From a virus, in IMG/VR virus record IMGVR_UViG_3300044797_000098, positions 124,001 through 188,000 of that record: 64,000 nt of DNA; one strand, written 5' to 3'. A program made the position numbers and the translations under genes. Below the pieces are notes generated by a model. It had not been told where the DNA came from, made no database searches, and saw nothing but the letters and a program-made list of their open reading frames with translations. Below, in pieces: positions 1 to 64,000 of the stretch (its first letter is position 1; each line of letters opens with the position of its first letter).

Positions 1-1775
1 AATTTAAATATATTTCCATCTGTCAATGTCATCACAGCACCAACAGAAAGAGTTTCATTTGTAATATTTTGAAATGATGCTCTTTCACCAGTTAGACTAA
101 CTATATTTGGAGCTTTTATATAACTAAAAAATATTTGATTATTTGTCCATCGTAATATACTATACACTTCACCGGTGGTTTGATTAAATATTCTGAATAC
201 ATCTGTCACTGGAAAATTTAATGGCTGTATAGTATTTACTGCTATCAATCTATTATCTATATATTCATTTAAAACTTCGATATGCGATGATACGATATAA
301 TCTATGCCCTGTGCCAATACCTCTTCATAATTAAATATTATGTTGGCAGATGATCCTATTAAACTACCATTTGGCAATCCTACAAGCTCAAAACTATCTG
401 AATCATATACATAATCTATTTGTGATTTAAAAACATATCTGTATGTATATGTTGCCAATGGAGGATATGCGCCAGTTCCAGTTTTATTATTATCTTGTCC
501 ATACACATATACGTTTCCTGAACTATAATCTATTGAGTATTCACCAATTTGAGATGGCAAATAATCTAATCTAAATGGTAATTCATACAAAAATGCAGGA
601 TGCGGTATGTTTGAATCTGGCGGTTCATTCGGATCGGTAAATACAACACTGCCTATACTGCCAATAGTATCATTATTTGTTACTATTGGAGCGTGCATTA
701 GTGTAAATGTATTTTCTAGCGGTGGTAGTACCTCACGACCAGACGAAAGAACTGTATCTACAACTAGTGATGTTGGATCGAGAACTTTTCCAGTATCTTT
801 ATATTCATAAGTTACCTGAACATAAGCAATATTTTCTGTGGAAAAATTAGGATCATTTAATATACCTCTATTTAATATAACTTGATTATCTAATAATAAT
901 TCGTATGTAAAAGAGTTATCTGGATCATACAGTGAATTAAGTATTTGATATCCATACTCCTGTATATTATAGTTGTATGGTGGCAATGAAGAATCATATA
1001 CGAATAAAACACTATTCAATATAATTACAAATCTTTTAGTAAAATTAATCGTAAAAGTATCTTGATTAAATGTTCCAGTTTTATCAACAGTAACGAGAGG
1101 TAGGTTTTCTGAATAACTAGTTGCCTGCAACGATACAGGATAGTTCGGAAACAACGAAATGGATGTAATATTTTGTACAGGATCACTTGTTGGATTAATG
1201 CCAACCCTTAAAATTTCATACGCGCCTTCCTCATTAAGTCTGTCATATGGACCGTTGCCTCTTGTTTTAAATTCATCAATTATTGTAGTTGTTAAATAGT
1301 TTTCATTTTTTGATTGTCTTATATCATATAGTGATTTAGAAAATATAGTTGATAGACCTTGTATATAATTTGATATTACTGATGGGCTGTCTAAATTATA
1401 TACATTGTTTCTAAGAAAATTATTTAGATATATTTGTACTGGGTTACTTGAATCTAATGGCCCTAATATTAATTGTCTATTTGTTATTCCATCATTTAAA
1501 ATAAATGCATCACCATTTAATGAACTAAATGGCACTTGACTGGTTGATTGAAAAATTATGAAATATGCTGCTTGTGGTACTAATGGTTGTGTCGTTATGT
1601 ACAATAAATCATTTGAAACAGTAACAATTAGGACTGATGGGTTAGAAACACCCGGAGTTTGAGCACTTATTATTATATTACCAGTATTTATGTTTTCATT
1701 TAAAGATTCTGAAAACTTGGCAGTAATATTAGTGCTATCTACTACTGTTACAGATATAATTCTTAAATTAGCCAC
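1..1775 (-). CDS. Baseplate/tail structural protein, partial (runs off the left edge)
   Basis: The minus strand is open from a GTG at 1775 to the left edge (591 codons, no stop), so the C-terminus is missing. The start reads M-A-N-L-R-I and overlaps the end of the J-like gene by 8 bases, the tight coupling typical of this operon. There is no strong ribosome binding site, which fits translational coupling. The protein is rich in Asn, Ile, Thr and Tyr with many predicted beta strands; I see no catalytic motif. In contractile-tail operons the gene after the J protein is usually another wedge or fibre-attachment protein (P2 gpI or T4 gp7/gp8 position), so a wedge or tail-periphery role is inferred from position only. 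An ATG further in would lose the overlap. Confidence 0.7.
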   Translation of the reverse strand, partial: MANLRIISVTVVDSTNITAKFSESLNENINTGNIIISAQTPGVSNPSVLIVTVSNDLLYITTQPLVPQAAYFIIFQSTSQVPFSSLNGDAFILNDGITNRQLILGPLDSSNPVQIYLNNFLRNNVYNLDSPSVISNYIQGLSTIFSKSLYDIRQSKNENYLTTTIIDEFKTRGNGPYDRLNEEGAYEILRVGINPTSDPVQNITSISLFPNYPVSLQATSYSENLPLVTVDKTGTFNQDTFTINFTKRFVIILNSVLFVYDSSLPPYNYNIQEYGYQILNSLYDPDNSFTYELLLDNQVILNRGILNDPNFSTENIAYVQVTYEYKDTGKVLDPTSLVVDTVLSSGREVLPPLENTFTLMHAPIVTNNDTIGSIGSVVFTDPNEPPDSNIPHPAFLYELPFRLDYLPSQIGEYSIDYSSGNVYVYGQDNNKTGTGAYPPLATYTYRYVFKSQIDYVYDSDSFELVGLPNGSLIGSSANIIFNYEEVLAQGIDYIVSSHIEVLNEYIDNRLIAVNTIQPLNFPVTDVFRIFNQTTGEVYSILRWTNNQIFFSYIKAPNIVSLTGERASFQNITNETLSVGAVMTLTDGNIFK

Positions 1776-4700
1776 TTGTAATACTTTCTTGTGCTATTGA
1801 AACCGTATTAGCGACGAAATATTGATTTTCTTGAGCGGTAATCGTTAATACTTGACCACCTGTACCATCGACATTAAAATATACTACGCGAACTCGTTCC
1901 ACGCCATCTACCGATTGTGCTGCTGAAATTAACATAGATGAATTTAACACTCCGCCTAATTGATTTGTATTAATTGTTGATGTAACAGCATTTTTTACAT
2001 TTTGTATAACTATTGCAGCAGAGTTTGTTGAATTAGAATTAATAACTATATTAAGTGTAGCATCTATTAGTAATTCTTTTGCTTCTTTAACCAAAACATC
2101 TGCTGTCACCGGACGAGCTCCTTCAACAGTAAATGTTGTATTTGTTATTAACGAATTATAATTATAACTAATTAATATTCTTTCATTTTGTTTTGGAGCT
2201 AAATAATCATAAAACGCAGTATATCTTGAACCGGTTGCTGGTTGTGTAAAAAATGAAACCGTGAATCGTGCTGATTGTGATGAATTAAATCCGCTTGATG
2301 CATAGAACTTATTTAAGAATGCAAACTTTTTATTAGTGTAGAGAGTACCGTTTTTTGTAAAATATACATTTTCATAATCGCCATCTGTTGCATAATAAAA
2401 TGTAATCATTAATGAATCACCGAGATTTGGCACATTATTTATATTATTAGTCGTTGATGGTAATGTGAATTGTGTATTTTGTAATAATGGATCGCTTATC
2501 ATTTCATTAGCATATAATAAATTATTACTTATCTCTGTACCAAGAACATCATATGTTGCCAATGTGCTTAATACTTGATTTCCCGTTGTAACGCTCACTT
2601 TTTTAAGACTTACAACCCTCGTGATGTATGTGTTTGACGGAATAGTTGCATTAATAGTTAGATTAAGAAATGTTACGAATGCTGACAGTGCATTTTGTGT
2701 CAATCCAGAATTGATTGCCGTAAATACAACATTGGCCACCTGTGTAACTGTTGTACCAGAAGCTGTTATAACACCTGAATTGGCTATTTGATCTGTGACG
2801 GTTATTGACAATTTTGTTGGTGACTGATGTAAGTTTTTATTTCCGAATAGAATGACAATAACTTCGTCTCCCTGAGATGCTAATGCATTTACTGGAAGAT
2901 TTAAAATATTATCTGTTGAATCTATTGTGCCAGATATAGTCCATAGGTCTTTATTATCTGCAACTCTAATAATACTAATTTGTATTGTTTGTAAATTAGC
3001 AATTGCTAACTGTATAGTTAATAAATTATTCGATGTATTTATAGATGTTATATTATAATAACCTTTGTTATTTATATTTACTGTATTTACTAATTGTATT
3101 GATTTTCCAAGTAAATCATCTATTGATGAAAAACTAAATGATATGCTTGAAAAAGTTGCTGTTGAGGAATTGGATGAAACTGATTGTATATATCCGTCTG
3201 TTCCTGATGCTATCGACAATCCAGTTGTATTATCAATTATATTAAAAGATATATTATTTTCAATAATAAAATTATGTATAGGTACGTAAAAATTATTAGT
3301 TGTAAAATTATACGCCAAGTTTTGAAAATCAGTTTTTATGATTTGATTTGTAAAAGTAAATGGCTGAAATCTTCTTATATCATCGGCAAAATATATTACT
3401 AAAACATTATCGCCAACAGATGGAGCATTAAAACCAGAAAATATTAATTGATATTGGGTTCCGGTATTTACAACGGTTCCAGGAAAATCGGTATTCCATA
3501 TTTCTTTACCAGAAACTAAATCTATAACGGATACTATTTGTGATTGTAGCAATGAAAAATCGGAAGATGGAATACTTAATGTTACATAATTTTGGCTTGA
3601 ACCATTAACTTGAATTGTTTGATTTTCTCTTTTTAATGTATTTGAATTTATATTATTTGTTGATCCTATATTTGTATTTAATACATAACCATTTCCAGAT
3701 CTACTAATCGGAAGACTAGTTATTCCGGCAGATAGTAAATCTGGTAATGCAGCCAAATACGTAACATCTAGATATACATATTGTGTTGATGCTGGTACAT
3801 TTGATACCGGAATAGTTATTTGATTAGATGTAAAACTCCCCGTCGAATTAGTAACATTAAATGAATCTTGTTGATTATAGGTTATTGATATTAAATCACC
3901 TACCACCGCCGAAGTATCTGTTGGCAATATTATTGTTGAACTATATTTTAATTGTATTCCAACAACGATACTATTATTAATAATAATTCCATCATTTTGT
4001 GCTGTATTATATATTTCTTGATTAGAATCAGTGAGCCTAATACTCTCTATAGAGTTTATTGGATTATCGATTGGTGATAGGACTACTTGAAGTCTTGTTA
4101 GAAAGTTTGCAACCGTGCCAACAACAACTGTGCCACGACTAAAACTAAAATAGTTTGCAGATATTACAACAGATACTGGATGTTTTACAGTACCAGTAAA
4201 AAGATTACTCGATGAATTTAATGAAAATAATACTCTTTCATTCCTTATAGCATTAGAAATGCCCCAATCAACGCTATCTGAAATTGGTCTTGGATTATTA
4301 TTTAAAAACTTACCATCATAATCACTATATGGATCATAACTATCAATCCAAGTATAATCAACTTGAAGTATATCACTGGAAGACGGTAATGTATTACCGC
4401 TAATCTGTATTTGCCCAGTCGTATTTGTGCTTCCTGTATTGTCTAGATTTTGATTAGTTATCGTATAGGTTTCACCCGTATTTACATTAAATACTCTTGT
4501 AACATTCGTAGCCGGAGTATGAAGTAATTGTATTATAGAGCTATCGGTGCTTGATACAATACTATTTTCACTAAGTATAGATATACTTTGTTGAACCTCT
4601 GGTATATCAATAACATCCGAATATGTTGTAGCGTCTTGTCCGTTAAATTTTGATTTAACTCTATCTTCTTGGAATAAGGATATTTTATTTGATATCCAGT

Positions 4701-5859
4701 GAAACTTATCAAAACCCCAAGGGCTTCCAGCATATACACCGGTATCTTTTATTAACTCATAATTTCCAGATATTCTGCCAAGACTATCTACTGTTTTTGG
4801 AACGAAATTACCGCCACTTAAAGAACCCGTAACTTGTAAAATTGCTTCTACTGGTTGAGCTGGTAAAACTCCGTTTGCTATATCATCAATTCTTTTTTGC
4901 GTGACTGTTTTATTCGCATCCGCTGCAATTTGTCCTAATACAATTATATTTGCGCTATTTGTTGGATCATTATTATTACTTTGATCTATATAAATATATG
5001 TATCTGTAAATTGAGTTAAAATACTACCAAGAATAAGTATATCTACTTTACCACCGGTTCCTTCTGATATAATCGTATAACTACCATCTGAGTTTTCCAC
5101 AACCTGTGTTCCATCCCTTGTCATCAATGGATTACCTGGACCAATTACGACAGCATCAGAAACAGCAGAATTGGACAAAACTAAGTTTTTATATCCGAGA
5201 GCTGTGCCTATATTCGATCCACTAAATACGGCTAATACACGATTTCTAAATGTTGCATCATTTTCTTGATCATTACCACCTGTAAATGGAAATGTATTCG
5301 TAACATTTGACACACCTGGAATGGATGTTTGATTTAATGAGTATTGAGATATATTCCCGGCGCTTCCAGCCGTTGTGGCTTGAACTGAAACCTCAACAGC
5401 ATACTGATCTGTTATATTCAAAAAGCTTAAAGTACTTTGATATTTTGTGGCAATAGATTTATAAAAATTAGCATTTGCTGGATCCACACTAGTACCATTT
5501 AATACAACGAAAGTAGATCCGCTAGTAGATGTTATTAACGAATTAGTGTTTATTGCAATAATAGCTGGAATTGAAGCAAATGTCAATAACGCTGTGCCGG
5601 ATGATTTTGTAGCAACTTTTCTTGTCACACCATAATTTTGTGCTAATTTGTCTAAGTCGCTGCCAGATACCAATCTCAGTGATTGAAGATTTGATATTTT
5701 CCCGAGCTCATCATACAATAGAGCAATTTGTGAGGCCGGAGCATCAACGATTAAATCCCTAGCAACTGTTCCAGGCTTAAGATCTAAATTAGGCTGGGCA
5801 GTATTAAAAAAGTCTAAAAGACTTAATATTAATTCGTTTGTTGACCGAATAGTTACCAT
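1768..5859 (-). CDS. Baseplate J-like protein (giant)
   Basis: 1363 aa. The first ~100 residues have the usual opening of baseplate J proteins: a short helical segment, then a P-G-T-V-A-R-D-L-I motif (about residues 28-36), a helix contacting neighbours, and a G-S-D-L-D-K-L-A-Q-N-Y-G stretch (about 66-77) that in this family precedes the beta domain. The family (P2 gpJ, Mu gp47, T4 gp6) forms the wedge ring around the tail hub. Usual lengths are 300-660 aa; here the middle is greatly enlarged by Ser/Thr/Asn-rich beta modules, and the C-terminal ~120 residues (A-D-V-L-V-K-E-A-K-E-L-L-I-D-A-T-L) again look J-like. It follows the gp25-like gene, the order seen in many myoviruses. Function is assigned with good confidence; the inserted modules are unexplained. 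Confidence 0.85.
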   Translation of the reverse strand: MVTIRSTNELILSLLDFFNTAQPNLDLKPGTVARDLIVDAPASQIALLYDELGKISNLQSLRLVSGSDLDKLAQNYGVTRKVATKSSGTALLTFASIPAIIAINTNSLITSTSGSTFVVLNGTSVDPANANFYKSIATKYQSTLSFLNITDQYAVEVSVQATTAGSAGNISQYSLNQTSIPGVSNVTNTFPFTGGNDQENDATFRNRVLAVFSGSNIGTALGYKNLVLSNSAVSDAVVIGPGNPLMTRDGTQVVENSDGSYTIISEGTGGKVDILILGSILTQFTDTYIYIDQSNNNDPTNSANIIVLGQIAADANKTVTQKRIDDIANGVLPAQPVEAILQVTGSLSGGNFVPKTVDSLGRISGNYELIKDTGVYAGSPWGFDKFHWISNKISLFQEDRVKSKFNGQDATTYSDVIDIPEVQQSISILSENSIVSSTDSSIIQLLHTPATNVTRVFNVNTGETYTITNQNLDNTGSTNTTGQIQISGNTLPSSSDILQVDYTWIDSYDPYSDYDGKFLNNNPRPISDSVDWGISNAIRNERVLFSLNSSSNLFTGTVKHPVSVVISANYFSFSRGTVVVGTVANFLTRLQVVLSPIDNPINSIESIRLTDSNQEIYNTAQNDGIIINNSIVVGIQLKYSSTIILPTDTSAVVGDLISITYNQQDSFNVTNSTGSFTSNQITIPVSNVPASTQYVYLDVTYLAALPDLLSAGITSLPISRSGNGYVLNTNIGSTNNINSNTLKRENQTIQVNGSSQNYVTLSIPSSDFSLLQSQIVSVIDLVSGKEIWNTDFPGTVVNTGTQYQLIFSGFNAPSVGDNVLVIYFADDIRRFQPFTFTNQIIKTDFQNLAYNFTTNNFYVPIHNFIIENNISFNIIDNTTGLSIASGTDGYIQSVSSNSSTATFSSISFSFSSIDDLLGKSIQLVNTVNINNKGYYNITSINTSNNLLTIQLAIANLQTIQISIIRVADNKDLWTISGTIDSTDNILNLPVNALASQGDEVIVILFGNKNLHQSPTKLSITVTDQIANSGVITASGTTVTQVANVVFTAINSGLTQNALSAFVTFLNLTINATIPSNTYITRVVSLKKVSVTTGNQVLSTLATYDVLGTEISNNLLYANEMISDPLLQNTQFTLPSTTNNINNVPNLGDSLMITFYYATDGDYENVYFTKNGTLYTNKKFAFLNKFYASSGFNSSQSARFTVSFFTQPATGSRYTAFYDYLAPKQNERILISYNYNSLITNTTFTVEGARPVTADVLVKEAKELLIDATLNIVINSNSTNSAAIVIQNVKNAVTSTINTNQLGGVLNSSMLISAAQSVDGVERVRVVYFNVDGTGGQVLTITAQENQYFVANTVSIAQESITSG

Positions 5860-5868
5860 TATCTACCT

Positions 5869-6300
5869 TTAAGAATTACCTACTGTAAAAACGGCACTAA
5901 CTTTGCCGAATGCTCGACTTAAAACATTTATGGTCGTCTGATACTGTCTTGGATCAAATGGACTCTGAACTATTGAGATATTTTGAATGAACGCTATTTG
6001 CTCATCTGGTGAAACTGATTGTCCTGATTGGACCTGTAAGTTTTGCAGTTTCTTAAGGTTTTCTACAGCATTTTGTAACTGTGTTTGTGCAACTGATAGT
6101 AATATATCATTTTGCAAAACAGATCCTATTAAAGATTTACTGATTAAGGTACCATACCAAGGATTTAATACATTTCCACCGGCAGGTGTTAATGCTATTT
6201 TGAGTAAATCTTGCACCAATTTATCATTGCCTTGAATAGTGGCAAAATCTGAGTTCGTTATAACTAAATCTCCATTATATACTTGTAAATCAAATGACAT
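5869..6300 (-). CDS. Baseplate wedge protein, gp25/GPW-like
   Basis: 143 aa, a normal size for the GPW/gp25 family (T4 gp25, P2 gpW), which nucleates sheath and wedge assembly. It shows the family pattern: a beta N-terminus with D-L-V-I, then a V-Q-D-L-L-K-I-A-L-T-P-x-G-G segment (about residues 29-41) and N-P-W-Y-G-T (about 46-51), followed by a helix and a final beta hairpin. It lies directly before the J-like gene with a 9-base gap, exactly where gp25/W is expected. The function rests on motif plus synteny. Confidence 0.87.
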   Translation of the reverse strand: MSFDLQVYNGDLVITNSDFATIQGNDKLVQDLLKIALTPAGGNVLNPWYGTLISKSLIGSVLQNDILLSVAQTQLQNAVENLKKLQNLQVQSGQSVSPDEQIAFIQNISIVQSPFDPRQYQTTINVLSRAFGKVSAVFTVGNS

Positions 6301-6350
6301 AGCTCCACCTATGAATATGCTGAATTATTATTATTTGGCTAAAAGATAGG

Positions 6351-8012
6351 TTATTGAGCAATCAGGACGGTTCCATTATTGACATTATCATAGTATTTTT
6401 GTATGAATTTATATATATTCAATAATGTTCCCTCAAATGATGTCAATGCCGTTATAACATCTGGTATATCTGACTGTTCCACGCCTTGTAAATTAATATC
6501 GGATCTATATTTTTGCATTCTTTGAAATGCCCTTGTGTCAATCAATCCGAGCAGTGCCAGCGGATCCATAATCCATAATGCTGCTTGCATAGCTACCATA
6601 TCCATTAATCCAAAACCACTGAACTCTCCCATTATTATTTCAATATTTCTCAAATAATCAATGCCATAATTACCTAATGTATTACGATTATTATTTAGAG
6701 AATCTAGATTAGTTTGATATGATTTATCGACATTTTTATTAATGGAAAATACGGAATCATCGAGATTAGAAAATACGAAATCACCCAGATCTGGTGTTCC
6801 ATTTAATCCTGTATCGAACTGGATATCATTTAATATTTGTTTTTGAGTTAATTGAATTATTTGATTTTCAATCGCCCTATTGTTAGGATCATTTGCGACA
6901 GGGGGATTTAATGTACCTCCGTTTGTGCCAGCCTCAACACCACCAGTTGGGCTTGGTATTGGTTCAAAATTAATTTTTAATCGAAGTTTTTGTATATTAT
7001 TTATTGATTCTATTAGTTTATCCACCACGATTTGCATTATTTTCACATAATCACTGAAAATCTTTACCTCTGAACTGTATAGTTGACCCAACGGATCAGC
7101 AACCGCAGCCACTAAATCCTGATCTGTTTGCGATGGGTCTGCGGTTACGGCATTAAATATTGCTGTGATTACATCATTTCCTTGATTTAACGTAAGATTA
7201 TTGTTATTATATCTTGTTGTTATTACCTTTTCGATATATGGTCGTTTTAAATTATCAGTTGAACCTGTTGTTGAGGTAAATATTTTTGTTTGCGATTTGT
7301 CATTCAAAAATGGAGCACATACTCTATTTACTATTGGCCTAACCGATGAATCTATTCTTGGATCTACTATAAATGGTTTAATCGGATGTTTAGTGGTGAG
7401 AATACTCGTATCTATCATATTATTTAATCCAAATACTCTATTAACTTCTACGGATCGTTCATGTACGAATTGTCGTTTATTCGGATCATCAACTAATGGA
7501 GCTGTATTTCCAAGTTGTTGGGCGAATGATCTTATGAACAAAGAACCGAGCGTAATCTCTTGTGCTTGCACACCACCATTAGCAAAAATCTTATTAAAAT
7601 ATATTTGTACTTGCTGCTCCCTGAAAGCAAATTGTGATGTTAAATCTAAATTAGATATAATTGCATCTGCTATTTTTTGATATGCTGCCATTGATGTTTT
7701 GTCAGTATTTAGATTTGGGTCATAACCAGGACTGTAAAAATTACTATCATCAGCAACAATAGGAAATCCTATCATTCTATAAAATGCGTGACATCGTGAT
7801 TCTTGATATTGTGGTGTATTTAATTCCTGTGAGTTAGGCACTAATGCATTAAAATGACTCCTGATCGCATCAACTGGCACAATAAAATTATCATATAATG
7901 AATCAAAATCAATAGTTAATATATCTTGATTACTTTTATATTTTGACTGCGTATTGTCTTGTGATGAATTATTATCATAAAAATTATTATTTGAATTATT
8001 TATATTTGCCAC
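6351..8012 (-). CDS. Probable baseplate structural protein, unknown family
   Basis: 553 aa, not recognised. The first ~30 residues are Asn/Ser/Gln-rich and probably disordered. The rest is mainly helical, with a Pro/Gly linker around residues 355-375 (P-S-P-T-G-G-V-E-A-G-T-N-G-G). A hydrophobic patch near residue 490 (M-D-M-V-A-M-Q-A-A-L-W-I-M-D-P-L-A-L) is too polar for a clear membrane helix. It is separated from the preceding gene by two bases and precedes the gp25-like gene, so a role in joining hub and wedge is inferred from position. Confidence 0.7.
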   Translation of the reverse strand: MANINNSNNNFYDNNSSQDNTQSKYKSNQDILTIDFDSLYDNFIVPVDAIRSHFNALVPNSQELNTPQYQESRCHAFYRMIGFPIVADDSNFYSPGYDPNLNTDKTSMAAYQKIADAIISNLDLTSQFAFREQQVQIYFNKIFANGGVQAQEITLGSLFIRSFAQQLGNTAPLVDDPNKRQFVHERSVEVNRVFGLNNMIDTSILTTKHPIKPFIVDPRIDSSVRPIVNRVCAPFLNDKSQTKIFTSTTGSTDNLKRPYIEKVITTRYNNNNLTLNQGNDVITAIFNAVTADPSQTDQDLVAAVADPLGQLYSSEVKIFSDYVKIMQIVVDKLIESINNIQKLRLKINFEPIPSPTGGVEAGTNGGTLNPPVANDPNNRAIENQIIQLTQKQILNDIQFDTGLNGTPDLGDFVFSNLDDSVFSINKNVDKSYQTNLDSLNNNRNTLGNYGIDYLRNIEIIMGEFSGFGLMDMVAMQAALWIMDPLALLGLIDTRAFQRMQKYRSDINLQGVEQSDIPDVITALTSFEGTLLNIYKFIQKYYDNVNNGTVLIAQ

Positions 8013-8014
8013 TA

Positions 8015-10159
8015 CTAACTCCCGCTATCAATAGTTCCATCCCTAGCTATATCGCCCTCGTCTCTTCTTGGTGCTCCACCCTCTGAACTTGAACTATTAG
8101 ATGAGGATATAGATGGTGAATATACAAATGTATAATTTAATTCATTGACGGAAACTGATGGTGTTTGCGTTATATCTGTTGGGTTATTTAATATACTAAT
8201 ATAGTTATTATCAAATGATACCTTAACTGTTCCATTACCAGGTGTATCACTTAATATTTCTGCCATAAATAGCTGGTATCCGTCATAAGAAAACGGCCCT
8301 ACACTACCTAATGAAACATTAGCCTGTATTTGAGACGCTATTGATGTTGCAACATCTGATGGCAAATTATTTGTCAATGATTGCGAAGAACTTTCATTAA
8401 TTGAAACAAATATAGTTATTGGTTGAGTAATAAATTGAATATTTGTACTTAAATAAAATGAACTTGTATATTGATCATAAGCTGCTGGTATCACCTGTGC
8501 TATTGAACTATTGGTTTGTTGTTGTAGGTTATTTAGTAATCCTAATACTGTTGCTTGAAATAAATTAGTCGATGGAATAGATACACTCTGACTATATACT
8601 GCTATTGCATTTATGATTGCGTCTTGTGTGCCGGCAACATCTGGTAATGTTATATTTGCCAACGCAGCAGAGTTGCCATTGAATTGCGCACCTATTGTAT
8701 TATTAATGAAATCTTTATTAACTGCAACCTCTGGAATACATCCTAATGTTATTAAACTTTCCCCTACCAGGACCTCATGATTGATAGTAAAAGTATATGT
8801 TAAATCTTGAAATAAATATCCATCATTTGGAAAATAAGATCCTTCATTGGCCGGTATGTTAGTTGAATTTTGATGTATAAAAGTATTTAATGGGATTGGT
8901 CTATTTTGAGAATCAACTACTATATCACCATTGTCCTCTGTAACAACCCCACCAATCAAATTTAATGTTCCATTGAATGGGGCAACTAGATCGTTATTAT
9001 ATGACGAAACACCAAGAGTCGGGGGATCTTTAACGATTGCATTCACAATTCGCATATATCTTGGGCCTTTTGGATCTGTTGGATTATAACTAAAATCAGC
9101 TGGAACATAAAAGAATCTAAAACTAATTGTATATGGCGTTGAGTTCGGATCTGTTGTCGTTGTATAATTTGTTCCTCCTGGGAAAAATATTTTCGATGTT
9201 CCAGCAGGTAAATCATATGCTTTAACTATATTGCTGAATGCCTGACTCGTAGAAAGATTGGCGTCATAGAACTGCCAGCTTTCAGATCTTATAGACGATA
9301 TAATTGGAGGAAATGATGCTGGCAATACTAATCCTGAATCTATACCAACTTCATTATAATATAAAAATGTACCAGTGCTACTTATAATATCACTATTATT
9401 CTTGATGAATGCTGGGCATACATCGGGTGTGCAACAAGAACTTGGATTACCTCCACTTGAACTACAAGGAGGAATCCTGAATCCTAAACTAAGGATTGCT
9501 TTTATTATTTGAATGATAGTTGTCAATACACCAAATACTACGAATAGGTTTTGTAATGAGCATAATAAATCGCCTATTTTTTTAACGATTCCTATAATGC
9601 TATCATTATCCAATCTTGGAGCAGCTTTTCCAAGCATATTTAAATTAGCAACTATAACATCAATAATACCAATAATACGAGTTATTAAATATTCTATTAA
9701 GGATAGAATTAGTAATAATAAGGACATTATCATTATTGGTATTGCAAATGCTGGAAAAATAGAAAGAAACTCTGGTATGCAATTACGAAACAGATTACTT
9801 ATAGCTCCACCAAGTGTAAATGGATTCAATAATGAGCACAAAACCTCTATTATACATAAAATTAAATTTAATACTGGTAAGAAAAACTTATATAACATTA
9901 AGAATGGACTGAACTTTTCTAATAAACTATTAACCGCACCATATACATCAATAATAACATTGGGCTCCATTTTTGGTTTTAATGTACCGGGTGGCAATAT
10001 AAAACTCAGTTGATTAAATATTGATGTAAGATCTTCCACTGGTGATGGAGCGAACGGAATATTATAGCTAGGCAATGCAACAGCAAACCCGTTAGATCCT
10101 GGAAATGTCCCAGAATTAGGCGGTATAACATTTGTTTCTGGTAAAGGGGTACAAGGCAT
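8015..10159 (-). CDS. Large baseplate-operon protein with hydrophobic helices
   Basis: 714 aa, not recognised. Residues ~85-245 contain four or more strongly hydrophobic segments, for example around P-V-L-N-L-I-L-C-I-I-E-V-L-C and I-P-I-M-I-M-S-L-L-L-L-I-L-S-L-I, dense enough to be predicted as membrane-spanning. A cysteine cluster follows at about residues 250-270 (C-S-S-S...S-C-C-T-P-D-V-C-P). The C-terminal ~430 residues are beta-rich and end in a Ser/Gly tail. Position between the spike and the gp25-like gene places it with the baseplate. Membrane-like helices are unusual in a baseplate protein and could indicate insertion into the host membrane during ejection, or packing inside the hub. 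An AATAAATAATG box and A-rich leader precede the ATG. Confidence 0.7.
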   Translation of the reverse strand: MPCTPLPETNVIPPNSGTFPGSNGFAVALPSYNIPFAPSPVEDLTSIFNQLSFILPPGTLKPKMEPNVIIDVYGAVNSLLEKFSPFLMLYKFFLPVLNLILCIIEVLCSLLNPFTLGGAISNLFRNCIPEFLSIFPAFAIPIMIMSLLLLILSLIEYLITRIIGIIDVIVANLNMLGKAAPRLDNDSIIGIVKKIGDLLCSLQNLFVVFGVLTTIIQIIKAILSLGFRIPPCSSSGGNPSSCCTPDVCPAFIKNNSDIISSTGTFLYYNEVGIDSGLVLPASFPPIISSIRSESWQFYDANLSTSQAFSNIVKAYDLPAGTSKIFFPGGTNYTTTTDPNSTPYTISFRFFYVPADFSYNPTDPKGPRYMRIVNAIVKDPPTLGVSSYNNDLVAPFNGTLNLIGGVVTEDNGDIVVDSQNRPIPLNTFIHQNSTNIPANEGSYFPNDGYLFQDLTYTFTINHEVLVGESLITLGCIPEVAVNKDFINNTIGAQFNGNSAALANITLPDVAGTQDAIINAIAVYSQSVSIPSTNLFQATVLGLLNNLQQQTNSSIAQVIPAAYDQYTSSFYLSTNIQFITQPITIFVSINESSSQSLTNNLPSDVATSIASQIQANVSLGSVGPFSYDGYQLFMAEILSDTPGNGTVKVSFDNNYISILNNPTDITQTPSVSVNELNYTFVYSPSISSSNSSSSEGGAPRRDEGDIARDGTIDSGS

Positions 10160-10206
10160 TTTATTCTTTTATATCTATATCATTATTTATTGTTATTAAA
10201 ATTAAA

Positions 10207-12228
10207 TTATCTGATAGGACCAGCAGCAGGATCTTCAATTACTGGTCGTCCATTCAATACTATATTTGGGCTATCAAATTCAATAGACGCAGGGCTACGA
10301 AATAACATTTTTCTCGCATAACAGGTCATGCTACCAGGCGTAGTAATTGTTAGCCCATCATCATCTATTCTCAGTATTGTCATTTCCTTTTGAGAATTGA
10401 ATACACGAATATCCACAACACCGGCTACCCAGCCGGTATTTGAGTTTTGAAACCGTGTGGTTTCCGCTGGAACCGTATTACCTCCAACTTGTATTATGAC
10501 CTCACCATCCATATTTGCTGCAAGACTTATATTCCTTAAATCCCTACCAACATTTGCGACTATTCCACCCTGAGTATCTAACCATAATGATTGACGATCT
10601 ACCGTATTTGCACCAATATTAATTTCTACTGATCCATCGAAATTTAAACTACCACTTCTGCCACCAGCATTAGCATTTACACCATTAGTAATTATCTGCG
10701 TACTAATGATTGTTGGAATAGGTGGGACTTGTCCTGCTGCCAATGTTGTAGTCGTAACATATTCAACTGGGGTATAAAACGTATTAGTCTGTATGGTACT
10801 GCAAGTATCTGCAATATTATGATATACGGTTCCGTGTTGTATATATATCGGGTTATTTTTACCTGAAAACCTATCTATTGGCCCAAATGAATTACCAATA
10901 TCATCTAATAGAGATATTGCAGGATCATTAATAAATGATTCTGCTAATACATCTTTATATAATGAATTAAACACTAAATCATTAGTATTATTTGATTGAG
11001 GGTTAGGTGAAACTGTTGAATAATTTTCATATCTGATATTTAATGGTATATTGCCTGTTTCGCTGGATGCTGGTACATTTAGCTTGAATTGACCTTCTTT
11101 ATCAATATCAAAAAAGAATCTACTACGAGCACGAGCATAATTATCTTTATTATTTACATTTGGAGGACCAGAACCTTTTGTTTCTTTTCTTGCATTTATC
11201 TCAAAATGATATGCGAGACTTTTTCTCTCTTGCCTTTTTATTTGTTGATACGCATTTTTAAAAGTATCCTGTTCGCTTGCAGTGGATTTAATATTAAATG
11301 ATGATAGATTATTAACACCTAATGGAACTATATCTCTATTTAAATCTATCACATTTCCATATAAATCTACTACTGTTCCTTTTATTTCTTCTATTAAATA
11401 ATTTGGTGATGTTAAACTTAAACTCAATGCATCGGCTCGTCCAGCTCTCCTATCAGTTATGGTTGAGTAATTTGGAAAAACTCCTGTTTTATAGAACTCT
11501 AATTCAATATCATCAGAATATACATTGGCAGATTCTTCATATTCATATACAACTTCTCTTTTTTCTACTCTTGCAGGATTTCTTACAGCTGTTCCAGAAT
11601 TAAAAATCTTTGCATCTGCAATCGGATCCATTCCAATGGCAATTAATGTATCATCGTATGCTGTGTCAAACTCTCTTAAAAATGAAGGATAGTTGGTGGA
11701 TGGTTGTTTATCTCTATATATAATACCATTTATCTCTCTTGAACCTTGTCCTAAATAATAGGACTGATCAAAATTATTGAGATATACCTTTCTAGTTATA
11801 TCAAATGTCGCTGAGTTTTCTGTTTCACCTATAACAATAACATCATCATTAAGATTTATTGCAACATCATTATTTGATTGTATAGTTATTCCGCCTCTTG
11901 TTAAATCCGGTATGCTTATTTGTGTAGACGATTGTGTCAATCTTGCTACTGGGTCTCTTGCTAAAAATGCAACTATCGCATAATTACTTGTTCCTTCAAC
12001 TTGACTGACATAAACAGGCGTTCCTTCTGCTGGAAAACCACCAATAAATCCGCCACCAGCTGAAAGATATGGGATTGGTAATTGGGCTAATACATCTCTG
12101 GCTCCATCATTATTTAACTGTGAATCGGGCCTGAATGTAACATATGCTGACATCGTGCTAAGATCAATTTTCGTGATCGTAGCCAATCGTGTCATTCCAG
12201 ATGGTTTAAATATGGGTCCTTGTGCCAT
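10207..12228 (-). CDS. Baseplate central spike protein (gp5/gpV-like)
   Basis: 673 aa. Residues ~10-95 read like the OB-fold of phage spike proteins: T-R-L-A-T-I-T-K-I-D, then a V-T-F strand, P-I-P-Y-L-S-A-G-G-G-F-I-G-G-F-P-A-E-G-T-P-V-Y-V and a final I-V-A-F-L strand. The middle is a long helical/loop insertion. The last ~150 residues consist of short alternating beta strands with Gly/Asn turns (G-S-L-N-F-D-G-S-V-E-I-N-I and similar), as in the triple-stranded beta-helix of spikes. It is coupled to the hub gene (stop and start share base 12228) and in the hub-spike order typical of myoviruses. The spike is the membrane-piercing tip below the hub. No lysozyme domain is visible, unlike T4 gp5. 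Confidence 0.68.
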   Translation of the reverse strand: MAQGPIFKPSGMTRLATITKIDLSTMSAYVTFRPDSQLNNDGARDVLAQLPIPYLSAGGGFIGGFPAEGTPVYVSQVEGTSNYAIVAFLARDPVARLTQSSTQISIPDLTRGGITIQSNNDVAINLNDDVIVIGETENSATFDITRKVYLNNFDQSYYLGQGSREINGIIYRDKQPSTNYPSFLREFDTAYDDTLIAIGMDPIADAKIFNSGTAVRNPARVEKREVVYEYEESANVYSDDIELEFYKTGVFPNYSTITDRRAGRADALSLSLTSPNYLIEEIKGTVVDLYGNVIDLNRDIVPLGVNNLSSFNIKSTASEQDTFKNAYQQIKRQERKSLAYHFEINARKETKGSGPPNVNNKDNYARARSRFFFDIDKEGQFKLNVPASSETGNIPLNIRYENYSTVSPNPQSNNTNDLVFNSLYKDVLAESFINDPAISLLDDIGNSFGPIDRFSGKNNPIYIQHGTVYHNIADTCSTIQTNTFYTPVEYVTTTTLAAGQVPPIPTIISTQIITNGVNANAGGRSGSLNFDGSVEINIGANTVDRQSLWLDTQGGIVANVGRDLRNISLAANMDGEVIIQVGGNTVPAETTRFQNSNTGWVAGVVDIRVFNSQKEMTILRIDDDGLTITTPGSMTCYARKMLFRSPASIEFDSPNIVLNGRPVIEDPAAGPIR

Positions 12229-15200
12229 TATGTTCCATCCGCTGGATTAGTGGAATCGGCCGGATTATTAAATACAATCCAGCAATCGACTATGTAACTA
12301 TATATTGCATTATCAATATCATACTGGTCTAATGTGGCATCTCCTGAACCTGATGAGTTTTTATTGGCTATATCTCTTCCATAATAAAATGCTTCTCGTG
12401 AGGGTGCTCTAAACTCACCGTCCTCGTAAGAATCTACTATTGTAACTTGTATTTGCTCTTTATACGCTGATAGTTTTTGAGGATTAGTCTGTAAACTACC
12501 AGTTGGCTGTGCATTGGTTGTTAAGTCGGTAGAACCAGTTAAATATCCAAGAACTTCATTTGCCAATTTGAGCGCGTAGGTATTCGGATCACTAAAATTA
12601 TCACTATTACTGTTAGAATATATTCGTAACTCTAAAACTGCCCCGTCTAAACTTAACGTTGAACCGCCATAATCTAAAAGACGCTGTAATCCCATTTTAT
12701 TTGATGATCCGTATATAGCATTAGTTATATCATCATCTATTGATGATGTATTGCTGGCCGAAACTATACCATTTACTGAATTACTAGTTGCGGTATTACC
12801 TACTATCGTAGCAACGTGCTCTTGATTAAATACGTTTCCTTGTCTTTTATGAGCTAGGTTTGTCGTATCTTTATTATTTTTATAGAACATCTTCCCTATA
12901 ACATCTAGGAAGGTTGGTATATATTCTCCAAGATTGTGACCGTGGGTCAATTCCAATGTTGTTGTAAATCCTTGTCCATATGTAAAATTATGTTGAACAC
13001 TATGCACGTAAAATAATAAATCAATATCTTCTAAATATAGCACTTCGCCTGGCTGTTGATATTCATTCCCAACAATAGTTAATGATGCTTTTAATATTTC
13101 TTTTCTTGCTTGATTAAGAACGGACACTGCGTATGGAGCACATTGAACCTCTGGATTAGTTAAATATGGAGCATCAATACCTTGTGGAACTGAGATACCA
13201 TACATTCTCCATAAATCATAATCTACTGCTGATACGCTATTAAAAGCATTACCGTATTGAAATAATTTTAAATCTTCTGATGCAATTCCGTTTTGATTAA
13301 TTAATTGTGCTGCCTGCCCACCAAATCTTCCAGTTACCTCTATTGAAGTATATTGTGGTCTATTTTCCGTGATAGAATAATTTATTATATCATTATTTTT
13401 TATTACATATCTATTACCCGATCCTGGACCATAATCATCATATGATTCATCTTCGATCATATACTCAAATGTTTTAGGTATATTTTTACTTCGACTCAAT
13501 GATGGATGTAATAATGCATTTCCAAGTGCCTGATTTCCAGGACCACCCGAACCGCTAACTAACGTTAATCCTTCTTGGAGACTTTTTAATGAATTGACTG
13601 CTGTTTTTATGGCAGTTTGTCTTTGAGATAGGCGTCCTGATATGCCATTAGCTATTTGCAATATGTCATTACTGCTAACGACAGATGGTTGTTGAGAACC
13701 ATTGGGGAATAACTGACTCAGATCGAACATCATACTTGTAGCACCTTGTAATCTTGTAACGATCATAGATTGTCTGGTTTGAGCCGAGGTATCACTTGCT
13801 ATTTGTGCTGCTGTTTGAAATTGTGTTGTATTATTTGTTGTATTTGACGGTAATACTGACTGAACGAACTCAGCCCTTGATGCAACATTGAATAAATTTA
13901 AATTAGTTTGCTGTTGAAGGTTATTAGTATCTAGACTGGCTGAGATAGCACTATTCATTGCATCTGGTTGCGACAAAACATTTAAAGAAACTGTATTTGT
14001 TATCTTGCCAGTTTGCTCATCAGATACAAATTGAAATCCGCCTATATTACCACTTACTCTTTGTATTCCAGCAAGTGTTCCTTGATCAAAACTGTTAATA
14101 AAACTTTCACAATCATCATCTGTTGCATATCCTAATGCTAAACAATATAACCTAATTTCATCTTCTAATGTTTCTATATTTTGATATGCAGCATCGAGCT
14201 GATCCAATGAAAGATCTTCTAAAAATTGGGGGAAAATCTGAATACCAAGATCGTCTTTTAATCTCAACATTTTGTAGAACACGGAACTTGGAACTCTATT
14301 ATACCTTGGACTTCTTGCTTCTATGTGCCCTTGTGTATTAACAAATAGCTCAAAACCAGCTATTACATTTTTTATATTTTCTATTTTTGTAGCAACAGTC
14401 ATATAGTCGCTTTTAAATGTTTCTGGATTTACGAACTCTGTTATGAATGCTTGGATATCATAATCTTTATCATATGTATCATCAACAATGAAAAAATTAA
14501 TATCCTCATTAGCCCTAACCTTCCACGCTATCCTCCTTGTTAGAAATGCTAATCTGCGTCGTAAATCTCTTCTTGATGAATCATCTAACCTTGTTGAAGA
14601 ACCAGAATTTAAATTTGAATTATCATAATCAAAAGAAATATCATTACCAAGTAATGAAACAGGAGGATTACCTGCCTGATTTAATGTTTGACTAATATCA
14701 TTTATTTTTTTCTGTATTAATGTATCTAATTGTTGTAGATTTTGTTGTAATAACTTATCATTACTATTACCTTTTGTGGCAAGGTCTTGAGCATTGGTTA
14801 TACCAAATACTGACAATTTATCAGCGAAATCTGCCCGTTGTTTTAATAGTGATTGCAAATCTGCATCGTATGACGTGGCATTAATTTGATTATTTAATAC
14901 CTTGGAAAATGTTGTTTCATCCACAGTTAATTGTTTAAAAGGTATAAAATTACCATAGATAGCGTTTCTCTCTTTTAATTGTTGAGTTAATCCTCGTAGG
15001 AATGAACCGCTCGAATCTCTATTAGTTCCACTATCTTTCTTGAAACTGCCATCAATCATCAATGCAGCTTTATAGAAAGTGGTAAAATTATATGGCTGAC
15101 CAGAAATCAATAATGATATAACATTCATTATATCTTGACCAGCGAATGGATCACTGATTATCGCCGGAGCATAACTACCAGGAGGACTTGGCTGATATGT

Positions 15201-17153
15201 ATCACCAAATAACGCTAATGTTGCAATACCTTCTTTCCATCTATATACCATTCCATCTGGATCGTAAAATACTCTTCTAACTGAATTATTTTTTACTCTA
15301 TCTGCATCCTGTTGCAAGAAATTAGTTTCAGTTGAAACTGTGCCAGCAAATAACCCATTTTTATCTTTCACGAACTCTGAATTAAATAACTGTTTATTTT
15401 CATCTAAAAGCTCTAATTGATTATCTTGAACACCCGTTACTGTATCAAACTCTAATTTAAACGGCGTCATAGGATCAAATAATGAACCATTGAATACTTC
15501 AACGGATGGTTTAAAATTAACGACACCGTATTTAAAATATCCAGCGTTATCTGAACCACTAACAGAAACGGTATATTTTCTATCGCTATAACTTGATGCT
15601 GCGCTTTCTACAATACCAGCAAAAACATGAGTTCCGTCTTTGTCTGAAACTATTTGGCCTCTCATTATTTGCCACAGCCAATTTGGAAAATCATTACCAA
15701 CAAATACAGATTTTTCTAATGAATAATTTTCATTTATAGCAAAAGTATCTTTAATATCATTTGTTAAATTATTTAATCCTTGTAAAAATCCCAACCCAGA
15801 AAATGAACTTTGTAGCCCGCCGAGAATCTTGTTATCTATTTTCTTTTTTGAATTCATATAAATATGAACAGTATCCATTGGTTGGATTACAAGTTTTCCG
15901 GCATAATTTAATCTCATTTTTTTTCGTATGAGATTAAGATTTTTCTTTTGATCTTGATTATTTGCTATTGCATTTCTTCGCGTATTTGCTGTCATTGTTA
16001 ATTGTGAATATAGCGCATTTATTATAGTACCAAATAATACTACTTCAGTTAAACCTAACCCATCATTACCAACAGCATCACTTCCTTGTAAAGCAGAAGG
16101 ATCTATAGTTAAAGTACTTACATCATAATTAATCTCAAAACCAAGATTATCTATAACCGCTTGAACTATTTTTCCTGAATATGCGTTTGTACTAACAAAA
16201 AAATTAATAGGATCGGCTCCTCGTAATTGTCTTAACATATTTAATTGTTGTTTTTGTAACGTAATAGTTTGGTCTAATGATGTAACTCCAAATTGTGAAA
16301 ATGAATTGGAATAAAACTTATTTGTTGCATCATTAATTGCTTGTTCAATATCTAAATTAGTAATCCTCATAATTTTATATGGATCATTAAAGTTTAATGT
16401 AAATGTTCCTCCCGCAAAATCTAATTTTGTAGTGGTAGTAATTTGGGTTACATTGGTAAATTCAATTACACCGGTTCCTTGGCTAAAACTGGAACGAAAA
16501 GTATCTGGAATACCAGCAATCCACGATGTGTATGGAGTATCCTGTGATAGTGCATATATCTCTTTGACGCGATCTATGATATTTGTAAATTTGGATAGAG
16601 CACCCGTCACCGAATCTTGTACGCTATCTGCACCATATGCAGCAAGAGTTGCGGAAGGAGTTTGAGCTATGTTGTCTGTTAGTGAAAAAATTATAGGCAA
16701 TAAGTGGTAATCTACTCTACCTATATCTGATGATACCTGTGCTATTTTACATAATTTTTCATATGACGATATTTGTGTGCATTTATTTTGAAATAAAACT
16801 TTTGTTGCTCTATAAAATAATTGTTCGTGAGCATCCATATAGTCTGGCCTATAGTTTTCCGCGAGTGATGAAAACATGCGTTTTTTCACTAATACCGTAG
16901 CATTTGGATCTTGCATAGATATATTTAATTGCTTTGGTGTATAGTTATTATAGTCTATGCGTTGAGCACCTTCTTCAGTATATGATCTTTCAGCGGTTTG
17001 ATCTGACTGATTGGCAAATGCACTCAAATTACTATATTGATTAGTATAACCATATTGAGCAATATCTAGTGATTTATTTTTTGAATCACCAGTACTAAAT
17101 TGACTATCTAGTATATTGCCTAAATTACTTAAAAAATCATTAGGGTTTGCCAC
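12228..17153 (-). CDS. Giant baseplate hub protein (gp27/gpD-like region)
   Basis: 1641 aa, one of the largest products here. Residues ~1360-1430 have the pattern found near the end of hub proteins: G-E-V-L-Y-L-E-D-I-D-L-L-F-Y-V, then H-N-F-T-Y-G-Q-G-F-T-T-T-L-E-L-T-H-G (a beta strand pair ending the hub barrel). Two N-terminal stretches (about 20-110, 440-560) look like tube-type beta domains, separated by Gln-rich helical segments. It lies between the tape-measure/295-aa genes and the OB-fold spike, the expected hub position. Most hubs are 350-450 aa, so this one carries large insertions or fusions. The ~200 C-terminal residues after the hub-like part are not recognised. Confidence 0.62.
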   Translation of the reverse strand: MANPNDFLSNLGNILDSQFSTGDSKNKSLDIAQYGYTNQYSNLSAFANQSDQTAERSYTEEGAQRIDYNNYTPKQLNISMQDPNATVLVKKRMFSSLAENYRPDYMDAHEQLFYRATKVLFQNKCTQISSYEKLCKIAQVSSDIGRVDYHLLPIIFSLTDNIAQTPSATLAAYGADSVQDSVTGALSKFTNIIDRVKEIYALSQDTPYTSWIAGIPDTFRSSFSQGTGVIEFTNVTQITTTTKLDFAGGTFTLNFNDPYKIMRITNLDIEQAINDATNKFYSNSFSQFGVTSLDQTITLQKQQLNMLRQLRGADPINFFVSTNAYSGKIVQAVIDNLGFEINYDVSTLTIDPSALQGSDAVGNDGLGLTEVVLFGTIINALYSQLTMTANTRRNAIANNQDQKKNLNLIRKKMRLNYAGKLVIQPMDTVHIYMNSKKKIDNKILGGLQSSFSGLGFLQGLNNLTNDIKDTFAINENYSLEKSVFVGNDFPNWLWQIMRGQIVSDKDGTHVFAGIVESAASSYSDRKYTVSVSGSDNAGYFKYGVVNFKPSVEVFNGSLFDPMTPFKLEFDTVTGVQDNQLELLDENKQLFNSEFVKDKNGLFAGTVSTETNFLQQDADRVKNNSVRRVFYDPDGMVYRWKEGIATLALFGDTYQPSPPGSYAPAIISDPFAGQDIMNVISLLISGQPYNFTTFYKAALMIDGSFKKDSGTNRDSSGSFLRGLTQQLKERNAIYGNFIPFKQLTVDETTFSKVLNNQINATSYDADLQSLLKQRADFADKLSVFGITNAQDLATKGNSNDKLLQQNLQQLDTLIQKKINDISQTLNQAGNPPVSLLGNDISFDYDNSNLNSGSSTRLDDSSRRDLRRRLAFLTRRIAWKVRANEDINFFIVDDTYDKDYDIQAFITEFVNPETFKSDYMTVATKIENIKNVIAGFELFVNTQGHIEARSPRYNRVPSSVFYKMLRLKDDLGIQIFPQFLEDLSLDQLDAAYQNIETLEDEIRLYCLALGYATDDDCESFINSFDQGTLAGIQRVSGNIGGFQFVSDEQTGKITNTVSLNVLSQPDAMNSAISASLDTNNLQQQTNLNLFNVASRAEFVQSVLPSNTTNNTTQFQTAAQIASDTSAQTRQSMIVTRLQGATSMMFDLSQLFPNGSQQPSVVSSNDILQIANGISGRLSQRQTAIKTAVNSLKSLQEGLTLVSGSGGPGNQALGNALLHPSLSRSKNIPKTFEYMIEDESYDDYGPGSGNRYVIKNNDIINYSITENRPQYTSIEVTGRFGGQAAQLINQNGIASEDLKLFQYGNAFNSVSAVDYDLWRMYGISVPQGIDAPYLTNPEVQCAPYAVSVLNQARKEILKASLTIVGNEYQQPGEVLYLEDIDLLFYVHSVQHNFTYGQGFTTTLELTHGHNLGEYIPTFLDVIGKMFYKNNKDTTNLAHKRQGNVFNQEHVATIVGNTATSNSVNGIVSASNTSSIDDDITNAIYGSSNKMGLQRLLDYGGSTLSLDGAVLELRIYSNSNSDNFSDPNTYALKLANEVLGYLTGSTDLTTNAQPTGSLQTNPQKLSAYKEQIQVTIVDSYEDGEFRAPSREAFYYGRDIANKNSSGSGDATLDQYDIDNAIYSYIVDCWIVFNNPADSTNPADGT

Positions 17154-17170
17154 TTATATTTCCTCTTACA

Positions 17171-18058
17171 CTATAATATATCATTGACTGCATTAATGAT
17201 ACTATTAAAACTATTTGCAGTCTGTAAATCGCTAAAACTCAATGGAACAGCATCAGAGTTTGATGGACCAGAATTAGCAGATCGTTGCCACGCGAGAGAA
17301 TTAGTCCGATAGCCTCGTCTTTGTGTTACCATAAATGCTATATTGTAGGTAAATAACCCAAGTTTATCAACGCTTTCATTTACTGTCATACTGGTAAAAA
17401 ACCCGCGAAACACCCAACCTGTGTAATAAAATTCTATTCCTAATGCTAATGAAGCTAATGAAGGAACATTTTGTGGTAATATATTTTGACTTGCCGGATC
17501 TAATGCCATAACCCCAAGTGATCCGCCTGTTAATGAACTATTAAATCCACCAAGGTTTCCTAATACAGAATCCACTGAACTATTTAATCCTGTTATTGAG
17601 CTATCAGAAGCCATTGTGAGCGCAATCGGGTCAAAAAGATATTGCTCTGCCCTATATATTTCATATAATACATTCAATCCTTCAACACCAGAACTACCGG
17701 TATGTCCTTGTAATGTTAATGTTGGTAATTCCTCTCCCCAATACTGTATATTGTATCCGCCCTTTGTTCTTTCTGTATTGATTACCTTTTTATATCCATA
17801 GTCTATATTTTGAGGGTTTATATACATATTAATAACACCGACTTCTGGAACGAACCAGTGTCCTATATTCCTTCGTGGCACCGCTTGTAATAATGCTGGT
17901 ACTTGGCTTGAAGGTAATCCATTTCCATCTGCACTTGATATAATAGAAGCGATAGAGCCAATTTGCTGAAGGGTCTTGCTTGCACCATTCAATGCTTGAT
18001 TTAAATTGGTAGTACCAATTACTGTATTAGTTGGTGGTGCCTGATTTAGAAATGCCAT
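17171..18058 (-). CDS. Tail/baseplate protein between tape measure and hub
   Basis: 295 aa. The first 60 residues are Ala/Ser/Gln-rich. From ~65 on there is a compact beta domain, including I-N-M-Y-I-N-P-Q-N-I-D-Y, T-K-G-G-Y-N-I-Q-Y-W-G-E-E and L-P-T-L-T-L-Q-G-H-T-G-S. This 'WGE..LP.L.L.G.TGS' pattern resembles small tail proteins at the tail tip of other large phages (T4 gp53/gp48-like positions), but I cannot fix the family. It starts on the base where the tape-measure stop ends (18058). Likely role: adapter between tube/tape measure and hub, by position. Confidence 0.62.
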   Translation of the reverse strand: MAFLNQAPPTNTVIGTTNLNQALNGASKTLQQIGSIASIISSADGNGLPSSQVPALLQAVPRRNIGHWFVPEVGVINMYINPQNIDYGYKKVINTERTKGGYNIQYWGEELPTLTLQGHTGSSGVEGLNVLYEIYRAEQYLFDPIALTMASDSSITGLNSSVDSVLGNLGGFNSSLTGGSLGVMALDPASQNILPQNVPSLASLALGIEFYYTGWVFRGFFTSMTVNESVDKLGLFTYNIAFMVTQRRGYRTNSLAWQRSANSGPSNSDAVPLSFSDLQTANSFNSIINAVNDIL

Positions 18059-20418
18059 TATTGTATTCTCCCTGGGTAAGCACCTGCAACGGTTCCATTA
18101 ATGATTTCTATACTACTTGGTACTGATTTTGTATGCACTCCAAATCCTGGTGGAGCCGTGATTTCTAATACTACTTTTTGTGGGGGATGTTGTTTCATTT
18201 CTACTTGTGTCTTTAATGCCTCTTTGTTAGTTGTAGTAACTGCTGCTGGTCTTTGTTGATTAATGCCTGTATGCAATGCTGTTTTTAGGATATTGTGTTT
18301 ATCCTCCATCTCTTTTTGCATTCTTGCTCGCTGAGTTGCTAATTCTGGGGAACTACTGGCTTCTGCAAGAGTTGGCATTCTAGCTTGTGTAGTGGCAGGA
18401 CCTGTATATGCCCCTGTTATTGTTTCCGTTGCAACTTTGAGGACATTTTGTGATGGTCTATCTGGTTGTCTCAATGTTCTTCTTGCTGGTGGAGTTATGG
18501 TATTATCCATTACTTTTTGTTCAGGAGTTTCTGATACCATTCCTAATGCACCTTTAAAATCATGTATAGTATCAACTACACCGCTAGCTAATTCTTTAAA
18601 ACCTTCCTTTGCTCCATTACTAGTACCAACAACAGCGTCAATCATTTGTGACATCATCTGTCTTGCTGATAGAACTTCTTCTTTTTGGTAGGCTTCTTTA
18701 TTTGTTGCAGTTTTTTCACCTTTGGTATAAATCTCCCCAAATGCTTCGTTTTTTTTCATTGTTTCGGTTATAGCAGCTTTATTGCCTCCTGTGGTGCCAA
18801 ATAATTGTTTCATTGTAAGACCGGCTGTAATTTCAGCTGCTATTGCCATTCGTTGTGTTTGGATAGCAATTTGTTTTAATTCAGTATTATTTCTTTCTTG
18901 AATTTTTTCACCTCGTGTTGCAACCTCATTTACTGCATTTTGACCAGTTTTTAATTCTTTGGTAACGGCTCCGAAATCTCTTTTGCCTAATGCTTCTAAT
19001 AATTTTGTAGCCTGATCATCGGAAGCTCCCGCCCCAATACCAAAAGCTCCGCTCTTTAAAAGAGATCGTTGTCTCATAAATTGAGCTGCTGCTTCGGGGC
19101 TTGATGCTGCTTCTTGCTGCGTATATATTCTACCGCCGAATTGTTGTCGAAGGCTTCTTTCTGCCATTTGAGCTACTTGATCTAATTTACCTTGACGCAA
19201 CAACTGATCAATCTGAAACGATCCTTGTAATCCACCTGGACCACCAGATCGTAATGATAGAAATGCTTTAGCTCCAACTGTCATTTCACTTATTGATTTA
19301 ACCATACCATCAACAATATCCATCGAAGCTTTACCAGTTAATCCTGTTTCTCGTAATGCGTCAGTGTATCTTGCAAGAACTTTTGCTGCACCGTCAGAAT
19401 TATCTCCAACAAATTTAAATCTTTCAGCAATACCACTCATAACTTGATCTACATCTTTAAATTGTAAACCTAATGTATTAGCAACACTAGATATATCTGC
19501 TAAGAACTCTGCACCTTTCTGTGCTTGATCCGTTACTCGTCCAACTGAGTTTCCAAGATTGTCATATGCATCAGCTAATGCTTTGGTTACAACCGTTTCA
19601 CTTTGTCCTGTACCGGTCATTAGTTTCATTGTATTAAGCAATACATTTGTTGATCTATTAGCTCCATCACCAGAACTAATTGTCTGATCTAGATATCCAG
19701 GAAGTTGTTTCAATGCATTCGAAAATTGCATTGTTACTGGAATGCCTAATCCTGTTGCACTTGCAATAGCGCCTAATTGATTCGTATAGTTTTTTGTCTT
19801 TGCTGCTAAATCAACTAATCTTCCTTCTGAACCCTCAAATAAATCATTCATACTTCCACTGGCAGACATTAATGATATATATGAGTTTTCTAAAACCTCT
19901 GCTTGTCCTGCATTAGTAATAAATGCACTACCCATGCCCTCTATAATTTTTGCCGTACGCTCCATACCAAGATCACCAAGTATTTTGGTTAGACCGGAGA
20001 TATCACCAGACAACACGTTTATTGCAGCGCCACCTTTATCTGTTCCTTCGAACATCTTATCCCATTTCATCACAGCGCCCATTTTAGAAAAATCTACCAA
20101 TAATTTATCGACGCTTTTTGATACACTACCAATAGAATTACTACCAGTCATACCAACATCACTTAAATTATCACCAAAACTTTTAGCATGATCAATTAGT
20201 TTTGAAAAACCATCTTTGAGTCCGTTAGTAATTTTGTGAAACTCTTGAAATGAGTTACTAGCATCGCCACCAAGGGAGTTTAGTATGACCTTGCCTAATT
20301 CAGGCATTTTTACAATAAGATTCTCTATATTAGATAGAAATCCACCGGACGAACCAGCAAAACTGTCCATTGTTGTTTGTGCCCCCGTTATGCCAGCATC
20401 TGTTGGTGTATCAACCAT
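18058..20418 (-). CDS. Tail tape measure protein
   Basis: 786 aa, following the chaperone pair and preceding the hub genes, where the tape measure belongs. It is Gly/Ala/Ser-rich and mostly helical, with repeated amphipathic stretches such as F-Q-E-F-H-K-I-T-N-G-L-K-D-G-F-S-K-L-I and a charged, Gln-rich middle. The C-terminal ~150 residues are Pro/Thr/Gln-rich and probably disordered. Tape measures line the tube and set tail length at about 0.15 nm per residue; 786 aa would give a tail near 115-120 nm. No lytic transglycosylase or peptidase motif is seen. It begins 6 bases after the stop of the frameshift product. Confidence 0.77.
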   Translation of the reverse strand: MVDTPTDAGITGAQTTMDSFAGSSGGFLSNIENLIVKMPELGKVILNSLGGDASNSFQEFHKITNGLKDGFSKLIDHAKSFGDNLSDVGMTGSNSIGSVSKSVDKLLVDFSKMGAVMKWDKMFEGTDKGGAAINVLSGDISGLTKILGDLGMERTAKIIEGMGSAFITNAGQAEVLENSYISLMSASGSMNDLFEGSEGRLVDLAAKTKNYTNQLGAIASATGLGIPVTMQFSNALKQLPGYLDQTISSGDGANRSTNVLLNTMKLMTGTGQSETVVTKALADAYDNLGNSVGRVTDQAQKGAEFLADISSVANTLGLQFKDVDQVMSGIAERFKFVGDNSDGAAKVLARYTDALRETGLTGKASMDIVDGMVKSISEMTVGAKAFLSLRSGGPGGLQGSFQIDQLLRQGKLDQVAQMAERSLRQQFGGRIYTQQEAASSPEAAAQFMRQRSLLKSGAFGIGAGASDDQATKLLEALGKRDFGAVTKELKTGQNAVNEVATRGEKIQERNNTELKQIAIQTQRMAIAAEITAGLTMKQLFGTTGGNKAAITETMKKNEAFGEIYTKGEKTATNKEAYQKEEVLSARQMMSQMIDAVVGTSNGAKEGFKELASGVVDTIHDFKGALGMVSETPEQKVMDNTITPPARRTLRQPDRPSQNVLKVATETITGAYTGPATTQARMPTLAEASSSPELATQRARMQKEMEDKHNILKTALHTGINQQRPAAVTTTNKEALKTQVEMKQHPPQKVVLEITAPPGFGVHTKSVPSSIEIINGTVAGAYPGRIQ

Positions 20419-20424
20419 CTAAAA

Positions 20425-20778
20425 TTATCCTTTTATTTTTCTCTTGCGTTTTCTCGTTTTTTTATTTTTTTCTTCATCGAGCTTTTTATTCATTTCCATA
20501 ATTTTTCTTGATGTCTCTTCGAACTCTTCATCACTAGATGTGATCTCATTCGATCCTATCCCAAGCATTTTTTGAACTAATTCGGGATTAGTGAATGAAC
20601 CGATTAAATATCCTTGATTTTCCAGTAATTTATTTTCATCGTTGTAATCCTCTATCCAATTATAGAACATCCAAGCTCTCATAATTGGATCCATATTCTC
20701 TAATTCAGGATCATCCGGGAAACAGCCACGCATTTTACATAAGAACCAAATAAATCTATGGTCTGATTCCCTGACTAT
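20425..20778 (-). CDS. Tail assembly chaperone, C-terminal part made by -1 frameshift
   Basis: This frame has no good independent start: the first ATG (20733) lacks any Shine-Dalgarno sequence. Read in the -1 frame from the slippery run at the end of the 220-aa gene it is open and continues with I-V-R-E-S-D-H-R-F-I-W-F-L-C-K-M-R-G, then P-D-D-P-E-L-E-N-M-D-P-I-M-R-A-W-M-F-Y-N-W. That is the typical look of the 'T' part of lambda-type gpG-gpT fusions. The full fusion (21437 to 20425) is about 337 aa. The C-terminus is Lys/Arg-rich. Known role of the family: the short and fused forms together coat and recruit the tape measure before tube polymerisation. Confidence 0.82.
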   Translation of the reverse strand: MVRESDHRFIWFLCKMRGCFPDDPELENMDPIMRAWMFYNWIEDYNDENKLLENQGYLIGSFTNPELVQKMLGIGSNEITSSDEEFEETSRKIMEMNKKLDEEKNKKTRKRKRKIKG

Positions 20779-21437
20779 TTTTTTAAATCCGCTGATACCT
20801 CCTCAACTGCTTTTGGTGTTGTCATTCCATATTTGGTTCGAGCTTCCTCTTTCATTGCAGCAAGCTCATCCCATAATCGTCCAACTATAACTTCTTCTAA
20901 TGAATCTATCAATGCAAGTTTTGATTCATCTGTATTATCACCGAGAACCATATTTATATCTTCCCCGTCTATTTTGTAGATGGAACGAATTAATTGTTGC
21001 TTTCTTGATTCTAATGCAGCTTCATAATCATTTTTTACATTTTCTAATGTAGCCATACCGGCTTCACGAGATTCTTGCGATTTTAGCGTTCGTAAAGAAA
21101 ATACTGTATCACCAATTTGTACATCACGTGTTAACCTACCTATACCTGATAGCAACTCTATCCTGCGTTTGCCATGATCGGTAATTCTTGCTCCGTGTTT
21201 CAAAACGTCATTTTTTTCTTCACGAGCAGCTTTCATTCTTGCTTCAAATTCTGCTGGCGAGATTTTTTGTTGAACCGGTTGTTGAGCAGCTTGTTGTCTA
21301 AGAACAGCTGGATTTACAATTTCGTCGTCACCATCTTCTGGTAATCCAACATTGAATTCACGTAAAGGTTGTTGTTGCGGTTGTGGTTTTGGTTGAGTTA
21401 ATTTTTTGTTAAAATTTGGTGAATTAAAATCTGGCAT
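20775..21437 (-). CDS. Tail assembly chaperone, short form (G-like)
   Basis: 220 aa, between the tail tube and tape-measure genes. Residues 1-65 are Pro/Gln-rich and probably disordered. A helical domain follows, with T-D-H-G-K-R-R-I-E-L-L and a Q-I-G-D-T-V-F-S-L-R-T-L-K-S strand region. The gene ends GAT TTA AAA AAA TAG, so the stop directly follows a slippery run; an AGGAGG sequence lies 10 bases upstream of TTTAAAA. Most ribosomes should stop here and give the short form; a fraction should shift -1 into the next frame. A ribosome binding site (GGAGAAAG) precedes the ATG. The neighbours and the frameshift make the chaperone assignment firm even though the sequence family is not recognised directly. 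Confidence 0.82.
   Translation of the reverse strand: MPDFNSPNFNKKLTQPKPQPQQQPLREFNVGLPEDGDDEIVNPAVLRQQAAQQPVQQKISPAEFEARMKAAREEKNDVLKHGARITDHGKRRIELLSGIGRLTRDVQIGDTVFSLRTLKSQESREAGMATLENVKNDYEAALESRKQQLIRSIYKIDGEDINMVLGDNTDESKLALIDSLEEVIVGRLWDELAAMKEEARTKYGMTTPKAVEEVSADLKK
20778..20803 (-). promoter_or_regulatory. Programmed -1 ribosomal frameshift signal
   Basis: On the minus strand: AGGAGG (20803-20798), a 10-base spacer, then TTTAAAA AAA (20787-20778) immediately followed by TAG. Both TTTAAAA and AAAAAAA fit the X XXY YYZ slippery rule in the correct frame (T TTA AAA or A AAA AAA). The internal Shine-Dalgarno at 10-13 bases upstream matches the stimulator spacing known from E. coli dnaX. 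The downstream frame is shifted by exactly -1 and encodes the chaperone extension. I see no strong downstream stem-loop. Confidence 0.85.
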
Positions 21438-21485
21438 AATGGCTTTCTCCTATTAATATGTGGTTTTATTAGAATACGGAATATT

Positions 21486-21534
21486 AAAACACAAATCCCG
21501 TAATATACAATATATCACGGGAAATTTATGTTTT
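21486..21534 (-). terminator. Rho-independent terminator after the tail tube gene
   Basis: An imperfect hairpin in the 104-base gap between the tube gene and the chaperone gene. The arms at 21486-21501 and 21517-21534 pair through a G/C core (TCCCGT with ACGGGA) and A/T-rich flanks with a small bulge. On the minus strand the 3' arm continues into TTTGTGTTTTAATATT. It probably lowers transcription of chaperone and tape measure relative to the abundant tube and sheath. Confidence 0.6.
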
Positions 21535-21541
21535 AGTTTTA

Positions 21542-22168
21542 TTAGACGTTTGAAAAATAATCAGTAATTAAACCTGGCGCATCCATTGAACCTAGACGCT
21601 GACCTGAGTCAGCAGCTTGCTCAATTGAATTGATTTGTAGTATGCTTGAACCGTATAGACCACCTGTTGCAGCAATACCGCCATTCAATGTTGAATATAT
21701 ACCTTCTGCCTCAAATGTCATTTTTTCAGTAATTATCCACATATCTGCACGAAAATCAACGCTGATATTTTTTATCCATACATTTTTTATTGTTGTAACG
21801 ATTGCATTATTACCATCACCATTTGATATATCATACACGTCAATATCGAACGGAATACGTTGCGCGTGTGCATGAATAAATCCACGTCGAAATGCTTCTG
21901 TTATTCTGGCTCGATCAAATCTTATTCTATCACAAGAACCGGTGATATTTGTGCTTTTTGTTGGAGCTGAATCTATGTGACCATCTGTTCCAACTTCATC
22001 AACCATTGTTATTGTTCGATCTTCTTGGAAACTTATAGTTTGGATTGCTCCAACAGCAGTTGCACCAACACGAATGACTATATTCGTTGATAGCTGTGTT
22101 AATGTAGCATCATATCCAGTGACTGGTTGCTCTGTTATGCTTCCTGTATTTGGCGCAAGATTCGTCAT
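21542..22168 (-). CDS. Tail tube protein
   Basis: 208 aa, directly downstream of the sheath. It has the beta-sandwich profile of myovirus tubes: N-I-V-I-R-V-G-A-T-A-V-G-A-I-Q-T-I-S, then R-T-I-T-M-V-D-E-V-G-T-D-G, an S-G-S-C-like turn (T-G-S-C-D-R-I-R), and a closing M-T-F-E-A-E-G-I-Y strand. This matches the T4 gp19/XkdM-type tube fold by pattern. Tube rings stack on the hub and carry DNA. The start has an upstream GGAGATAACG. A terminator lies downstream, consistent with high expression of sheath and tube together. Confidence 0.77.
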   Translation of the reverse strand: MTNLAPNTGSITEQPVTGYDATLTQLSTNIVIRVGATAVGAIQTISFQEDRTITMVDEVGTDGHIDSAPTKSTNITGSCDRIRFDRARITEAFRRGFIHAHAQRIPFDIDVYDISNGDGNNAIVTTIKNVWIKNISVDFRADMWIITEKMTFEAEGIYSTLNGGIAATGGLYGSSILQINSIEQAADSGQRLGSMDAPGLITDYFSNV

Positions 22169-22182
22169 TCGTTATCTCCTAA

Positions 22183-24966
22183 TTATGCTATTATTCCAAC
22201 ACTAACTGTTATATAAATCCAATCGATTGGATAAGTTGGCTGCACCTGAACCGTTATATCCCATTGACGAGGCTCAACACTATCACGCACAACGGTTGGT
22301 TCCGTGTAGCTAGTAATCAATCCTTGTGCTTGGAATCCTCGTAGCAATGCGATTGTTCGTGTAAGCAGTGTTGCTTGTGTGTCTGTATTTTCTGGTGTTC
22401 CAATATATTCTTTGAATCCGCTTCTCATTGCTTTTGCGAGACGATCTCTAATGAATACGATTGAAATCTCTTGTTCTTCTGGTGCTCCGCTTTGTGAGGT
22501 TGTTATACCCCACAATACCGCACCACCGCCAGCAACTGGTTGTAACGGAGCTACTCCGGCATCAGCCAAGCTAGACAATACCGTTGAACTTACCATTCTA
22601 TTTGATTGAATAGTAAATCCGCTCAGATTTTTATTAGTTAGTGGTTGAGCTATATTTGCACTACCAGATGTGTAACCAGCAGCAGCTGCTGCGATGTAGA
22701 AACCATCAATTATTTGATTACTTCCGCCAACTTGAACAACAATCTGATCTGGCCAGAAATACACAGCTCTATATGTATTACCATATGCAGCTGCAACTGA
22801 GTAATTGGCCAAATCTTCGGTATTACCAGACAATACATCCTGTATTGTTGCACCTTGAATGCCTTCGAGTACTCCAATGTTTTCGACAGCAGCTAACGAA
22901 GCTCCGGTTAGATTGCTTGGAGTTAATCCGTTTATTGCTCCTATAAACAATACGCGCTCTTTTCTATTCAATGGATTGCTCATCGCAATACAATGATTTA
23001 GTGAGTTTTCAAAAATAACCGATATTGTTTGTAATGGAAGCGGGACTAGTATATCTAGTTCCTGTGCTTCCAATGTGGCAAGAGCCGTTTCCCAACCAGC
23101 ATCGAAGAATGTTGCATCCTGCACATCTACGATTGTTACTCGTAATGAGTTATTATTGGGAACAATGTTATGATTTAGAACTAAATAATCACTAGTTTGT
23201 GATGGATCCAATACTTCGTATTTAAGATTATGCTCACTAATAAATGATTTGGCAATAGTTAGTGTATTGGAACCAGAATTGTATGATGTAATATCATATA
23301 TACCGATATTTGAAGCATCAGCAGATGCTGTTATTTTCAATTTTAGCCCAAGAGCTATTACATTGAACGGATTGAAATTAACTGAAATGCTGCTCAATGT
23401 ACCAGTTGCAGTGTTTGGAATTGCAATCAATGCTCCATCAGAACCGGTGCTACCGGCAACAACTTCTCCGAAAATTGGATCAACCAATTCAAAAGTTGTA
23501 GTTGGATCATTAATAAAATCAGCAAATGGCGGAGTTGAACTAGCAAGTATTTGAAGCTTACCGCCAACAACACCAACTATCGAGAATATACCAACATTTG
23601 TATTATTTACCGCATCAATAATTGAAAGCTCTTTACCAACATATGATGATGTGAATGTTATAGATGAGCTAAATAATGCATTTATTTGTGTAGTTAAATC
23701 TCGATTGATATAACCATCTTGACCAAAATTAAGTGTAGCAACTGTTTGCGTAACTGAATATGAGAATGAGTTTCCTGCTGGAGGAAGAGCGTTGTCAAAA
23801 ACGAACTCTGATATAGTTGGCTGACCGGCCTCTCCAAGAGTAAAAAACTCAAATTTATTTGCTAATAGTTGTTTTTCAACTCCCGTTGCTGGATTTGTCA
23901 CGAAGATATCGATATTTGAATTTGGATCTGGCGATACTCCAAGAGGAAGCGGAATTACGAAATCATTAACGTTTGTTGATGTAGCAGGAAAACTAGTTTC
24001 TAATACGTAAGAAATACGTCGTGGAAGAGGAGGAGCAGCCTGTAAACACATAATACCAGGAGGCGTATTAGCAAATGCTAACTGACAACCGAGAGATAAT
24101 GTATTGGTTAGGCTTGGAAGACCGTGTTTGGTATTTAGTTGTTGAACTGATGTAAAAAATGTTGGGCTATTTATATCAGCAACAGCGATATATGTGGCAG
24201 TTAGGCTATCATTTTTGGTTAGCACACCGCTTGATACTTGAATAGTAAAATAATCACCAGGTCGGAAGGGTGATATCGTTGTTGGACCATTCATAGTTTC
24301 TGATATTGAAAACATCAATATACTATTTGATACAATTTGATTATTTGCAACCCATACTGTTGGATTACCATTTGCATCTAAAACATTGCCAGATACGGAA
24401 CCAAATGCAACGAATTGTGCAGTTCCAGCAATAGGTTGATTTAGATTGTTTCGTTGAACTGAAACGCATTTAATAGTCCAAGTTTCGTTTGGGGCATTTA
24501 AATCAACGAGTGAAAGATTTTGAACGGTACCAACACCAACGTTTGTAGGACCAGTTAAATAAAATGTTCCACCTTGATCAACAAAATGTGCCTGTTGAAG
24601 TTCAATTTGACCATTTGAAATATCTATTCTATAATCATAAGTAAAAGGAAATGGATTTTGATCTATTGATTGCTCTAATCCTTGAAGCAGGACTCCGTTT
24701 TTATATAACTGTTCTCGTTTTGAGATGATAGGAGCATATTGAAGAAGAAAATGTCTTCCGTCACTACCGTTAGTTGATGTGTAATAACCATCTAACCCAT
24801 CATTACCGCCACCAACAGCAGAAGATACGATGATTTCTTGACGAGCACCCTCACCGATTATGCAGGTAATTCTAGCACCACCAGGCACTGATGCGCCAGT
24901 ACTTTGTGTTATGACGTTGGTGATTACACCAGGAAGAACGTTATTTGCAGACGGTATGTTTGCCAT
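22183..24966 (-). CDS. Tail sheath protein (enlarged)
   Basis: 927 aa. The N-terminus has the usual sheath opening (P-G-V-I-T-N-V-I-T-Q, a strand that becomes the inter-subunit extended arm). The last ~140 residues have the conserved sheath C-terminal domain: I-S-I-V-F-I-R-D-R-L-A-K-A-M-R, then helices with L-L-T-R-T-I-A-L-L-R-G-F, and a final arm ending W-I-Y-I-T-V-S-V. T4 gp18 is 659 aa; the surplus lies in the middle (about residues 420-630), where two copies of a small beta domain are inserted, probably on the outer surface. Sheath contraction drives the tube into the host. The ATG is preceded by AAGGATTCTTCA. Confidence 0.8.
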   Translation of the reverse strand: MANIPSANNVLPGVITNVITQSTGASVPGGARITCIIGEGARQEIIVSSAVGGGNDGLDGYYTSTNGSDGRHFLLQYAPIISKREQLYKNGVLLQGLEQSIDQNPFPFTYDYRIDISNGQIELQQAHFVDQGGTFYLTGPTNVGVGTVQNLSLVDLNAPNETWTIKCVSVQRNNLNQPIAGTAQFVAFGSVSGNVLDANGNPTVWVANNQIVSNSILMFSISETMNGPTTISPFRPGDYFTIQVSSGVLTKNDSLTATYIAVADINSPTFFTSVQQLNTKHGLPSLTNTLSLGCQLAFANTPPGIMCLQAAPPLPRRISYVLETSFPATSTNVNDFVIPLPLGVSPDPNSNIDIFVTNPATGVEKQLLANKFEFFTLGEAGQPTISEFVFDNALPPAGNSFSYSVTQTVATLNFGQDGYINRDLTTQINALFSSSITFTSSYVGKELSIIDAVNNTNVGIFSIVGVVGGKLQILASSTPPFADFINDPTTTFELVDPIFGEVVAGSTGSDGALIAIPNTATGTLSSISVNFNPFNVIALGLKLKITASADASNIGIYDITSYNSGSNTLTIAKSFISEHNLKYEVLDPSQTSDYLVLNHNIVPNNNSLRVTIVDVQDATFFDAGWETALATLEAQELDILVPLPLQTISVIFENSLNHCIAMSNPLNRKERVLFIGAINGLTPSNLTGASLAAVENIGVLEGIQGATIQDVLSGNTEDLANYSVAAAYGNTYRAVYFWPDQIVVQVGGSNQIIDGFYIAAAAAGYTSGSANIAQPLTNKNLSGFTIQSNRMVSSTVLSSLADAGVAPLQPVAGGGAVLWGITTSQSGAPEEQEISIVFIRDRLAKAMRSGFKEYIGTPENTDTQATLLTRTIALLRGFQAQGLITSYTEPTVVRDSVEPRQWDITVQVQPTYPIDWIYITVSVGIIA

Positions 24967-25068
24967 TGAAGAATCCTTAGTTAGTAAGTCCTGCTAAAAT
25001 AAATGTATTATTATTGCTATTAATCATATGCTATTATTCTTTATTATGCCGTGATTTTTTATTCACTA

Positions 25069-25860
25069 TTACAAGTTTCCCATGACATCGGTTATATTTT
25101 CGGATATATTAATTGTTAGGTTAGGTGCCACCACACCGGGAGGTGATGGTAATCTCGTAAATTCTATGCTTAGATTAATTACATCTATAATATTAGATAT
25201 AGGGATATGGCGATGCCACTCCGATCTGATTTGTAGTGTTATAGTCTGAACGAATAAATGATCATTTCGATCGTCACGTTCTGTTGGTGCCCCAGCAGAT
25301 ACTTTACTAACTATCAATCCTGATTTTACTAAATCATTAAATGCAAGATCAACGAATAACAAAGAAATTAAATCAACTAAATCATCTCTCGCTCTAAGAT
25401 CTCTTGCCATCACATCTATATTAATTGAACCTTCCCATGCTCCAGCAAAAATAAAATATTCTGGGACAGGAAAGTTTTTCATATTACCATATCCGTCTTG
25501 AATTATTAAATTTCCCCATTTTACAACGCCAGTTTCCCTATTCATAGATATTGGAACAGATGTTGAACCACCATGTCTAACAATTATTGCTGGATAATAA
25601 ATAATATCAAAACGATACGATTCTCCTATAAAAACTCTAGTTGTTATATTGTCAGTATAACCAACATTTTGCGGTAAATTAGTATGGTCAGGAGTTTGAG
25701 GATAACCCCATAGATCATGAGCATAATGATAATATGAATCACGTGAAAAAAAATCTCGTAATGTTGCAATGATTAGTTCTTTTGGATATAACGTCATCGA
25801 GTTCTGGACGACATTATAGATTCCATCTAAATCTGAACGGTAAAAATTGTTAGTTACCAT
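25069..25860 (-). CDS. Probable tail terminator or neck protein
   Basis: 263 aa, not recognised with certainty. It is a compact mixed alpha/beta protein with features such as P-K-E-L-I-I-A-T-L-R-D-F-F-S-R-D, a G-G-S-T-S-V-P-I-S-M turn, and V-M-A-R-D-L-R-A-R-D-D-L-V-D-L-I-S-L-L-F. The mention of a helix followed by T-I-T-L-Q-I-R-S-E-W is similar in layout to tail-completion proteins (T4 gp15-like). It sits immediately upstream of the sheath, where neck or tail-terminator genes often lie. The role is inferred from position. The A-rich gap to the sheath (102 bases) holds no convincing terminator. Confidence 0.6.
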   Translation of the reverse strand: MVTNNFYRSDLDGIYNVVQNSMTLYPKELIIATLRDFFSRDSYYHYAHDLWGYPQTPDHTNLPQNVGYTDNITTRVFIGESYRFDIIYYPAIIVRHGGSTSVPISMNRETGVVKWGNLIIQDGYGNMKNFPVPEYFIFAGAWEGSINIDVMARDLRARDDLVDLISLLFVDLAFNDLVKSGLIVSKVSAGAPTERDDRNDHLFVQTITLQIRSEWHRHIPISNIIDVINLSIEFTRLPSPPGVVAPNLTINISENITDVMGNL

Positions 25861-25863
25861 AAA

Positions 25864-26103
25864 TTAATATCCATCCTTTATATTATTAATTATATTTGTA
25901 ATATCTAATAAACTATACCCATCTTGGATAGTATTTATTATATTTGTAAAAGATAAAAGAGTAATAGCTTTTTCTACGTATTTTAATCCATGGCATTCTT
26001 CACATTTAATTAATACATTTATTTTACCAATTTTTTTATGAGTATCTGGTACTCCAGCACATGCATCACATACAGATTTTAACGTAATCATCCAGTTTTT
26101 CAT
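25864..26103 (-). CDS. Small zinc-finger protein with C-terminal DGY repeat
   Basis: 79 aa from ATG 26103, chosen because AGGTGG lies just upstream and the longer reading would overlap the preceding gene. Residues ~12-40 contain two C-x-x-C-x-G motifs (C-D-A-C-A-G and C-E-E-C-H-G), the spacing of DnaJ-type zinc-binding sites. The C-terminus is a direct repeat: T-N-I-I-N-T-I-Q-D-G-Y then T-N-I-I-N-N-I-K-D-G-Y, ending the protein. Function unknown; a small structural or assembly factor is possible given its place between fibre and neck/sheath genes. Confidence 0.62.
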   Translation of the reverse strand: MKNWMITLKSVCDACAGVPDTHKKIGKINVLIKCEECHGLKYVEKAITLLSFTNIINTIQDGYSLLDITNIINNIKDGY

Positions 26104-26104
26104 T

Positions 26105-27202
26105 TTACCACCTGTATTTAATTCTAATTGGTGAAAAATATACACCTGTTGGAATTAGACCGGAATATGTTGATAACTTAAATACATATCCAATTGATAT
26201 AGTTAGTGATGATTGCAATGTATTAAAATAATATTGTAAATTATTTTGTATTGCAGAATTAATTACTAAATAATAAGTACCTGCTTGTATTGCGGTTAAT
26301 CCAGGACCAGTTAATACTGTTTGTTGGGTATTAGCAACACCAAATTGTGGATTTAACCCAGCACATTGTGTTTGCGCATCTAACATAGAACTATAGCCCG
26401 TAACATCATAATCAGTAAAACCACTGGTAATTGTAATAGTAATTGTAGTTGTATTTTGATCGATAGGATCTCCAGTATTAGTAGCATATATACCCTGTTT
26501 TATTTCTAAAATCTGAGTATCTATTGGAATGACTTCTGATATATTAAAAACCCTAAAATAACCATGCTGATTAGCATCTACTAAAGTTAAGGTAGCATAT
26601 GTAGATGGTCCGGATGCAGCATTAGCATATGCGCTCCCAAATGTTGAATTATCACTAATCCCATCATCATTGTATGGACCAACTGAGGTACTACTCCATA
26701 ATTTTTCGCCAACCAAAATCGGCAACATAGAATAAGCTGTTTGATTTTTATTATTATTATAAGTCGAGCCAACGCTCAATCCAGTAGGAGTTGGATTTAC
26801 TCCTTTAACGAGATTTTCATCAGTACCATTATCTAAAGTTGTGCCATCGACATGGTATCCATCAAAAACATTATCGGTAATTATTTGATCATCAGTAGAA
26901 TTACAAACTATATATGCATATATAGTTGTAGTATCTCTAATAAATATGTTATTTTTTACAATACTAGAGGTACCACCTGATAAAACTAAATTGGCACTAC
27001 TACTGCCAGCTCCAAACTGTGCTGGTGCTGCCATACCAGAAAAATAATTATTTGTAATACTTGTATCTGATGTCGTTCCCACACAATTAAAATATGAGTA
27101 AGTAATTGATGTACTCGCAGGATTACCATCTGGTGTATAAGTACCATAATCGAATGAATTACCATCTATAATTATATTATTAATAGGAGTACTGAAAACC
27201 AT
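26105..27202 (-). CDS. Beta-helix fibre protein (distal part)
   Basis: 365 aa. The first ~130 residues are parallel beta-helix rungs (N-N-I-I-I-D-G-N-S-F, D-T-S-I-T-N-N-Y-F-S-G, S-S-I-V-K-N-N-I-F), with no separate N-terminal attachment domain. The C-terminal ~200 residues form a different beta-rich domain, possibly a receptor-binding or trimerisation tip. The ATG directly follows the stop of the 1639-aa fibre gene in the same frame, and the rungs continue those at the end of that protein. An AGGA six bases before the ATG supports separate translation. See the 1639-aa gene for the idea of a split fibre. Confidence 0.7.
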   Translation of the reverse strand: MVFSTPINNIIIDGNSFDYGTYTPDGNPASTSITYSYFNCVGTTSDTSITNNYFSGMAAPAQFGAGSSSANLVLSGGTSSIVKNNIFIRDTTTIYAYIVCNSTDDQIITDNVFDGYHVDGTTLDNGTDENLVKGVNPTPTGLSVGSTYNNNKNQTAYSMLPILVGEKLWSSTSVGPYNDDGISDNSTFGSAYANAASGPSTYATLTLVDANQHGYFRVFNISEVIPIDTQILEIKQGIYATNTGDPIDQNTTTITITITSGFTDYDVTGYSSMLDAQTQCAGLNPQFGVANTQQTVLTGPGLTAIQAGTYYLVINSAIQNNLQYYFNTLQSSLTISIGYVFKLSTYSGLIPTGVYFSPIRIKYRW

Positions 27203-30200
27203 TTATGTTCCTATTCTTGTATCTGTGATTAATCCAACTGGCTGTATATTTACTAATCCGCCATCAAAAAATGTACAAAAGTTAGTATCATATGCAGTAA
27301 ACTTATTATTTTTTATAATGACTGGGGCGTATCCAGTAGTATCTGTTGCTGGCACCCTATTAGCTATATACATAAATGCACAAGTATTATCTACAATTTT
27401 TAATGCTCCAGTGAATATACCTGAGTTATTTGGGAACGATCCTGCTGGTAAATCTAGAGTAGAATTATATGCAATACCGCTTGCATATCCAGTGAATATA
27501 TATTTACAAGTATTATTAGATATTGTTAGATTGCTCATCTTGTCAGCTTGAAATGTAGTATTTGGTAAAATTGAATTTGGCAAATCTTGTTTTGTCGTTA
27601 TATTAATAGCTCCACAGCTATTGTTGGAAATGAATGTATTTGTTGTGCAAATTGCATCATACACAACAAGACCGACATTTGTTGGAGCAATTTCTATAAG
27701 TTGATTTTTATTACAATAGTTATTAGTTATCAGACAGTTATTCAATCTTGTTCCAGTTGTTGTTGTAGGCGCCACGCTTGGACCGGTTATTGCAATTACA
27801 GCGAACTTATCATCTGCATTTGCTGCTGTTGATACGAATTTATTATTCGTTATTTTTATACCTTCCGCGAAACAAAGAGAATTAAGATATATCATTGATA
27901 TAAAAGGGAATCTATTTAAACTTGGTGATGTAAATATACAACTATCAATGGTGATATTTTCTAAACCGCTCGTCGTAATATTCGAGAATATACACGCCTT
28001 GGCCGGACTTGCAGGATTAGTTATAGTAAAATTAGAATCACTTGTTGCGTCATATGTATAATTAATATTACAAGTAGAGAACGTACTATTATTTGCAAGC
28101 GTAAATCCAACTGCACAAGGAACTGTGATATTACAATTTGTAAATGCAGTATTATTTGATAGTATAAAACTTGTACCACTAGCAGATCCAACGGTTATGG
28201 TAGAATTATTGAATGCTGTGTTGGTTCCTATTGATACACCTGATACCGTTGTTATAGTACAATTATTTATTACTGCATTAGAACCGAAAGAACTTAATGC
28301 ACCAAATGGACCTATGGTGCTTCCAGTAAATGCACAATTAGATCCGAAAATCATTGATGTATTTGATAGTGTTACGGTACAATTTGTGAATATTGTGGCA
28401 GTTCCAAATGTTATAGAGCTTTCTGGGAAAGTAATTGTACAATTTGTGAAAGATATATTATTACCAAATGATACTGTATTAGATGGAAAATTAATCGTAC
28501 AATTTATAAATGATATATTATTTCCAACTAATAATGTTGAGGTGGATGCATTGATTATTATATTAGAAAAAGTAATATTATTTACTAATGAAACGTTGGA
28601 TGTTCCAAAATTTAATATGCCATCATTACCATTGAAAACCACTTTTGTAGAATATCCGATTGATATTGAAGGTGATGTAAATGTTACCTCTCCTCTAATA
28701 TCTACATTAACTCCGTTGGGATTATTTGTAGTATTAGTATATGATATAAAGTTTGTAAATTGAGATATCCAAGAATTTAAAGAATCAATTGTCCTGAACT
28801 GACCCTCCGAACTTAATATGAACGAGTCGGTTATTCCAGAATAACCATTAGAAACAAATCTTCGTGCATCAACAATGGATAGCGAAGAAATTGAACCACT
28901 AGTGACGGTCGCTGTAACGATATATAATGGAGCAACATCCGTATAATTTGATACCAAATTACTAAAATAAGTTCCACGTATAGGATATGTTTGTCCTGAT
29001 GCCGGATTTGTTACATAAAATATTCTATTTTGATCCAGAGACCCATACGTTCCAACGAGTGACGGACTATAATCTGTTGATGCGATTAATTCTATTTCAG
29101 ATTTATTATTAGCACATATGAACCAAGTTATTGTATTTACCGTTGTAGTGAATGCTGGATATAAAGACTCTATCAAAGTTGGAATGGTAATATTAGTTTC
29201 ATTTATAGAAATTATATTACCATTTATTAAAGCTATTCCGCCATTGAAAGATATTATATTTGAGGACAAGGATTCATTATCAAAACCATTTACTACACCA
29301 TTTTGATTTAATAATCTTGTTGGAGCATTAATATAATTAAGTGCGGAACTCGTAAATTGCTCTTCACTAACGTTTCCAAACTCTCGCTCATCTTTTAGAT
29401 ATGATACCTGTTTCGTAATGTCATTAATTTGACAGCTCGAAACAAGCATAATTTCTTCATCTAATTCTAATGTTAAAAATAACTGGATATCTAATGTTTT
29501 ATTAGAAAAACTGCTAACTGATAGATTTAAATCTATAATAAAATCTATATAATCTATATTGGTTTCATCATAAAATCTAACTATCTCTCCTTTTTTACCA
29601 GTGGTGAGAGGCCCTAAATTAGTTGTAGTTAAAGATACAGGATTCCATCTTGCTAAATATCCTGTATATACACCGCTATTTTGATCATAATTATTAATTA
29701 TTAATCTAATTTCTTTATCATTATTTGTTGTAGTATAGCCTCGTAATTTTGGAGAAACTCTATATAAATTAATATTAGATATATCTAATCCAGTATTTAT
29801 AAATCTGGCTCGTTCGTGCATAAATGTATGGCCATTACCATCGACATAAATCTCAAAAAACCTCTTGAATGGACCAACAGTGGTTGCATCAAAAACATTT
29901 TCTGCATCAAAAGATACTGAGTCATCTGAAAAATAAACGAATACTGGTATATTATTTGACGTTGCTGCTGGAGAAGTACCGGCTGCATGAACACCATCAT
30001 ATACGGTTATATTTGTGTAAGCAGCTGGCGTTGAACAATTTTGAAATGAAATGGCCTTAATAGTAAATCTGCCGTAATCTCTAAAATTAAATCTAGAATC
30101 TGATGTTGGAAAAGCTGGTTGTATAACGATAGTTTTGCCAACAGCTAATCCAGAATTAGATAGATCTAGATTTATTTGATATACTACCTCTACCCTATTT

Positions 30201-32122
30201 GGTAAAACATTAGTGTATGGTGGAGGAAGAATAGTCGCTGGCCAATAACCGTCTCCAAATGAATCTTGAATATTATTCAACAGATTAGGATCAGATCTTA
30301 AACTATCACGCTCTACACCATTCGTATAAAAAAAGTTTCTTTTTAGTGGATAGAATAGGAGTGTGGGATTAAACATCGCTGCTGCAACAGTGGCATATGC
30401 TGTTGTTGGAGGAGGACTAGATATGTTGGCTCCGCCTAACCCTATTCCAAGAGGATCTATGGAATTAAAGTTATCAACTACGTTGTTGGGAAATGATGAT
30501 AGTGATGAACTAGTATAATTTCCATTTGTATCTACAGTACCGCTCACGATACTAAAACTTGCATTATTATATGGATCCGCAAGCATTATTCCGAACTGTC
30601 CAGAATACTCAAAAGCTATAAATCTATAATTAAATCCTGGTACTCTAAATGCTATATTTATATTATTTACTACATCATCTAATGTATATTGTCCGGGTGT
30701 TGCTCCTTGATTCCCGGTTACATCTATTGCCGGTAATGGAATTATAGTTGAGGTGTTACCTGTTGGTAACAAATATAAATATAAATTATAATGACTTGAA
30801 TCAAACTTAGATGAATTAAAACCGTTGCCAAGTGCAGCAGCAGCTCGTGGGCTTGCTATTATCAAACTCTCATAATTACCAGTATAATTTGGGGAACGAG
30901 CAGAAGCTAATACGCCGTATTTTCCTCTATGAAAAGTTGATTTATCTATTCGCGCTAATGCATTAACATTAGAGATTGGATTTTTTCCATTTATTCTAAC
31001 AGCATAGTTTCTTACATTTCCTATAACATTTGATTTTGTTGAATCAATAATAAATTGATATGATATACCAGTCCCATAATTAATCGTTAGTAGATCACCT
31101 GGTTGTACCTGAGCAAATTGTGCATCAAAATTAAAAGTACTTAATTGCGTCGCAGTTGGACTAAATAAAATAACATCATCACCATTAATAAAACTATCAA
31201 CTGGTGACGAAGCCATTGGGCCTGGCGGGACATTTAGAGAATATGCTATTGCTGGTGTTGGCGGAACAAGTGGCTCCCCATAACCATCTGCCAAAAAACT
31301 AGATGCTCTTGATGTTCTAGAAATACCGTTAGCATATAGATTTTGTACACGACTACCAAGTAATAATAAACTAGAATTATCAAAATATTCTATTATACTT
31401 TGTATATCTTCATTTGATTGTGGTATAGTGGTAAAGTTGCTTGAAATTACACTAATACCACTTGCCATATGTGCGTAATTTATTGGTGGTACAGTCCCAC
31501 CAGATGTTGGCGTTACATTTGTACTACCATCCAATTTTTCATGAACAACCAAATCATTACTAATATCTTCGATTAATAAATCTGCATTGGTCGTATTTCT
31601 ATTTATTACATTGGTACCGGATGATGGTAAAACAGTTGGATTAGTTTTTACGAATGGTGTAGTCTGATCAACACGAATAGCTGAAAGAAAGTGATTGTAA
31701 TTTGTTCCATCAATATGTGGTTCTAATTTTACACCAGTTAAACTTAAGAAACCATTTAATACATCTATTGAGTTCTGTAATGTCAAAATTAATGTATATA
31801 GCGATGATGTTGAATATACTAAACTTAGTTTTGATTCTTGTATTGCTGCGGTTGGAGATATTTGCGCATCCGTTATTGGCAATGTGACCAGGCCAATACC
31901 AACTAATGCTGATGGCATAATTGTTCCATCAGGATTTAATGATACAGATAGACGCTGTGCTATTGAGCCAGTAGAGCCTTGTGCATTAATACCAATATTT
32001 GATTCAACTGCAAACATTGCTGAGCGTAGAGCATTAATAGCATCACCACCAATACTGGTAATGTTATCATCAACCTGTGGCAATTCAGCATTAGAATCTA
32101 TTTGAAAAGGAAAATTACTCAC
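27203..32122 (-). CDS. Very large tail spike/fibre protein with beta-helix repeats
   Basis: 1639 aa. The N-terminal ~120 residues have helical and coiled-coil character (I-N-A-L-R-S-A-M-F-A-V-E-S-N-I-G), typical of virion attachment regions. A long beta-rich body follows. Residues ~1170-1350 are about nine tandem rungs of about 20 residues built on N-x-x-F-x-N-C-x-I (for example N-I-S-F-T-N-C-T-I-T-F-P), a parallel beta-helix as in pectate-lyase-like tail spikes; further rungs reach the C-terminus. Such spikes bind or cut surface polysaccharide; I see no definite catalytic residues. The gene ends in TAA followed at once by ATG of a second beta-helix gene in the same frame. Confidence 0.75.
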   Translation of the reverse strand: MSNFPFQIDSNAELPQVDDNITSIGGDAINALRSAMFAVESNIGINAQGSTGSIAQRLSVSLNPDGTIMPSALVGIGLVTLPITDAQISPTAAIQESKLSLVYSTSSLYTLILTLQNSIDVLNGFLSLTGVKLEPHIDGTNYNHFLSAIRVDQTTPFVKTNPTVLPSSGTNVINRNTTNADLLIEDISNDLVVHEKLDGSTNVTPTSGGTVPPINYAHMASGISVISSNFTTIPQSNEDIQSIIEYFDNSSLLLLGSRVQNLYANGISRTSRASSFLADGYGEPLVPPTPAIAYSLNVPPGPMASSPVDSFINGDDVILFSPTATQLSTFNFDAQFAQVQPGDLLTINYGTGISYQFIIDSTKSNVIGNVRNYAVRINGKNPISNVNALARIDKSTFHRGKYGVLASARSPNYTGNYESLIIASPRAAAALGNGFNSSKFDSSHYNLYLYLLPTGNTSTIIPLPAIDVTGNQGATPGQYTLDDVVNNINIAFRVPGFNYRFIAFEYSGQFGIMLADPYNNASFSIVSGTVDTNGNYTSSSLSSFPNNVVDNFNSIDPLGIGLGGANISSPPPTTAYATVAAAMFNPTLLFYPLKRNFFYTNGVERDSLRSDPNLLNNIQDSFGDGYWPATILPPPYTNVLPNRVEVVYQINLDLSNSGLAVGKTIVIQPAFPTSDSRFNFRDYGRFTIKAISFQNCSTPAAYTNITVYDGVHAAGTSPAATSNNIPVFVYFSDDSVSFDAENVFDATTVGPFKRFFEIYVDGNGHTFMHERARFINTGLDISNINLYRVSPKLRGYTTTNNDKEIRLIINNYDQNSGVYTGYLARWNPVSLTTTNLGPLTTGKKGEIVRFYDETNIDYIDFIIDLNLSVSSFSNKTLDIQLFLTLELDEEIMLVSSCQINDITKQVSYLKDEREFGNVSEEQFTSSALNYINAPTRLLNQNGVVNGFDNESLSSNIISFNGGIALINGNIISINETNITIPTLIESLYPAFTTTVNTITWFICANNKSEIELIASTDYSPSLVGTYGSLDQNRIFYVTNPASGQTYPIRGTYFSNLVSNYTDVAPLYIVTATVTSGSISSLSIVDARRFVSNGYSGITDSFILSSEGQFRTIDSLNSWISQFTNFISYTNTTNNPNGVNVDIRGEVTFTSPSISIGYSTKVVFNGNDGILNFGTSNVSLVNNITFSNIIINASTSTLLVGNNISFINCTINFPSNTVSFGNNISFTNCTITFPESSITFGTATIFTNCTVTLSNTSMIFGSNCAFTGSTIGPFGALSSFGSNAVINNCTITTVSGVSIGTNTAFNNSTITVGSASGTSFILSNNTAFTNCNITVPCAVGFTLANNSTFSTCNINYTYDATSDSNFTITNPASPAKACIFSNITTSGLENITIDSCIFTSPSLNRFPFISMIYLNSLCFAEGIKITNNKFVSTAANADDKFAVIAITGPSVAPTTTTGTRLNNCLITNNYCNKNQLIEIAPTNVGLVVYDAICTTNTFISNNSCGAINITTKQDLPNSILPNTTFQADKMSNLTISNNTCKYIFTGYASGIAYNSTLDLPAGSFPNNSGIFTGALKIVDNTCAFMYIANRVPATDTTGYAPVIIKNNKFTAYDTNFCTFFDGGLVNIQPVGLITDTRIGT
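28080..28610 (-). repeat. Degenerate ~60-base tandem repeats encoding beta-helix rungs
   Basis: About nine in-frame units of about 57-69 bases in the 1639-aa gene, each giving N-x-x-F-x-N-C-x-I/V plus a turn. The repeat is also visible as recurring 'gtacaatttgtgaa'-type plus-strand words, which makes the opposite strand open as well; that open frame is a shadow of the repeat. Confidence 0.7.
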
Positions 32123-32131
32123 TATTAGCCC

Positions 32132-32524
32132 TTATCTATTTGTTGGAAACGGTATTACTTGTGATGCAGGATTAGATTGATTTGACGACTGTTGAGAAGA
32201 TACGAAGTTTTGTATTTTATCTTTTAACATTCCCTTAGCCACCTGGAAAATTAGACCAGATAGAAGACCAGCGACTGAACCAAAAAGTAATCTACCACTT
32301 AATGATGTTAACCCGTCTGGGTAAGCATATTTTGTAGCAAAGTATGCTATTAGAGCGCCGATAGATGGCGGAAGCAATGGCAAACAAAGTTCTGTCCAAA
32401 ACTTATAGTTATCCAATTTAGGAAACGCATATTCGGTAATTGTGCGTATAAACCACATTATTACTGAGACACCTAATCCAAATAGTAAAAATTGCCACGA
32501 AAAGAGCTGAGTTATTCCATCCAT
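32132..32524 (-). CDS. Small membrane protein, holin-like
   Basis: 130 aa from ATG 32524; a second ATG two codons upstream (32530) overlaps the preceding stop (ATGA) but has only three bases to the GGAG, so the inner ATG fits better. Three hydrophobic segments are visible: residues ~8-25 (Q-F-L-L-F-G-L-G-V-S-V-I-M-W), ~46-64 and ~78-95 (L-F-G-S-V-A-G-L-L-S-G-L-I-F). The C-terminus is polar with Ser/Asn/Gln. Size and topology suit a holin or other small phage membrane protein, but no lysis gene is adjacent, so this is only a possibility. Confidence 0.6.
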   Translation of the reverse strand: MDGITQLFSWQFLLFGLGVSVIMWFIRTITEYAFPKLDNYKFWTELCLPLLPPSIGALIAYFATKYAYPDGLTSLSGRLLFGSVAGLLSGLIFQVAKGMLKDKIQNFVSSQQSSNQSNPASQVIPFPTNR

Positions 32525-32526
32525 AT

Positions 32527-33216
32527 TCATTTTCTCCTCTTTCCATTTATTATCCTAGACACTGTTCCATTATTGATGCAGAATAAATCAGCTATTTCTT
32601 TTTGTAAATAATTTCCGGTAGCATACAAATTTCTAATCTCAATGATCACATCTTCACTAATTACAGAGTTAACTATCGATGCGTGTTTTTTAAACTCTTC
32701 AGATCTAATCTTTCCAGTATTCGCTTTACCTATTTTATCTTTTGTTTCTTGAGATTTTGGAGTACGTAATTTAATTTTTTGGGCCTCCAACATGGGAATA
32801 CCTTTATTATATGGAATTTTACCTTTATGAGATTTGGACATTTTATCTATAATTTCCTCTGTCCAAATACCCCTTCCTCCAGGTAAAACGTTATAACCTA
32901 TTTTTTTATTGGTTGAGTTAAAATACTTAATCCAATACATTTCTCTTATATTAAGCCACTCCTGATTTATTGCAATATCTATTGCTTCAACATTGAAATT
33001 AATAAAACCATATTTTGATATAGCTCTTGATATCAAATAATTTTTATTTTTTCCTGATTTATTATATCTATTCGCATCAGACCTATGTCCAGATATTCTA
33101 TTCTTGAGACCCTGAATTGTTTTACCGATATAAATTTTTCCATTTACCATATTAGTTATTTTATAAATAACCAACTTGATATTTGTAATATCTATATCAT
33201 TTTCTACAATTTTCAC
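32527..33216 (-). CDS. GIY-YIG homing endonuclease
   Basis: 229 aa from GTG 33216. The catalytic domain shows V-I-Y-K-I-T-N (residues 16-22) and K-I-Y-I-G-K-T (27-33), Arg40 in the expected place and a Glu near residue 90 (E-M-Y-W-I-K-Y-F). The middle has S-H-K-G-K-I-P-Y-N-K-G (a NUMOD-like DNA-binding repeat), and the last ~45 residues are a helix-turn-helix (L-Q-K-E-I-A-D-L-F-C-I-N-N-G-T-V). It is free-standing, between a 60-aa gene and the membrane-protein gene, with a 4-base overlap to the latter. Its ribosome binding site (AGGAG, 7 bases from GTG) lies in a long hairpin, suggesting translational control. Confidence 0.88.
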   Translation of the reverse strand: MKIVENDIDITNIKLVIYKITNMVNGKIYIGKTIQGLKNRISGHRSDANRYNKSGKNKNYLISRAISKYGFINFNVEAIDIAINQEWLNIREMYWIKYFNSTNKKIGYNVLPGGRGIWTEEIIDKMSKSHKGKIPYNKGIPMLEAQKIKLRTPKSQETKDKIGKANTGKIRSEEFKKHASIVNSVISEDVIIEIRNLYATGNYLQKEIADLFCINNGTVSRIINGKRRK

Positions 33217-33220
33217 CTAC

Positions 33221-33257
33221 AATCTCCTATATTATTATATCTCAATATAGGTAGATT
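33221..33257 (-). promoter_or_regulatory. Hairpin burying the ribosome binding site of the GIY-YIG gene
   Basis: On the minus strand the arms AATCT-A-CCTATATT (33257-33244) and AATATAGGAGATT (33233-33221) pair over 13 bp with a single bulged A and a 10-base loop (GAGATATAAT). The 3' arm contains the AGGAG at 33228-33224 that serves the GTG at 33216, so the folded RNA should block initiation. The 5' arm begins at the stop codon of the 60-aa gene. The loop and 3' arm include TATAATAATA, similar to a T4-type late or sigma70 -10 box; a transcript starting there would lack the 5' arm and be translatable. This would parallel phage T4 I-TevI. Confidence 0.6.
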
Positions 33258-33438
33258 AGCTTTTTATGAAACCAGCTCGCTCAAATAATAACTTCAATAA
33301 AAAATCTTTATCATACTGTGTTAAATCTGAAAAAGATTTAGTTTTAAACATAGCTAATTTATCATTGAGATCGGATTGTTTTTGTCTGGATTCTACTAAC
33401 CCAGGAATGTCTTTTGTATTTTTGGCACGCGTTTTCAT
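33256..33438 (-). CDS. Small charged protein, unknown
   Basis: 60 aa, highly charged (many Lys, Asp, Arg), probably helical; not recognised. The ATG is preceded by AAAGGTAAA, and the gene lies 7 bases after the stop of the 131-aa gene, which supports it over an overlapping plus-strand frame. Function unknown. Confidence 0.5.
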   Translation of the reverse strand: MKTRAKNTKDIPGLVESRQKQSDLNDKLAMFKTKSFSDLTQYDKDFLLKLLFERAGFIKS

Positions 33439-33445
33439 TTTACCT

Positions 33446-33841
33446 TTATTGATTTGGATTTAGAATAATTTTTAAGAATGATATTGATTGATTTTCTAAA
33501 TCTGTTTTAGATATTCTTGCTAATGATTCCAGTAATTTATAATGCGCACTTCCATTAAACCTATATGGCGAATGCGGATCATACACTTCATCAATTACTA
33601 TACAAGGCTCATTATGATTAGTAAGATCTAAACACGCATAAATATTAACTGAATTAGGAAATGGCAATGGTATTATAACTTCTGTCTGTGGCAAAAAATA
33701 ATTACTTGATCCCACTGTAATATATCCATCATTAACTATTAAATGATATCCGTCCACATGGTATCCATCATATACACAAGTTAAATCTATTGAACTTGTT
33801 AGTATATCAGATGTATATATATTTTTATATGTTATTATCAT
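33446..33841 (-). CDS. Small virion-type protein with three DGY motifs
   Basis: 131 aa, unknown family. The N-terminal half is beta-rich and contains D-G-Y-H-V-D-G-Y-H-L-I-V-N-D-G-Y within 16 residues. The same D-G-Y-H-V-D-G occurs in the 365-aa beta-helix protein. The C-terminal half is helical (Y-K-L-L-E-S-L-A-R-I). It starts 8 bases after the stop of the 890-aa fibre gene and may be a fibre-associated or chaperone-like protein; this is inference from position. Confidence 0.6.
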   Translation of the reverse strand: MIITYKNIYTSDILTSSIDLTCVYDGYHVDGYHLIVNDGYITVGSSNYFLPQTEVIIPLPFPNSVNIYACLDLTNHNEPCIVIDEVYDPHSPYRFNGSAHYKLLESLARISKTDLENQSISFLKIILNPNQ

Positions 33842-33849
33842 GATTTACC

Positions 33850-36522
33850 TTACCCGCCACTTTGTCCATTAACAGTAAAATATATAGTATCAGAAAAATC
33901 CTGAAAAGATAGTTGCCCAGCCGGTGGGATCAGAGTCCCATCATAAATAAAAATATCAAACGATGTTGTTGTAACGTTTGTTACGACAACTAATTGATTA
34001 TAATCAAAATTTGAACACGTGCATGTTATATTGTATGTTTTACCATTTATAATGTCAATTGGAATGGCATTGGTTAATACTATGTGAACTGGATCTAGTG
34101 AGGCACCGCTATAAGTTATTGAATTAATTCCAAACCAGTATCCAGTAGGTTGAGATGCTGGTGGAACAGTAAATGACCCCCATGCTTTAGTTATATTATC
34201 AGCATATAGTGTATTTTGGAGCGCGCCTCCTACACCTAAATTCAAATGCCCAGGATTTCCGGTTATTTGGATATGCGGTTGTGTAGGATTACCACTGCTA
34301 TCAACCATATTTGCACCAGCCAATACAAGCGAAGACTGTCTGTATGTCCACAAACCAGATCCAGTTGATCCTCCCGGCGTCCATGCAAAATATTGCTCTG
34401 ATGTATCCCAACTAGCGTCACTCCAATTACCAGCACCAGGAGATCTTGTTTTTAGCATAAAATTGCCATTAACACCAGTATTAAGTGATGAACCAATAGT
34501 AACTAATGTTGCCTGTTTTGATGTATCATATGATATCCAATCAGATGTAGCTCCAATTAATCCCCAATAGCAATTAGCTGCTATTTCATATGCACCAGTT
34601 GTATTATTTTTATATGTCGTGATAGCGTTAGAATTACCGGTATTAGATGGAACAGATGTAAGTGTAGTTCTACCAGCGCCAACTGATGTAAACGTTAATT
34701 GATTTGTTGTTGTATAACTGATGCCAATGGTAGGAGAAATTGCAACGGCACCAGTGTTTAATGTAGTAGTTCCAACAACAGTTAGATTATCACCGATATT
34801 TTCGGAACCAGACACAGTCAATGTTCCAGTAGTCGGAATTAAACTTCCAGTGAGACTTAAATTACCACCAACACTAAAATTACCAGGCTGACTGCTACCA
34901 CCACTAATTGTTCCACTTATCATTCCATTAACAGTTAGATTTCCATTTATCTGGGCATTACCATAATTTAGATATAATAATCTTATCCACTTACCAGTTC
35001 CTGATGCAGTAGTGAATATATTTATTCCATCAGCTGATAGGCCAGTAGCATTAGTACCTCTATCTAAATAAAAATGCTCTTCATTACTACCGACCCATAC
35101 AACAGATCCTGCTGCCAATGTTGAATCATCAATCTGCTGTAATGCAGCGGTTGATGGAACTATTGTTCTCTGACCAGACGAATCTGACCCAAAAGTATTA
35201 TTGGCAACGGTAGCTAAAATGACAGTCTGGGGAACCGATTCATTAGTTCCAAAAATACTAACAGTAAAATTATTTGAAACGCTTGCATAAGCAGCAGTGT
35301 TATTCACAACACCAGAGTTTCCAGTGACCTCTGCTCTTGGCATTAAGTTTTTACTTGCTGGAGCTGAAACCCCATTAATATCTACATATACGCCATATTT
35401 TACATTATTTCCATTACCAACTATATAATTATTATTAAATAATATATTACATGCAGTTGTGCTCAAAATAGAATTGTGTATAGCAGCGGAAGAATCATTT
35501 GCCAAGTATCCATAAACACGTATTTTATTATTTACATATTCACATTTATCTGCATTATATCCAATGCCCCTAAACTCACCACCTAATGCAAACCCGTCAA
35601 TGAAACAATCTTTGACTTTAAGTATTGTTCCAGTGCTAACTGGATTAGCTGGATCTAATTGTATTGGATATGATGTTACACCATTTGTGCCTATTGATTG
35701 ACCTGATGAAAAATTAGCTCTACCAACAAATACCACATGATCGCACTCTAAATGCGATCCAGGTTCTTGTAAAACCAACGGAGTATTAACCGCATAATTT
35801 TGGGCTAATTTGTAATTTAAATCGCCAAGAATAGTTGGTTCAATAAAATTATCACCTATAACGAGATTCATAATTTTAGTTACACGCTCAAACATAAAAT
35901 ATGGTAAATTAGAATTAATTGCTCCATCGTTATTAATTCTATTAATGTCTGGAAGAATTTTAAATACCGGAGCAGCAGTTGATGTAACTTTTGGATATGG
36001 CGGACTGCCAGATGTTGGCGGAATGACTAACGATGTAGCGTTGACTATTTTGGTACCATACCCTTCGCCAAAAATTACTATCCCTGGTGGAACATTAATT
36101 GTATTTAATACATAATATGTTCCAGATTTAATAACAACTATACCTCCTCGTTGTATTCTCTCATATTGGGCAGGTAATCCAGTATTAGTATAGATAGCAT
36201 TGAATATAGGATTCAATATAGTATCTAATGATGGTACGGTTGGATCGAAATTAATCGTTCCATTTGCATTATGCCAGCTATCATAACCATCACCAATAGT
36301 GACAAAACCTTCACCATTTGATATTAATTGTGATATGGAAGCAGATGTTGCAGCCAATGCATCTGCAACCGTGACATACGATACTCCATTGATTACGATC
36401 GCTGGTATTAAATCGATTTGATCTGCACTATGGCGAAAACTTAAACCTTCGATATGAGTCTGAAAATCATATCTGTTCGTTGCCAATCCTCCAATAGGAG
36501 GAGTATATGTCGGTTTTGCCAT
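33850..36522 (-). CDS. Tail fibre/spike protein with pectate-lyase-like beta-helix
   Basis: 890 aa. Residues 1-100 look like a virion attachment region (S-I-S-Q-L-I-S-N-G-E-G). Residues ~120-180 show the opening of pectate-lyase-3-type beta-helices: G-G-I-V-V-I-K-S-G-T-Y-Y-V, then P-P-G-I-V-I-F-G-E-G-Y-G-T-K-I. Rungs continue to ~430. The C-terminal ~350 residues are Thr/Ser/Gly-rich strands with repeats such as G-N-L-T-V-N-G and G-N-L-S-L-T-G, the pattern of fibre shafts. It probably binds or processes surface glycans; no catalytic residues can be assigned by eye. A GIY-YIG endonuclease gene lies just upstream. Confidence 0.72.
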   Translation of the reverse strand: MAKPTYTPPIGGLATNRYDFQTHIEGLSFRHSADQIDLIPAIVINGVSYVTVADALAATSASISQLISNGEGFVTIGDGYDSWHNANGTINFDPTVPSLDTILNPIFNAIYTNTGLPAQYERIQRGGIVVIKSGTYYVLNTINVPPGIVIFGEGYGTKIVNATSLVIPPTSGSPPYPKVTSTAAPVFKILPDINRINNDGAINSNLPYFMFERVTKIMNLVIGDNFIEPTILGDLNYKLAQNYAVNTPLVLQEPGSHLECDHVVFVGRANFSSGQSIGTNGVTSYPIQLDPANPVSTGTILKVKDCFIDGFALGGEFRGIGYNADKCEYVNNKIRVYGYLANDSSAAIHNSILSTTACNILFNNNYIVGNGNNVKYGVYVDINGVSAPASKNLMPRAEVTGNSGVVNNTAAYASVSNNFTVSIFGTNESVPQTVILATVANNTFGSDSSGQRTIVPSTAALQQIDDSTLAAGSVVWVGSNEEHFYLDRGTNATGLSADGINIFTTASGTGKWIRLLYLNYGNAQINGNLTVNGMISGTISGGSSQPGNFSVGGNLSLTGSLIPTTGTLTVSGSENIGDNLTVVGTTTLNTGAVAISPTIGISYTTTNQLTFTSVGAGRTTLTSVPSNTGNSNAITTYKNNTTGAYEIAANCYWGLIGATSDWISYDTSKQATLVTIGSSLNTGVNGNFMLKTRSPGAGNWSDASWDTSEQYFAWTPGGSTGSGLWTYRQSSLVLAGANMVDSSGNPTQPHIQITGNPGHLNLGVGGALQNTLYADNITKAWGSFTVPPASQPTGYWFGINSITYSGASLDPVHIVLTNAIPIDIINGKTYNITCTCSNFDYNQLVVVTNVTTTSFDIFIYDGTLIPPAGQLSFQDFSDTIYFTVNGQSGG

Positions 36523-36539
36523 ATAGGGATGCTATTTTA

Positions 36540-37289
36540 TTAGCCTTTTGCTACTCTTATAATCTTGACTACGGTATTAAATTTTAGATTGAATTTCTCA
36601 CTTAATTGTCTTTTAGTATAATTATTAGTTTTATATAAACTAATAATTTCTTGTTTTATTTCAATAGGTATCCTAAATGACATATCTTGATTTTTACGAT
36701 GTTCCTTTAAAATATTAATATGTTCTTTTGTTAGCGGAGTTCGTTCTCGTGATGACTGAAACTCTGATTGTTTTAATCTTGCCTCTGGCGAGGCGGTTTT
36801 TCCATACATGGGGTTTTTTTCACCCAATTTATCTTCTGAAAATTTTTTCATATTTTCTTTTGAATGATGAAAGTTTCTTTTTAGGCCCGATTCTGATATT
36901 TTCTTTTTATGAGCTTCTGAATGTTTTCTGCCTGTCATTGACTTAATAAGTTTTAATTTATTTTCTTCATTTAAACCAACGACACCGTCTCCACCAATAG
37001 TCAAATTATATCCAAATTGTTTTTCGTTTGATTTAAAATAAGCAATCCAGTAAATTTCTCTATCACCGGAATCTTCTACATTACAGGTTTCTATTATTTC
37101 ATATATAAAATTTTCTTTACCATATTTTTTAATGGCACCATGTATTGCATTGAATCCTTTTTTAGGATTACTGTTTGCAACAGCAATATGTTTTTTAAAT
37201 CTAGAAAACGGATCTTTTGAGCGTCCTATATAGATCTTATTATTAAATTTATTTGTAATTTTATATATGTATGATTCGGGCATACTCAT
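36540..37289 (-). CDS. GIY-YIG homing endonuclease
   Basis: 249 aa. Catalytic motifs S-Y-I-Y-K-I-T-N (residues 6-13) and K-I-Y-I-G-R-S (18-24), Arg30, and a Glu in R-E-I-Y-W-I-A-Y-F near residue 79. The centre contains G-R-K-H-S-E-A-H-K-K-K and G-E-K-N-P-M-Y-G-K, NUMOD-type DNA-binding elements, and the C-terminus is a helix-turn-helix (L-S-E-K-F-N-L-K-F-N-T-V-V). It is free-standing between two fibre genes. A small hairpin (37290-37307, arms ATACTA/TAGTAT) abuts the ATG and there is no clear Shine-Dalgarno, so expression may be weak or controlled. Confidence 0.88.
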   Translation of the reverse strand: MSMPESYIYKITNKFNNKIYIGRSKDPFSRFKKHIAVANSNPKKGFNAIHGAIKKYGKENFIYEIIETCNVEDSGDREIYWIAYFKSNEKQFGYNLTIGGDGVVGLNEENKLKLIKSMTGRKHSEAHKKKISESGLKRNFHHSKENMKKFSEDKLGEKNPMYGKTASPEARLKQSEFQSSRERTPLTKEHINILKEHRKNQDMSFRIPIEIKQEIISLYKTNNYTKRQLSEKFNLKFNTVVKIIRVAKG

Positions 37290-37318
37290 ATACTAAATTA
37301 GTAGTATATAAATAAAAA

Positions 37319-38926
37319 TTATAGCGTAATTATATGATTATGCAGTCTTTCTGCTAAAACAATGCCCGATGATACAACATGTGAATGACCTGCTGCAACA
37401 GATGTTACTTGATTTATTTGACTAACAGATGTTATCTTTTCACTAATAACAACCGTGTGGAAATGAGGAGGTATCCCAATAGAAGAAGCAACGCTTGTTG
37501 GTATAGTACTTGGAAAATTACTCGTATCATATGTTATTGGCACTTGATATATAGGATCTGTTTTTCGTATTCTCTGCATTGCAAACTTTTGAGCACCTGT
37601 TCCGTCCAAGAATAATTTATTTCGTGTAACATTTAATACTTCATATCTAAACTCTTGATTACCACATTCATCAAATCTAACAATAAAATCTCTATCTTTT
37701 ATTGTAGGAACTGGTATAGTCCATACATTTGGTTGCATTGTCGATTCTAATCCACTATCCATTGCAATTAAATCATCGACGCTCGGATCTAATCTAACCA
37801 GAATCTTACCATCACTACGTGCAGGATTAAAGTATTGTGTCCAACCTACAACAATGCCTGTGCCAAAACAAATATTGCAGCGTGCTTCGGGATATTCGTT
37901 ATATGGCAACATACATTTACAAGTCATACCTGTCCAGCGTCTTTGCACTAAACAAACAGGTTCTCCCGTTGTTGCCAATATAATTGATGATTGTATAGCT
38001 ATATTGGCTTCCTGTGCATTTAAACCTCGTAATTGCAAACCGACTCCGTTATAGCCATCAGCGCAACCGATTTGCCCACCAATATAACTTCCAATACATG
38101 CACCACTCAACAATAACGCAGGGCTTGTTCTACGATACCCGGAAAATAAAAATGATGGTGTATTAGTACTTAATGGAGTATTTATTGCATCGCTACAAGT
38201 TGCATCTATTGTTAAAGAGTCCGTTATTTTTTGTCTATAACCATCTGTAATTGTAAAAGGAAAATGTTCAATATCAAATCTATTCCAACATTCATATACT
38301 ACCGTGTTTTGGTCCTCTTGTTCCACGGGCCAAAAGATTGCATTCGGATCCCAATATACATAACCATCATATCCATCTGTATTATGGATTGTTGCTATGC
38401 TATTATTGAATCCTCTTTGTATAGCAGGATTAGTTAATACTAGATCATTATTATTATCTATACTAGAATAATTGATTAATTCACCGCCTAATTTTATTGT
38501 TCCAGATGAAGGGAAACCGCCAGTATCAATTAACGGTATTAACGAACTAGTTGCAGTTATATTGCTTGCTAAAAGACTATAAGGGAGAGTTGCCAATCCA
38601 TTATATGCCTGTGGCAATGTTGTTGGATCAAAAAAGGATGGATTATACTCCGCTGCTCTGACGGCAAAATGATATAATGTTCCAGGAACTAAATCTACAA
38701 TATTAACGTTAGTTGAGCCATCAAAAGAAACAAATGTTGGTGATTGTAGAAAAAAAGTATACGTAAATGCTGGCGCAATGAAATCGCTCATATAAATGTT
38801 GTACAATATCTTATTAGAGCGGTTAGTTGGATAGGCAGTAGCCCATTTTAAATTGATAGAATATCCATCACCAAGACTTTTGGCAATTGTTAATCCCTCT
38901 ATATTTACATTAAGGTAATAAGGCAA
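37319..38926 (-). CDS. Tail fibre/baseplate protein with FN3, zinc and HxH motifs
   Basis: 535 aa. Residues ~18-100 resemble a fibronectin type III domain (S-I-N-L-K-W-A-T-A-Y and L-V-P-G-T-L-Y-H-F-A-V-R-A-A). Residues ~334-356 hold C-K-C then C-N-I-C-F-G-T-G, a four-cysteine zinc site like half of a DnaJ zinc finger. The last ~50 residues carry three H-x-H or nearby histidine pairs (H-F-H, H-S-H, H-N-H). In T4 gp12 and other trimeric tail tips, H-x-H motifs bind a metal ion along the trimer axis. It is therefore probably a trimeric virion protein. Five DGY tripeptides occur, the most in this window. A GIY-YIG gene is inserted downstream. Confidence 0.7.
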   Translation of the reverse strand: MPYYLNVNIEGLTIAKSLGDGYSINLKWATAYPTNRSNKILYNIYMSDFIAPAFTYTFFLQSPTFVSFDGSTNVNIVDLVPGTLYHFAVRAAEYNPSFFDPTTLPQAYNGLATLPYSLLASNITATSSLIPLIDTGGFPSSGTIKLGGELINYSSIDNNNDLVLTNPAIQRGFNNSIATIHNTDGYDGYVYWDPNAIFWPVEQEDQNTVVYECWNRFDIEHFPFTITDGYRQKITDSLTIDATCSDAINTPLSTNTPSFLFSGYRRTSPALLLSGACIGSYIGGQIGCADGYNGVGLQLRGLNAQEANIAIQSSIILATTGEPVCLVQRRWTGMTCKCMLPYNEYPEARCNICFGTGIVVGWTQYFNPARSDGKILVRLDPSVDDLIAMDSGLESTMQPNVWTIPVPTIKDRDFIVRFDECGNQEFRYEVLNVTRNKLFLDGTGAQKFAMQRIRKTDPIYQVPITYDTSNFPSTIPTSVASSIGIPPHFHTVVISEKITSVSQINQVTSVAAGHSHVVSSGIVLAERLHNHIITL

Positions 38927-38934
38927 GATATCTC

Positions 38935-39441
38935 CTATTCGTTAACTTTTTCCATTAACGTTTCTTTTAGTTCATTCCTATCTTTACCTTTTCTATTATG
39001 ATGATCTAATAAATGATCGACGTAGTTTTCTGCTTCATTTTCACCAAACTCATCATCTATATATTCTATCTGACGTTTGAAGCCCTTTTGTTCTGCCGGG
39101 TTGTGTAAATAATCACCATCATTGGCGCCGGGCGTAGGGTGCTTATTATAGCACTGATCTAGCCAATGCTGTATCTCATGCACAGCGTACCCGTAATCTT
39201 TTACGAAATCACCATCACATAATAATTTATAATTGAATGTTATAACACCATGATCAGTCCTAGCGCTCACTGGGATATCAGCAAATCGCATGGGAATAAT
39301 ATCTATTATTGACGGGTCAACATCTTTTTCTTTGCACATATCTTTTACTATGTCGTGCTCAATTAAAAACTTTTTCATTCTATCTATTAGCTTCAATAAT
39401 GTTTTTGCTGGAACTTTTTTTATCTCTTCTATTGAATACAT
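38935..39441 (-). CDS. Putative zinc metallopeptidase-like protein (HExxH)
   Basis: 168 aa. The sequence Y-A-V-H-E-I-Q-H-W-L-D has the zinc-metallopeptidase signature H88-E89-x-x-H92. Glu117 in N-P-A-E-Q-K-G is a plausible third ligand, as in gluzincin/ImmA-like proteins. The N-terminus is a helical segment and the C-terminus is charged and helical. No signal peptide or membrane segment is seen. It is placed among virion genes, between a LAGLIDADG endonuclease (1-base gap) and the FN3 protein, so it could be a maturation protease or a virion-borne enzyme. Function is inferred from the motif only. Confidence 0.62.
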   Translation of the reverse strand: MYSIEEIKKVPAKTLLKLIDRMKKFLIEHDIVKDMCKEKDVDPSIIDIIPMRFADIPVSARTDHGVITFNYKLLCDGDFVKDYGYAVHEIQHWLDQCYNKHPTPGANDGDYLHNPAEQKGFKRQIEYIDDEFGENEAENYVDHLLDHHNRKGKDRNELKETLMEKVNE

Positions 39442-39442
39442 A

Positions 39443-40462
39443 TTATTTCCTGTTCATATTTGGAAATGATTTATATATTAAATTATTATCATGCATAAAC
39501 TTTCTTACCGTGGCTCTATCACAATTCAATATTTTTGAAACTTTATTAAAACTTTTTAATTCGTCGTATAATTTTTGCACTGTATTAGAATCAAGAAAAT
39601 GCATTGAGGATTTTTCAATTAAATTATCTATTTGATCTATAATTATTTTTTTTCTTTCTAAATAAACAGTTGAATCGCCGTAAATATAATTATATATATT
39701 TTTAACATCAGCTAATGAATTAAATGCAAAACTTCTAAGTTTTTCATCTATTGAGTTGATCCAGCCGTATTCAATAAAACAATTTTTATTAATTATATTA
39801 TATATTTGTTCCACAGCAGGACATGCACCAACCAAGCCAATATGTATGGAATATGGTTGTTCATTTCTTTTATTGAAAGAATATGACCCATCACCATCCA
39901 TATAGCCTCTAATAAAATGACGAACTAATTCGTGTTCAACTAGCCATTGTGGCATAGTATATGAATATGTTTTTTGTGGCGTTATACCAAATCTGCCAAG
40001 ATCGTCAAATGCTTTTTTAGATCTCATTATTAAATAGGATGCAAAATACTGTTCTTTAACACTCTTGTTTTTTAATAATAATGGAGATGGCTTTCTGGTA
40101 AAACTTTTTACGATGGCATTTGATTTTATGTGTTTTTTAAATAGTTCTATATGAGCTATATCTTTTGTGGCTAATTCCAGCTTTATATCATATGTGGTAC
40201 TCTTACGCATTCGTAAATTACCATCGGCAGAAAGAAATCCAGCCCAATACATTGATTGTTCATTTATATTGCTAAAAAAATCTTCATCACATACATATCG
40301 TGTTGAAGGATATGGTATATTATGGATTTTACAATTCTTTTTTAATACAACAATAGAAGTTTTTAGTTTTCTAACCACGTCCCAAGTCATATCAATACTG
40401 TTAGCACAACTATTAATTGCTTCAACTAATTCATCTTTTGGTATAACTTTGGCTCTAACCAT
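39443..40462 (-). CDS. LAGLIDADG homing endonuclease
   Basis: 339 aa with two LAGLIDADG-type helices: Y-W-A-G-F-L-S-A-D-G (residues 72-81) and H-F-I-R-G-Y-M-D-G-D-G (about 176-186); the Asp of each is the metal ligand. An N-terminal helix-turn-helix-like segment precedes them and a C-terminal one follows (S-K-I-L-N-C-D-R-A-T-V). Two motifs in one chain indicate a monomeric enzyme with pseudo-twofold symmetry. It is free-standing, with AGGATTTTTT before the ATG, and lies between the J-domain gene and the HExxH gene. It resembles the other two LAGLIDADG proteins in this window, suggesting spread of one family. Confidence 0.88.
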   Translation of the reverse strand: MVRAKVIPKDELVEAINSCANSIDMTWDVVRKLKTSIVVLKKNCKIHNIPYPSTRYVCDEDFFSNINEQSMYWAGFLSADGNLRMRKSTTYDIKLELATKDIAHIELFKKHIKSNAIVKSFTRKPSPLLLKNKSVKEQYFASYLIMRSKKAFDDLGRFGITPQKTYSYTMPQWLVEHELVRHFIRGYMDGDGSYSFNKRNEQPYSIHIGLVGACPAVEQIYNIINKNCFIEYGWINSIDEKLRSFAFNSLADVKNIYNYIYGDSTVYLERKKIIIDQIDNLIEKSSMHFLDSNTVQKLYDELKSFNKVSKILNCDRATVRKFMHDNNLIYKSFPNMNRK

Positions 40463-40527
40463 AAAAAATCCTATACTTATATGTGAAACTATTAGAATGA
40501 TGATATAGCATTATTAGGCATTTTATT

Positions 40528-40905
40528 GTGAATATAAAAAAAATACAGGAACTATCTGAACTATTTTGTATAGCAACTACATTGAATAATTTGCTAGACA
40601 ATATGTCATTAGAACAGGCTATGTTCGTATTAAGGCTATCGGAAGATGCAACAGAGGAAGATATTAAACGAGCATATAGACGATTAGCTAAATTGTATCA
40701 CCCCGATGTCGCTGGTGGTAGCGATATGCAGTTTAATTTACTGAATAAAGCAAAGAAAGTTATGCTGGAAAATATGAAGAATCAGGATGAGGTCGTTGTG
40801 GAACCTGAAAAACCTAAGGAATATGGCAAGTTGAGGTTAGTAAAGAATCCTGCTGAAAAAGGTCATAATTGGGGTGATTGGTACGATAGAGAATTAGGAA
40901 AATAA
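40528..40905 (+). CDS. J-domain (DnaJ-like) co-chaperone
   Basis: 125 aa from GTG 40528; the start is uncertain because there is only a weak AGG upstream, and an internal ATG at 40603 would still include the whole J domain. Residues ~28-80 form a J domain: V-L-R-L-S-E-D-A-T, helix II with K-R-A-Y-R-R-L-A-K-L-Y, then His58-Pro59-Asp60, the HPD motif that activates Hsp70/DnaK ATPase. There is no Gly/Phe region or zinc finger; the C-terminus ends W-G-D-W-Y-D-R-E-L. It is on the plus strand and ends one base before the convergent stop of the 306-aa gene. It probably recruits host DnaK for virion assembly or takeover. Confidence 0.83.
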   Translation: MNIKKIQELSELFCIATTLNNLLDNMSLEQAMFVLRLSEDATEEDIKRAYRRLAKLYHPDVAGGSDMQFNLLNKAKKVMLENMKNQDEVVVEPEKPKEYGKLRLVKNPAEKGHNWGDWYDRELGK

Positions 40906-40906
40906 T

Positions 40907-41827
40907 TTAAAATATTTGGCGAGCACGCAGGTGGCGAAGGCGTTGTAATTGCGGATTCATTGCGCTGGCACTTGCAATGGTAAGTGTTCCGAGACCATGA
41001 GGGGCCGGGCGCATTGAATTTTTAATATATTTAAGCTTATCATAGTATTGTGTTAACATTGTACTATACTGTGTTTCCAATAACTCTGCGACGCTTGGAG
41101 GAGTAAAAGAAACACCGTTGTCATTTATCGAATACTCGCGACCACGTTCAATTAACGCTTGACTTGCCAATGCCATCAACACCGCACCATCGACCAATAT
41201 AGCGTGAAACTCATTAATAATCTGTGTATCTTCCCATGTAAAATATGTAAAATATGGTATCTGATTAAATTCACTTAATGCATTAACAACAAATGTAGTT
41301 ATCATATCAGCAGAAAATATATCACAATTTACATAAATAGTATTACCATATTGATCTGTACTTTGTGCTAATCCACTATTATTCAATCTTGCCTTAACGG
41401 TTTTAGCAACCTTATTAATATTACGAATAGCGAGTTGTGAGAAATTGAAACCAGGATCGTCCCCCAATGCCACATAACCATCAGAATTAATTACTCTTGG
41501 AACATCAGTATTTACTACCACAAACTCAAAAGAATTGGCCAACTGAGTACCATTTAGTGTACCTTGCCATATATCATTCCATACACCATATGGTCCATTA
41601 AACGGGACTGTAAAATTAAATTGATATTTACCAACATCTAGTTGCATCACACCTGCTGTAGTAGCAGTTAAAACTACCAAACCTGTTGGCGCAACTATTG
41701 ACACGGTCGGAAAAGTGTCTAAATTAACAGGAATGCCCGCCATATTCGTAAACTGGGCTACCAACTGAACTGTACTATTGACATCGATTAATTGACTACG
41801 TGTTGTTAAAGTTGTTAATCCAACCAT
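40907..41827 (-). CDS. Virion structural protein with Ig-like N-terminal domain
   Basis: 306 aa. Residues ~1-110 are a beta sandwich (V-Q-L-V-A-Q-F-T-N-M-A-G-I-P-V, then G-K-Y-Q-F-N-F-T-V-P-F-N-G-P-Y-G-V-W) resembling Ig-like domains of phage proteins. Residues ~130-290 are helical, and the C-terminus is Arg/Leu-rich (L-Q-R-L-R-H-L-R-A-R). It lacks enzymatic motifs. The only minus-strand gene in an otherwise plus-strand island, it probably belongs with the flanking virion genes. A TAATAAATAG box about 26 bases upstream of AGGAAATAAT-ATG may be its promoter. Confidence 0.6.
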   Translation of the reverse strand: MVGLTTLTTRSQLIDVNSTVQLVAQFTNMAGIPVNLDTFPTVSIVAPTGLVVLTATTAGVMQLDVGKYQFNFTVPFNGPYGVWNDIWQGTLNGTQLANSFEFVVVNTDVPRVINSDGYVALGDDPGFNFSQLAIRNINKVAKTVKARLNNSGLAQSTDQYGNTIYVNCDIFSADMITTFVVNALSEFNQIPYFTYFTWEDTQIINEFHAILVDGAVLMALASQALIERGREYSINDNGVSFTPPSVAELLETQYSTMLTQYYDKLKYIKNSMRPAPHGLGTLTIASASAMNPQLQRLRHLRARQIF

Positions 41828-41874
41828 ATTATTTCCTGTATCATCACCAATAACTATTTATTAGGTATACTATT

Positions 41875-42738
41875 ATGAGAAAAAGCAAACTACAAACAGT
41901 TCTTACTAAAGAAATGTTAGAATATAACTATAAAAAATACGGTTCTATGCAAAAAATGGCTGATGAATTAAATATAGGAATTGATTCTATATATAAATAT
42001 ATGAAACTTCATAATGTTAACTACGATGCGCATTATACTGGTATTTATGAATGTGATGAAAATATCTTTAAAGAAGAGACTGAACGAGCATTTTATCTAG
42101 CTGGATTCATTGCAGCAGACGGTTGTGTCTATCATAGAAAACATAGTTCGATATTATCGATTGCACTATCTATTAAGGATATAGAACATCTACAAAATAT
42201 AAAAAAATTATTTAGGGCAACAAATAAAATAGAATTTTACACTGATAAAAATAATCTACAAAGCTGTAGAATATCTATTGTATCAAAAATAATATGTAAA
42301 GATTTAGAAAAATTTAATATAGTCCCAAGAAAATCTTTAATTTATACTTTTCCTGAATGGCTAACAGATCATCCATTAGTTCATCATTTTATTCGAGGAT
42401 ATGCTGATGGCGATGGTTCATGGTCGAATAGGCATACTGCTAAAAATCGTATAATAAAACAAACAAGTTTTTCAATTCTAGGTACTCAAAACTTAGTTTT
42501 AGCATTTAAAAAAATTATAGAGGAACGATGTCAAATTAAATCAATGGCTGAAATTAAAAAACGAGATGATGAAAAAGTATATAGGCTTACATATTATGGA
42601 AATAATATGGTATCTAAAATATATGAGTTTTTATATAATAGTAGCTCAATATATTTGAGTAGGAAACGAAATATAGCAAAATTAGCAAAAGAATTATCAT
42701 CTAATAATAAAAATTTTGCTAGACACATCTCCACATAA
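41875..42738 (+). CDS. LAGLIDADG homing endonuclease
   Basis: 287 aa on the plus strand. Two motifs: F-Y-L-A-G-F-I-A-A-D-G (residues 73-83) and H-F-I-R-G-Y-A-D-G-D-G (about 171-181). The N-terminus is a helix-turn-helix-like segment (L-N-I-G-I-D-S-I-Y-K-Y-M). It closely resembles the LAGLIDADG gene at 39443-40462 in layout, and the two face away from each other around the J-domain and Ig-like genes. Free-standing; only a weak AGG precedes the ATG. Confidence 0.88.
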   Translation: MRKSKLQTVLTKEMLEYNYKKYGSMQKMADELNIGIDSIYKYMKLHNVNYDAHYTGIYECDENIFKEETERAFYLAGFIAADGCVYHRKHSSILSIALSIKDIEHLQNIKKLFRATNKIEFYTDKNNLQSCRISIVSKIICKDLEKFNIVPRKSLIYTFPEWLTDHPLVHHFIRGYADGDGSWSNRHTAKNRIIKQTSFSILGTQNLVLAFKKIIEERCQIKSMAEIKKRDDEKVYRLTYYGNNMVSKIYEFLYNSSSIYLSRKRNIAKLAKELSSNNKNFARHIST

Positions 42739-42768
42739 TAACTATCATTTTTACTATATATATTTGAT

Positions 42769-43170
42769 ATGAGAATACTTCCGCCGTCCAAAGCATTTTG
42801 GATCACTAATATATCAAAAAAGGCTATAAACCTTACGGATCTTGGAATATATATCTATCCAATGTGTTCTATAAATCTTTTAGATAAGAAACATTACGGG
42901 CATTTAACCGAAGAACAGGTTATGAAATCAGCGACCGGTGGTTCATTATTTTTAAAAAAAAGATGTGTTGTAGTTAGAAAAGTTGCGCCCGGAACACCAA
43001 TGAAAAGTCCGCCACCATTACAAGAAGATGCTGTTTTCCCAACACGTCAGCGATCTAGTATTGAATTTGACAAGCCAACATATGATGAATTAAACATACC
43101 AGATGAAGAATTTGCAGAAGAAAATGCTGATATTGCCGAAGAAAGTCACTTAGGTAAATGGAATAAATAA
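42769..43170 (+). CDS. Small protein of the plus-strand island, possibly fibre-related
   Basis: 133 aa, not recognised. The first ~70 residues form a small domain (F-W-I-T-N-I-S-K-K-A-I-N-L-T-D-L, then Y-P-M-C-S-I-N-L-L, then E-E-Q-V-M-K-S-A-T-G-G-S-L). The N-terminal part of the 221-aa protein at 61286-61951 has a similar pattern (V-V-Q-N-I-T-H-P-K-K-L-I-H-I-F, then L-L-K-I-P-G and D-I-R-A-S-L-L-K-G), so both may share a virion attachment domain. The C-terminus is acidic and probably disordered. No strong ribosome binding site. Confidence 0.6.
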   Translation: MRILPPSKAFWITNISKKAINLTDLGIYIYPMCSINLLDKKHYGHLTEEQVMKSATGGSLFLKKRCVVVRKVAPGTPMKSPPPLQEDAVFPTRQRSSIEFDKPTYDELNIPDEEFAEENADIAEESHLGKWNK

Positions 43171-43179
43171 GGAGTTTCT

Positions 43180-43404
43180 ATGAAGGACGCTATTCTATCT
43201 TTTAGTGATTTACAGCAAGAAACTGTTGAAACTGCTAAGCCTAAAACCAAAAAGAAATCTGCCAAGAAAGATAATACTGAGTGTGTGATGGACGACACGC
43301 TGGAAGAATGCCCTAAAAAAACATCCAAAAAATTAGAAGAAAAGTATAAAAAACTCAATGATAAATTAGATTTAACAATCCAAAAACTAACAAAGGGTAT
43401 ATAA
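43180..43404 (+). CDS. Small Lys-rich protein, unknown
   Basis: 74 aa with many Lys, Asp and Glu; likely helical or disordered, with a predicted coiled coil at the C-terminus (L-E-E-K-Y-K-K-L-N-D-K-L-D). AGGAG lies 6 bases before the ATG. Its stop overlaps the next start by one base (TAATG), so the two are probably translated together. Function unknown. Confidence 0.6.
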   Translation: MKDAILSFSDLQQETVETAKPKTKKKSAKKDNTECVMDDTLEECPKKTSKKLEEKYKKLNDKLDLTIQKLTKGI

Positions 43405-43688
43405 TGCCACCTAATACTCTAACTACAATTTTAACCACTATTTTAACAATACTTATGACATCATTTTTTGGTGTCCTGGGCTGGTTTATTAAATCTATAT
43501 TAAGCAAAGTTAGTGCTATTGATAGTGCTTTAAATAAACATATAGTTGAAGATAAAGAAATACAAACAGCATTAAATGTAACGCTAACGGCACAAGCTAA
43601 ACTGGCAGATAAAATGGACGGAAAGATCGATCAAATCAATGAAAAAATTGATATGAAAATTGAAAAGCTTAATGAAAAATTAGAATAA
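43404..43688 (+). CDS. Membrane-anchored coiled-coil protein
   Basis: 94 aa. Residues ~6-30 are a single hydrophobic segment (L-T-I-L-M-T-S-F-F-G-V-L-G-W-F-I) and the rest is an amphipathic coiled coil with heptad spacing (M-D-G-K-I-D-Q-I-N-E-K-I-D-M-K-I). This topology resembles haemolysin XhlA-like or spanin-like phage membrane proteins, but no lysis gene is next to it. AAAGGG six bases before the ATG gives a good start. It ends one base before the convergent cold-shock gene. Confidence 0.65.
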   Translation: MPPNTLTTILTTILTILMTSFFGVLGWFIKSILSKVSAIDSALNKHIVEDKEIQTALNVTLTAQAKLADKMDGKIDQINEKIDMKIEKLNEKLE

Positions 43689-43689
43689 T

Positions 43690-43911
43690 TTATTTTATTA
43701 CCATAACGCTTATAGCTTTTGGTTGTCCTCTGCGATTAGTGCCTATTTGATAGGAAACTATCTGACCTTTTGACAATGTTTTATAGCCTTCCATTGCTAT
43801 ATCGCTATAATGTACAAAAATATCAGTATCGCTTTCATCTGGTTTTACGAATCCAAATCCTTTATTAAACCAAACAACCGTACCATAATATACTTTATTT
43901 TCTTCATTCAT
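43690..43911 (-). CDS. Cold-shock domain protein (CspA-like)
   Basis: 73 aa, the normal size of bacterial CspA. It has the OB-fold with W-F-N-K-G-F-G-F-V (RNP1, residues 14-22) and D-I-F-V-H-Y-S (RNP2, 30-36), both RNA/ssDNA-binding motifs. Known members melt RNA structure and act as RNA chaperones or antiterminators. A phage copy could help translate structured late mRNAs (including hairpins seen here). Convergent with the membrane/coiled-coil gene. Confidence 0.88.
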   Translation of the reverse strand: MNEENKVYYGTVVWFNKGFGFVKPDESDTDIFVHYSDIAMEGYKTLSKGQIVSYQIGTNRRGQPKAISVMVIK

Positions 43912-43919
43912 AAAAGTTC

Positions 43920-44183
43920 CTATTTTATTATTTTATTATTCTCATCTACGATGATAGATGAGCCGTCTTTGTGCCATACTTTTATATTACTTTTACCGAA
44001 AAAATTATTAAACTCCATAATACCCATTGCTTGAACTGCCTTGCGTTCCTCAGCAGTTTTACATCCTTTTAATGCATTGTCATATCGATCAAATAATTTT
44101 AATAACTCGGCCTCACAACCATTGGCACGTGCATGTCCCAATAATTGCTTACGCGTTTCTTTCTCTGACATTGGCTTACTCAT
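43920..44183 (-). CDS. Small charged protein, unknown
   Basis: 87 aa, helical N-terminus (K-E-T-R-K-Q-L-L-G-H-A-R-A) and a short beta C-terminus (I-K-V-W-H-K-D-G-S-S-I-I-V-D). Not recognised. It lies 8 bases upstream of the cold-shock gene with AGGAAGAATA before the ATG, so the two may form one transcript. Confidence 0.6.
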   Translation of the reverse strand: MSKPMSEKETRKQLLGHARANGCEAELLKLFDRYDNALKGCKTAEERKAVQAMGIMEFNNFFGKSNIKVWHKDGSSIIVDENNKIIK

Positions 44184-44203
44184 TATTCTTCCTTGCTTTC
44201 AAA

Positions 44204-44623
44204 CTAAATTACTACCCAAACAGAATTAGTACCATCAAATACTACCATAAGTGATTCATATCTAATATCCATATTATATGTCGAAGCTCCAGCTATGTTA
44301 TGCCCATTTCCATCCACAACTATCTGATATGACGAAGCAGAACCCTTAGAGTCTGCAATTATATATGTATTCCCGTTAGCTGGAGATGCAGGTAAGGTAA
44401 TGGTAATACTGGAGCTAAGCGTACCAATACTAATTATATAATCAGTATTTTGTACGTTATAGCTGGAAGTCTTCGATACCAAATTATTTGATACGCCAGC
44501 TCCAATAGTTAAATTACCATTTATTGTAAGAGTACTACTAATTGTTACTGAATCTGATGAATGAGCTAATTTATTTACTCCCGAGGCATCTAAATAAATT
44601 ATTTTATCAACATATGATGCCAT
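44204..44623 (-). CDS. Small fibre-like beta protein
   Basis: 139 aa of short beta strands: T-I-S-S-T-L-T-I-N-G-N-L-T-I-G, then a Tyr-rich C-terminal domain with I-T-I-T-L-P-A-S-P-A-N-G-N-T-Y-I-I. The 'I-L-P-...-G-...-Y-I-I-A-D-S-K-G' pattern is a common module of tail fibres. An AATAAATAATA box lies upstream in the end of the previous gene. Probable fibre or fibre tip, by pattern. Confidence 0.65.
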   Translation of the reverse strand: MASYVDKIIYLDASGVNKLAHSSDSVTISSTLTINGNLTIGAGVSNNLVSKTSSYNVQNTDYIISIGTLSSSITITLPASPANGNTYIIADSKGSASSYQIVVDGNGHNIAGASTYNMDIRYESLMVVFDGTNSVWVVI

Positions 44624-44643
44624 CTATTCATTTCCAGTATTAT

Positions 44644-45042
44644 TTATTGCACTCTTTGAAATACCATTTCATTCGTATCTAAATTCCATTTACCGTCATC
44701 AGCTTTACCATCTGGATCAATTCCATTAGCTAATGCAATTGTTTTTACTGTTTCGATCATAGATTGATTGTTAAGAACTGCTTGACTAAGTAGTCGTGTT
44801 TTTTGAACTTGAACTTCGGAAAGATGAAGCTCAATATCTGCTAACTGCATTTTGACTTGTACTAACGCTTGTTCGGCATCTCGAACTTTTTGAGCATCTT
44901 CTGCGGTAAGAGAAATTTGAGTTGTCTCTGGCGAAGGAGGTGCTGGAGAAGCTGGGGTTTCTGAAACTGTTGGAACCACTGTTAGTGGTGATTTTGTTTC
45001 TTGATTATGAGTTGAGGTAAATTTCTTGTTTTGTTTTCCCAT
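44644..45042 (-). CDS. Coiled-coil protein, unknown
   Basis: 132 aa from ATG 45042; an in-frame GTG three codons upstream (45051) is possible. After a Lys/Thr/Pro-rich N-terminus (about 45 residues, probably disordered) there is a long amphipathic helix (V-R-D-A-E-Q-A-L-V-Q-V-K-M-Q-L-A-D-I-E-L). No known domain. Its position just after an inverted repeat and before fibre-like genes suggests an assembly role. Confidence 0.6.
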   Translation of the reverse strand: MGKQNKKFTSTHNQETKSPLTVVPTVSETPASPAPPSPETTQISLTAEDAQKVRDAEQALVQVKMQLADIELHLSEVQVQKTRLLSQAVLNNQSMIETVKTIALANGIDPDGKADDGKWNLDTNEMVFQRVQ

Positions 45043-45081
45043 GACTTTCACTTTCTTTTAGGTAATAGTATCCCGACATAG

Positions 45082-45123
45082 GACACTGTCTCAACATACT
45101 ATATCAGCAGTTGAGACAGTGTC
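45082..45123. repeat. Perfect 14-bp inverted repeat
   Basis: GACACTGTCTCAAC (45082-45095) and its reverse complement (45110-45123) flank a 14-base loop, in the 95-base gap between the 654-aa fibre gene and the coiled-coil gene. A T run (TTTTTT) follows on the plus strand but not on the minus strand, so it is not a simple terminator for the minus-strand genes. TTGAGA with TACTAT 18 bases later on the minus strand could be a promoter overlapping the downstream arm. Possible roles: plus-strand terminator, processing hairpin or operator. Confidence 0.6.
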
Positions 45124-45146
45124 GAATGTTTTTTAGGGATTAAGGA

Positions 45147-47111
45147 TTAGAGTAGAACTGGTGTTAGGATACGAATAACCATTTGGGTTGCACTTAACAT
45201 GAACCCAACTGGGGCTACGACTTGACCAGCAGTTGTTGGAGCAGTTGCTGTTACTTTACCTGCGTTAGCTGGATCTAGATACATTACGTTACCAGGAGCA
45301 GCTGAGCCAGTGATATTTGGACTAACTAGACCGTCTGTATATAGGTTACCAGATGATACCTTATCTTTGGCGAACCCTGCACAATATGCAGTTGAAAGAG
45401 AGTTTCCCTCAGCAGATGATACAGCAAGAGAACCAGATACATATACTGCATCATTGGCTGCACCTACGGCAGAAGTATTTACACCAGTAACGGTGATTTC
45501 TTCTGTACCAGAAGATGATGTTGCAATGATCTGACCGCCAGAAGCAGCTTCAAGTGTTACACCTGATGGAACTGTGATTGTATTGCTTGTTGGCCCAACT
45601 TGTAGATATGTAGAACCGTTGTTTTGTAGATTAATACCACCGGCACCATTGATTGTCAATACATCAGAACCACCTGATTGTAATGTTTGTGTTTGTAGGT
45701 AATAACCATCAACGATAGTAACATCACCATCGAATGATGCATTTGATTGGAATGTTGATGTGCCAACGATTGTTTCTGCACCATCGACCATCAAATTACC
45801 TTTGACTTCGAAGTTGCCAGCAGCTTGTGTTACTGTGAGTACGCCTGATGCACTGAGTGTACCGTCGCCAGATACTGTGTTCCATGTTGAAGCAGCACCG
45901 GTTTGTGCGATTAGAAGTTGCCCGTTTGTACCGGCTGTTGAAGTAAGAACACCAGAACCATTTACTTGAACTGTACCCCAGTTAGTAAGTGGTGTTGTGA
46001 TATTACCAGATGATACTGTAAGACCATTGCTTGCAGTCAAAAGACCAGTTGATGTAAGCGTGCTAGATGCTGTGGTAGCACCACTTAATGTATTTGCACC
46101 AGATGATGTTTTGAATGTACCGGTTGAACCAGAAAAATCGAAGTTAGGATTGCTCCCAGTTGTTACGTTACCATTGATTGTGTTTGTGCCTGTACCAGTT
46201 GTAAATGTACCAGCATTATCAATTGTTAATGCATGATTACCACCACCTGCACCAACAGTAAAATCACCATGAGCGCTTACTACTGTAACTGCACCAGTTG
46301 CCGATATGGTTGCATCTTGAGATACTGTGGTCCAAGCTGGGACTGGAGTTCCATTAGTTAGAAGTACTTGACCAGCTGTACCTGGAGTGATATCTGCTCC
46401 AACGTTGATTAGACTTGTTGAAAGAAGACCACCACCACTATTATGAACAACACCTGCTGTATTGAAAGCGCGAATAGTAACCGTAGTCGCGCCTGTAAAT
46501 GTTGTATTACCATTTACTGATACTGCACCTGTTGATGTTTGAAATGCTCCAGTTGAGTTTGAAAAATCTAGATTTCCTGCACCAGAAGATGCAACCAAAC
46601 TTGTTCCGCCACTAAGTGTTACCGTATTTGCAGTAGTAGTACCAACATCCAAAAGCGTTGAACCGGCTGCTGCTAAATTGACACCAGCATGACCATTAAC
46701 AGTAATAACACCTGCTGTTGTTGACCAAGTAGAATCTGCTGCTCCTGTAATATTTAGAGCACCGGCAGTTGTACTAAGTTGTGAAGCAGCGTTACCAGTT
46801 AGTGAGAATGCACCGCCTGATTGTGTTAGTGCACCACCGAGTGTGGTTAGACCAGTTCCAACTGTAAATGTATTTGAACTAGTTACTGATGTAGCACCGT
46901 TTAGTGATACCGCGCCTGTACCAGTTGAAAATGTTTGGGCGCCCGGCATGCTTGTATTTTTATTTAGCGTAATGCTTGTTGCTGTAGCTGCACCGATTGA
47001 TAATGCTCCGGCAGCATCAGAATCAACACCTGAACCAACTAAAAGTTGATCTGATGATCCAATTTGTGTGGTAACGCCTGATTGTATAGTTAACGCTCTC
47101 CATGTAGCCAT
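45147..47111 (-). CDS. Repetitive tail fibre protein
   Basis: 654 aa, made of short Ser/Thr/Gly/Ala-rich strands with a recurrent pattern such as G-A-V-S-L-N-G-A-T, G-A-L-T-Q-S-G-G-A-F-S-L and G-N-T-T-F-T-G, the hallmark of long trimeric fibre shafts. The C-terminal ~130 residues (N-S-L-S-T-A-Y-C-A-G-F-A-K-D) are less repetitive and may form the tip or an attachment domain. Base composition is clearly richer in G+C than neighbouring genes, suggesting different ancestry or strong selection on amino acid use. AGGAAAA precedes the ATG. Confidence 0.75.
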   Translation of the reverse strand: MATWRALTIQSGVTTQIGSSDQLLVGSGVDSDAAGALSIGAATATSITLNKNTSMPGAQTFSTGTGAVSLNGATSVTSSNTFTVGTGLTTLGGALTQSGGAFSLTGNAASQLSTTAGALNITGAADSTWSTTAGVITVNGHAGVNLAAAGSTLLDVGTTTANTVTLSGGTSLVASSGAGNLDFSNSTGAFQTSTGAVSVNGNTTFTGATTVTIRAFNTAGVVHNSGGGLLSTSLINVGADITPGTAGQVLLTNGTPVPAWTTVSQDATISATGAVTVVSAHGDFTVGAGGGNHALTIDNAGTFTTGTGTNTINGNVTTGSNPNFDFSGSTGTFKTSSGANTLSGATTASSTLTSTGLLTASNGLTVSSGNITTPLTNWGTVQVNGSGVLTSTAGTNGQLLIAQTGAASTWNTVSGDGTLSASGVLTVTQAAGNFEVKGNLMVDGAETIVGTSTFQSNASFDGDVTIVDGYYLQTQTLQSGGSDVLTINGAGGINLQNNGSTYLQVGPTSNTITVPSGVTLEAASGGQIIATSSSGTEEITVTGVNTSAVGAANDAVYVSGSLAVSSAEGNSLSTAYCAGFAKDKVSSGNLYTDGLVSPNITGSAAPGNVMYLDPANAGKVTATAPTTAGQVVAPVGFMLSATQMVIRILTPVLL

Positions 47112-47164
47112 TGTATTTTCCTATTATTTGATTATTGAAGGTTGATTGTTTATTGTTGAAAATC

Positions 47165-47395
47165 TTACGAAAGTTGAGTAAATCTTACATCTGATTGAAG
47201 AACACGAATTGCCCTTTGATCCATTATATCGACACCAATATCGGCTCCGACTGTAAAACCGTGAACCTGATCTGATGCCATTACTACTTGATGACCACCA
47301 TTTTTTAGTGGAATGTTTATTTGTTTGCATGGACCTTGTGTGTGAATACATCGGGTATGGGGTGGAATTTCTCCATTGTATGCGAATCTAGCCAT
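47165..47395 (-). CDS. Small conserved-looking protein, unknown
   Basis: 76 aa with two cysteines (R-C-I-H-T-Q-G-P-C) and a beta-rich C-terminus (V-H-G-F-T-V-G-A-D-I-G-V-D-I). AAAGGAG seven bases before the ATG supports this frame over an overlapping one. A TATAAATAGG box lies about 38 bases upstream. Preceding the repetitive fibre gene, it could be a fibre connector; function unknown. Confidence 0.65.
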   Translation of the reverse strand: MARFAYNGEIPPHTRCIHTQGPCKQINIPLKNGGHQVVMASDQVHGFTVGADIGVDIMDQRAIRVLQSDVRFTQLS

Positions 47396-47433
47396 TAGTA
47401 TTCTCCTTTGTAAGAATTGTTGTTAGTCTTCCC

Positions 47434-47441
47434 TATTTATA
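47434..47441 (-). promoter_or_regulatory. T4-like late promoter box (TATAAATA)
   Basis: On the minus strand TATAAATAGGG lies 38 bases upstream of the 76-aa gene start. The identical 10-mer TATAAATAGG lies upstream of the 1271-aa fibre gene. TATAAATA is the T4 late-promoter consensus. In such an A+T-rich genome a chance match is possible. Confidence 0.35.
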
Positions 47442-47448
47442 TATTATA

Positions 47449-48651
47449 TTATTGCTTATTTTTAGAAATTTTTTCCCACTCCGATAGCCAAATAGAAATT
47501 ACCGTGTATCCAGCAATAGTTAGGACGTTTTTTCTTTCAATAGTTTTATCATACAAATACCCAAAAGTCTTTCCGTTTTTAGGATTAACATCATTACGAT
47601 TATACTTTTCGGGATTACCGTGCCAAAAATCACCATTCATTTCGTATATAGTATTAGTAATTGGATCTAGAGCATCTGGCTTAAATCGTTGTTTTCCTAT
47701 TTTTATTCGTGCTTGTCTATATTCTTGTGGTATACCTAAATAATCTAACCATTCTATTTCTGGCTTTGTTACCTCTCTGCCCGACATACATGTCGGACAA
47801 TTCTGCTCCAACAGGCATCTAGCCTTTATTACCGCATCCCAACTATGCCCATTACTACATTTCCACCAAATTCTTGTATTACTACCACGTGAATAATTTT
47901 CTGGAATATCGTTATTCTTTTCATAATCCCATTGACTAACTATTATAAGATCGATCTTCAATAAATTATTGGTATGGTTAACTTTATTACCAGTGCAGTA
48001 TGGACACTTATATCCGCGTGTTTTACCCCATACTAATTGTTGATATTCACTACCACAGTCTGGGCAGTTCCACCAAGCCATATAATCACTACCTGCATTT
48101 ATATCACGAAAACATAATATGTTTTTTACAACATTCCACTCAATTTCCAAATGTGGAAAATTATCTACCAACGAATTATGTAACGTTTTTCTTATAGTTT
48201 TTCTCGTTTTTATTTCACACCCATCAATATAAAAATTATGATGACCACATAAATTATGTGGTATTTTATTTTTTTTATTGAATTGTTTTTCCCAGTCATT
48301 CACTCTAATAATACATTCTTTATTACATAGGTCGCAAATAAAAATACACGCTTTATGCGAACCGCAAATTAATGTATTTATATCTACGATATTTTTACTG
48401 CTCCATACCTTTAGTATGCTTGGATATCTAACGACTAAGGAATTAGTTTCATTGACTCGTTTCCCGGTACAATAAGGACAACCAACCCCTTCTATTTTTT
48501 TGCATAGTTTTTGATCATATGATGAATTACAATCAATACATTTCCACCAATACCTAGTCTCAGACAGTACATTTTCCATCCTTGGATCGATACTATTTTT
48601 CTCCCAGTCCCAAAACTTCAACACTTCCGGATATTTTTCTAATAACTTCAT
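47449..48651 (-). CDS. Vsr-like (EDxHD) homing endonuclease with zinc ribbons
   Basis: 400 aa. The N-terminal ~280 residues carry several zinc-ribbon units with paired C-x-x-C (W-W-K-C-I-D-C, C-P-Y-C-T-G; W-W-N-C-P-D-C-G; C-P-T-C-M-S), of the type found in predicted phage endonucleases. The C-terminal ~120 residues fit the Vsr-like nuclease fold: E-I-E-W-L-D-Y-L-G-I, K-P-D-A-L-D, then Y-E-M-N-G-D-F-W-H-G (about residue 340). The Glu...Asp...His pattern is that of the EDxHD homing endonuclease family (I-Bth0305I type). Free-standing, between fibre genes. No clear Shine-Dalgarno before the ATG. Confidence 0.78.
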   Translation of the reverse strand: MKLLEKYPEVLKFWDWEKNSIDPRMENVLSETRYWWKCIDCNSSYDQKLCKKIEGVGCPYCTGKRVNETNSLVVRYPSILKVWSSKNIVDINTLICGSHKACIFICDLCNKECIIRVNDWEKQFNKKNKIPHNLCGHHNFYIDGCEIKTRKTIRKTLHNSLVDNFPHLEIEWNVVKNILCFRDINAGSDYMAWWNCPDCGSEYQQLVWGKTRGYKCPYCTGNKVNHTNNLLKIDLIIVSQWDYEKNNDIPENYSRGSNTRIWWKCSNGHSWDAVIKARCLLEQNCPTCMSGREVTKPEIEWLDYLGIPQEYRQARIKIGKQRFKPDALDPITNTIYEMNGDFWHGNPEKYNRNDVNPKNGKTFGYLYDKTIERKNVLTIAGYTVISIWLSEWEKISKNKQ

Positions 48652-48686
48652 ACGCTTAAATATAACTCAAAATTGCCAAAAGTCAA

Positions 48687-49250
48687 TTACAGCTGAACAA
48701 AATTCTCATCAATTTCAATAACTAGCGTTGTTGAGTTTTTTGCGAACCCTAGTTTTTGAACTATATTTCCTCCTATTGTTGGTGCTATCGTTGTCATTGT
48801 CCCATCGATTAAACCCAAGTAATATACTGCTCCAACAGTCAATCCAGAGAATGAACTGTTTTCTCCTTCCAGTTGAACAACGCACTGCGTTGATGAGCTC
48901 TTCGACAACACTATACCGATTGCCAATTTAGTTGCATCAGTTGCATTCGCCAGCCCAACGGTATTAGATCCAGAAAGATACACAACATTACCAACAGCAA
49001 CAGAAGATGTACAAGTATAATTACCATATCCATCTACGCTAATACTAGTTCCGCCTGTTGCCGGCGCAGGCTTCCATTGGCTCGATGAAGCATCCCATGT
49101 GAGTACTTGACCATCACTTGGTGCTGTACTTGATATAGAGTTACCTTGTATTTTGGTAACAGTGACATTACTAGTAGTTCCACTAGCGTCTCCACCAAGT
49201 GAACCACCACCGCCTCCACCGCCAGTTTGACCTCCAAGGAATGAACTCAT
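48687..49250 (-). CDS. Fibre protein with IQGN motif
   Basis: 187 aa. The N-terminus has a Gly run (about residues 8-18) then G-D-A-S-G-T-T-S-N-V-T-V-T-K-I-Q-G-N-S-I, P-S-D-G-Q-V-L-T-W-D and W-K-P-A. This pattern is widespread in phage tail fibres and collar-type proteins. The C-terminus is a beta domain of ~110 residues (G-I-V-L-S-K-S-S-S-T, G-A-V-Y-Y-L-G). The 145-aa protein at 52415 shares the I-Q-G-N...P-x-D-G-Q core, so the two may attach to the same site. Confidence 0.72.
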   Translation of the reverse strand: MSSFLGGQTGGGGGGGSLGGDASGTTSNVTVTKIQGNSISSTAPSDGQVLTWDASSSQWKPAPATGGTSISVDGYGNYTCTSSVAVGNVVYLSGSNTVGLANATDATKLAIGIVLSKSSSTQCVVQLEGENSSFSGLTVGAVYYLGLIDGTMTTIAPTIGGNIVQKLGFAKNSTTLVIEIDENFVQL

Positions 49251-49257
49251 TTATTCT

Positions 49258-49587
49258 TTACTGACGTTCCCAAGCATTTACAGACACAACAATTGGCCCA
49301 GAACTACCAGATTGAACTCGAAACCAAATTTTACCTACAACACGGTTGTCAAATGACAATCCAGCTGATGCATTGGCACTATTAAGCTCTCCGTGAACGG
49401 TATTACCGTTCATCGAAAACTCAACTACGCCGGTACCTAAATTCAACATCATAATGCCTTGCGTCACAAATGGGATAAATAAATCAGCGTTACTATTGAA
49501 ACTTGTTGCTGTAACGGATACCTTTTGAAAAAAATTATGATCGAAACCATAAGTTATCGCACCCATACCAATACCATTATTAGTCAT
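49258..49587 (-). CDS. Small virion-type beta protein
   Basis: 109 aa, beta-rich (V-S-V-T-A-T-S-F-N-S-N, F-S-M-N-G-N-T-V-H-G-E-L), unknown family. GGGAGCTACT precedes the ATG and the gap to neighbours is a few bases. It is probably a small fibre or fibre-tip protein, by context. Confidence 0.62.
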   Translation of the reverse strand: MTNNGIGMGAITYGFDHNFFQKVSVTATSFNSNADLFIPFVTQGIMMLNLGTGVVEFSMNGNTVHGELNSANASAGLSFDNRVVGKIWFRVQSGSSGPIVVSVNAWERQ

Positions 49588-49602
49588 AGTAGCTCCCTAA
49601 TT

Positions 49603-50469
49603 TTATATTAGAAAATTAGCAGATGATGCATCTCGATAGCCAATGTCCATCATAGTTTTTATTTTTGATGGTGTAAAATCTAACATATCTTCTATAAGAT
49701 TAAACTTGGGTCGTATTATATTAAGTTTTATTTCTTTTTTATTAGTCAATCCTGATTTAGCTAATTGATTATATATTAATGCTTTTTCAATATCATTAGA
49801 CATAATTTTATCTGAATATAAATCAAATGATCGTTTTAATATATCCATTATATTTGGTTTAATAATAAACTTTTTATCACGAGTTTCTGGTGATGTAACA
49901 ATAGCATCTACTTCCGTAGCACCAAAATCTATTGCGGTATGGATAGGAGATATTGATTTTATTCCTCCATCACCGAATAATTGATCACCTATTTTTATAG
50001 GTTCAAAAAGAATTGGAAATGATGCGCTAGCACCAACAGCGCTAACAAAATCATCTGATGTTTGATCAAAATTATTATATTTACCGGTAGTAAAAGAAAC
50101 CGCTCCAACAATAACGTGCCTATTAGCATTGCGTATTTTTTGTACAGATATAGAGTTTTGCAACAGTAGTTTCATAGGAGAACTATCAAAAAAACCAAGC
50201 TTCCAAGCAATGTGAAGTTTCCCAAATGGTTTCCATTTTTTGTATATTTTATCATTAGTGAGGGATAGCCACATATCGGAGAGAGTGTTGATAGCGAGCT
50301 TTTCTTGTCCGATGGGGAATTGACTTAAAAATGCAGCATTGATAGCGCCACTGCTCACTCCGACTACGAGATCGTAAGATTTTTCTAAATCACCAAGTAA
50401 ATGCCTCAATACGCCTGTTGACCAGCTCCCTTTACTTCCTCCGCCACCAAGTATAAGTGCACGAACCAT
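49603..50469 (-). CDS. Patatin-like phospholipase (second copy)
   Basis: 288 aa. Oxyanion-loop glycines at residues 8-14 (G-G-G-G-S-K-G), nucleophile Ser39 in G-V-S-S-G (37-41), and catalytic Asp167 in F-G-D-G-G-I. These are all the elements of the patatin Ser/Asp dyad, so it should be an active lipid acyl hydrolase. No signal peptide or membrane helix. It is a diverged paralogue of the gene 50 bases upstream. Phage patatins are known in several large phages; whether these enter the virion or act on host membranes is not shown by sequence. GAGGCAGTAG precedes the ATG. Confidence 0.87.
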   Translation of the reverse strand: MVRALILGGGGSKGSWSTGVLRHLLGDLEKSYDLVVGVSSGAINAAFLSQFPIGQEKLAINTLSDMWLSLTNDKIYKKWKPFGKLHIAWKLGFFDSSPMKLLLQNSISVQKIRNANRHVIVGAVSFTTGKYNNFDQTSDDFVSAVGASASFPILFEPIKIGDQLFGDGGIKSISPIHTAIDFGATEVDAIVTSPETRDKKFIIKPNIMDILKRSFDLYSDKIMSNDIEKALIYNQLAKSGLTNKKEIKLNIIRPKFNLIEDMLDFTPSKIKTMMDIGYRDASSANFLI

Positions 50470-50519
50470 CTACTGCCTCTAATTTAGACTATATCAATAT
50501 ACAATAAAACTGATAGAAA

Positions 50520-51380
50520 TTATGGCTTGTATTGTAATTTTGCTTGATCATATCCTTGCTGCAAAAGCAAGCGCATCGTAGCGTTATCAAATGATAATGA
50601 ACTATTTGGCAAATCTGATGATGGTCGAATGATTTTGACATTCAAAAACTTCTTATCTGGTTGAAGCCCGGCAGATACCAATCTATTGTACATAAACATC
50701 ATTTTGATATCTGATTGTGTCATCTGATCTGTCATATAATCAAAACAACGAAGACCATATGTTACAACATCAACATCATTGAAAGATGATGACGGCATTT
50801 TTGGCCCACATAAAACTATATCTAAATCTGTTGCGCCCATTGCAATTGCTTCATTGATTGGAGTTGAATGACGAACTCCACCATCTGTATATTTGATTCC
50901 ATTAATTACGATAGGAATTAATCCCATTGGAAATGAACTCGACGCAAGAATGCCATCTAAAAAGTACCCATCGTCTTGTGTAAATGTATGATAGTTTCCT
51001 GTGCAGATTTCTGTTGCTGAAACTGCGACTTTATTGCCGGACGCACGTATTTTATTGAGGTTAATGTTATTATGAACTAAATCTATAAGCGGTTGTGAAT
51101 TATATATTGAATCCGACCATAATCCTTTTGCAACATTCCATGGACACCAGTTTTTCTTTACGGTTGAGTCTTGTATATTATACCATAGATTATATAGCGC
51201 TTGATATCCTAATTTCTGATCTGCTGGTGCATACTGAGCCATCCAAGATGCATTTAGCGCACCAACTGAAACACCGGTAAAACAATCATATGTATTACCA
51301 AGATCCTCGAATAGATATTTGAGGCACCCAACTTGAAAACTTCCAGCTGAACCACCACCCGATAAAACTAATGCTCGCAT
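50520..51380 (-). CDS. Patatin-like phospholipase (first copy)
   Basis: 286 aa. Glycine-rich oxyanion loop (residues 8-13, G-G-G-S-A-G), nucleophile Ser38 in G-V-S-V-G (36-40), and Asp166 in Y-T-D-G-G-V, the complete patatin dyad. Predicted to cleave phospholipid or other acyl esters. The two copies align throughout, including the S-x-P-M/L region and the final helices, and must have arisen by duplication. AAGGAG seven bases before the ATG. No secretion signal. Located inside the fibre gene group. Confidence 0.88.
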   Translation of the reverse strand: MRALVLSGGGSAGSFQVGCLKYLFEDLGNTYDCFTGVSVGALNASWMAQYAPADQKLGYQALYNLWYNIQDSTVKKNWCPWNVAKGLWSDSIYNSQPLIDLVHNNINLNKIRASGNKVAVSATEICTGNYHTFTQDDGYFLDGILASSSFPMGLIPIVINGIKYTDGGVRHSTPINEAIAMGATDLDIVLCGPKMPSSSFNDVDVVTYGLRCFDYMTDQMTQSDIKMMFMYNRLVSAGLQPDKKFLNVKIIRPSSDLPNSSLSFDNATMRLLLQQGYDQAKLQYKP

Positions 51381-51417
51381 ATATACTCCTTGTAATTATA
51401 TAATTATATGCGTGTGA

Positions 51418-52398
51418 TTATGTATTATGCGCCCGTGCCACGGTGAGTACCCAAGCAATATCCAACCCTGTGTGTCCAGAATTAGTAACAATAACTTCAT
51501 GTTGCCATTGTGGCAAAGCTTTTCGTGGTATCAGTGCAGGTATAATTAAATCTAATGTACGAGATCCAAACATTTGTAATGATGTTACAGGATGAGTTAA
51601 TGGTATTTGAATAGTATATAAATCATATCCACCAAGCCTATTAAGGTTTGGAGTTATTGTTCCATATCCTATCCCATTAGAAGCATTAGTCCAGTCCCAA
51701 AAACCAGTACCGGTTAAATTTGGTACCGGTACAGCAGTAGCAAGATTTATGGAAGAATTAGTATTTACTCCGGGAATAATTAAAACGTTACCCGGGCCGG
51801 TCAAATTGACATTACCGGTTCCACTAACAGTTGTTACAGTTGTGGCGGGAGCATTCATCCAATAATCAATTTTATCTCCAAAGACCGCTCCAGTATAAGA
51901 GATTTGTCCACCCGCTAAATAGAGATAATCATTATGTTGCCACGTGATAGTAGTTGTAGCGGTGTAACCGTCATCACTAGAATAGTAAAATGGCGTTCCA
52001 TTACCATTACCAAGAGTAGGATCATCACCAGCACCAATTATTGTCATCTGCACGGTTGATGGGAATAGTGTTGGTAGAGTATTCAATCTACCATCGGAAG
52101 AGCGAGGAATGATTGATGAGTTGGCTGTTGACATATAATTGGTCAAAAAATCGGTAGTATCAAGATCGTTTTGTGTTTGGGAATAATCTAGATCAAATTG
52201 ATACCCAGTAGACATAGTCGAAAAAACAAGCTGTGTTTTGTATGCAATATTTTGATCGAAGGAAAATACGCAATACCCGTCCACACCAATAACATACTGA
52301 ACAGCTAAGCTTTTATTGATAATTATTTGCTTAAAATCTAACCATTTTAAAGAAACTACGGCTGGACTATTGAATTGGATTTGTTGAGCATATGACAT
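51418..52398 (-). CDS. Virion structural protein, unknown
   Basis: 326 aa, mixed beta with many Tyr, Thr, Asn (V-S-L-K-W-L-D-F-K-Q-I, G-T-G-N-V-N-L-T-G-P-G-N-V-L-I). The C-terminal ~60 residues (R-T-L-D-L-I-I-P-A-L, H-T-G-L-D-I-A-W-V) look like a jelly-roll end. Two DGY motifs. It is between the patatins and fibre genes and is probably a fibre or attachment protein. Confidence 0.6.
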   Translation of the reverse strand: MSYAQQIQFNSPAVVSLKWLDFKQIIINKSLAVQYVIGVDGYCVFSFDQNIAYKTQLVFSTMSTGYQFDLDYSQTQNDLDTTDFLTNYMSTANSSIIPRSSDGRLNTLPTLFPSTVQMTIIGAGDDPTLGNGNGTPFYYSSDDGYTATTTITWQHNDYLYLAGGQISYTGAVFGDKIDYWMNAPATTVTTVSGTGNVNLTGPGNVLIIPGVNTNSSINLATAVPVPNLTGTGFWDWTNASNGIGYGTITPNLNRLGGYDLYTIQIPLTHPVTSLQMFGSRTLDLIIPALIPRKALPQWQHEVIVTNSGHTGLDIAWVLTVARAHNT

Positions 52399-52414
52399 AA
52401 CTATCCTAAATTAT

Positions 52415-52852
52415 TTAGTAATAAGGAATAAATTGCACTGTGCCATTTATTTTGATCTGTAGATAGCCTGCGGGCGTAGTTGGTAATGGATCGGCAGCAC
52501 CTGCTGACGGCGCTGTTGTGGTGACAGGAAATCCGTTCACAAGCAAATTGCCAGATGAGCTATCAATGGTTATAGAATATTGACCAGTTGCTCCGGCAGA
52601 TATTATAATTTCTCCACCTGCAACAGCAGAAGATATGGTGATAACACCATTATTTGTTATAGATGATGGCACGATGCTAGCCACATTTAATGATCCACTA
52701 TTTATATAAATAGGTCCATTTAAAGTAGAACCACCCGGCGCGTATTCATTTGCACCAGCCCCATAAATTAACCACTGACCATCAGTTGGTCTGTTTGGCG
52801 ATACTGCGTTTCCTTGGATTGCTGCAACTACGTTGTTTTTTAAATCTGACAT
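52415..52852 (-). CDS. Small fibre protein with IQGN motif
   Basis: 145 aa. The N-terminus has A-I-Q-G-N-A-V-S then P-T-D-G-Q-W-L-I-Y and Y-A-P-G-G, the fibre motif also seen in the 187-aa protein at 48687. The rest is short beta strands (G-P-I-Y-I-N-S-G-S-L-N-V-A-S, G-E-I-I-I-S-A-G). A strong AGGAGACATT precedes the ATG. Confidence 0.7.
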   Translation of the reverse strand: MSDLKNNVVAAIQGNAVSPNRPTDGQWLIYGAGANEYAPGGSTLNGPIYINSGSLNVASIVPSSITNNGVITISSAVAGGEIIISAGATGQYSITIDSSSGNLLVNGFPVTTTAPSAGAADPLPTTPAGYLQIKINGTVQFIPYY

Positions 52853-52873
52853 AATGTCTCCTGTGTTTATTTG

Positions 52874-55800
52874 TTATTCAAAATATCCATTTACAAGTAT
52901 CGTGCCACGAGTCACTCCCGTAGTAGTTCCATAAAGATGTTTACATATGATTAGGAAATACATTCCAGGCTGTACCACCAATGGACAAGTAAATGTTTGT
53001 TGTATTGGTGTACCCGTATAAATAGTTCCAATGGGAGCATTCACTGCGGCTGTAAATATACCTAATGAATATCTATATCCTGTTGCTGCAGTTGGGTTAT
53101 TAGAATTAGCGATCATAAAACTCCATTCTTGAATATTTAAAGTACCACCTAATGCAGTGGTGACGAATGGTTGAGGCATATACAATTCAGTAATGTAAAG
53201 AGAATATGGTGAAGGAACTTGATATCCAAAAATACCATATTGAGTTTCCCCTCCTCCCGCCTGACCAATATCAAAATCTCCGCCTAACGTGGTATAATTA
53301 ACGCCTGAAGAGGTAAGAACAGCAGCCGATGGGGCAGTAGTAAAGATTTGTCCAGTCTGCGCGAAGGTAATGGGATCAATACCGGATGATTTACCAGCAC
53401 CACCTAATTGCTGAGCCCACGGCTTGTTTGAATTAACTTCGTATCGCCATGCTTGGAAGGAAGTGATTTTCAATTGAGGGGCAGCTCCAGCCGCACCTGA
53501 ATTATAGACTCGTGCAAATGATGGTATGTGTGAGGTCAAAGAAGCTTCAGGAGTGGTAACTGGAATTGCTTCATAGACATCTACGATAGGAATACCGCCA
53601 GAGTCCTCGATGATGAATCGTGAACCCCCATCATCTATACTAACTAAAAACAAATAATAATGTGTAGTAGTCAAAGTTGCTATAACAGCTGAAACAGTTT
53701 CCGTACCGTTGTAACTGGTAACACATTTAACCTGACCGCTATTTTGGATGCGGAAAAAGGCACCGTTATTGATGATAGCAGTCGTTCCAGATGGTGCCCC
53801 AAATCCTAACTCAATAGTGGAGTTAGTAGTTTGAGTAGCTAATGCCCTAAAGGCACACTCGATTGGGGATTCACTATATATAGCAAATTGAGTAGTAGAG
53901 GTAATAATAGCATCAGTCGTAGTGGTAGTAGTGGAGTTGTTATTAAGTGTTAAAATGCCACTAGCTTGTACTGTCGTCATCGTGGTATTGCTGGTTGTCC
54001 ATAACCAAGTATTGATCGTTGATTGTTCAACCATATCCAATGCTAATAAGGTTTTGTCTCCTGGTACCGTGTAGCTTAGCCTGTCTAGTCGTGGAATTCT
54101 ACCAACCCCGGATGATTGACCAATAGTAGGCTGACCAGATTGAACACCGGCAGTCATGGCTGATCTGTCTACAACAAGTTCGGTACTATTGGGCGACATA
54201 GTGACAACTAGCGCCGGATCAGTTGCAACTGCCGCAGTAGAAGCTGCTTTTACCGCTGCAGTATTTGTACCATCTGTAACTTTACCAGTGACACGTAAAT
54301 CACCGGTCGTATTTAGCGAAAGAGGATTGAGAGTACCAGTTGAATATGTTGGAGCCGAAGTTGTTACGGAACCACCGTCTTGTGCAACTACTGGTGGCAA
54401 TGATGAGCCGGCGGCTCCACCAAACAACACAGTAGGATCATCTAACTGAACAGCGCGTAAATTACAAGTAGCAGTCCCAGAAGTGTAAGCAGAAACCCTA
54501 ACACGAACATGAGAAGAACCACCAGCACCAACTATTGTTTTTGTTGTAGCAGTATTAGAAGAACCAAATACCACGCTTGCCATGATATTACTAGTTATTG
54601 GATCATCAAAAAAAGTTGATACCCAGGTAGTGCCACCGTCCATTGATATTTCAGGAACAATGGTACCGATCAATGAACCAGCAACCAATTGCATACCAGC
54701 TGTTCTCTCGCCTGCCACTGCCAACTGGACAGTAGCATTTAATGCACCAAGAGTACCAGTACCAGTTGAATCATTTGTCGTGAATGCTAAAGAGTTATTT
54801 GGGCTTATCGCTACAACTAACGCAGGATCAGTTGCAACTGCAGCAGTACTTGGAGCTTTAACTGCTACCGGTCCGTTAGTACCATCAGTAATTTTTTGTG
54901 ACCAGGCATTTGCTAACGTATTAGCAGTTCCTTGATTTACCGTACCAATTGAATTAGTACCGGTTGGTAATGGAGAGTTAGGAGATAATCCAACAACTAA
55001 CGCTTCCTGAGAAGCGGTAGCTGCGGTACTTGCTAACGTTACGCCTAGAAAATTTTGATTAGAATCAACTAGCGCAGTATTAGTTTGAAGATTAATACCA
55101 TTACCTTGATAGGCAATCATCACGTGACTGCCTTGTCCAGCACTCCAAGTAACAGTTGCGGTACCAGAAGTCCAGGCAGTTGCAATTAATCTTGCTTGAG
55201 TCCAACCGGCAGCATTCATTTCTACAGTTCCGTTAATAGTAACGGATTGTGTAATTAAACCTGACTGATTAGAAAGGGCGGCAACATTGATCCATGTACC
55301 ATCTCCATTAGTAGCTTGAGTTGTTAATGTTCCTGCCCAAGTTCCAGTTATATCAAAAATTATTGAACCATACCCAGCCGCTGTAGCAACAACATTGCCA
55401 TTTAAAGCTGCAACAGTTCCAGAACCAGTTGCATTTGATTGAGCAATACTGTTTGGAGATAATGTAACAACTAACGCAGGATCAGTTGCAACTGCAGCAG
55501 TACTTGGAGCTTTAACTGCTACCGGTCCGTTAGTACCATCAGTAATTTTTTGTGACCAGGCATTTGCTAACGTATTAGCAGTTCCTTGATTTACCGTACC
55601 AATTGAATTAGTACCGGTTGGTAATGGAGAGTTAGGAGATAATCCAACAACTAACGCTTCCTGAGAAGCGGTAGCTGCGGTACTTGCTGGAGTAACACCT
55701 AATGCATTGCCAGTTGAATCGATAAGTTGAGAATTAGTTAGAAAATTGGCACCACTGTTAGACCAAACATAACTCCAATGATTAAAAACAGCAGATCCCC

Positions 55801-56689
55801 AAGTTATATTAGCGGTACCAGAAGTCCACGCTGTAGCGGTTAAACGAACTTGAGCAAACCCGGCACAATTTAATTCGACGGCACCGTTTGCCGTAGTGGA
55901 ATTAACTATGGTACCGCCAATGCTTAACAATGCGCTAATGGTAAACCACACTCCGTCGCCGTTATGACCTTGCACCGTAAGCGTACCACTCCAAGTACCG
56001 GAAACATTGAAAATACAAGTACCATAACCAGCTGTACTGGCAATTACGGATTGGCTTAATGCAGTTATAGTTCCAGATCCTGTAAGGCTGCTTTGTGCGA
56101 CGCTATTAGGAGATAACGCAACAACTAATGCAGGATCTGCTGCAACAGGAGAGGTATTCGGAGCCTTAACTGCTACCGGTCCGTTAGTACCATCAGTAAT
56201 TTTTTGAGACCAAGCATTAGCTAATACGTTAGCAGTTCCTTGATTTACTGTACCGATTGAATTAGTGCCGGTTGGTAATGGAGAGTTTGGAGAAAATGCA
56301 ACAACCAATGATGGATCGGTTGCAACGGCAGCAGTTGAAGCAGCTTTTACTGCTGAAGTATTAGTACCATCTGTAACTTTAATTGGCCAAGCATTAGCCA
56401 ATGTGTTTGCTGTTCCTTGATTTGCAGTAACCGTACCAGCAACCGTTACGGCTGTACCGCTTGTAACACCTTGAATACTTACAACACCGCCAGCAGGAGT
56501 TCCTGCAACGCCATCACCAACAATTATTATGTTACCAGATGAGTCTACTTTAATGAAACGAGAATTAGTTCCATCTGATCCTGCTGCTATTAATGCTGGC
56601 GTATTTGCTGGAATTGCTGTGGCGTTTTGTACAGAAAGCTCTATGCCATTACTTCCATATAGTTCCGCGCCTGGTGAATCTGATGACAT
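52874..56689 (-). CDS. Giant repetitive fibre/adhesin protein
   Basis: 1271 aa. The first ~90 residues share a domain with the 438-aa protein upstream (S-S-D-S-P-G-A-E-L-Y-G, G-V-V-S-I-Q-G-V). Then come three 218-residue modules, each with S-P-N-S-P-L-P-T-G-T-N-S-I-G-T, T-D-G-T-N-G-P-V-A-V-K-A-P and a beta-sandwich unit (I-F-N-V-S-G-T-W-S-G-T-L). The modules probably form a stalk of stacked beta sandwiches. Residues ~930-1270 form a different C-terminal domain, perhaps the receptor-binding tip. A late-promoter-like box lies upstream. Confidence 0.72.
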   Translation of the reverse strand: MSSDSPGAELYGSNGIELSVQNATAIPANTPALIAAGSDGTNSRFIKVDSSGNIIIVGDGVAGTPAGGVVSIQGVTSGTAVTVAGTVTANQGTANTLANAWPIKVTDGTNTSAVKAASTAAVATDPSLVVAFSPNSPLPTGTNSIGTVNQGTANVLANAWSQKITDGTNGPVAVKAPNTSPVAADPALVVALSPNSVAQSSLTGSGTITALSQSVIASTAGYGTCIFNVSGTWSGTLTVQGHNGDGVWFTISALLSIGGTIVNSTTANGAVELNCAGFAQVRLTATAWTSGTANITWGSAVFNHWSYVWSNSGANFLTNSQLIDSTGNALGVTPASTAATASQEALVVGLSPNSPLPTGTNSIGTVNQGTANTLANAWSQKITDGTNGPVAVKAPSTAAVATDPALVVTLSPNSIAQSNATGSGTVAALNGNVVATAAGYGSIIFDITGTWAGTLTTQATNGDGTWINVAALSNQSGLITQSVTINGTVEMNAAGWTQARLIATAWTSGTATVTWSAGQGSHVMIAYQGNGINLQTNTALVDSNQNFLGVTLASTAATASQEALVVGLSPNSPLPTGTNSIGTVNQGTANTLANAWSQKITDGTNGPVAVKAPSTAAVATDPALVVAISPNNSLAFTTNDSTGTGTLGALNATVQLAVAGERTAGMQLVAGSLIGTIVPEISMDGGTTWVSTFFDDPITSNIMASVVFGSSNTATTKTIVGAGGSSHVRVRVSAYTSGTATCNLRAVQLDDPTVLFGGAAGSSLPPVVAQDGGSVTTSAPTYSTGTLNPLSLNTTGDLRVTGKVTDGTNTAAVKAASTAAVATDPALVVTMSPNSTELVVDRSAMTAGVQSGQPTIGQSSGVGRIPRLDRLSYTVPGDKTLLALDMVEQSTINTWLWTTSNTTMTTVQASGILTLNNNSTTTTTTDAIITSTTQFAIYSESPIECAFRALATQTTNSTIELGFGAPSGTTAIINNGAFFRIQNSGQVKCVTSYNGTETVSAVIATLTTTHYYLFLVSIDDGGSRFIIEDSGGIPIVDVYEAIPVTTPEASLTSHIPSFARVYNSGAAGAAPQLKITSFQAWRYEVNSNKPWAQQLGGAGKSSGIDPITFAQTGQIFTTAPSAAVLTSSGVNYTTLGGDFDIGQAGGGETQYGIFGYQVPSPYSLYITELYMPQPFVTTALGGTLNIQEWSFMIANSNNPTAATGYRYSLGIFTAAVNAPIGTIYTGTPIQQTFTCPLVVQPGMYFLIICKHLYGTTTGVTRGTILVNGYFE
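54813..56345. repeat. 654-base tandem repeats in the fibre gene, two copies perfect over 222 bp
   Basis: Bases 54813-55034 and 55467-55688 are identical over 222 positions, exactly 654 bases (218 codons) apart and in frame. A third, diverged copy begins at 56121, again 654 bases further. The identity includes third codon positions, so recent duplication or gene conversion is likely rather than selection on protein alone. Confidence 0.9.
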
Positions 56690-56742
56690 GTTTCCTATTT
56701 AAGTTGCTTGAATGATCTGCTAATTAAATGTCGATTGATGCC

Positions 56743-56750
56743 TATTTATA
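56743..56750 (-). promoter_or_regulatory. T4-like late promoter box (TATAAATA)
   Basis: TATAAATAGG on the minus strand, about 54 bases before the 1271-aa gene and after the preceding terminator, a sensible place for a new start. The same 10-mer precedes the gene at 47395. Chance occurrence cannot be excluded. Confidence 0.38.
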
Positions 56751-56761
56751 TTTTCATTAAA

Positions 56762-56783
56762 CTAAAAACCCTAGGGTTTTTAG
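56762..56783 (-). terminator. Palindromic terminator after the 438-aa gene
   Basis: A perfect 22-base palindrome (CTAAAAACCC and its complement) lies 45 bases past the stop of the 438-aa gene. The arms give an A-rich/T-rich stem with a CCC/GGG core; on the minus strand the 3' arm runs into TTTTTAGTTTAATG. A further TAGGGTTTTT on its right can pair with the left arm instead. Probably works in both directions. Confidence 0.65.
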
Positions 56784-56828
56784 TTGTAGGGTTTTTATAA
56801 TATTATATATCAGATTATGGCGAGTTCA

Positions 56829-58145
56829 TCATGTCCACTCGGTAACACGTAATGATCCCACGGCCGTTGTCCAAATTGCATTACACTGACCAGTATAGTT
56901 TAGATTTAAATCCGTATATGAATTTGGAAGTAATCTAATCGTATACGCAGTATTTGATGCAGCAGTTGCTGAAATAGCAAGAAAGCATACAGACGAACTA
57001 TCATTATAGAACGCTGCACTTATCCTATTCGCATTAGATGCAAGAGCAGTCACGCTTGAAGTCGAAGCAGCAACGCTTGTCATTGTACCAACTGTTGATT
57101 TATCTACAGTTAATGTACCTGATACTGGAATTGCAGTACCACCAGAAATACCTTGTATTGTTACAACGCCAGTTGCTGGTGTACCAGCTGTACCTGTGCC
57201 AGTTACTGGTTGAGTAACACTTGAACCATCAACACGTAAATTACCAACGGTTGTTAGTGACAGTGCACTTAATTGTCCTGTTGTATATGATGGAGCGGAA
57301 GTTGTTACAGCAGCACCGATGAATGTTACGTCGCTTGTTGGTGTAGTCGCATTGACTGGATACACGCCATCAATACGAAGCAGACCAGCTGTTGTTAGTG
57401 ACAGCGGATCCATTTGTCCATTAGTATAAGCTGGAGCGGATGTATTAACTAAAGCACCCATATAAGTTGCTGAAGATGGAGGAGAAGCAGCTGTTGCCGA
57501 AACTGAAGAGTTATTATAGTTACCAGTACCAGCGTTGGCTGTAACAGTACCAGAAACTGGTTGTGTGACAGCAGAACCATCTACGCGTAATGCACCAGCT
57601 GTAGTGAGTGATAGAGCACTCATCTGACCAGTTGTATAAGTTGGAGATGATGTTGTTACAGAACCACCAACAAATGCTAAATCTGTTGTTGCAGTTGGAG
57701 CAGTTTGTCCTGGATATACACCGTCAATACGTAATTGACCAGATGTAGTAAGTGACAAAGAATTCATAGTATTATTTGAATACGCAGGAGCAGCAGTTGT
57801 TACAGATCCACCCATAAGCTCTGCCGATGATGGAGCAGCAGAACCCGTGCTTGAAACTGCACCGCTATTAAATACACCAGAAGATGTATTGACTAGTACC
57901 GAGGTCATACCTGAGATACCTTGGATTGTTAGTACACCGGTTGCTGCTGAACCGGCAGTACCTGAGCCAGCGACTAACAAGTCGCCAACATTGTTAACTG
58001 CAACAAGTTGTGCTAATCCAGTTGAGTAATTATACCCATCAATTAGTAAACCTGGTTGAGTAGACCCTACTGAGGATCCGTTAGGGGCGCTAATCTCAAC
58101 GCCCAACGATGAATAAATTATTGACGCTGGTGATTCTGAAGACAT
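56829..58145 (-). CDS. Repetitive fibre-like protein
   Basis: 438 aa. The N-terminal ~90 residues are related to the start of the 1271-aa protein, probably a shared virion anchor. The body has four repeats with G-G-S-V-T-T-x-x-P-x-Y...M-x-x-L-S-L-T-T-x-G-x-L-R-I-D-G (about 50-70 residues each); one more copy is in the 1271-aa protein (G-G-S-V-T-T-S-A-P-T-Y). The last ~80 residues are a separate beta domain. AAAGG before the ATG. Probably a fibre or a paralogous shorter version of the next gene product. Confidence 0.7.
   Translation of the reverse strand: MSSESPASIIYSSLGVEISAPNGSSVGSTQPGLLIDGYNYSTGLAQLVAVNNVGDLLVAGSGTAGSAATGVLTIQGISGMTSVLVNTSSGVFNSGAVSSTGSAAPSSAELMGGSVTTAAPAYSNNTMNSLSLTTSGQLRIDGVYPGQTAPTATTDLAFVGGSVTTSSPTYTTGQMSALSLTTAGALRVDGSAVTQPVSGTVTANAGTGNYNNSSVSATAASPPSSATYMGALVNTSAPAYTNGQMDPLSLTTAGLLRIDGVYPVNATTPTSDVTFIGAAVTTSAPSYTTGQLSALSLTTVGNLRVDGSSVTQPVTGTGTAGTPATGVVTIQGISGGTAIPVSGTLTVDKSTVGTMTSVAASTSSVTALASNANRISAAFYNDSSSVCFLAISATAASNTAYTIRLLPNSYTDLNLNYTGQCNAIWTTAVGSLRVTEWT
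57200..57830 (-). repeat. Four in-frame repeats in the 438-aa fibre gene
   Basis: Units ending in the L-R-I/V-D-G motif occur at about 57227, 57368, 57578 and 57721, with spacings of about 141, 210 and 143 bases. They are diverged at DNA level. Confidence 0.65.
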
Positions 58146-58212
58146 GTTAGACCTTTCGGTAGATCGTTGTTATTTGTTGGTCTTACAATTATATACAATA
58201 ATATTACATATT

Positions 58213-58962
58213 TTATAAATTAATATGTCTTGTACGAGAAGTTTCGAATGGACCGCTATAGACTATAGTATCTGTTAAACTTTCTATAATTGTCACACCA
58301 TCTGTTCCATACATATTCCAAGTTATATTTATTGGAAATGGGATACTCCAAGTAATTATTTTTTCAATAATCTTTTTAGTTTTTGTATTATCATTATACC
58401 AAACTATATTAGTTGGAAACGGATTAGCAAATGGGGTTACTTCTTTATACGCATTAACTGCGAATAAATCGCCTGGACCTTCACTAATAAAATGGATTAA
58501 CTGCCGTAGTGTTTCGTGACTTGTTGGCTGTACAGCATTTTGATCAATATCTTTAATCGCCCCTTGAACATTGGTAGCATCAGTAATTGTTAAACCGGTT
58601 GGATTAAAACCTACTAATCCAGCTCCTACTGGAAACATAAAATCTACATACCCACCAGTTGAATTATTTATTGATTCAACAACTGTAAAAACAGTATCAC
58701 TTACTATACTAGCAATAGTATAATATCCATCCGCTCCAGATGAACCAAAAATATAAGCAATATCTCCTGCTTGAGCCGGATGATCAAATGCTGGTAATAA
58801 AAGACCTTCACCATCAGAAATAGGACTTACTACAACAGTTTGAGTGATGGATGTTGTACTAGCACTAGACACAGAGCTTAGATATACAGAATAACCATCA
58901 GAGAAAAGCTCCTGAGGTGATATTATATCTGAACGAAATATATCACTTTTTCTAATAGGCAT
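58213..58962 (-). CDS. Virion structural protein, unknown
   Basis: 249 aa. Residues ~35-110 form a small beta domain (A-G-D-I-A-Y-I-F-G-S-S-G-A-D-G-Y-Y-T-I) that also occurs in the sheath, J-like and 500-aa proteins. The middle has N-V-Q-G-A-I-K-D-I-D-Q-N-A-V-Q, a fibre-collar-like helix, and the C-terminus is beta (I-T-W-S-I-P-F-P-I-N-I-T-W). AGGATAATA before ATG. Probably an attachment protein for the following fibres. Confidence 0.62.
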   Translation of the reverse strand: MPIRKSDIFRSDIISPQELFSDGYSVYLSSVSSASTTSITQTVVVSPISDGEGLLLPAFDHPAQAGDIAYIFGSSGADGYYTIASIVSDTVFTVVESINNSTGGYVDFMFPVGAGLVGFNPTGLTITDATNVQGAIKDIDQNAVQPTSHETLRQLIHFISEGPGDLFAVNAYKEVTPFANPFPTNIVWYNDNTKTKKIIEKIITWSIPFPINITWNMYGTDGVTIIESLTDTIVYSGPFETSRTRHINL

Positions 58963-59043
58963 TATTATCCTGCATCAATAAATATATGATAGTAGCCATT
59001 TGATCTACTAAAATATGATTTTATTGACATTGCAATAAAACTA

Positions 59044-59409
59044 TTATTTTTTCTTTGATTTTTGTTTCTTTACTTCCACAACTTCGTCCGAAGCATTATT
59101 TTCCTTATCTTTCTTTAGAACTTCGGCCTCTTTCTCTGAATGTTCCGCTTTCATAACGAAAGCATTAATAACATTATATACGATGCTTCCCATCGAAGCA
59201 AACGCACCAGCTTGCCCATCCAATGTCGATGCTTGCTTTCTTAAATTTTCTGCTTGGGAAACACATTGTTGTCTATTTCGTTCGGCATCATTCATAACTT
59301 GAATTAATAATGCTTCAATTATATCTTTATTATCTATATTAAAAACACTATGTGATACAGCATCTGCAACGCGTTTTCGTAATTTTAGAATCTCTTCTCC
59401 ATAACTCAT
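59044..59409 (-). CDS. Small coiled-coil protein, unknown
   Basis: 121 aa from ATG 59409, chosen because it overlaps the previous stop (ATGA) and has GGAAA upstream; a longer reading to 59463 would overlap the previous gene. It is helical (L-K-L-R-K-R-V-A-D-A-V, C-V-S-Q-A-E-N-L-R-K-Q-A) with a hydrophobic stretch (S-M-G-S-I-V-Y-N-V-I-N-A-F-V-M) and a Lys-rich C-terminus. Function unknown. Confidence 0.62.
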   Translation of the reverse strand: MSYGEEILKLRKRVADAVSHSVFNIDNKDIIEALLIQVMNDAERNRQQCVSQAENLRKQASTLDGQAGAFASMGSIVYNVINAFVMKAEHSEKEAEVLKKDKENNASDEVVEVKKQKSKKK

Positions 59410-59636
59410 ATTATATTTCCTTTCTTTTTTTCTTGTGCAATATGTTGCGCTACTATCAAGCAAGGCTCACACACTACTAAATTATCTATATCACTACCAC
59501 TAACAATATAAAATTTAGTTGGTTCTTCTGGTAAGTCTGGTCCATTACGACGGAACATTTTTGGAGCTTTATGTCCAGACGAACACCAATGATTAAACGG
59601 TGCTGGAATTTCTCTATATGTTAAATCTGCTTTCAT
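59406..59636 (-). CDS. Small protein with possible zinc site, unknown
   Basis: 76 aa with W-C-S-S-G-H-K near residue 18 and V-C-E-P-C near residue 56, four candidate zinc ligands (Cys, His, Cys, Cys). TAAGGAATAT precedes the ATG. It follows a terminator and overlaps the next gene by 4 bases. Role unknown. Confidence 0.6.
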   Translation of the reverse strand: MKADLTYREIPAPFNHWCSSGHKAPKMFRRNGPDLPEEPTKFYIVSGSDIDNLVVCEPCLIVAQHIAQEKKKGNII

Positions 59637-59651
59637 ATATTCCTTAAAATA

Positions 59652-59681
59652 AAAAGAGAATAGGTTTCTCTATTCTCTTTT
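59652..59681 (-). terminator. Rho-independent terminator after the 500-aa gene
   Basis: A perfect 12-bp stem (AAAAGAGAATAG with its complement) and a 6-base loop, about 23 bases after the stop. On the minus strand the 3' arm continues into TTTTTATTTT. Clear intrinsic terminator, suggesting high expression of the 500-aa gene upstream. Confidence 0.75.
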
Positions 59682-59703
59682 ATATATCAGAACTTATTTA
59701 TTT

Positions 59704-61206
59704 TTAGACTATGAAATAGTCTATGATATCACCAGATCTTTGTGTAGCGAAGAATGTTACCGATGTAGTTGATGTTTCAGTATAATCAGCACTTTGAGTT
59801 ATAAGTCCTGGATGACGAAGCACTCCACGAGTGTATAAATACAAGCCACGACCATTGTTAGTTCCATCTAATACATATGTTAATCCACCTGGAAGCGTGT
59901 GTGGCGTTCCTGGTGATAGATCGGCTCCAAGCAACTCAATAGTACGAGTTATTGTACTTGCAGAAATTGCATTTGATAGCGCCTGTAATGATGCCGTTAT
60001 TGTTTGACCGCTTGTTAGAATTGGTCCGGTATATGTCTCATTACCAATTTGACTATTTAGTGTATTGAGTGCCTGAACAACTGTTGGAGTTGCATTTGGC
60101 AAGAAGTAAAATGGGAAGTATTGAGAAGTATTGTTTACTAACCCAGCAAGACTGTTATAGCCATCTGGAATACCAGTTGCACTTACGAGGTCATTAATCT
60201 CATTTAGATTTGAAGCATCTGTTAAAATACCAAGAGCAGGTACAGTTCTAAATGCATTTACATCTAGAAGATCAAGTCGTTCACTATAACCATATAACAT
60301 ATTTACTGTTAATGATTGACCAGATTCCCAAGTGTATGGTGTGTTCGTTGTTACGAAACTATCTGGGAATGGAGATGAATAGAAGTGAACTTCAACCGAA
60401 TTTGGTGAAGTAGACGCGCCAGCATATGTAACACCGAAGATTCTTTCACCAGCATGAGCTCCAGAAAGAACAACCATCTCATCACCGGTATTATAACCGT
60501 CAACTATGTGTACATAGCATGATGCCCAATCACCAGTAAATGGTGCAGCATCAAAACATGGAACACCAGTTTGATTTACAGTATCTGCATGTTTGAAATT
60601 GCCAGCAGATGTGAGAGTTACTTGTGTATAACCATCTTGAACGGCAACACCAAATATTCCACGATTTACGTTATATGCAACGGCATCTGTAGTTTTTGTT
60701 GCAATGTTTGATAGATTTGCTGGAACGTTAGTGCCAACAGCTGTTGGTCGTTGATATGTTGGGATTGGTGCATCGTAACCAACACCCTTGATTGCAGCGC
60801 GGTCTGTACGTTCGTAGTTAAGATCATCTTGTAGACTGTATGGATTTCGTTCTGTCCAGGTTATTGCTCCGTTATTTGTATCTCCTGCTACGGCATTTGG
60901 ATTTGATACTGTGACCGATGTGCCTGATATAAAAGAATCGATTAGGAATGTTCCGTTGTTTCCGGAGCTTGCTGCACCGGATATTGTTAGAAAATGTCCA
61001 ACCGATGTGGCTGTCATACCACTTAGACCAGTAATAGTTGCATCCCCGGCGCTCACAGTAGTGATACTGGCAGCCGAACCAGATTGTGCAAATATGCCAA
61101 CGCCAAGAAAATTGGACTCATCGGCAAGTACCATATTTGATGTTTGAAATAACGAACCAGCTATATCTAAAGCTTGGTCAAGTGCATTAAGTCTATATGA
61201 AGCCAT
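59704..61206 (-). CDS. Virion structural protein, unknown
   Basis: 500 aa. The N-terminus has a helical start, then residues ~45-115 contain the small beta domain seen in several virion proteins here (G-A-A-S-S-G-N-N-G-T-F-L-I-D-S-F). The middle holds a compact beta region (Y-V-H-I-V-D-G-Y-N-T-G-D-E-M-V-V-L-S-G-A-H-A-G-E). The C-terminus is beta (G-L-Y-L-Y-T-R-G-V-L). Three DGY motifs. Followed by a strong terminator, so probably abundant in the virion. Its family is not recognised. Confidence 0.65.
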   Translation of the reverse strand: MASYRLNALDQALDIAGSLFQTSNMVLADESNFLGVGIFAQSGSAASITTVSAGDATITGLSGMTATSVGHFLTISGAASSGNNGTFLIDSFISGTSVTVSNPNAVAGDTNNGAITWTERNPYSLQDDLNYERTDRAAIKGVGYDAPIPTYQRPTAVGTNVPANLSNIATKTTDAVAYNVNRGIFGVAVQDGYTQVTLTSAGNFKHADTVNQTGVPCFDAAPFTGDWASCYVHIVDGYNTGDEMVVLSGAHAGERIFGVTYAGASTSPNSVEVHFYSSPFPDSFVTTNTPYTWESGQSLTVNMLYGYSERLDLLDVNAFRTVPALGILTDASNLNEINDLVSATGIPDGYNSLAGLVNNTSQYFPFYFLPNATPTVVQALNTLNSQIGNETYTGPILTSGQTITASLQALSNAISASTITRTIELLGADLSPGTPHTLPGGLTYVLDGTNNGRGLYLYTRGVLRHPGLITQSADYTETSTTSVTFFATQRSGDIIDYFIV

Positions 61207-61285
61207 TGCTTTCCTTGTTGATTATAAAATTGATATGATCTTTCTTACTCAATATCAAATTATTACCCATATAAATAAAAAAATA

Positions 61286-61951
61286 TTATGGCGCCTTAAT
61301 TACATAAGTAGCTTCAATAATACTCCTATTATATTGTGGTGTAAAACTTATGAATGTAATTGTATCATATCCAGTTCCAACACCACCGGATTCAGATATT
61401 AAATAATCAATCCCGTATTTCATGCCATGACCATTATGTGAAACATAAATATGAAACTCATTATTATTATAAATACCATCAATGAACTTATCAGAATTAG
61501 GAGTTGTAAAAACTCTATTGGTACCATTTATTGCACCAACTAATGCTTGGCGCTGTCTAAATAGGTAAGTAATATATCCGTCACCCCCGCCACCACCAGC
61601 ATTTATGGCGTCCACTACTTCCTGTGTTAATTCTGGAAAATCTACACTAAGACCATTTACTATTCCAGCTGATTGAAGAAATGCCTTTTGCGTTGCATTA
61701 AATTGCAATAGATCAATATCACTACATAAAACAATTATATCACGACATAATATTTTATGTTTTATTTCTCCTTTTAATAGCGATGCTCTAATATCATCTT
61801 CCGCTACACCAGGGATCTTAAGCAGATCTCGAGTACGACCATGATGTATTGGATAGTGGAATATATGAATTAATTTTTTAGGATGAGTGATATTCTGCAC
61901 TACGAAGCAGTTTGGATTTCTAGACCCTGGCGCAAAACTATCCATTCCCAT
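61286..61951 (-). CDS. Virion-associated protein, unknown
   Basis: 221 aa. The first ~95 residues form a small domain similar in pattern to the 133-aa protein at 42769. A poly-Gly linker (G-G-G-G-G-D-G-Y, about residues 118-125) separates it from a C-terminal beta domain (R-V-F-T-T-P-N, H-I-Y-V-S-H-N-G-H-G). AGGA seven bases upstream of ATG. Possibly an adapter with a fibre-like tip. Function unknown. Confidence 0.6.
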   Translation of the reverse strand: MGMDSFAPGSRNPNCFVVQNITHPKKLIHIFHYPIHHGRTRDLLKIPGVAEDDIRASLLKGEIKHKILCRDIIVLCSDIDLLQFNATQKAFLQSAGIVNGLSVDFPELTQEVVDAINAGGGGGDGYITYLFRQRQALVGAINGTNRVFTTPNSDKFIDGIYNNNEFHIYVSHNGHGMKYGIDYLISESGGVGTGYDTITFISFTPQYNRSIIEATYVIKAP

Positions 61952-61960
61952 TGCATTATC

Positions 61961-62692
61961 CTATGCTACATTTATAGTAATATTAACTGGACGATCACTG
62001 TTTTTACCACGTATAGAATTAGAATTATTACTAATTATTTCTGGCTCTTCTTGTTGTCCAGTAACTATATCATTAGATTGTTGCATTGTTTCTTTTTTAA
62101 TAGATTCAATAATTGGTTGTTTAGCAGTTTCTTTCTTGATTTCACCAGGTGGTTTATATTGAGCATATATTTGCTTGTGCAATAATTTCTCATCTCTATT
62201 GAGAATAATACCTTTTAATTCATTTTCACTTAATTTATTTATATCGTCTTTATTTATTCTATAACGAAGATACAACATTTCATTTAAATAATCCATTTGA
62301 GGTTGAAAAAAATCCATATCCTTTTGCTCAACACGAAGCGTTCTATCTAATGCAGAACTTAATATTCTACAATAACTTGTATGCCAGTCTGGATCTCCGA
62401 GAAAATCTTCTTTGATGGAATCAACTGCTGTTTTTAATTTGAAAAAAGTTTTTATTTGTTCACCAGCATCTTTTGTGATGAACGGTGTGCTTCGCTGATA
62501 GTATTGTAGATTTTGACGAGGATTATAGTCCGTTTCTTGATTTATTCTACGCGTATCGAATGCAACTTTTGTTAATGGTTGCGATAGATTTTTTAGAGAA
62601 TTAACTCGTAATTCCTGTCCATCAACACGATCTTCAATCGAAGAATGCACCTGTTTTACATTATTTAGAATTAACTTAAATATGTTGTTCAT
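61961..62692 (-). CDS. Unknown protein, helical
   Basis: 243 aa, largely helical (E-Q-I-K-T-F-F-K-L-K-T-A-V-D-S-I-K-E, then D-M-D-F-F-Q-P-Q-M-D-Y-L-N-E-M-L-Y-L-R-Y), with a disordered Gln/Glu/Asn-rich C-terminus that ends in a short beta strand (V-N-I-T-I-N-V-A). It follows the homing endonuclease and precedes virion genes. Unknown function. Confidence 0.6.
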   Translation of the reverse strand: MNNIFKLILNNVKQVHSSIEDRVDGQELRVNSLKNLSQPLTKVAFDTRRINQETDYNPRQNLQYYQRSTPFITKDAGEQIKTFFKLKTAVDSIKEDFLGDPDWHTSYCRILSSALDRTLRVEQKDMDFFQPQMDYLNEMLYLRYRINKDDINKLSENELKGIILNRDEKLLHKQIYAQYKPPGEIKKETAKQPIIESIKKETMQQSNDIVTGQQEEPEIISNNSNSIRGKNSDRPVNITINVA

Positions 62693-62722
62693 TATATGTA
62701 TATGTGAGATTATTGGCGGTGG

Positions 62723-63778
62723 TTAGAATTTTAGTGATGAAGTTTTAGGTAAATTAGATTTACGATACCCTTGTGTTCCCGCCTGTGTTTTTTCGTCTAT
62801 AATACGCATCTTTTCACTGAAACGAAGATATGCATCATATTTACGTTGGAGATATATTGTGGCACCTGAATATACCCAATGTAAAAATAACCATTGATTT
62901 CGATTACCGGAATAATATAGTTCGTAGGTATTTTTGTCATTTGACTTATCTACTTTGTATATGCTACAATCTATATTAGCAATTGTTTTCATACCCTCTA
63001 AAAATTGAAGCGTTGATACTATTTTACAACCAGATACCATCTCTGTTTCTCTATTTATTGTACCGTCGCCATCAAAATACCCACGAATAAAATGACGATG
63101 TAAATTTTCTGGCATCCATTTAGGATATTCCAATATGAATGTTTTGCGTGATACACACCCCAATTTTTGCATTTGTTGACATATATGCTTACTGTTTATA
63201 CTTAATGTTGCCTCTATTCCTTTCCCTTCGTGCTCTCTATTCGATAGTCTTACTTGTGATTTTGCATCATTTTCGTCTTTATAGATAAGTTTGGAAAACA
63301 CGTGAAGTATTTCTTCATCTATGACATCTAATGATATTACTGTTGACCAATGGTGTGCCATCTGATTACAGCCGTCAGCATATAGGAAGCCAAGAAAATA
63401 CGCCTTCTCTTCAGTATCTATATTGTCGAAAAAATCCTCGTTGATTGGATATTTTCGGTGTGCTTCTTCGGCACTACGTGTTGGAACGTTATACTCTTCC
63501 ATATACATTAGAACGGCAGCAGCACTCAATCCATCTGGCTTACCAGCAGCTTCCAATGAAAGCCCTGTTTTATATCTTTCAATACACCTTTCTTTCATTT
63601 CCTTTGATGTGATTTTACGTGGTCGAATTGGAACGTTATGCTTCTTCAACATTTGAAGAATCGAATTGTCGCTAACCTGATGAATTTTAGCGAGTTTTGT
63701 CGTTGACCATTCTAATGTAGAATATTCGTGAATGATTTGGTTTTCTTTACCTGCCAGCTTGCCCTGATTTTTAGCCAT
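62723..63778 (-). CDS. LAGLIDADG homing endonuclease
   Basis: 351 aa. Two motifs: A-Y-F-L-G-F-L-Y-A-D-G (residues 126-136) and H-F-I-R-G-Y-F-D-G-D-G (about 228-238). The N-terminal ~110 residues contain two helix-turn-helix segments (L-A-K-I-H-Q-V-S-D-N-S-I and A-A-G-K-P-D-G-L-S-A-A). It has its own strong promoter (-35 TTGACA, -10 TATATT) and GGAG seven bases before ATG, and follows a terminator, so it may be expressed independently of the flanking virion genes. Related to the other two LAGLIDADG genes. Confidence 0.88.
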   Translation of the reverse strand: MAKNQGKLAGKENQIIHEYSTLEWSTTKLAKIHQVSDNSILQMLKKHNVPIRPRKITSKEMKERCIERYKTGLSLEAAGKPDGLSAAAVLMYMEEYNVPTRSAEEAHRKYPINEDFFDNIDTEEKAYFLGFLYADGCNQMAHHWSTVISLDVIDEEILHVFSKLIYKDENDAKSQVRLSNREHEGKGIEATLSINSKHICQQMQKLGCVSRKTFILEYPKWMPENLHRHFIRGYFDGDGTINRETEMVSGCKIVSTLQFLEGMKTIANIDCSIYKVDKSNDKNTYELYYSGNRNQWLFLHWVYSGATIYLQRKYDAYLRFSEKMRIIDEKTQAGTQGYRKSNLPKTSSLKF

Positions 63779-63800
63779 AGTGATCTCCGTTTCTCCTTAC

Positions 63801-63828
63801 AATATAGCCACTTGTGTGGGTTTGTCAA
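63801..63828 (-). promoter_or_regulatory. Sigma70-type promoter for the homing endonuclease
   Basis: On the minus strand TTGACA (63828-63823), a 16-base spacer and TATATT (63806-63801) lie just before the endonuclease start, with a short leader containing GGAG. The upstream gene is closed by a terminator. A strong, near-consensus promoter. Confidence 0.65.
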
Positions 63829-63880
63829 GCCCGTGTGGCAAGTAAATGACGTAATAGGCGTAGATCAACGAACAAAAAGA

Positions 63881-63911
63881 AACGGCGTCGAGGTTTTATT
63901 TCGACGCCGTT
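63881..63911 (-). terminator. Rho-independent terminator after the partial right-hand gene
   Basis: A perfect 11-bp stem (AACGGCGTCGA and its complement) with a 9-base loop, 32 bases past the stop at 63944. On the minus strand it is followed by TCTTTTTGTT. A clear terminator. Confidence 0.78.
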
Positions 63912-63943
63912 AAGCTAACTGCTTGATTTATTGAAGGAAACTA

Positions 63944-64000
63944 TTAGGCTCCGACGATTACTGATTTATTACCTTTTGCAACGCCACGTGGATTCACTAT
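63944..64000 (-). CDS. C-terminal end of an unknown gene (partial)
   Basis: The minus strand is open from the right edge to TAA at 63946-63944, giving 18 residues (I-V-N-P-R-G-V-A-K-G-N-K-S-V-I-V-G-A). A strong terminator follows, which supports a real, probably well expressed, gene. Too short for identification; by position it may be a virion protein. Confidence 0.5.
   Translation of the reverse strand: MVNPRGVAKGNKSVIVGA

Follow-up and report, generated by a model that had tools for sequence, protein, structure and literature searches.

In a very large uncultured phage, we have identified two overlapping reading frames that very probably represent a tail assembly chaperone pair of the lambda G/GT type, the fusion form of which would be produced by a Shine-Dalgarno (SD)-stimulated -1 ribosomal frameshift at an A_AAA_AAA heptamer. 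The stretch of DNA analysed here (64,000 nucleotides; hereafter called the window) belongs to a virus record of 406,470 bases (406 kb), and the minus strand carries genes in the order of sheath, tube, chaperone pair, and tape measure, with the following features:

22183..24966, minus strand: tail sheath protein (matches the tail sheath family phrog_23 at E 6.5e-11 and passes the cut-off of PF17482)
21542..22168, minus strand: putative tail tube protein (phrog_985 virion structural protein, E 1.2e-5; follows the sheath)
20775..21437, minus strand: ORF1 (220 aa, from the ORF listing), predicted gpG-like tail assembly chaperone read in the 0 frame
20798..20803, minus strand: AGGAGG, proposed internal SD-like stimulator, 13 nt upstream of the shift heptamer
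20778..20784, minus strand: predicted A_AAA_AAA shift heptamer, 0-frame TTA AAA AAA, invariant in 74/74 loci
20775..20777, minus strand: 0-frame stop TAG, abutting the heptamer
20741..20771, minus strand: candidate 3' hairpin starting 6 nt past the heptamer, at the folding-energy minimum
20425..20778, minus strand: extension in the -1 frame (117 codons plus the TAA stop), its coding sequence being conserved across 74 loci
18058..20418, minus strand: tape measure protein (match to PF20155 TMP_3 at E 2.1e-8, which does not reach the curated cut-off)

The tube role of 21542-22168 is putative and taken from the gene order. Both ORF1 and the tape measure gene have an initiation signal of their own, namely an SD sequence (AGGAG) and a ribosome binding site (AAGGA), respectively, ahead of the ATG.

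The 3' end of ORF1 reads GAG GAG GTA TCA GCG GAT TTA AAA AAA TAG; namely, AGGAGG (20803-20798) is followed on the minus strand by a 13-nt spacer (TATCAGCGGATTT), AAAAAAA (20784-20778), and TAG (20777-20775). The spacer is thus 10 nt when counted from AGGAGG to TTTAAAA and 13 nt when counted to the start of A7. Beginning immediately past a stop at 20803-20805, the -1 frame stays open down to TAA at 20425 and contains ...KKIVRESDHRFIWFLCKM...; from the heptamer, it reads ATA GTC AGG GAA TCA GAC CAT ... over 117 codons, and fusion with ORF1 is predicted to give a protein of 337 aa with the junction ...DLKK-IVRESDHRF.... The first ATG in this frame is at 20733 and has no SD sequence. These readings agree with the first-pass annotation of the window, in which the coordinates, the -1 frame, the 10-base spacer (to TTTAAAA), and an early ATG without a ribosome binding site had been noted. 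Furthermore, the in-phase A_AAA_AAA occurs four times in the 18,671 codons of the larger minus-strand ORFs of the window, and of the four, only the present one is at an ORF end; this rarity makes a chance origin unlikely even before homologues are considered.

Searches with single sequences as queries gave seven other contigs that carry ORF1, the extension, or both, and an alignment of the extension as a query gave 45 loci. With an alignment starting past the signal (A3), 105 relatives were then confirmed and 80 of them retained. The loci of both alignment searches were pooled with the window and, upon removal of identical neighbourhoods, comprised 74 distinct loci, most of which came from the query excluding the signal. 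A scan of genome contigs confirmed no relatives. In all of the 74 loci, TAAAAAAA is found at a constant distance from the extension, and the A run is exactly seven, never longer, in a constant phase 8 nt ahead of the conserved extension. The base 3' of A7 is T in 73 loci and G in one. The codon ahead of the two lysines is TTA in 29, CTA in 20, ATA in 16, and GTA in nine loci; the residue thus varies among Leu, Val, and Ile, and the third base is A throughout. Also, the lysine codons at the site are AAA in 148/148 cases as compared with 75% in the background. Slippage at T_TTA_AAA (TTTAAAA), the heptamer proposed in the first-pass annotation, would be feasible in just 13/74 loci and was ruled out. 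Given the conserved xTA with a changing residue and the rarity of T_TTA_AAA, the conserved heptamer is A_AAA_AAA, three bases away from the one originally assigned.

An additional scan with distant members added two loci: L136, which conforms to the above pattern, and L133, which does not. The slip site is hence kept in at least 75 related loci from many metagenomes. L133 (IMGVR_UViG_3300025889_014603, approximately 2975-3000) is the sole relative without A7; it reads CTG AAC AAA AGT AGT TAA, retains GGAGG, and encodes the extension in what is the +1 frame with respect to ORF1. This could reflect either an error of assembly or a change to +1 frameshifting at AAA_A.

A homopolymer is a classic site of frame errors, and the change of frame might accordingly be ascribed to a mutation or a sequencing error in a broken or misassembled gene. 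The same arrangement nevertheless recurs across many metagenomes, in at least 75 loci, both frames are conserved at the protein level, and the identity of the extension to that in the window goes down to 32%; the probability of such an artefact is therefore negligible.

As to the upstream stimulator, we numbered codons in the upstream direction relative to the final lysine codon of ORF1, by which GGAGG falls on codons -9 and -8, and the expected number of G-ending codons was calculated for the residues found at each position from the codon use within these genes. Among the 74 loci, G-ending codons were found 45 times at codon -9 (17 expected) and 56 times at codon -8 (19 expected). Smaller excesses were observed at codon -10 (18 versus 9) and codon -7 (17 versus 7.5), and codons -5 and -11 to -16 were near the expectation. 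In a thinned set of 32 representatives less than 72% identical to each other, Glu at codon -8 was encoded by GAG in 20/25 cases (p 1e-7), as compared with 5/20 for the control Glu at codon -5. Predicted pairing with the 16S rRNA tail gave one clear peak, in 9-nt segments that begin between 22 and 18 nt upstream of A7, with means of -6.8 to -7.9 kcal/mol versus -0.4 kcal/mol elsewhere. As judged from codon usage, AGGAGG is under synonymous selection, which together with the pairing peak lends support to the SD stimulator postulated in the first-pass annotation. The SD is weak or absent in a minority of the loci (e.g., L080, L107, L118, and L064) and would thus be accessory rather than an absolute requirement. 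The spacing of 13 nt in the window is within the range of 9-14 nt published for SD stimulators of -1 frameshifting (review by Atkins and colleagues, PMC5009743).

An identical fusion protein would result if RNA polymerase added one A within A7, fusing the frames in some of the mRNAs; the conserved element is indeed a homopolymer, and this is the route of some IS elements (PMC5009743). Transcriptional slippage in bacteria is, however, described on runs of nine (PMC5009743), whereas the run here is exactly seven and in the A_AAA_AAA phase in 74/74 loci; furthermore, a translated SD selected at the ribosomal spacing would have no role in the slippage of RNA polymerase. We thus consider the transcriptional route improbable.

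The 0-frame stop codon abuts the heptamer in 58/74 loci (35 TAA and 23 TAG) and is located one codon further in the remaining 16. Regarding the second frame, no ATG, GTG, or TTG was found between the upstream stop and the conserved EPDHRF in 73/74 loci, the exception being L094, and many loci have no start codon at all in the first 20 codons of the -1 frame. Homologues with a good start for the second frame and no slippery run, which the first-pass annotation had named as evidence against frameshifting, were not found among these relatives; the odd contig L133 does lack the run.

Gene callers would give ATG 20733 as a start, and an SD located close to the end of a gene may act in re-initiation (PMC5009743); the second ORF could then be a separate gene starting by itself at ATG 20733 or a non-standard codon, with AGGAGG for translational coupling. 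ATG 20733 is, however, not conserved and is 12 codons into the region where the extension is most conserved; no start precedes this region in 73/74 loci. No start codon is available in the -1 frame 5-10 nt past AGGAGG in the window, and the invariant AAA AAA and xTA would be left unexplained. Separate initiation, like gene decay, is thus contradicted by the conservation, and we regard it as highly improbable.

In contrast to those alternatives, translational -1 slippage can explain the phase, the exact length of the run, the missing second start, and the selection on the translated SD. The -1 frameshift read in the first-pass annotation is thereby supported by comparative evidence, namely the constant phase of A7 in 74/74 loci and no second start in 73/74. 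Most ribosomes reading ORF1 would terminate at TAG and release the 220-aa chaperone. In a minority, the translated AGGAGG would pair with the anti-SD end of 16S rRNA and hold the ribosome while the two AAA codons are decoded; the pair of tRNA-Lys would then slip back by one base, TAG would be read within ATA, and translation would run on for 117 codons, yielding the fusion of 337 aa. On the precedent of lambda, the expected role of the short form is to coat the tape measure protein and that of the extension is to bring in tube subunits, at a set ratio. We infer the slippage itself, its efficiency, the pausing role of the SD, and the function in assembly; the efficiency, the ratio, and the assembly role are drawn from lambda (PMC5009743).

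Possible stimulation by a downstream structure was also considered. The mean folding energy of 40-nt segments is minimal directly past the heptamer (-7.4 kcal/mol versus about -2 to -6 kcal/mol elsewhere), and a control with shuffled synonymous codons gave a mean z of -0.73, with 29/74 loci below -1 and the window itself at -0.2. Two alternative hairpins compete in this region. The fold pairing 9-16 with 28-35 shows little covariation beyond shuffles; that pairing 7-14 with 21-28 has 31 changes on both sides as compared with 20 in shuffles, but two positions pair poorly and the sequences are related. The consensus fold is weak and neither hairpin is convincingly conserved; a 3' hairpin stimulator is possible.

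No PHROG or Pfam family matched ORF1, and no significant match to either collection was obtained with the extension of the window. Also, tblastn with ORF1 as a query found nothing among named phages, and Bacillus phage G was reached only by using a divergent relative of the extension as a query. In an AlphaFold model based on 70 aligned sequences, ORF1 has a confident core (pLDDT 80.7), and the best named viral match in Foldseek was gp181 of Bacillus phage G (E 6.7e-6, TM 0.76 by target), with gp182 and several named tail assembly chaperones also matching. The top match in PDB was the tail assembly chaperone of HK97 (2ob9) with a probability of 0.97 and a weak E of 0.036. The extension model best matched gp182 of phage G in a fold search, and hhalign of the extension against that of gp182 gave a probability of 96 and E of 3e-9. 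Based on the position between the putative tube and the TMP_3-like tape measure gene, the predicted fold, and the homology to phage G, the identity as a tail assembly chaperone is supported, as the first-pass annotation had proposed together with the location between tube and tape measure. The chaperone-like nature it had ascribed to the extension is borne out by the homology to gp182, but no curated family matches the window's own sequence. Separately, 20 of 34 extension sequences matched phrog_1316 (best E 2.7e-5), labelled as "RNA polymerase beta subunit"; from the synteny, this label may be wrong for this extension family.

The gp181/gp182 pair of phage G (NC_023719) is likewise ahead of the tape measure and syntenic, with a homologous extension and a matching ORF1 fold; the two are annotated as tail assembly chaperones, and gp182 is already a joined CDS. 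The junction in phage G, GAA TTA AAA AAC TAG, has an A-run and then an abutting TAG as in the window, but the heptamer is A AAA AAC, ORF1 is only 115 aa, the upstream AAAGGA is weaker, and sequence identity is very low. The G/GT pair of lambda, and those of HK97 and P2, are also located between the tube and the tape measure, and their -1 shift takes place close to where the first ORF ends; the predicted shift site of the window is placed likewise, with an overlapping frame lacking a start of its own (73/74 loci). The heptamer of lambda G/GT differs from A_AAA_AAA. No SD stimulator is described for lambda in the part of the Atkins review consulted (PMC5009743), whereas one is proposed for the window. 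The distance from the shift site to the 0-frame stop is 0-3 nt in the clade of the window, as compared with the average of 26-36 nt in the phage sets used by PRFect (PMC10885494). Describing the adjacent stop as unusual, as in the first-pass annotation, was fair, but the phage G homologue has it too.

With E. coli dnaX and IS3-family elements, the window shares an A-rich heptamer and an SD 9-14 nt upstream (PMC5009743), the SD of the window being under selection and weak in a minority of relatives. The dnaX signal differs in its A_AAA_AAG heptamer, which is A_AAA_AAA in 74/74 of our loci, and in its strong, defined 3' stem-loop, gene, and product logic. In E. coli, which may not be the host of the phage, A_AAA_AAA shifts less efficiently than A_AAA_AAG (PMC5009743). 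Searches of the open-access literature turned up nothing specific on such a signal in jumbo phages. The present signal is thus a well-supported new case, by sequence comparison, of the known G/GT frameshift and not a new mechanism; its distinguishing marks across the clade are the dnaX-type SD and the stop at, or one codon past, the predicted shift site.

At this locus, gene callers list two genes and miss the fusion. With the A7 signature, the chaperone and the tail module become annotatable in a large group of uncultured phages that have almost no named relatives and that include many very large ones. The clade also offers at least 75 natural variants, whose slip site and stop are nearly fixed while the SD strength and the hairpin vary; these would be useful for asking how phages tune the chaperone ratio. 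A more speculative and rather unlikely proposal is that the SD-stimulated A_AAA_AAA shift has become fixed in a whole clade of very large phages, together with a stop that abuts the site or follows it by one codon. Termination at the waiting stop (TAA or TAG) would then compete with slippage, and the chaperone ratio would depend upon the activity of release factor 1 and the host anti-SD.

Regarding the identity of the ORF1 stop, TAG is enriched (23/74 as compared with 37/353 stops of other long ORFs) and TGA is absent (0/74), both of which could be explained by codon choice in the -1 frame. Elsewhere on the minus strand of the window, a repeat-rich ORF of 1639 aa (27203-32122) and an ORF of 365 aa (26105-27202) are in one frame with a single TAA between them; the junction within 26105-32122 reads GGA ACA TAA ATG, representing either abutting genes or stop readthrough.
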